Assembly (NCBI GenBank): GCA_030620915.1
Contig: JAUXIR010000001.1
Coordinates: 1 to 21,338, forward strand
Source: Geopsychrobacter sp.
GTDB lineage: Bacteria; Desulfobacterota; Desulfuromonadia; Desulfuromonadales; Geopsychrobacteraceae
Length of the DNA: 21,338 bases
Direction: 5' to 3'
Shown here: positions 1 to 21,338 of the stretch, piece after piece
How the letters are laid out: the number at the start of each line of letters is the position of its first letter
How positions within the stretch are numbered: position 1 is the stretch's first letter
Position numbers and translations under genes: made by a program
Notes under the pieces: generated by a model
What the model was told of the DNA's origin: nothing
Databases searched by the model: none
The model's input: the letters and a program-made list of their open reading frames with translations, nothing else

Positions 1-63
1 AATATAAGCCTTCTCCTGAGGCTTCAAAGCCTCGATCATTTTGACGTTAAATTTTCCGGCCAT
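1..63 (-). CDS. Tyrosine site-specific integrase, N-terminal fragment (runs off left edge)
   Basis: Only the first 21 codons lie in the window, beginning at an ATG (61-63 read on the minus strand) and continuing past the left edge. The peptide starts MAGKFNVKMIEALKPQEKAY, which matches the way the N-terminal arm-binding domain (DUF4102 type) of P4-like tyrosine integrases begins, with the basic 'LKP..K.Y' pattern. A GGGGAG ribosome binding site lies 3 nt upstream. The gene points away from a tRNA 3' fragment about 200 nt to the right, the usual arrangement at one end of an integrated island. The family call rests on a very short peptide plus this context; the catalytic domain is not visible. 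Confidence 0.62.
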   Translation of the reverse strand, partial: MAGKFNVKMIEALKPQEKAYI

Positions 64-73
64 ATGCTCCCCT

Positions 74-129
74 AAAAGGTAGCTTGAACGCTCACGCTAC
101 CTCTCACGCTACCTCTCACGCTACCTTTT
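74..129. promoter_or_regulatory. Inverted repeat flanking the tandem repeats upstream of the integrase
   Basis: AAAAGGTAGC at 74-83 is the exact reverse complement of GCTACCTTTT at 120-129, giving a 10-bp inverted repeat that encloses the 12-bp tandem repeats. It begins 11 bp from the integrase start codon. It could be an operator, a recombinase arm site or a folded leader; the sequence does not decide between them. Confidence 0.5.
91..126. repeat. Three perfect tandem copies of a 12-bp unit
   Basis: CTCACGCTACCT is repeated three times without mismatch or spacer at 91-102, 103-114 and 115-126. The array lies between the integrase start codon and the tRNA-derived attachment site. Iterated short sites in this position are typical of integrase arm-type binding sites or autoregulatory operators. 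That role is inferred from location only. Confidence 0.85.
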
Positions 130-270
130 GGACCTTGGCTAGCGGTGAAATCTGCTGAAACATTATGACCCATAAAGTAGACATAAAATGCCGCAATGTC
201 AATGACTTAGATACTGGCACGTGGGCAGCATGAGACGCTAACAGACACCCTGAAACACTCCAAAAACGGC

Positions 271-316
271 GTTCGCAACGCGTAGGTCGTGAGTTCGATC
301 CTCATCAGCTCCACCA
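271..316 (+). tRNA. Partial tRNA (3' part only, probably tRNA-Ala), attachment-site scar
   Basis: The sequence reads as the 3' part of a tRNA: a 7-nt anticodon loop TTCGCAA with U33 (which would give anticodon CGC), anticodon 3' stem CGCGT, variable loop AGGTC, a T arm with GTGAG-TTCGATC-CTCAT, acceptor strand CAGCTCC, discriminator A and an encoded CCA at 314-316. The upstream bases do not complete the anticodon stem (only three of five pairs form) and no D arm or 5' acceptor strand is present, so this is not an intact tRNA. Such a 3' remnant next to an integrase is the usual attR/attL scar of a tRNA-targeted island. The alanine assignment is tentative: the acceptor strand would permit the G3-U70 pair, but the 5' strand is missing. 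Confidence 0.7.
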
Positions 317-317
317 A

Positions 318-353
318 GAAAAAGGCTTACGGAGTTTTCCGTAAGCCTTTTTC
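318..353 (+). terminator. Rho-independent terminator behind the tRNA fragment
   Basis: A perfect 16-bp stem (318-333 with 338-353) closes on a 4-nt loop GTTT, and the 3' arm ends in CTTTTTC. It starts 2 nt after the tRNA CCA end, so it is the original terminator of the tRNA gene and marks the chromosomal side of the integration junction. It may also stop the convergent cytochrome transcript. Confidence 0.9.
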
Positions 354-435
354 TCTTATAAATATTTCGCGCGACCCTTTGGTTAACGGTGCAGTGAGTC
401 AAAACTATCCCCAGGTTGCTGCGACACTGCGGGCA

Positions 436-1203
436 CTACTTTCGGTGACACTGAAGGCAGAGAGGGCTTTCGCGGCTGCCGACGACCAGCTTGGTAGCCT
501 CTCCGGAGTAGATACTGTGACAGGAGGCGCATCCGACCTTTCCTTGGTAAAAGGAGAGTAGGGGGGAGATGCTGGACCGGGGGTTCAACCCTTGATTTCC
601 GGCGGCAACACGATCGTAATCAAGGCCGATAATGTGTCCGGAGCATTGCCCTTCTTGGCCAAGAAGGCAAAAGCTGGCGTGAGGGGCCTCGGAACCGTCA
701 TGGCAGGAGACGCAGTCGGTCGATAGCTGATCCATCTCGGCAGAGCTTCCGGTTGGCGGGGTGTAGCTCTTGCCATGAGCCAAAATTGTGGCAGCCAGAT
801 GCTGCCCTGTTGCAGAAACGGTCTGGTCGTGGCAGAGCTGGCAGAAAGCGACTCCGGCCTGCTTACTACGAAGCAACCAAGGATAGGTTTCGGCTTGCTC
901 CGGATGGGGATCATGGCAGGTGGCACAGTTGAGCCTGCCCTCGGCATCCAGCCAGAAACTCTTCTGCATGCTCATGCTGGGAGTGACCTCGCTAGGATGG
1001 GCGTTCTGCTTGTTCAGCTTGTGACATTCGCGACAGAGGGTGTCGATGGCGCTAGCAAAGATAGGCTCCCCTACACCCGGCGTCGTAAGGTGGCAGCGTT
1101 CGCACTGCCCTTTAAAGTCGTGCCCTTTCTGGGCAGCCTGAGCTATGACTGACCCCAAGATGAACAAGAGCAAAACAAGCGCCACCAGATAATTTCGACA
1201 CAT
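436..1203 (-). CDS. Periplasmic seven-heme c-type cytochrome (doubled CXXCH type)
   Basis: The protein has seven CxxCH heme-binding motifs: CERCH, CRECH, CATCH, CQLCH, CVSCH, CASCH and CLQCH. Its N-terminal signal peptide has a hydrophobic run VALVLLLFILGSVIA and a likely cleavage site near AQA-A, so it should be exported and act in extracytoplasmic electron transfer. A segment reading SGHIIGLDYD resembles the 'HPIGVDY' stretch of multiheme proteins with paired CXXCH repeats. An in-frame GTG lies two codons upstream (1209), but the AGGGGG ribosome binding site is better spaced for the ATG at 1203, which gives 255 residues. It stands alone, convergent with the tRNA remnant. Its redox partner cannot be told from the neighbourhood; a link to the hydrogenases downstream is possible but unproven. 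Confidence 0.9.
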   Translation of the reverse strand: MCRNYLVALVLLLFILGSVIAQAAQKGHDFKGQCERCHLTTPGVGEPIFASAIDTLCRECHKLNKQNAHPSEVTPSMSMQKSFWLDAEGRLNCATCHDPHPEQAETYPWLLRSKQAGVAFCQLCHDQTVSATGQHLAATILAHGKSYTPPTGSSAEMDQLSTDCVSCHDGSEAPHASFCLLGQEGQCSGHIIGLDYDRVAAGNQGLNPRSSISPLLSFYQGKVGCASCHSIYSGEATKLVVGSRESPLCLQCHRK

Positions 1204-1209
1204 AGCCAC

Positions 1210-1766
1210 CCCCTGCTAAATGAAGGAAAAACTCTCTTCCCGGGGTGACGCTTACGATCGCCTTCCCCCATAGATTTTCATGCGGGCAGCAACCCGCCGG
1301 ACTGTTTGTAGAATGACATGTCTTAGTCCGTTGTCAATTCTAAAACTTCAGGCAATAAGGCAAATATCCTTCATAATTCAACCCCCTTGCTCTGCTTTGC
1401 TCACTCGGACTCAACGGAAATTACCTGAAAATTACGGCGACACAGGGGTCGACCCTTCCGAGGTGTTTTCAGCTGGCAGATGTGAACGGTATTAACTCCT
1501 GAGCCTGATTCGAGCCTGTAAAATCAGTGGCCAGGGCTGACTTCAACTTCACTAAAAAAACCGCTGCACCTATGCATTTATAATCTGGGTCATTTACCGC
1601 TAGATGATGTTCTCAACAACAAGGAGATACTTTTCGCTCAGGATTTAGCCGGGTGAACAAGGGAGCAATACCGAAAGGTTTCTGGAGATTGCCAAGGAGT
1701 TGCCACTTGTTAAATTGTGACCAGCGAGCCTTGTTCATATCGTAGATCCGTAACCCCTGCCCCGAC
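1210..1766. other. Gene-free stretch upstream of the cytochrome
   Basis: No open frame here has a ribosome binding site and a recognisable protein. On the minus strand a perfect TTGACA -35 box (1337-1332) stands upstream of the cytochrome, but the hexamer 17 nt further on is a poor -10. A small hairpin GCGGG-TTGCTG-CCCGC lies at 1282-1297 within what would be the cytochrome leader. I see no repeats or RNA genes in the remainder. Confidence 0.5.
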
Positions 1767-1967
1767 CTAATGCAGCGGCCAGGGCGCGCGTCGCTCCTGC
1801 CCCTCCCATGGGACACCAAGGCTTTGCCGCACCTGATCCCTTTCAACGTCCACCCATCCGCTGGCTCGGCGGATTTTCTTGATCTTCATGTTCGCAACCA
1901 GAATGTCGAGCATATCATTGCGAACCATGTCAAAACGTCCATCCTCATACATGACACGTATCAGCAC
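1767..1967 (-). CDS. Small conserved hypothetical protein, Geobacter type (66 aa)
   Basis: The 66-residue product begins LIRVMYEDGRFDMV and continues through a KIKKIRR-SGWV stretch to a GQERR near the end. I recognise this pattern (short charged proteins with a 'YEDGR.DMV' start, a 'RS.GWV' middle and a 'PERR' tail) as recurring in multiple copies in Geobacter-type genomes, where its function is unknown. The start is a GTG at 1967 with a strong AGTGGAGGTG ribosome binding site 5 nt upstream, which supports translation. It has no signal peptide, membrane segment or cysteines. It stands alone, with no co-directional neighbour close by. A larger overlapping frame on the same strand (1613-1846) is composition-driven and was not accepted. 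Confidence 0.7.
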   Translation of the reverse strand: MLIRVMYEDGRFDMVRNDMLDILVANMKIKKIRRASGWVDVERDQVRQSLGVPWEGQERRAPWPLH

Positions 1968-2119
1968 GATGCACCTCCACTTTGCTGTTGTCCTGCCAGA
2001 ATAAACGATTCAAACCCTTAAAGGCAACAGCGGGCGACCGAAACCAGCCGTTCTACATATAGAAATAAAGTTAGCGGAGAGACAATGAAACCTTCCTTGT
2101 CAACAATGTACTTTTCTGC

Positions 2120-2148
2120 TTGACATCCCCTGCCGGATAGTAGATATT
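2120..2148 (+). promoter_or_regulatory. Sigma-70 type promoter for the candidate small RNA
   Basis: A perfect -35 TTGACA (2120-2125) is followed after 17 nt by GATATT (2143-2148), a 4-of-6 match to the -10 consensus. Initiation near 2155 would give a transcript only about 60 nt long before the terminator at 2179-2217, with no reading frame in it. Confidence 0.6.
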
Positions 2149-2154
2149 CTCATC

Positions 2155-2217
2155 TAACGGACGCCCTAGGTGTCCGGAAGCCCGGTGACCCCCCCCCTCC
2201 GTCACCGGGCTTTTTTT
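2155..2217 (+). ncRNA. Candidate ~60-nt small RNA with two hairpins
   Basis: Between a good promoter and a strong terminator lies a short non-coding unit. It can fold into a first hairpin (CGGACGCC 2158-2165 with GGTGTCCG 2169-2176, 8 pairs including one G-U, 3-nt loop) and then the terminator hairpin. It is followed by about 180 nt before the next gene (2402), and the terminator separates it from that gene, so it is either a free small RNA or an attenuated leader of the ferritin-like gene. No known RNA family was recognised. Confidence 0.45.
2179..2217 (+). terminator. Rho-independent terminator
   Basis: AGCCCGGTGAC (2179-2189) pairs perfectly with GTCACCGGGCT (2201-2211) around an 11-nt C-rich loop and runs into seven T residues (2211-2217). 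This is a textbook intrinsic terminator on the plus strand. No protein gene precedes it on that strand, which is what suggests a small RNA. Confidence 0.88.
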
Positions 2218-2401
2218 ATTTAAATCTCCCCTCGCCCCGCACATTCCCGGCTCGCAACGATCAAATGATATCACTTATTGCACTTCAACACCCCCGAGAA
2301 TTGGCATTGCCTAATCATTCTCTTGCGGATAGGCCCCATTGCAGCTTTCATATGCCCCCAGCCATTGCAATACTCTGAATCGGGAAGGAACTGGGCAAAA
2401 C

Positions 2402-2851
2402 GTGAAAAAATACCTGCTACTCTGTGTTGAAATTGAAGAGACGGTCGCACGCATCTACCGTCAGCTTGCCAAATCAAAAAACTTGCCTGGCGAGTTGAAG
2501 GTCATCCTGCAAAACCTGGCAGATGATGAAGATGATCACGCCTCACAACTCCGCTTTGCCCTGCGCTTTACTGCCGGCACTTCATTTACCCAAAAAACCT
2601 TTGATCACGCTCCGATCCAAACTCTGCTGGACCGAGCAAAGGACCTGCTCGACAAAACCAGCCAACAGGATTTTGACGCCAGACAGGCAATCGCGACCGG
2701 GATCGAACTTGAGCAGGATTTCTGCCAGGCTCATGTCGGTAACAGCCTGAATTTCAAAGATGAAAGTCTAAAAAAGATGTTCGCGGCGATGGCTCAGGAC
2801 GACAGAGTCCACAGTCAGAAACTCTACGACGCCAAGACAAGGTTTCTTTAG
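2402..2851 (+). CDS. Ferritin-like/rubrerythrin-like diiron protein (149 aa)
   Basis: The protein is an all-helical four-helix ferritin-like domain with the expected ligand spacing: a Glu in the first helix (VEIEETVARIY), EDDH in the second (an ExxH motif), a Glu in the third (GIELEQDF) and DRVH in the fourth. The last motif has Asp where rubrerythrins usually have the Glu of ExxH. There is no C-terminal rubredoxin domain, so it is the 'erythrin' half only. The likely role is peroxide or oxygen defence or iron handling in the cytoplasm, which fits an anaerobe. The GTG at 2402 is chosen because homology-like sequence starts there (KKYLLLCVEIEE); an AGGAA lies 11 nt upstream, a long spacing, and the frame stays open upstream to 2339. 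It ends in a strong terminator. Confidence 0.75.
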   Translation: MKKYLLLCVEIEETVARIYRQLAKSKNLPGELKVILQNLADDEDDHASQLRFALRFTAGTSFTQKTFDHAPIQTLLDRAKDLLDKTSQQDFDARQAIATGIELEQDFCQAHVGNSLNFKDESLKKMFAAMAQDDRVHSQKLYDAKTRFL

Positions 2852-2874
2852 AAACCTTTGTTCTCAACAAATTG

Positions 2875-2910
2875 AAAAGGCCCCGTTCTGGAAACAGAAC
2901 GGGGCCTTTT
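2875..2910. terminator. Bidirectional terminator between the ferritin-like gene and hypE
   Basis: A perfect 16-bp stem (2875-2890 with 2895-2910) with a GAAA tetraloop has T runs on both strands (2907-2912 on plus, 2878-2875 on minus). It can end both the rightward ferritin-like gene and the leftward hyp operon. Confidence 0.92.
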
Positions 2911-2928
2911 TGATGAAAAAACTTCTAC

Positions 2929-3945
2929 TCAGCAGATCCGTGGCAACTGTTCTCCGGCGAGCATCTCGATTGCACGCAGGCCACCGATTGCGGTGCGCAT
3001 CATCACCCGTCCGGCAGAAACCTCTGTCACTTCGCCGATCATAGTCGCCTGCTCGCCGAACTCGCAGGCCTGCATCGTCACCAGGGCCGCATCGGCCACA
3101 TCGGCCGCAACAATCACCAGCAGCTTGCCTTCGTTGGCGACAAACATCGGATCCAGACCGAGGATGGCACAGGCCCCTGCCACCGCATCGTTCACCGGCA
3201 AGGCTTCCTCGGCGAGACAGATATCGACCTGCGACTGCAGGGCGATCTCCTTAAGCGTTGTCGCCACGCCACCACGCGTCGGGTCACGCAAGACATGGAT
3301 CGCCGCGCCGTGCTCTTCCAACAGTCTTGCCACGATCGCATTCAAGGGAGCACTATCGGTCTCAATTTCGCTCTGCAGCTCGAGCCCTTCGCGGCTCGCC
3401 AGCACCGCCATGCCGTGATCACCGATACTGCCGTTGATCAGCACCTTGTCGCCCGGTTGCGCAGCGCTGCCGACCGGTTTCAAATCATGATCGAAGACCC
3501 CGATGCCCGAGGTATTGATGAAGATCTTATCCCCCTTGCCGCGCGGCACAACCTTGGTATCGCCGGTGACAATCTTGACCTGGGCCTTGTCAGCGGCGAG
3601 CTTCATCGCCTCGAGAATTTCGCGCAACTCCTCAAGCAGCAGCCCCTCCTCCAGGATCAGACCAACACTGATCGCCAGGGGGCGGGCGCCACTCATCGCC
3701 AGGTCGTTGACCGTACCATTGATCGCCAGATCACCGATGTTGCCGCCGGGGAAGATGATCGGATCGACCACATAACTATCGGTGGTAAAGGCGATGCGCT
3801 TGCTCTCGATCCCCTCGAGTACCGCGGCATCGTTCTGCTCCGACCGGGCCACCTGCGAGAGGGTCGGGATAATCAACTCGTCGAGCAGCTGATGGCTCAG
3901 CTTTCCGCCGCTACCATGACCAAGCAGGATAATATCGTTTTTCAC
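2929..3945 (-). CDS. hypE: Hydrogenase maturation protein HypE
   Basis: HypE dehydrates the carbamoyl group delivered by HypF to its C-terminal cysteine, forming the thiocyanate that becomes the CN ligands of the [NiFe] active site iron. The 338-residue product shows the PurM/AIRS-like fold markers of the family: GHGSGGKL near the N-terminus, FTTDSYVV and GDLAVNGT-like segments, DPTRGGVATTLKEIA in the middle, and the essential C-terminal PRIC ending in the acceptor cysteine, so the protein is complete. The start is a GTG with GGAG about 9 nt upstream. It is the last gene of the minus-strand operon, separated from hypD by about 70 nt containing a direct repeat. HypF, its direct partner, is not encoded in this window. 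Confidence 0.96.
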   Translation of the reverse strand: MKNDIILLGHGSGGKLSHQLLDELIIPTLSQVARSEQNDAAVLEGIESKRIAFTTDSYVVDPIIFPGGNIGDLAINGTVNDLAMSGARPLAISVGLILEEGLLLEELREILEAMKLAADKAQVKIVTGDTKVVPRGKGDKIFINTSGIGVFDHDLKPVGSAAQPGDKVLINGSIGDHGMAVLASREGLELQSEIETDSAPLNAIVARLLEEHGAAIHVLRDPTRGGVATTLKEIALQSQVDICLAEEALPVNDAVAGACAILGLDPMFVANEGKLLVIVAADVADAALVTMQACEFGEQATMIGEVTEVSAGRVMMRTAIGGLRAIEMLAGEQLPRIC

Positions 3946-3987
3946 GTCAGACTCCGTCTGTGTGTTCAGGTGTTAGGTTTTAACTTC

Positions 3988-4012
3988 GAACGTCGAACAT
4001 GGAACGTCGAAC
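3988..4012. repeat. Direct repeat in the hypD-hypE spacer
   Basis: GAACGTCGAAC occurs at 3988-3998 and again at 4002-4012, separated by 3 nt, within the only sizeable gap between hypD and hypE. The left copy is preceded by TTC, making a TTCGAA palindrome. I suspect a dispersed intergenic repeat family, but only one locus is visible here. Confidence 0.7.
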
Positions 4013-4016
4013 GGGT

Positions 4017-5111
4017 TTATACGTTCCCGTATTTATATTCCGCCGCGCAGGTGCCTTCGCTGCTCACCATACAGGCACCGACCGGATACTCGGGGGTACA
4101 GGCCTTGCGGAAGAGCGGACAGTCTTTCGGGCCGATCTTCCCCTTGAGGATTTCACCGCAGAGGCAGCCCTCATGCTCTTTCGGCTCTTCGACCTCGACC
4201 GGCAACGCGCTTAAGGCATTGAACTTCTGATATGCGGCGCGTAGCTGCAGACCACTGGCGGGGATCGGCCCGACCCCGCGCCAATCGGCATCGCAGGGTT
4301 CAAATACCCGCTCGAGAATTGCCTGGGCGGTGCGATTCCCTTCGGGCTTGACGATGCGGCTGTACTCGCATTCGAGCTTCGCTTCACCGGCAACAACCTG
4401 TCGGACCAGCAGCTGAATGCCACGCAGCATATCGACCGGTTCGAATCCGGTCACCACGCAGGGGACAGCATAATCATCGACCAAGGCCTGGTAAGCGTTC
4501 GAGCCGATCACCGCGCTGACATGGGCCGGGCAGATATAACCATCAACCTTAAGCTCTGGATCACTTGCCAATGCCGCCATCGGGGTCGGCATGGTCTTGT
4601 GGGCGCAGAGCACATAATAGTTCGACAACCCGCGTTTTTCGGCTTCGATCAGACTGCCGGCGACAGTCGGCGCGGTGGTTTCGAAACCAACCCCGAGAAA
4701 AACCACCGATTTGTCGGGGTTCTTTTCGGCGATGCCGAGCGCATCGAGGGGCGAGTAGACAATCCGGATGTCGGCCCCTTGCGCCTTCTCGCGCTGCAGG
4801 TTGCTGGTCGAACCGGGCACGCGGATCATATCGCCGAAGGTGGTTATGATGGTGTCGGGTCGGCGCGCATAGGCGACCGCCTGATCGACATAGCCGATCG
4901 GCGTCACGCAGACCGGGCACCCCGGGCCGCTGATCAGCCGCACCTGCGCTGGCAACAGACTGCGGATGCCATGCTGATAGATCGACATGGTGTGGGTGCC
5001 GCAGACCTCCATCAGGGTCATCTGCCCAGCGAAACCCTCAACATCGCGGGCAATCGCCGCAACCAAGGCCTTGGCCAGTTCGGGGTCACGATATTCGCTG
5101 CCGTACTTCAT
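4017..5111 (-). CDS. hypD: Hydrogenase maturation protein HypD
   Basis: HypD, with HypC, is the scaffold on which the Fe(CN)2CO unit of [NiFe] hydrogenases is assembled. All family signatures are present in the 364 residues: MEVCGTHTM and GPGCPVCVTP near the N-terminus (active-site cysteines), FETTAPT and CPAHVSAVIG in the middle, and the C-terminal cysteine cluster CLCGEILKGKIGP-KDCPLFRKAC that holds a [4Fe-4S] cluster. The length is normal for the family. The ATG overlaps the hypC stop codon by 4 nt (ATGA), so the two are translationally coupled, matching their physical complex. Confidence 0.97.
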   Translation of the reverse strand: MKYGSEYRDPELAKALVAAIARDVEGFAGQMTLMEVCGTHTMSIYQHGIRSLLPAQVRLISGPGCPVCVTPIGYVDQAVAYARRPDTIITTFGDMIRVPGSTSNLQREKAQGADIRIVYSPLDALGIAEKNPDKSVVFLGVGFETTAPTVAGSLIEAEKRGLSNYYVLCAHKTMPTPMAALASDPELKVDGYICPAHVSAVIGSNAYQALVDDYAVPCVVTGFEPVDMLRGIQLLVRQVVAGEAKLECEYSRIVKPEGNRTAQAILERVFEPCDADWRGVGPIPASGLQLRAAYQKFNALSALPVEVEEPKEHEGCLCGEILKGKIGPKDCPLFRKACTPEYPVGACMVSSEGTCAAEYKYGNV

Positions 5112-5341
5112 ACTTCAACCCCACCACCGGCATCGAGGACCTCGCGAAAGATCGCCAGGGTCTTTTCAGCCTCCACCGGGTCGATCTTCTCGATCGCAAA
5201 ACCGGCATGAAGCAGGACGTAATCACCGACCTCGGCATCTTCGAGCATCATCAGGCTCGCCTCACGGCGCACCCCGTCAACCTCACAAATTACAGTCCCC
5301 TCAGTAATTTCGGCAATCTTCATCGGCACAGCCAGACACAT
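5108..5341 (-). CDS. hypC: Hydrogenase maturation chaperone HypC
   Basis: HypC is a small chaperone that binds HypD and the hydrogenase large-subunit precursor and carries the iron unit. The product starts MCLAVPMKI, with the essential Cys2 exposed once the initiator Met is removed, and is 77 residues long, as expected. The reading frame stays open upstream to 5428, but only the internal ATG at 5341 gives the conserved N-terminus, and GGAG lies 9 nt before it. It overlaps hypD by 4 nt at its 3' end. The 90-nt gap to hypB upstream contains a large inverted repeat. Confidence 0.96.
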   Translation of the reverse strand: MCLAVPMKIAEITEGTVICEVDGVRREASLMMLEDAEVGDYVLLHAGFAIEKIDPVEAEKTLAIFREVLDAGGGVEV

Positions 5342-5372
5342 AATTTCAGCTCCATGAAAAAGAATAAAAATC

Positions 5373-5428
5373 GTGAGGAGTAAGGCGTAGTACACCTGAG
5401 AAACAAGCCCTCTCGCCTCACACCTCAC
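5373..5428. repeat. Imperfect inverted repeat in the hypB-hypC spacer
   Basis: GTGAGGAGTAAGGCG (5373-5387) matches the reverse complement of CGCCTCACACCTCAC (5414-5428) at 13 of 15 positions, with a 26-nt loop. It fills the gap between the original hypB stop (5432-5434) and hypC. It could form an mRNA hairpin that tunes expression or stability within the operon, or be a mobile intergenic repeat. It has no T run and is not a standard terminator. Confidence 0.65.
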
Positions 5429-5431
5429 CGG

Positions 5432-6154
5432 TCAGCCTTTGGCTGCCACCTGCGCTTTCAACCAGGCATACCACTGATCGAGGCCCTCACCCGTGTAGCA
5501 GGAGACCTCGAAGATCTTGATCCCGGGATGTACCCGTTCGGCATATTCGCGACACCTGGCGACATCGAAGCGCAGGTGGGGCAGCAGATCGATTTAATTA
5601 ATCAGCATAATTTCGCTGTCCCGGAACAGCGGCGGATACTTGAGCGGCTTGTCTTCCCCCTCGGTGACCGACAGCAGTGTGACCTTGAAGTCCTCGCCGA
5701 GGTCGAAAGATGCGGGGCAAACCAGATTACCGACGTTTTCGATCATCATCATCTGGATCGTTTCGAGATCGAAATGCTCGAGACCATGGCCAACCATATG
5801 GGCATCGAGATGACAGCCCGCCCCGGTATTGATCTGATGGGCCGGGGTGCCGGTGGCGGCGATTCGGTCCGCATCATTGGTCGTCTGCTGATCCCCCTCG
5901 AGGACGGCAAAGTTGATTTCGTTTTTCAAATCAACCAGGGTCTTCTCCAACAGGCTGGTCTTGCCGCTGCCTGGTGAGCTGACCAGATTGAGGGTGAATA
6001 TCCCCTGCCTGGCGAACAACGCGCGGTTCCCCGCCGCCAAGCGATTATTCTTGGAGAGGATATCCTCTTCGACGCTGATGGTCTTACGTGGGGCTTCGGT
6101 CTCTTTGTGCTGATGGTCATGACCTGAAGGGCCACAGCCGCAGTCGATACACAT
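5432..6154 (-). pseudogene. hypB: Hydrogenase nickel-insertion GTPase HypB, interrupted by an in-frame TAA
   Basis: HypB is the SIMIBI-class GTPase that, with HypA, delivers nickel to the large subunit. The frame starts with MCIDCGCG (the CxxCGC high-affinity nickel site), then a histidine-rich patch HDHQH, a P-loop SSPGSGKT near residues 59-66, and GCHLDAHMV with the metal-binding Cys/His at the dimer interface. After 186 codons it reads LIN-TAA-IDLLPH: the stop (5594-5596) replaces the lysine of the conserved NKxD (here N-stop-I-D) G4 motif. The same frame continues without further stops or shifts for 53 codons, giving IDLLPHLRFDVARCREYAER to a natural TGA at 5432-5434, about the usual HypB length. 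One base change (AAA to TAA) explains it. The 186-aa product would lack nucleotide specificity. It could be a real nonsense mutation, a sequencing error or readthrough. It starts 2 nt after hypA. Confidence 0.88.
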
Positions 6155-6156
6155 GG

Positions 6157-6498
6157 TCAGTCGATCTCCATTTCTTTGATACGCATCTCTTCACCGCAGA
6201 CCAGATCGCTGGCTGCGCTGTTGCACACCGGGCAGCAGGCCAGAAGATCGGTCAACGGATATTCAGCAGCACAGTCGCGGCAGCGCGCCCTGGCCTGAAT
6301 CTCTTCGATGATCAGCACACTGCCTTCAAGCAGGCTGTCTTGACTGCAGGCCTCGTAACAAAATTCAAGAGCCTCTGCAACCACCCCGGCCAGCGAACCA
6401 ACCTCCAGGGTGACAGAATGAATTTTTTTGGCCTGCTGTCCGGCGGCGGTACGCAGTGCAATCTCAACAATACTCTGGGTGATTCCAAGTTCGTGCAA
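6157..6498 (-). CDS. hypA: Hydrogenase nickel-incorporation protein HypA
   Basis: HypA is the nickel metallochaperone that works with HypB. From a TTG start at 6498 the product reads [15 protein letters not shown], placing the essential nickel ligand His2 directly after the start. An AAAGGAA ribosome binding site lies about 7 nt upstream. A longer frame to 6549 would bury the His, so it was not used. The zinc-binding domain has CRDC and CCPVC pairs about 12 residues apart. The product is 113 residues, normal for the family. It is the first gene of the minus-strand hypABCDE operon and ends 2 nt before hypB; its promoter must lie in 6499-6946. Confidence 0.95.
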
Positions 6499-6946
6499 AA
6501 CTTTTCCTTTACCTGAGAACCTATGGGACTCTCCATGAACCGGCTGCAAATCCGATCATTTGGCCCATATTTCAGCTCTTTTTTGCCCCATAGCTACGGC
6601 TATGCGCCCGCAAACGTGCTAAAATCTGCTCTCAAATGCTCGAATTTTCGCTTCGGTCCAGCAAGTCCAACAGGTTCCCTGACGGGGGGCGTTCCGCTAT
6701 AGTCTCAAAAATAGCTCAGCGTTCTGCCCGGCCAGACTATCGATCGACTGGCTCCCAATCAAACTGACCCGCAAAAAAGCGGCATCCTTTTTGTATATCG
6801 GTCCAATACGCACTCGACAGAGCGCATACTATAGATTCAACCCGGCAGAAAAATCAAGCGGCGCAAAAATCAAATTCTGCCCTTAATTCACATATTTAGA
6901 GTATTTAACCGTATACGGTTCACGAGCCCCACGGAGCACTGTACTG
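6499..6946. promoter_or_regulatory. Divergent intergenic region between hypA and the regulator
   Basis: This 448-nt gap must contain the promoters of the hyp operon (leftward) and the regulator gene (rightward). I searched both strands for GG-N10-GC sigma-54 sites and found none that also carry the TGGC/TTGC flanks. Visible structure: a hairpin CATAGC-TACG-GCTATG at 6590-6605 and a perfect 14-bp palindrome AACCGTATACGGTT at 6907-6920 just upstream of the regulator. The part nearest hypA (about 6540-6700) looks like a dispersed element rather than unique promoter DNA, but this cannot be confirmed here. Confidence 0.5.
6907..6920. promoter_or_regulatory. 14-bp perfect palindrome upstream of the response regulator gene
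   Basis: AACCGTATACGGTT is fully self-complementary and lies 26 nt before the ATG at 6947. Its position fits an operator for autoregulation of the regulator gene. The core GTATAC recurs upstream of other operons in the window. Confidence 0.55.
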
Positions 6947-8323
6947 ATGCAAACCGGCAAGATTTATATCTGCGATGACGACCAGGGCGTACAAAACCTG
7001 TTGGAGAAGATGCTCAACGCTCAAGGACACAGGGTCAGGGCCTTTGGACAGGGCCAGCAACTCCTGCAGGAACTTACCGAACAGGAAGAGGATTTCCCCG
7101 ATCTGATCCTGGTCGACGACCGCATGCCCGACATCGGCGGTCTCGATCTGCTGCGCCGAATCAAGGCTCAACGCCCGGCCCAGAAGGTGGTAATGATGAG
7201 CGCCTTCGGCACGGTACGCAGTGCGGTCGAAGCGATGAAACAAGGTGCCCATGATTTTCTGCTTAAGCCCTTCACCTCAAGCGAACTCTACAATCTGGCC
7301 GACAAACTGATCGAGCACAACCGCCTGCTCAATGAAAATCGTTCCCTAAAGGCCGAGATACGCCGTCGCTTCGATCCGGAACAGGTCATCTACCGCAGCC
7401 CGGCCTTCGGCAAGGTCTTCGAGATGGCAAAAAAGGTCGCACCCAGCGAGGCGAGTATCCTGATTAGCGGCGAGAGTGGCGTAGGCAAGGAGGTCATCGC
7501 CTCAACCATCCACTACAGCAGCAACCGCCACGACAAGCGTTTTCTGACCATCAACTGTGCCGCCCTGACCGATACCCTGCTCGAGAGCCAACTCTTCGGC
7601 CACATCAAAGGTGCCTTCACCGGCGCGATCGCCTGCCATCAGGGCCTGATCGAGGAGGCCGAACATGGCAGTCTGTTTCTGGATGAGATTGGCGATATCA
7701 GCCCTGCCCTGCAGGCCAAGCTGCTCCGAGTATTACAGGAACGGGAATACATCCCGGTCGGCTCGACCAAGGTGCGCCACGCCAATGTGCGCTTCATCGC
7801 CGCCACCAACAAATGTCTCGAAGATGAGGTCAAGGCGGGCAACTTTCGCGAAGACCTCTTCTACCGGCTCAATGTCATTACCCTGCATGTACCGCCACTG
7901 CGCGAGCGTGCCGAAGATATCCCACCTCTAACCCATTTCTTTATCGAACGTTTCGCCGGCCGCGACCAGATAAGTATCGAACAGGCGGCGATGCAGATGC
8001 TGACCGAATACAGCTGGCCGGGCAATGTTCGTGAACTGGAAAATATCATCGAAATGTCGGTCATCCTGGCCGAGAACGGCGAGATCAGCACCCAGCACCT
8101 GCCAACCAAGCTCGGCCTTGAGAGCGTCACCCCGATGGCCACACCGAAGAAAGGAATGAGCCTCGAGGATGTCGAACGGCTCTATATCGAACAGGTCTAT
8201 CGCCAGACCCGCTTCCACAAGGTCCGCACGGCGCAAATCCTGCAAATTGCCCGTCGCACCCTCGACCGCAAGCTCCTGCAGTTCAACATCCAGAAGGAAA
8301 ATCTGCAAAACGAGACAGAATGA
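6947..8323 (+). CDS. Sigma-54-dependent NtrC-family response regulator (HupR/HoxA-like by context)
   Basis: The product has three domains in order. A receiver domain (about 1-120) has the acidic pocket CDDD at residues 9-12, phospho-acceptor Asp57 in VDDRMPD, Ser85 and Lys107. An AAA+ domain has Walker A GESGVGKE at 175-182, the sigma-54-contacting GAFTGA at 222-227 and Walker B LFLDEIGD around 243-250. A C-terminal Fis-type helix-turn-helix ends at residue 458. It should activate sigma-54 promoters when phosphorylated, and the hyb promoter 112 nt after its stop is the obvious target. HupR and HoxA, which control hydrogenase genes elsewhere, are built the same way. No sensor kinase is adjacent. 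The ATG at 6947 has GGAG 10 nt upstream. Confidence 0.93.
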   Translation: MQTGKIYICDDDQGVQNLLEKMLNAQGHRVRAFGQGQQLLQELTEQEEDFPDLILVDDRMPDIGGLDLLRRIKAQRPAQKVVMMSAFGTVRSAVEAMKQGAHDFLLKPFTSSELYNLADKLIEHNRLLNENRSLKAEIRRRFDPEQVIYRSPAFGKVFEMAKKVAPSEASILISGESGVGKEVIASTIHYSSNRHDKRFLTINCAALTDTLLESQLFGHIKGAFTGAIACHQGLIEEAEHGSLFLDEIGDISPALQAKLLRVLQEREYIPVGSTKVRHANVRFIAATNKCLEDEVKAGNFREDLFYRLNVITLHVPPLRERAEDIPPLTHFFIERFAGRDQISIEQAAMQMLTEYSWPGNVRELENIIEMSVILAENGEISTQHLPTKLGLESVTPMATPKKGMSLEDVERLYIEQVYRQTRFHKVRTAQILQIARRTLDRKLLQFNIQKENLQNETE

Positions 8324-8435
8324 CACATCCTGTTTACTTCTGTCTCACAACCCCGTCAAATCGAATCTGCGTCTCCCCCGCCCCACATCTCCAAACCTCT
8401 GTTTTAATTAGACTATCGGCTCACCCACTCTGAGC

Positions 8436-8451
8436 TGGTATACAACTTGCC
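8436..8451 (+). promoter_or_regulatory. Sigma-54 (RpoN) promoter of the hyb operon
   Basis: The site reads TGGTATACAACTTGCC: the invariant GG (8437-8438) and GC (8449-8450) are exactly 10 nt apart, with TGG at -24 and TTGC at -12 as in the consensus TGGCAC-N5-TTGC. It lies between the gene for a sigma-54 activator and the hydrogenase operon. Transcription would start near 8461, leaving a leader of about 135 nt. Confidence 0.8.
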
Positions 8452-8529
8452 CTTTCTCGCCCCCTTGAATCACTGTTTTCCCCGCAAAATGTCCTTTTCT
8501 GTAGCGGCATGAGCAGGTCGTCAGTCACC

Positions 8530-8579
8530 CCCCGCAACAGCGGGGAGAAACCATATCATAGGGGTTCCTTTGTGACCCC
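8530..8579 (+). promoter_or_regulatory. Two short hairpins in the hyb leader
   Basis: CCCCGC-AACA-GCGGGG (8530-8545) is a perfect 6-bp hairpin, and GGGGT (8561-8565) can pair with ACCCC (8575-8579) just before the AGGAGAG ribosome binding site. Neither has a T run. They may stabilise the mRNA or affect translation of the first gene. Confidence 0.4.
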
Positions 8580-8597
8580 AAAGCAGGAGAGAGATTA

Positions 8598-10157
8598 ATG
8601 GCAAAAATCGTAATCGATCCGATCTCCCGTATCGAAGGCCACATGAAGATCGAAGTCGTGGTTGATAACGGGATCGTCAAGGAAGCCCAAAGCTCCGGCA
8701 TGATGTATCGCGGGCTGGAGAATATTCTCCTCGGCCGTGACCCACGCGATGCTTCGCGTATCATGCAGCGCATCTGCGGCGTCTGCCCGACCTCACACGG
8801 TCTGGCGGCGACCTACGCCCTCGACGAGGTCTATAATGTCAACGGCAGCATCACCGATAACGGACGCATCATCCGCAACCTGATTCAGGGTGCCAACTTC
8901 GTCCAGTCACACATCCTGCAATTCTATCATCTCTCCGCCCTCGATTATGTCGATGTGACCGCCTGCGCCGACTACAGCGGCAGCGATCCGGCGATGAAGA
9001 AGGTCAAGGATTTCATCGCCCGCGGACACCTGGGTCCCTTCATGCCACGCTACGAGGGTGACTACCGTCTGAGCAAGGGCGAAAACCAGGCCGCCGTCGC
9101 CCACTATGTCGAGGCCCTCGACATGCGCCGCCTGGCCCACGAAGCGGTCGCCGTCTTCGGCGGTAAGATCCCACACAACATGTCGATCGTACCCGGCGGT
9201 GTCACGGTCGCGCCGACCATTGATAAAATCGCTTCCTTCCTGTGGAAGATCGAGCGCCTGATCGATTTCATCGACAGCCGCTATCTGCCCGACGTGCTGA
9301 TGGTCGCCGGTCGCTACAGCGACTACTTCGGGATCGGCGCCGGCTGCAAGACCATGCTCAGCTTCGGCGGTTTCGATCTCGACAGCAACCCCGACCTGGT
9401 CGCCCGCAAGCGCTACTTCCCCAACGGTATCGTCGGTGCCGATTTCAAACTGCGCGAGCTCGATCCAACCAAGATCACCGAAGAGGTGGTCAGCAGCTGG
9501 TTCCAGGAGACCGGACCGGTTCACCCCTACGATGGTTCAACCGTCGCCGAGCGCGACAAGGCCGGTGCCTACAGCTGGATCAAATCGCCACGCTATGCCG
9601 GCGAGGTCATGGAAGTCGGCCCACTGGCACGCATAATCGTTGCCTACGTCCGCGGCGACAAAGAGGTCCAGACCCTGGTCAATGGCGTGCTCAAGAAGTT
9701 CAACGCCGGTCCCGATGTCCTCTTCTCGACCCTCGGCCGCCATGCCGCGCGGGTCATCGAGTGTAAAATCGTTGCCGAACGCCTCAAGGACTGGGTCCTC
9801 CAGCTCAAGCCCGGCGAGCCGACCTTCACCGACTATCCGCTCAACGTCAGCAACCGCGGCATGGGTCTGCACGAAGCACCACGCGGCGCCCTGGGCCACT
9901 GGATCGACGTGGTCGATGGCAAGGTCAAGAACTATCAGGCGATCGTACCGACCACCTGGAACGCCGGACCGGTCGATGCCAAGGGCCAACCGGGCCCCAT
10001 CGAGCAATCGCTGATCGGCACCAGGGTCAAGGACGAGCGCAACCCCTTCGAACTGGTACGGATCGTCCGCGCCTATGATCCCTGCCTCTCCTGCGCCGTA
10101 CACGTCGTCACTCCCAAGGGTGAAGATCTCGGCCGCTTCGTGGTAGGTGGCGAGTGA
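8598..10157 (+). CDS. hybL: [NiFe] hydrogenase large subunit, periplasmic uptake type
   Basis: This 519-residue protein carries the H2-activating Ni-Fe(CN)2CO centre. The N-terminus has the RIEGH motif, followed by the L1 motif RICGVCPTSH with nickel ligands Cys60 and Cys63, and near the C-terminus the L2 motif DPCLSCAVH with Cys496 and Cys499. The 17 residues after His502 form the C-terminal extension normally removed by a dedicated protease once nickel is in place; that protease is the next gene. It has no selenocysteine. AGGAGAG precedes the ATG. It is exported with the Tat-tagged small subunit. In this operon it comes before the small subunit, the reverse of most hydrogenase operons. Expression is probably sigma-54 dependent. 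Confidence 0.97.
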   Translation: MAKIVIDPISRIEGHMKIEVVVDNGIVKEAQSSGMMYRGLENILLGRDPRDASRIMQRICGVCPTSHGLAATYALDEVYNVNGSITDNGRIIRNLIQGANFVQSHILQFYHLSALDYVDVTACADYSGSDPAMKKVKDFIARGHLGPFMPRYEGDYRLSKGENQAAVAHYVEALDMRRLAHEAVAVFGGKIPHNMSIVPGGVTVAPTIDKIASFLWKIERLIDFIDSRYLPDVLMVAGRYSDYFGIGAGCKTMLSFGGFDLDSNPDLVARKRYFPNGIVGADFKLRELDPTKITEEVVSSWFQETGPVHPYDGSTVAERDKAGAYSWIKSPRYAGEVMEVGPLARIIVAYVRGDKEVQTLVNGVLKKFNAGPDVLFSTLGRHAARVIECKIVAERLKDWVLQLKPGEPTFTDYPLNVSNRGMGLHEAPRGALGHWIDVVDGKVKNYQAIVPTTWNAGPVDAKGQPGPIEQSLIGTRVKDERNPFELVRIVRAYDPCLSCAVHVVTPKGEDLGRFVVGGE

Positions 10158-10645
10158 TTGCTCAACCTCTGACAGCGCCCTATGCGCCGGTTCTGGTGAT
10201 GGCGGTCGGCAATATCCTCAAACAGGATGACGGCTTCGGCGAGACCGTGCTACGCCGCCTCGAAGAGCAGGAGCTCCCCGGCGAGGTCGAACTGTTCGAC
10301 GCCGGGACCAGCGCCATCGACCTGATGGAGATCTTCAACGGTCGCGAGAAGCTGATCGTGATCGATGCCGTGCGCGGCGGCCAACCGGCCGGCAACCTCT
10401 ATCGTTTTTCTCCGGAGGAGGTCGAGGACCAGGCGTTGCCGATGAACACCCTGCACCAGGTCGGCCTGCTCGAAACCCTGCGCCTGGGTGAACTGGTCGA
10501 CTGCAAGCCGAAATCGACCGTCATTATCGGCTGTCAACCGGAGCAGACCGAGCTCGGCATCGGCCTGAGCGAGACGGTTGCCGCCAAGGTCGACAAAGCA
10601 ACCGAGCTGGTGTTGAAAGAGATCAACGATTTTTTGAATTCATAA
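10154..10645 (+). CDS. hybD: Hydrogenase maturation endopeptidase (HybD/HupD/HyaD family)
   Basis: The enzyme cleaves the C-terminal extension of the preceding large subunit after the conserved His, locking in the active site. The 163-residue product shows the family nickel-sensing residues: an acidic group in GNILKQDDGFGE near the N-terminus, Asp in FDAGTSAID and His in MNTLHQVG. The GTG start overlaps the large subunit stop by 4 nt (GTGA), which couples the two. That start adds about 10 residues before the usual family N-terminus; an in-frame ATG at 10200 would cut into the fold. A 20-nt gap precedes the small subunit. Confidence 0.95.
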   Translation: MIAQPLTAPYAPVLVMAVGNILKQDDGFGETVLRRLEEQELPGEVELFDAGTSAIDLMEIFNGREKLIVIDAVRGGQPAGNLYRFSPEEVEDQALPMNTLHQVGLLETLRLGELVDCKPKSTVIIGCQPEQTELGIGLSETVAAKVDKATELVLKEINDFLNS

Positions 10646-10665
10646 TTATTTAGGAGATAACAACC

Positions 10666-11769
10666 ATGGCGATTTCACGTCGTAATTTTCTCAAGGTATC
10701 CGCAGGCAGTGCCGCCGCAATCGGCGTCAACCTGTTCGACAACCCGACCCTGCGCAGCGCGTTTGCCGATGCTATCAAGGAGACACCGATCATCTGGCTC
10801 GCCGCCGGCGCCTGCTCCGGCTGCAGCGTTTCGCTGCTCAACAGCCTTTCGCCGCGCATCCAGGATGTGCTGCTCGACCAGGTCATCCCAGGCCATCACA
10901 CCGAGATGGCCTGGCACCCGACCATCATGGCCGCTTCCGGCGATCTGGCGATGGAACACATGTACAAGGTTGAAGAAAAACCCTTCATCCTGGTGGTTGA
11001 AGGTTCGGTCGGTCGCGCTGAAAACGGCACCTACATGGAAGTCGGCGAGCGTAACGGCCACGGTATCCCGATCACCGAGCACGTCGAGCGTCTCGGCAAA
11101 AAAGCCATTGCAGTTCTCGCCGTCGGTAGCTGCGCCGCCTACGGTGGGATCAACAAGGCCAACATGAACCCGAGCGATTCGGTCGGCGTCGGCGAGTTCT
11201 TCAAAGAGAAAAATATCAGCACCCCGCTGATCAACCTGCCCGGCTGTGCGGTGCATCCCGACTGGTTCGTCAGCACCGTCGCCGCCATCCTGCTCGGCGG
11301 CCTCGAAGCGGTCAAGGTCGATGAGCTTGGCCGCCCGCTGATGCACTACAAGAAGCTGATCCACGACAACTGCCCGCTGCGCGGCCACTTCGATGCCGGC
11401 CGCTTCGCCGAGAAGTTCTCCGACGAATTCTGCCTCTACAAGCTCGGCTGCAAGGGTCCGGTGACCCACTCCAACTGTGCGGAGAAGAGATTCAACTCCG
11501 GCACCAACTGGTGTATCGAGAACCGCCATCCCTGCATCGGTTGCACAGAACCGGAGTTTCCCTACGAGGGTTCGATGCACGACAAGGTTCAGCTGCAACA
11601 GGTCACCCCGCCGGCAGCCTATCCGCCGATCTCCACCGAGCACAAGCAGGGTGTCGACTTCACCCCGACCTATGGCGCCCTGGCCGGTCTGGCCGTCGGC
11701 GCAGCCGGCATGAACATGCTGAAAAAGGGTGACAACGGCGATCAGGGTGATCTGGACGAAAAGGAGTAA
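10666..11769 (+). CDS. hybS: [NiFe] hydrogenase small subunit, Tat-exported and membrane-anchored
   Basis: The small subunit relays electrons from the active site through three iron-sulfur clusters. It starts with a twin-arginine signal SRRNFLKVSAG. Proximal-cluster ligands lie in CSGC (Cys50, Cys53), GSCAAYG and PGCAVHPDW. The distal and medial ligands lie in the HDNCPLRGHF to HPCIGC part. At the medial site the sequence reads NWCIENRHPCIGC with Cys283 where standard enzymes have Pro, so the medial cluster may be [4Fe-4S] rather than [3Fe-4S]. The two extra cysteines of oxygen-tolerant enzymes are absent (CSGC, and CAAYGG). A C-terminal hydrophobic helix (about YGALAGLAVGAAGMNML) followed by charged residues should anchor it in the membrane. 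AGGAG precedes the ATG. Confidence 0.96.
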   Translation: MAISRRNFLKVSAGSAAAIGVNLFDNPTLRSAFADAIKETPIIWLAAGACSGCSVSLLNSLSPRIQDVLLDQVIPGHHTEMAWHPTIMAASGDLAMEHMYKVEEKPFILVVEGSVGRAENGTYMEVGERNGHGIPITEHVERLGKKAIAVLAVGSCAAYGGINKANMNPSDSVGVGEFFKEKNISTPLINLPGCAVHPDWFVSTVAAILLGGLEAVKVDELGRPLMHYKKLIHDNCPLRGHFDAGRFAEKFSDEFCLYKLGCKGPVTHSNCAEKRFNSGTNWCIENRHPCIGCTEPEFPYEGSMHDKVQLQQVTPPAAYPPISTEHKQGVDFTPTYGALAGLAVGAAGMNMLKKGDNGDQGDLDEKE

Positions 11770-11772
11770 GTG

Positions 11773-12678
11773 ATGGCTATGGACCGGAGAAAATTCTTCA
11801 AGGTCGCAGCTGCCGGGTGCGGAACCGCCGCCTGTGCCGTCGCCACACCGGCATTTGCCTCCGAAAAGGCAAAACTGGTCGGCGCCGACGGTTACGGCAT
11901 GCTGCAGGATTCGGTGCGCTGCATCGGTTGCAAGGCCTGCCAATCGGCCTGCAAACAAGTCAATAAACTGGACCCCGATTCCAGTCTTAACGAAAACTAC
12001 TATGACTCTCCGCGTGAACTCTCGGAGAACACCTACACCCTGATCAAGATGCATCAGGATGAAAAAGGCGAGGCGACCTTCGTCAAGAAGCAGTGCATGC
12101 ACTGCATCGACCCCGCCTGCCAGTCGGCGTGCCTGGTCGGCGCGCTGACCAAACAACAGAATGGTGCAGTCAGCTGGGATGGCGATAAATGCATGGGTTG
12201 TCGCTACTGCATGGTGGCCTGCCCTTACAACGTGCCGCAGTTCCAGTGGAAAGAGGCGATTCCCGACATCAGCAAGTGCACCCTGTGCGAGGAGACCCGC
12301 CTCAAGAAAAATCTGCCGACCGGTTGCTCAAGCGCCTGTCCGGCCGGAGCGATCAGCTTCGGCAAACGGGATGAACTGCTGAAGATCGCCAAAGAGAGGA
12401 TCGCCGCCGGTCCCGAGCTCTACCTGGATCACATTTATGGCGAGACCGAAGTCGGCGGCACCAACGTGCTCTATCTGACCAAGAAGCAGGTCGCCTTTGC
12501 CACCATCGGCCTGCCGAAGTTCGGCTACAAGGCACCACCACGGCTGACCGAAGGCATTCAGCACGGGGTCTTCAAGTACTTTATTCCACCGGTCGCGATC
12601 TATGCGGCACTGGGCGGCATCATGGCTTTCACCAACCGCAAAAACAAGCAAGAGCAAGAAGGAGGGTCCGATGAGTAA
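11773..12678 (+). CDS. hybA: HybA-type periplasmic iron-sulfur electron-transfer subunit
   Basis: HybA passes electrons from the small subunit to the membrane subunit HybB. It has a Tat signal (MDRRKFFKVAAAGCG), four cysteine-rich groups for four [4Fe-4S] clusters (CIGCKACQSAC, CMHCIDPACQSAC, CMGCRYCMVACPYN, CTLCEE with CSSACP), and a single C-terminal transmembrane helix (YFIPPVAIYAALGGIMAF) followed by a lysine-rich tail, typical of HybA. The ATG at 11773 follows AGGAG by 8 nt; a GTG one codon earlier and an ATG two codons later are alternatives. It lies 3 nt after hybS and overlaps hybB by 8 nt. Its tail helix contains Pro-Pro and Gly-Gly, helix-weakening residues relevant to the nearby rhomboid protease. 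Confidence 0.95.
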   Translation: MAMDRRKFFKVAAAGCGTAACAVATPAFASEKAKLVGADGYGMLQDSVRCIGCKACQSACKQVNKLDPDSSLNENYYDSPRELSENTYTLIKMHQDEKGEATFVKKQCMHCIDPACQSACLVGALTKQQNGAVSWDGDKCMGCRYCMVACPYNVPQFQWKEAIPDISKCTLCEETRLKKNLPTGCSSACPAGAISFGKRDELLKIAKERIAAGPELYLDHIYGETEVGGTNVLYLTKKQVAFATIGLPKFGYKAPPRLTEGIQHGVFKYFIPPVAIYAALGGIMAFTNRKNKQEQEGGSDE

Positions 12679-13849
12679 AGCGGCACCTTTACATCAGAAA
12701 TTCTGGACCGCGAACGTTTGGCTGCTGGTCTTCTTCATGGTTTCAGCCGCCGTCTTCGGCTACTTCCGTTTCGTCTACGGCTTCGGTTCGGTGACCAACC
12801 TCAACCCCAGTTACCCGATGGGGATCTGGATCGCCTTCGACGTCGCCTGCGGCGTTGCCCTGGCGGCCGGCGGCTTCACCACCTGCCTGGTGGTCGAAAT
12901 CTTCGGCCGGCAAAAGTACCATGCGCTGCTGCGCCCGGCACTGCTGACCGCCTTCATCGGCTACATGCTGGTGGCGATGGCGGTCATGTTCGATCTCGGC
13001 CGCTGGTACTACATCTGGCACACCCTGGTCTACTGGAACGGCAACTCGGTCCTCTTCGAGGTGGCCTGGTGTGTCATGCTCTATCTCAACGTCCTGGCGA
13101 TCGAGAACCTGCCGAACGTGATTGATCAATACAAGGGTCGCGTCAATCTGCCCGGGCCACTTGCGGCCTTCAACAATTCGACCGACAGCTTTCTGGGTAG
13201 CGCGGAAAAAATCCTCCGCCGCGTCGGGGTCTTCTTCGTCATTGCCGGTGTGGTGCTCTCCTTCGGCCACCAGTCATCCCTCGGCACCATGATGCTGATC
13301 GCACCCTACAAGCTCCACGAGCTCTGGATGACCGCCTGGTCGCCGCTGCTCTTCCTGCTTTCGGCCATGAGTGTCGGTCTGCCGATGGTGATCTTCGAAG
13401 GAACCCTGGCCACCTACTTCTTCAACCGTAAGTCGGAACTGCCGTTGCTGGCCGACCTGGCGCGGATCATCCCGATCTTCCTCGGCGCCTTCCTGTTGCT
13501 GCGCTTCAGCGATCTGATCTATCGCGGTGCGCTTGCCGAGGTCCTCAGCGGCAGTCGTCAGGACAACGCCTTCCTGGTTGAGATTGCGTTCTTCTGCGTC
13601 CCCTTCGTGCTGCTCTTTGTGCGCAAGGTACGCGAAAACGGCACCGGCCTCTTCCTCTGCGCCCTGTCGATTATCTGTGGCGTGGTCGCCTACCGCTTCA
13701 ACGTCTTCCTGATCGGGATGGACATGGGCGGCGGTTGGGAATACTTCCCCTCGGTCGGTGAATTTGCCGTCACCTTCGGCTTTCTGGCCTTCGGTGTCTT
13801 CCTCTACAAACTTGCGGTGAACTACCTGCCGATCCTGGAGGATCACTGA
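12671..13849 (+). CDS. hybB: HybB, NrfD/PsrC-family quinone-linked membrane subunit
   Basis: The 392-residue polytopic protein has about ten hydrophobic segments and belongs to the NrfD/PsrC family, which hands electrons from periplasmic iron-sulfur subunits to menaquinone. Typical stretches include NLNPSYPMGIWIAFDVACG near the first helices and LGRWYYIWHTLVYWN. The ATG at 12671 is preceded by GGAGGG; the frame is open upstream but that part is the hybA sequence in another frame. It overlaps the hybA stop by 8 nt and ends the operon, 28 nt before a hairpin terminator. Together with hybA it shows the enzyme works as a respiratory uptake hydrogenase rather than with a cytochrome b subunit. Confidence 0.95.
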   Translation: MSKAAPLHQKFWTANVWLLVFFMVSAAVFGYFRFVYGFGSVTNLNPSYPMGIWIAFDVACGVALAAGGFTTCLVVEIFGRQKYHALLRPALLTAFIGYMLVAMAVMFDLGRWYYIWHTLVYWNGNSVLFEVAWCVMLYLNVLAIENLPNVIDQYKGRVNLPGPLAAFNNSTDSFLGSAEKILRRVGVFFVIAGVVLSFGHQSSLGTMMLIAPYKLHELWMTAWSPLLFLLSAMSVGLPMVIFEGTLATYFFNRKSELPLLADLARIIPIFLGAFLLLRFSDLIYRGALAEVLSGSRQDNAFLVEIAFFCVPFVLLFVRKVRENGTGLFLCALSIICGVVAYRFNVFLIGMDMGGGWEYFPSVGEFAVTFGFLAFGVFLYKLAVNYLPILEDH

Positions 13850-13877
13850 TCCTCGGATTTCACACAAGATGAACCAA

Positions 13878-13910
13878 AAGAAGGCCGCCCTGTTTCGGGG
13901 CGGCCTTCTT
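13878..13910 (+). terminator. Hairpin terminator after hybB
   Basis: AAGAAGGCCGCCC (13878-13890) pairs fully with GGGCGGCCTTCTT (13898-13910) around a 7-nt loop. The trailing T run is short and broken (CTTCTTGGTTG), so termination may be leaky on the plus strand; the minus strand, serving the gene at 13935, has CTTTTGG. Confidence 0.75.
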
Positions 13911-13934
13911 GGTTGATTGATATGTAAATTCGAC

Positions 13935-14186
13935 TCAGAAATCGATCGGAAAACGCGGTTTAAACATTCGGTGGGTCATTTCAGCCGAGCGGATCAGCGA
14001 CAGGTCAAGATTCTTGTATTCAAAGCTTTTGACATCGAGACAGAAGAGCAACCGACTCAAGCCCTTCTGCTTACGCCCGTAAGCCTCGACCTCGAAAACT
14101 TCGAGTTGCCCCTTTTGCGTCTCAACCTTGATCTTCACCGTCAAGTTGCGCCGACCTGCAGTGGAAATAATTTCTTCTACGTTCAT
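13935..14186 (-). CDS. Small hypothetical protein (83 aa), possibly WYL-like fold fragment
   Basis: The product begins MNVEEIISTAGRRNL and alternates charged and hydrophobic residues consistent with a small beta-rich domain. Its C-terminal part, FEYKNLDLSLIRSAEMTHRMF, is reminiscent of the end of WYL-type ligand-binding domains ('F.ldRI.....t...F'), but the match is loose and no WYL triplet is present. A strong GAGGAGG lies just upstream of the ATG at 14186, with a GTG one codon earlier, which supports real translation. It lies opposite in direction to the hydrogenase genes and shares the terminator region with hybB. I do not recognise a function. Confidence 0.65.
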   Translation of the reverse strand: MNVEEIISTAGRRNLTVKIKVETQKGQLEVFEVEAYGRKQKGLSRLLFCLDVKSFEYKNLDLSLIRSAEMTHRMFKPRFPIDF

Positions 14187-14411
14187 CACCCCTCCTCTGA
14201 CTCCATCAATTTTCAGCCGACAATCTTGAAAGAAAAAACACTATTGCCGCGGGAGACGCCCTGCGATTTTCGATTTTCTCCCCCAACACCGACGAACCAA
14301 GCTGTTTCTATATCACCCGTCAAGCAAAAAGCAATCAAGTCACTGAAAACATAGGATTCTATTGACCCTTAATTTGCGCGCAAACAAACGGCGTCCATCG
14401 CGAAACATTGT

Positions 14412-14439
14412 TTGATTTATTCAATAATTCAGCTATAGT
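14412..14439 (+). promoter_or_regulatory. Possible sigma-70 promoter for the rhomboid gene
   Basis: TTGATT (14412-14417), a 16-nt spacer and TATAGT (14434-14439) lie 45 nt before the ATG at 14485 in an AT-rich gap (14190-14484). The same gap holds a 12-bp palindrome TTTGCGCGCAAA (14373-14384) and a GTATAC hexamer (14445-14450). Nothing else in this 295-nt stretch looks like a gene. Confidence 0.5.
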
Positions 14440-14484
14440 TTAGCGTATACACCCTTGGATGCACGTTGCCACCTGGAGGTTAGG

Positions 14485-15468
14485 ATGACCGCTCGTACCG
14501 GACAGACGCCCCGCCTGCTGCGCCAGACCCCGGCAACGGCACTGCTTTTTCTGACCTCGGCAACCCTGAGTCTGACCCTCTCGTTCATTCCCAACTCCAA
14601 CCATCCCGATATCCTCAGCAGCTTTGGCTGGGGAGAACAAAGTCTGCTCTGGCAAGGCGAACTCTGGCGCCTGCTGGTCAATAATATTCTGCATATCAAC
14701 ATCTTTCACTTTCTGTTTAACGCCTACTGGTTGCTTCATTTCGGGCCTGCCGTTGAACGAATCCTCGGCCGACGTTTTTATTTGACCGGCCTGCTCTTCA
14801 GCGCCTGGATGATCGCTAGCCTCAGCCAACTCAGCTGGGAAGCTGGCGGGATCGGCCTGTCGGGCCTGATCTACTTCCTCTTTGCCGTGCTCTGGCGGCT
14901 GCGCAGCAGCGAACCCCTGGCCCGGAAACTCTGCGACCCTGCAACCTGCAACCTCTTATGGATCTGGCTGATCCTGATCGGACCGGGCCTGACGCTCACC
15001 GGGCTGGTCAAGGTCGGCAATCTGGTTCATTTCACCGGACTCATCTGCGGCCTGATGACCGCCGAAGTTTTTCGGCATCGCGCAAAACTTTTTCAACCCC
15101 TCTGGGCCGCAGGCCTGGCGCTACCGACTGTTGCCCTGATTCTAGCCTCAGCCGTTTACCTTCAACAGCCTTTTTTAAATGCCGATTGGCACTATTGGGC
15201 GGCCTACAACAGTGACAGCCCAAGTGCGCAGATAGAGCATTATCGAGCCGCACTCGAAATCGATCCTGAAAATCAGCGCGTGCGCTATAACCTGGCCCTG
15301 AGCTACTACCAACAGGGCAATATCAAACAGGCCGAAGCTTTATGGTTGGCCTGCCCGCCGGACCGTCAAGTCAGTCAGGCGCTCTTTGCGCTCTACGCCT
15401 CGCAGGGAGACACCGACGGCATGACTCGCTGGGCTTCGCGTCTGCAGTTGCAAGCACGGCTAAATTAA
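14485..15468 (+). CDS. Rhomboid-family intramembrane serine protease with C-terminal TPR
   Basis: Rhomboids cut transmembrane helices within the membrane. The 327-residue product has about six to seven hydrophobic segments. The family signature of the second helix is clear: WRLLVNNILHINIFHFLFNA, with two His and an Asn, then FGPAVERILG. The catalytic GxSG is GLSG with Ser126, and the partner His is His182 in VHFTG. After the last helix comes a soluble region with one clear tetratricopeptide repeat (roughly 245-285, HYRAALEIDPENQRVRYNLA) and probably a second, which would bind partner proteins. The ATG at 14485 has GGAGG 5-6 nt upstream; an ATG-less extension to 14455 was rejected. It lies between two hydrogenase operons. 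Absolute family identity is strong; the substrate is unknown. Confidence 0.85.
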   Translation: MTARTGQTPRLLRQTPATALLFLTSATLSLTLSFIPNSNHPDILSSFGWGEQSLLWQGELWRLLVNNILHINIFHFLFNAYWLLHFGPAVERILGRRFYLTGLLFSAWMIASLSQLSWEAGGIGLSGLIYFLFAVLWRLRSSEPLARKLCDPATCNLLWIWLILIGPGLTLTGLVKVGNLVHFTGLICGLMTAEVFRHRAKLFQPLWAAGLALPTVALILASAVYLQQPFLNADWHYWAAYNSDSPSAQIEHYRAALEIDPENQRVRYNLALSYYQQGNIKQAEALWLACPPDRQVSQALFALYASQGDTDGMTRWASRLQLQARLN

Positions 15469-15502
15469 TCCGACTCTCTCCCCAGACTGCACCCTCTTCA
15501 AG

Positions 15503-15532
15503 TTGACCCAAAAAGCTTCCACGGCGTATACT
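15503..15532 (+). promoter_or_regulatory. Sigma-70 type promoter of the group 3b hydrogenase operon
   Basis: TTGACC (15503-15508) and TATACT (15527-15532) are each 5-of-6 matches, with an 18-nt spacer. Initiation near 15539 would leave about 50 nt before the GTG at 15591. A second GTATAC lies at 15570-15575 inside that leader and could be an operator. No sigma-54 site was found here, so this operon appears to be controlled differently from hyb. Confidence 0.65.
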
Positions 15533-15590
15533 CACTCGCTAGTCCGGGATCAGGTTAAAGTACCGGAGCGTATACGCAATCTTCCTCTTT

Positions 15591-17498
15591 GTGGTTTTCA
15601 AAATCGTGCCTGCAAACATACCCCTAACACGCCAAGACTCACTGGATGAGACCCTTTGGCTGGCGATGAGTCAGGCCGAAATTCTGCGTTTTGCGCGTGC
15701 ATTGATGCAGGCCTACGACGTCGTAGGCCCCAGACGCAAGAAAGGCCGGATCTCTCTCGGCACCCTGAGCGACGCGGCCGACCTTGAACTTGAATTTCCG
15801 CCATCGGTCCACTCACCGAAAAAATTCCTCTTTCCGCACTGGGATGAACTCTTCCGTTTCAAACTCGAAGGAAATGTCCTGCTTGAGCCGGAAAGTGCCG
15901 CACCGCCGCGCATCATCTTCGGCATGCACCCCTGCGATCTGCACGCGGTCAAAATTCTCGATGACTGCCTGTTTGAGGGGGAGACCGACAGCACCTACCG
16001 TGCCAAACGCGAGGCAACCCTGCTGATCGGCGTTGACTGCGTTCCCGATGAGCACTGCTTCTGCACCAGTCTCGGCACCGACCGAATCGCCAACGGCTTC
16101 GATCTTTTTTTCCATCGCCGCGATGACAGCTATCTGGTCCAAACCGGCAGCGACCAGGGCCGTCAACTGCTTGCCGACCACGCGCCTGAAACCATGGCTG
16201 GCGCCCATGAGGCCCCGCTGGCGCTGCAGGTCAAACAATGTGAAAGCCATCTGCAATTTCCGACCGAATCGCTACCGCTGTTGATGAAGGATGCCTACGA
16301 GGATCCGATCTGGAAACGTCTCGGCACAGACTGCCTCGGATGTGGTGGCTGCACCCTGCTCTGCCCCAGTTGTTACTGCTTCAATGTTCAAGACAAACTG
16401 GAACTCGATCTCAAGGAAGGCCAACGGGTTCGCACCTGGGATAGCTGCCAGTTCGACCAGTTTGCCAAGGTCAACAATGGCGACAACTTCCGTTCAAGCC
16501 AGTCCGACCGTCAGCGCCACCGCTTCTATCGCAAATACAAATACCTGTGGGATCAGCATCAGCGTACCGCCTGCGTCGGTTGTGGCCGCTGCAGCCGAGA
16601 ATGTCTGGCCAGGATCAAGCCGACCGAGGTATTGAACGAGCTTTTCAGCCAGACCCCGCCACAACAACTTGAAACCAGTCCCGGCAGTGAATACCAGCCA
16701 CAGATGGCCAGGGTCGAACGGATCGAAGTGATTTCAAACGATGATCGACTGTTCCGCCTCAAGGTCCCGGCAAGTTTCAACTTTCTGCCGGGCAGTTTTC
16801 TGCAGGTTTCAGTCTTCGGCCTGGGCGAGGCGCCATTTTCCATCGCCTCGCCCCCCGATGGCAGCGATGAAATCGAACTGGTGGTTCGTCGTGCCGGAGC
16901 CCTGACCCAGGCACTGCATCGGGTGAGAAGTGGTGACCGTATCGGCATCCGCGGGCCTTTTGGCAATGGATATCCACTCGAAAAAATGCAAGGCAAAGAT
17001 CTGCTGCTGGTCGCGGGTGGCCGTGGCCTGATCGCCCTGCGTTCGCTGATGCTCTCGCTTCTGGCCAAGCGCGATAATTATGGGCGGATCACCCTGCTAT
17101 GCGGCGCCCGTTCAATCGAAACGCTGCTCTTTCAGGAAGATCTGCTCGCCTGGCACCGCTCGGGACTGATCGACTGCCGCTTTTCGGTCAATGAACAAGG
17201 GAACAGTTGGGGAATCCCGGCGACCGATGTCAGTTATCTGTTTCGTGACCTCGATATCAACGCCAGTCGCACGATTGCCGCAGTTTCCGGACCGCCTGAA
17301 ATGTACCGCCAGATCAACCCGCTGCTCTTCCGGCTCGGATTGCCCGACGAGGAGATCTATCTCAACCTTGAGCGACACATGAAATGTGGCCTGGGGAAAT
17401 GCGGGAAATGTCGCATCAACAACATCTGCGTTTGCGAATGTGGCCCGATCTTCCCCTACAGCAGCGTCAAACACATGGCCGAGGCAATAGAGCGATGA
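15591..17498 (+). CDS. Fused HydB-HydG: iron-sulfur plus FAD/NAD(P)H oxidoreductase subunit of group 3b hydrogenase
   Basis: The 635-residue protein joins two polypeptides that are separate in archaeal sulfhydrogenase (HydB, HydG) and in anaerobic sulfite reductase (AsrA, AsrB). Residues about 25-350 are HydB-like, with two [4Fe-4S] groups: CLGCGGCTLLCPSC (from Cys248) and CVGCGRCSREC (from Cys328). After a short linker, residues about 370-635 are HydG-like: a flavin-binding barrel with PFSIAS, a nucleotide-binding VAGGRG, and a C-terminal [2Fe-2S] group CGLGKCGKC (from Cys599) with later Cys. The unit should pass electrons between NAD(P)H and the hydrogenase. The start is unsettled: GTG at 15591 and 15606 and ATG at 15666 are in frame and none has a good ribosome binding site; family similarity begins near SQAEILRFA (15669). 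It overlaps the next gene by 4 nt. Confidence 0.88.
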   Translation: MVFKIVPANIPLTRQDSLDETLWLAMSQAEILRFARALMQAYDVVGPRRKKGRISLGTLSDAADLELEFPPSVHSPKKFLFPHWDELFRFKLEGNVLLEPESAAPPRIIFGMHPCDLHAVKILDDCLFEGETDSTYRAKREATLLIGVDCVPDEHCFCTSLGTDRIANGFDLFFHRRDDSYLVQTGSDQGRQLLADHAPETMAGAHEAPLALQVKQCESHLQFPTESLPLLMKDAYEDPIWKRLGTDCLGCGGCTLLCPSCYCFNVQDKLELDLKEGQRVRTWDSCQFDQFAKVNNGDNFRSSQSDRQRHRFYRKYKYLWDQHQRTACVGCGRCSRECLARIKPTEVLNELFSQTPPQQLETSPGSEYQPQMARVERIEVISNDDRLFRLKVPASFNFLPGSFLQVSVFGLGEAPFSIASPPDGSDEIELVVRRAGALTQALHRVRSGDRIGIRGPFGNGYPLEKMQGKDLLLVAGGRGLIALRSLMLSLLAKRDNYGRITLLCGARSIETLLFQEDLLAWHRSGLIDCRFSVNEQGNSWGIPATDVSYLFRDLDINASRTIAAVSGPPEMYRQINPLLFRLGLPDEEIYLNLERHMKCGLGKCGKCRINNICVCECGPIFPYSSVKHMAEAIER

Positions 17499-18223
17499 AA
17501 ACCAGAATCGGCTTTTTCGACTTCACCGGCTGCGAGGGCTGTCAACTGACCGTCATGAACCTGGAGAATGACCTGCTGCAGGTCCTGCAACTGGTTGAGG
17601 TGGTCGAATTTCGTGAACTGATGTCAGAAGAGGTCAGTGAGATCGATATCGCCTTCATCGAAGGGAGCATCACTCGCCGTCAAGATCGTGAACGGCTACA
17701 GACGATCCGTGAGCGCAGCAAAATCCTGGTCGCCCTTGGCGCCTGCGCCGACAACGGTGGCGTCAACCTGCTGGCCAGCAATCAGGATGTCGCCTCACTG
17801 CGCCAACAGGTCTACGCCAGCGATGCTGAGCACCTGCAAACCTTTACCCCCCTGCCCCTACACAGGGTGGTAAAGGTTGATTATCGCATTCCCGGCTGCC
17901 CTATCGATGGCCAAGAATTTCTGGCGGTCATGCAGGCGCTGCTGCTTGAGCGTGAACCAGAGCTGCCGAATTTCGCGGTATGCGTAGAATGCAAGCTGGC
18001 CGAGTACCCTTGCAGCTTTGACTACGGTGAGATCTGTTTGGGCCCGGTGACCCGCGCGGGCTGCCGTGCGATCTGCATTGAGGGGGGGGATCGCTGCCGC
18101 GGCTGCCGCGGGCTGGTCGATAACCCACGCACCAGCCCTTACCATAAGGTACTCGAGGAGCACGGTCTGAGCGTACAGGAGATCCTTGAGCAGTACCGCA
18201 TCTTTCATATCGGTGAGGAATAA
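17495..18223 (+). CDS. hydD: Group 3b [NiFe] hydrogenase small subunit (HydD-like)
   Basis: The 242-residue protein is a cytoplasmic [NiFe] hydrogenase small subunit: there is no Tat signal or anchor. Proximal-cluster ligands lie in TGCEGCQ (Cys13, Cys16), GACADNGG and PGCPIDGQE. The C-terminal part adds two cysteine groups, CVECKLAEYPC with GEICLGPVTRAGC and CRGCRGLV, for further [4Fe-4S] clusters, as in the sulfhydrogenase/F420-nonreducing branch. The ATG at 17495 overlaps the stop of the fused subunit (ATGA); a longer frame upstream is the previous gene read out of frame. It ends in TAATG, overlapping the large subunit by 1 nt, so the three genes are tightly coupled. Confidence 0.94.
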   Translation: MKTRIGFFDFTGCEGCQLTVMNLENDLLQVLQLVEVVEFRELMSEEVSEIDIAFIEGSITRRQDRERLQTIRERSKILVALGACADNGGVNLLASNQDVASLRQQVYASDAEHLQTFTPLPLHRVVKVDYRIPGCPIDGQEFLAVMQALLLEREPELPNFAVCVECKLAEYPCSFDYGEICLGPVTRAGCRAICIEGGDRCRGCRGLVDNPRTSPYHKVLEEHGLSVQEILEQYRIFHIGEE

Positions 18224-19509
18224 TGAGCCGCAAGATCACACTCAACCATCTGACCAGAATCGAAGGTCACGCTCATCTGATCATCGACAAACAAGCCGGC
18301 AAGATTGAATCCTGCCGACTCGAAGTCGTTGAATCACCCCGTTTTTTCGAAGCACTCCTCAAGGGCCGTCACTTCAGTGACATTGCGCCGATTGTTGCGC
18401 GGGTCTGCGGGGTCTGCTCCATCTCCCACACCATGGCCTCGCTGATGGCGACCGATAACGCCCTGGGGATCGAACCCGACCCGCGCGCGAAAGTACTGCG
18501 CCGCCTGCTCAGTCAGGGGGAGATTCTACAGAGCCACCTGCTTCAACTCTACTTCATGGCGGCTCCCGATTATCTTGGCATACCGAGTATCTTCCAACTA
18601 CTCACCCAACGCAGTGACCTGTTCAGCCGGGCCTTGCGCTTGAAACGCACCGCCAACCGGATCTGTGAGGTGGTTGGCGGCCGCGCGGTTCATCCGGTAA
18701 CCACGGCGATCGGTGGATTCTCATCACTCCCCGAAGCGAGTGAACTCAAACAGTTGCGTCAGGAACTGGTCGATGCCCTGCCCGATCTTGAGGCAACCGT
18801 CGAACTTTTTGCCGGCTTTGACTTCCCCGATTTTTCGCGGCCAGCTGAGCAGGTCTGCCTCGAGCAGAGCGGCCAGTATCCGCTACACGCCAACCGCGTG
18901 ATCAGTAGCTGTGGTATCAACCAGAGCGTTGTGCAATTCAAGGCCTCCATCGACGAATATATTGTGCCCCACTCAACCGCTAAAATGGCCCGCACCGAAC
19001 GCGGCCACTATTGTGTCGGCGCTCTGGCACGGGTCAAGAACAGCTATGGTCGCCTGTCACCGATGGCACAAAAGGTTGCTACGGCCCTGCAGATGACCCC
19101 CGAGACCGACAACCCCTTTCATGGGCTCAAGGCCCGGCTGATCGAGGTGATCCATTTTGTCGAAGAGGCGATTCACGCCATCGATGATCTGCTGCTGCAT
19201 AGCTTCGCCAGCGCACGCGCGACTGCCATGCCGAAGGGCGGCGGCCAGGGGGTCGCTGCGGTCGAGGCTCCACGAGGGTTGCTGTTTCATGCCTATAGCT
19301 ATGATCAAGACGGCTTGCTCGAAACCGCCGACTGCATTATCCCGACGGCGCAGAACCTGGCCAGCATCGAAGCGGATATCGAAAGCCTGCTGCCTGCCCT
19401 GCTCGACCTGCCGGACGAGCAACTCAAACAACGCGTCGAAACCCTGATCCGCTCTTATGACCCCTGTCTCAGTTGCTCGACCCATCAGTTACGGGTTGCC
19501 ATCAAGTAA
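18223..19509 (+). CDS. hydA: Group 3b [NiFe] hydrogenase large subunit (HydA-like)
   Basis: This 428-residue large subunit carries the Ni-Fe site of the cytoplasmic enzyme. L1 is RVCGVCSISH with Cys62 and Cys65; L2 is DPCLSCSTH with Cys415 and Cys418. Only seven residues (QLRVAIK) follow the conserved His421, a short tail that a protease would have to remove. No second maturation protease is present in the window; the one in the hyb operon would have to serve both, or another lies elsewhere. The shorter length compared with the hyb large subunit and the lack of export signals fit the cytoplasmic NAD(P)-linked type. It ends the operon and converges on the cytidylate-kinase-like gene 21 nt away, with no clear terminator between. 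Confidence 0.94.
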   Translation: MSRKITLNHLTRIEGHAHLIIDKQAGKIESCRLEVVESPRFFEALLKGRHFSDIAPIVARVCGVCSISHTMASLMATDNALGIEPDPRAKVLRRLLSQGEILQSHLLQLYFMAAPDYLGIPSIFQLLTQRSDLFSRALRLKRTANRICEVVGGRAVHPVTTAIGGFSSLPEASELKQLRQELVDALPDLEATVELFAGFDFPDFSRPAEQVCLEQSGQYPLHANRVISSCGINQSVVQFKASIDEYIVPHSTAKMARTERGHYCVGALARVKNSYGRLSPMAQKVATALQMTPETDNPFHGLKARLIEVIHFVEEAIHAIDDLLLHSFASARATAMPKGGGQGVAAVEAPRGLLFHAYSYDQDGLLETADCIIPTAQNLASIEADIESLLPALLDLPDEQLKQRVETLIRSYDPCLSCSTHQLRVAIK

Positions 19510-19530
19510 TTCACCACCCAGCCACAGGCC

Positions 19531-20223
19531 TTAGCTGCCAACCCCCAGCTGTTGCAAACCTCGCTCGACGATGGCCGCCATCTGCGCGGGGTTTAACAGG
19601 CTGTTGTTCAGCACCAGATGATAGAGAGAGGGGTCGTCGAGCCGACTCCCCGCCAGTCGGGTGACAAAATCATCACGGTGTTTCTGGTGCTGATTAACGA
19701 AATCGGTCGCCTGCGTTCGATCCATATCATGGCTCTTCATGATTTTGTTGATCCGAAACTCCAGCGGAGCAACCAGGCGCAGGTGAAAAATATTCTTCAT
19801 CTCAGGGGCCGTAAATACGCCACCACTACCGACGATAATACAGTGACCGGCGGCAGAAAACTTACAAATCGCCTGGCGCAGATGGGTCGACAACTCGGTT
19901 TCTTCGGCGTGGCTGCTGTCGAGGAACATGGCGAAAATAGCCTTGAGTACCGCTGGCGTATCCCGCGATTTTTCGATCTGTTCGACCGTAAAACCACCGA
20001 TCTTTGCCACTTCCTCAAGGATCTCCCGATCAATCACCGACCAAGACTCGCCCAACCGTCGCACCAATTCAGTGGCCAGCGGATAGGCCTGGCAACCAAA
20101 TTCACGCGAAATGGTGATGCAAGGTCCCTCACCGCGCCCCTGATCCTTACGTGCCTGGGCCTGGCGGTGCCAAGCCGCCAGGCGCGCTTCGTCTCTGACT
20201 GAAAAAATAGAATCTCTGGCCAT
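19531..20223 (-). CDS. Cytidylate kinase-like family protein
   Basis: The 230-residue protein has the layout of the cytidylate kinase-like family (PF13189 type): a first strand CITISREFGCQAYPLATELVRRLG, where SREFGCQ stands in place of a classical P-loop, then DREILEEVAKIGGFT, a central IIVGSGGVF, and HLRLVAPLEFRINKI in the lid/phosphate-binding part. These proteins are common in Deltaproteobacteria and lie outside the canonical Cmk; the substrate is unproven. The ATG at 20223 has GGGGGC upstream. It is convergent with the hydrogenase operon and shows no functional link to it. Confidence 0.85.
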   Translation of the reverse strand: MARDSIFSVRDEARLAAWHRQAQARKDQGRGEGPCITISREFGCQAYPLATELVRRLGESWSVIDREILEEVAKIGGFTVEQIEKSRDTPAVLKAIFAMFLDSSHAEETELSTHLRQAICKFSAAGHCIIVGSGGVFTAPEMKNIFHLRLVAPLEFRINKIMKSHDMDRTQATDFVNQHQKHRDDFVTRLAGSRLDDPSLYHLVLNNSLLNPAQMAAIVERGLQQLGVGS

Positions 20224-20433
20224 ACTGCCCCCTTTTTCTAGATGTGTTTGAGCGAAAAAGAACCTTGCCCGTTACAGAACCGGCGGCCTACAACTGCCGG
20301 CCAGAATATATCCAAATTATAACAGGCGATTCGCGCCACGCTGATTAGTCGTTCCATATTAAAATATATTGCACAATAAACCGTGGTTTGATAATTTTAA
20401 CCTTATTCCTTTCCCAAGCCGCAGGAGCCTGTC

Positions 20434-21338
20434 ATGTCGGTCAAATCACAATCAGGATTTCGATTTCTAATCTTTCACAAAATGGCACTGATCGGGACGC
20501 TCGGCCTAATCGGCATGCTGCTCTTAGGCGGGATCGGTTACCGCGCCACGCATCGCATCGACGACGCGGCTCGCCAGAGCCTGGAACGCGATGAAGGAGT
20601 CCGCGCACGGCTGGTTTCAACCTATGATCAGGCCTTGGCCAGCCAAGAACAAGCGCGCATTCTCGGCGATCTGAATCGACAACTCATCGAACTGCAGCAA
20701 ACGGTTATCTCTGGTCAGCGCATGGGACTGAGCGCCGAACAGATTCTGCAACAGGCCAAACAGCTGGCGATTGAAGCCCAGATCATCAACCAGGTACCTG
20801 GCCATGAACGCCTGATTGAAGGGACCAAGAAGACCCTGGGAGAGGTCACTGTTTCCAACTTTGAGGATGTCGCAACCCTGCTCGAATTTGAGCTCTTGGA
20901 CCTCTACGAGCTACAGATTGGTTCAAACGAACACAGCCAGAAACTGGGCGAGATTTCGGTTTCGTTGGCGAGCATGTATTTCTTTATCTCGAAAAACATC
21001 AAAGAGATGTCCGACAAGAATATGGCCCGAGTTGCAGAAACACGCGGCATGCTGCAGGAGGAATTAACTAAAGCCGAAACTGAGGCCGTTGCAGCGCGTA
21101 CCGATCTATCCGAAGTGACCAGTGCCGCCAGCTTCGCCCTGATCAGCGTTTTTACTGCCACGCTGATTCTGTTGGGGGCCATCTTCGGCATTTTTGCCCG
21201 CAGCCTGGTTATCCCCTTGCAACGAACCGTTGACATGGCACGCGCTCTGCGTTTGGGACGCGTATCAACCCGCCTGGCCGATACTGAGCGCGGTGATGAG
21301 TTCGGTTCTATGGCACGTGCGCTCAATGAGTTTGCCGA
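20434..21338 (+). CDS. Methyl-accepting chemotaxis protein-like receptor, 5' part (runs off right edge)
   Basis: From the ATG at 20434 (AGGAG 6 nt upstream) the frame is open to the window end, 301 codons. The product begins with a short cytoplasmic stretch, a transmembrane helix at about residues 17-34 (MALIGTLGLIGMLLLGGIGY), a periplasmic helical sensor domain of about 190 residues rich in Gln/Glu/Leu, a second transmembrane helix around 229-251 (FALISVFTATLILLGAIFGI), then a HAMP domain (RSLVIPLQRTVDMARALRLG with GDEFGSMARALNEF). This is the front half of a chemoreceptor; a HAMP-containing sensor kinase or cyclase remains possible because the signalling domain is beyond the edge. A kinase here would be of interest as partner for the orphan regulator. 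Confidence 0.85.
   Translation, partial: MSVKSQSGFRFLIFHKMALIGTLGLIGMLLLGGIGYRATHRIDDAARQSLERDEGVRARLVSTYDQALASQEQARILGDLNRQLIELQQTVISGQRMGLSAEQILQQAKQLAIEAQIINQVPGHERLIEGTKKTLGEVTVSNFEDVATLLEFELLDLYELQIGSNEHSQKLGEISVSLASMYFFISKNIKEMSDKNMARVAETRGMLQEELTKAETEAVAARTDLSEVTSAASFALISVFTATLILLGAIFGIFARSLVIPLQRTVDMARALRLGRVSTRLADTERGDEFGSMARALNEFA

Follow-up and report, generated by a model that had tools for sequence, protein, structure and literature searches.

The window analysed here is a whole stretch of 21,338 nucleotides, contig C311 of a Geopsychrobacter sp. genome assembled from environmental DNA (2.04 Mb in 378 contigs, 70.18% complete). A cluster of hyp genes occupies its minus strand. 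Four of these are open, namely hypA (6157-6504; TIGR00100, 94.2 bits), which has orthologues in seven genomes of the same genus, hypC (5108-5353; TIGR00074, 80.5 bits), hypD (4017-5111; TIGR00075, 472.9 bits) and hypE (2929-3945; TIGR02124, 420 bits). The fifth, the hypB frame at 5432-6154, is interrupted at 5594-5596. It has the setting of a hyp operon, with hypA upstream and hypC, hypD and hypE downstream, and the order is the same in those relatives whose contigs are long enough. HypF is matched in part only, from the edge of a contig onwards (G000:C3:2-1177, profile positions 349-739 of 741), as is expected from a fragmentary assembly. A TGA inside a HypF-family match on contig C359 of the same genome turned out to be a natural gene end, that of a short protein named acylphosphatase-like from its sequence.

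Two hydrogenase sets follow on the plus strand. The first, a [NiFe]-hydrogenase set at 8598-13849, is open throughout and encodes a large subunit, a maturation protease, a small subunit, an Fe-S protein and an NrfD-like membrane subunit (PF00374, PF01750, PF14720/PF01058, PF13247, PF03916). The large subunit and protease precede the small subunit, in an order identical to that of the same-genus genome G001. The second set (15591-19509; PF17179, PF00970, PF01058, PF00374), also open, encodes an Fe-S/FAD/NAD-binding subunit, a small subunit-like protein and a large subunit. Between both sets, at 14455-15468, lies the gene of a rhomboid-domain protein with C-terminal TPR matches, which G001 has too. 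A third [NiFe]-hydrogenase set, again open, lies outside the window on contig C110 of this genome (L051, G000:C110, 5858-9843, minus strand); it encodes a small and a large subunit, a cytochrome b and a maturation protease. When compared with the stretches fetched from seven congeners, 16 of the 18 window proteins have near-full-length orthologues in at least one of them, and no congener match above 50% identity turns up in those stretches for the two proteins encoded at 436-1209 and 20434-21336. The original prediction had likewise taken the surrounding hyp genes and both hydrogenase operons of the window to look intact.

The hypB frame runs on the minus strand from an ATG at 6154 to a natural TGA at 5432-5434. 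Its codon 187 is an in-frame TAA (5594-5596, minus strand), and the frame reads ...EIMLIN*IDLLPHLRF... at this point. Ahead of the stop is an open part of 186 amino acids (5594-6154, minus strand, with the TAA), which comprises a Cys/His-containing N-terminus and the P-loop SSPGSGKT and extends up to the strand before G4. Past the stop are 53 conserved codons (5435-5593, minus strand), including the G5-like SCYTGEG. The coding signal is strong on either side of the TAA, no second stop or frame break was found in the frame, and hypB is the sole convincing interruption found in the window. The profile TIGR00073 matches the open 186 amino acids with 230.4 bits, against a cut-off of 121.2, and the match rises to 283.6 bits when the TAA is read across. 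On PF02492, which is 180 positions long, the open part matches positions 4-151 and an intact relative 4-179; the P-loop part of the former is complete.

Its family, place in the hyp operon, P-loop and conserved segments as far as residue 186 put the gene among the HypB nickel-insertion GTPases (TIGR00073; structures 4lps, 2wsm and 2hf8/2hf9). Codon 187 aligns with the K of "INKV" in the Archaeoglobus fulgidus protein (2wsm), and the G5 loop falls within the lost part, whereas the lysine that aligns with Lys-148 of AfHypB is present in the truncated protein. Unlike known HypB proteins of the family, this frame is broken at the NKxD lysine, and three nearby residues depart from all seven congeners; the uninterrupted G domain with NKxD (G4) and G5 is lacking, since the TAA stands at the G4 lysine. 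The G4 motif of HypB can itself vary, as shown by the non-canonical NKxA of the A. fulgidus protein (PMC3262836). In that protein another residue stands in place of the aspartate, whose role passes to an Asp of the G5 loop, and the lysine and the G5 region are kept; in the present frame, by contrast, translation would stop ahead of both.

In all 29 aligned relatives, codon 187 is a lysine codon, either AAA or AAG, and none of them shares the TAA. The three points made earlier about this codon, that an in-frame TAA replaces the NKxD lysine, that the frame then continues cleanly for 53 codons to the TGA, and that a single substitution explains the stop, therefore hold: the first by the alignments with relatives and 2wsm, the second by the translated frame, and the third because it fits the codons of the relatives, the very comparison with close hypB genes that had been proposed as a check. 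When 7999 candidates of a protein collection were scored and the best 120 of the 7999 listed, the truncated HypB (P0001) appeared among the matches listed as one sequence in one contig, whose length is that of the window. The 119 other HypB homologues among these matches are 222-259 amino acids long and have K at the codon-187 column, so that none shares the stop, and none of those listed exceeds 90% protein identity. Across the order, hypB is found in 86 of 136 genomes (own included), with 91 matches of which a few are partial, and just one of the 91, the interrupted one, contains a premature stop. Stops flagged in the hypB of G019 and G026 are natural gene ends, and G019 also has a weak match of 24% identity with a TAA. 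In the listed titles and first parts of abstracts, no report of such a hypB stop was found.

The 60 genomes searched (own included) contain eight congeners; seven of these have a single hypB each, stop-free and of 81-90% identity, and the eighth, 89% complete, is without a hypB match. In the assembled part of the genome studied here, about 70% complete, no second HypB was found, and the sole HypB match is the interrupted one. Four weaker PF02492 matches lie elsewhere in this genome, which also holds two FKBP-family matches that may or may not be SlyD. A plasmid search gave distant hyp genes only and no record with 80% of the query. Another HypB as a bypass, one of the options suggested earlier, was not found in the roughly 70% of the genome that is assembled.

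The gene itself bears no clear marks of decay. Non-synonymous codon changes before and after the TAA number 22/184 and 6/53 relative to G006 (Fisher p 1.0), 22/185 and 9/53 relative to G007 (p 0.47), and 21/186 and 4/53 relative to G001 (p 1.0), the tests being run on non-synonymous against synonymous changes; the codons past the TAA are as well conserved as those ahead of it. Eight residues of this hypB, including the stop, depart from one shared by all seven congeners (0-5 in the others), and twelve do so in its hypD (0-10 in the others). Counted by nucleotide, hypB has 9 non-synonymous and 5 synonymous changes private to this genome. The corresponding ratio is 22:17 for the remaining four hyp genes (p 0.76) and 55:91 for seven further window genes pooled (p 0.08, the lowest p obtained); for the private changes of the hypB of five congeners (two others left out) it is 21:19 (p 0.54). 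An old pseudogene or relaxed selection was rejected on these grounds, there being no further lesions and no significant non-synonymous excess. With no clear sign of relaxed selection, the stop is either recent or not real.

Just before the stop, residues 175, 176 and 179 (5618-5632) differ from all seven congeners, all by transversions. These changes could be local error or real divergence. With residue 187 included, a span of 15 codons holds four private non-synonymous transversions. In the seven congeners, clusters of this kind reach at most 3, 3, 4 and 5 changes in four genomes and 1, 1 and 2 in the other three. As the cluster at 175-187 is high but not unique, nothing is drawn from it. The position of the stop is itself a coincidence of sorts: of the 240 codons of hypB, 61 either are a stop or become one by a single substitution, so that a single nonsense event would hit the lysine of codon 187 with a chance of about 1 in 60, for a site singled out post hoc.

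The general quality of the assembly was assessed by a dicodon screen for in-frame stops, aimed at premature stops and not frameshifts. It covered 140,204 bases, made up of the window and, out of the 377 other contigs, a sample of 20 (118,866 bases). On its own training frames the thresholds recovered 8546 of the 9473 positions tested; the rival-frame filter added later was uncalibrated. An earlier screen had caught just 9040 of 22605 eligible positions. The output consists of 16 rows, one of them hypB. In twelve of the other 15 a start codon follows no more than 14 codons behind the stop; these were treated as gene junctions, of which only those of L051 and L052 were read closely. The remaining three lack such a start and are antisense to longer open frames (L047 has two of them, L064 one). 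With this uncalibrated filter, the 118,866 bases sampled from the 20 contigs thus yielded no second convincing case of an interrupted gene, and the 140,204 bases screened no other convincing in-frame TAA. The absence of a second interruption in the sample argues that the assembly is not generally error-ridden, and the rarity of premature stops tempers the view that this one is an error.

What the stop represents can now be weighed. The reading we prefer, with a probability of roughly 0.5, is a consensus error: the TAA would stem from one incorrect base in one contig of this fragmentary assembly, and the organism would carry an ordinary, complete HypB with the lysine in NKxD. It is favoured because the truncated form occurs in one assembly only among those searched, while the rest of the frame is open and conserved and no examined relative has the stop; because hypB is single-copy in seven of eight congeners and three open hydrogenase sets should need it; and because the assembly is in 378 contigs and 70.18% complete. 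We infer that most cells of the population lack the TAA. A genuine, very young nonsense mutation is also quite possible. Its product would end at residue 186, before the K-x-D of G4, and would lack the G5 loop along with the C-terminal portion of the G domain, so that GTP binding should be abnormal and high-affinity nickel insertion should fail, with hydrogenase activity lost or dependent on high nickel. A one-base difference from the relatives suffices for such a mutation, and both the lack of a second interrupted gene in the sampled 118,866 bases and the 9:5 ratio of private changes set against 55:91 in seven window genes (p 0.08) speak for it. HypB is reported as essential for nickel delivery (PMC3262836), and E. 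coli mutants in hypB can be rescued with nickel at low-millimolar concentrations (PMC12134894). This rescue speaks for a young loss, and the same phenotype would be expected here, as predicted from sequence alone, if HypB is truly broken. Against a young mutation stand the partner genes and three hydrogenase sets, all open, the lack of a significant excess when hypB is compared with the four hyp genes (p 0.76) or with the hypB of five congeners (p 0.54), and the absence of the TAA from every other assembly among the matches listed. The consensus error and the very young mutation therefore lie close together, with the error slightly favoured.

Far less probable is a UAA that is read through or suppressed, so that a full-length HypB is made with one amino acid or another at position 187, perhaps as a regulatory switch. 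The frame past the TAA is indeed open and conserved, but such conservation is equally expected under an error or a young mutation. Neither of the features that mark programmed readthrough, a stop conserved among relatives and a stimulatory structure 3' of it, is seen: the TAA is absent from all relatives examined, the 100 nucleotides from the stop fold no better than shuffled sequences (z 0.14), and the 120 nucleotides around it show no unusual structure relative to shuffles (z 0.70). TAA is moreover a normal terminator in this window, where it ends 8 of the 15 other genes. When ARAGORN was applied to the 12 tRNA loci of the genome, it gave 12 tRNA genes with 9 anticodons (four being Met/CAT), none of which reads UAA; the assembly lacks many tRNAs, and with so incomplete a set this absence is weak evidence. 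A bacterial reporter study gives 0.08% readthrough for UGA and 0.01% for UAG in one setting, and 12% for UGA in E. coli; the stop constructs named in the relevant passages are UAG and UGA, not UAA (PMC9481147). It is more doubtful still that UAA is decoded here at a useful rate, such that HypB and three hydrogenases would be controlled by readthrough inside the G4 motif. Least probable of all is an old functional short HypB, or a HypB split into two polypeptides. The complete P-loop part speaks for such a form, but the first 40 codons after the stop contain no in-frame ATG, GTG or TTG, no short relative occurs among the 119 other homologues listed, and both G5 and the K-x-D of G4 fall in the part that is lost. 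The options laid out in the original prediction were thus sensible ones, among which a wrong base or a very young loss is favoured and readthrough is disfavoured.

The one-base nonsense event in hypB is correctly observed but ordinary. Neither an error nor a young mutation amounts to a new mechanism. If the TAA is an error, it calls for caution, since one base in an assembled genome can fake the loss of a central maturation factor. If it is a true nonsense allele, it should disable three hydrogenases at ordinary nickel levels, given that HypB is needed for their nickel. In that case the lineage would have lost specific nickel insertion yet keep three hydrogenase sets, and the loss of one gene should silence a whole metabolism.
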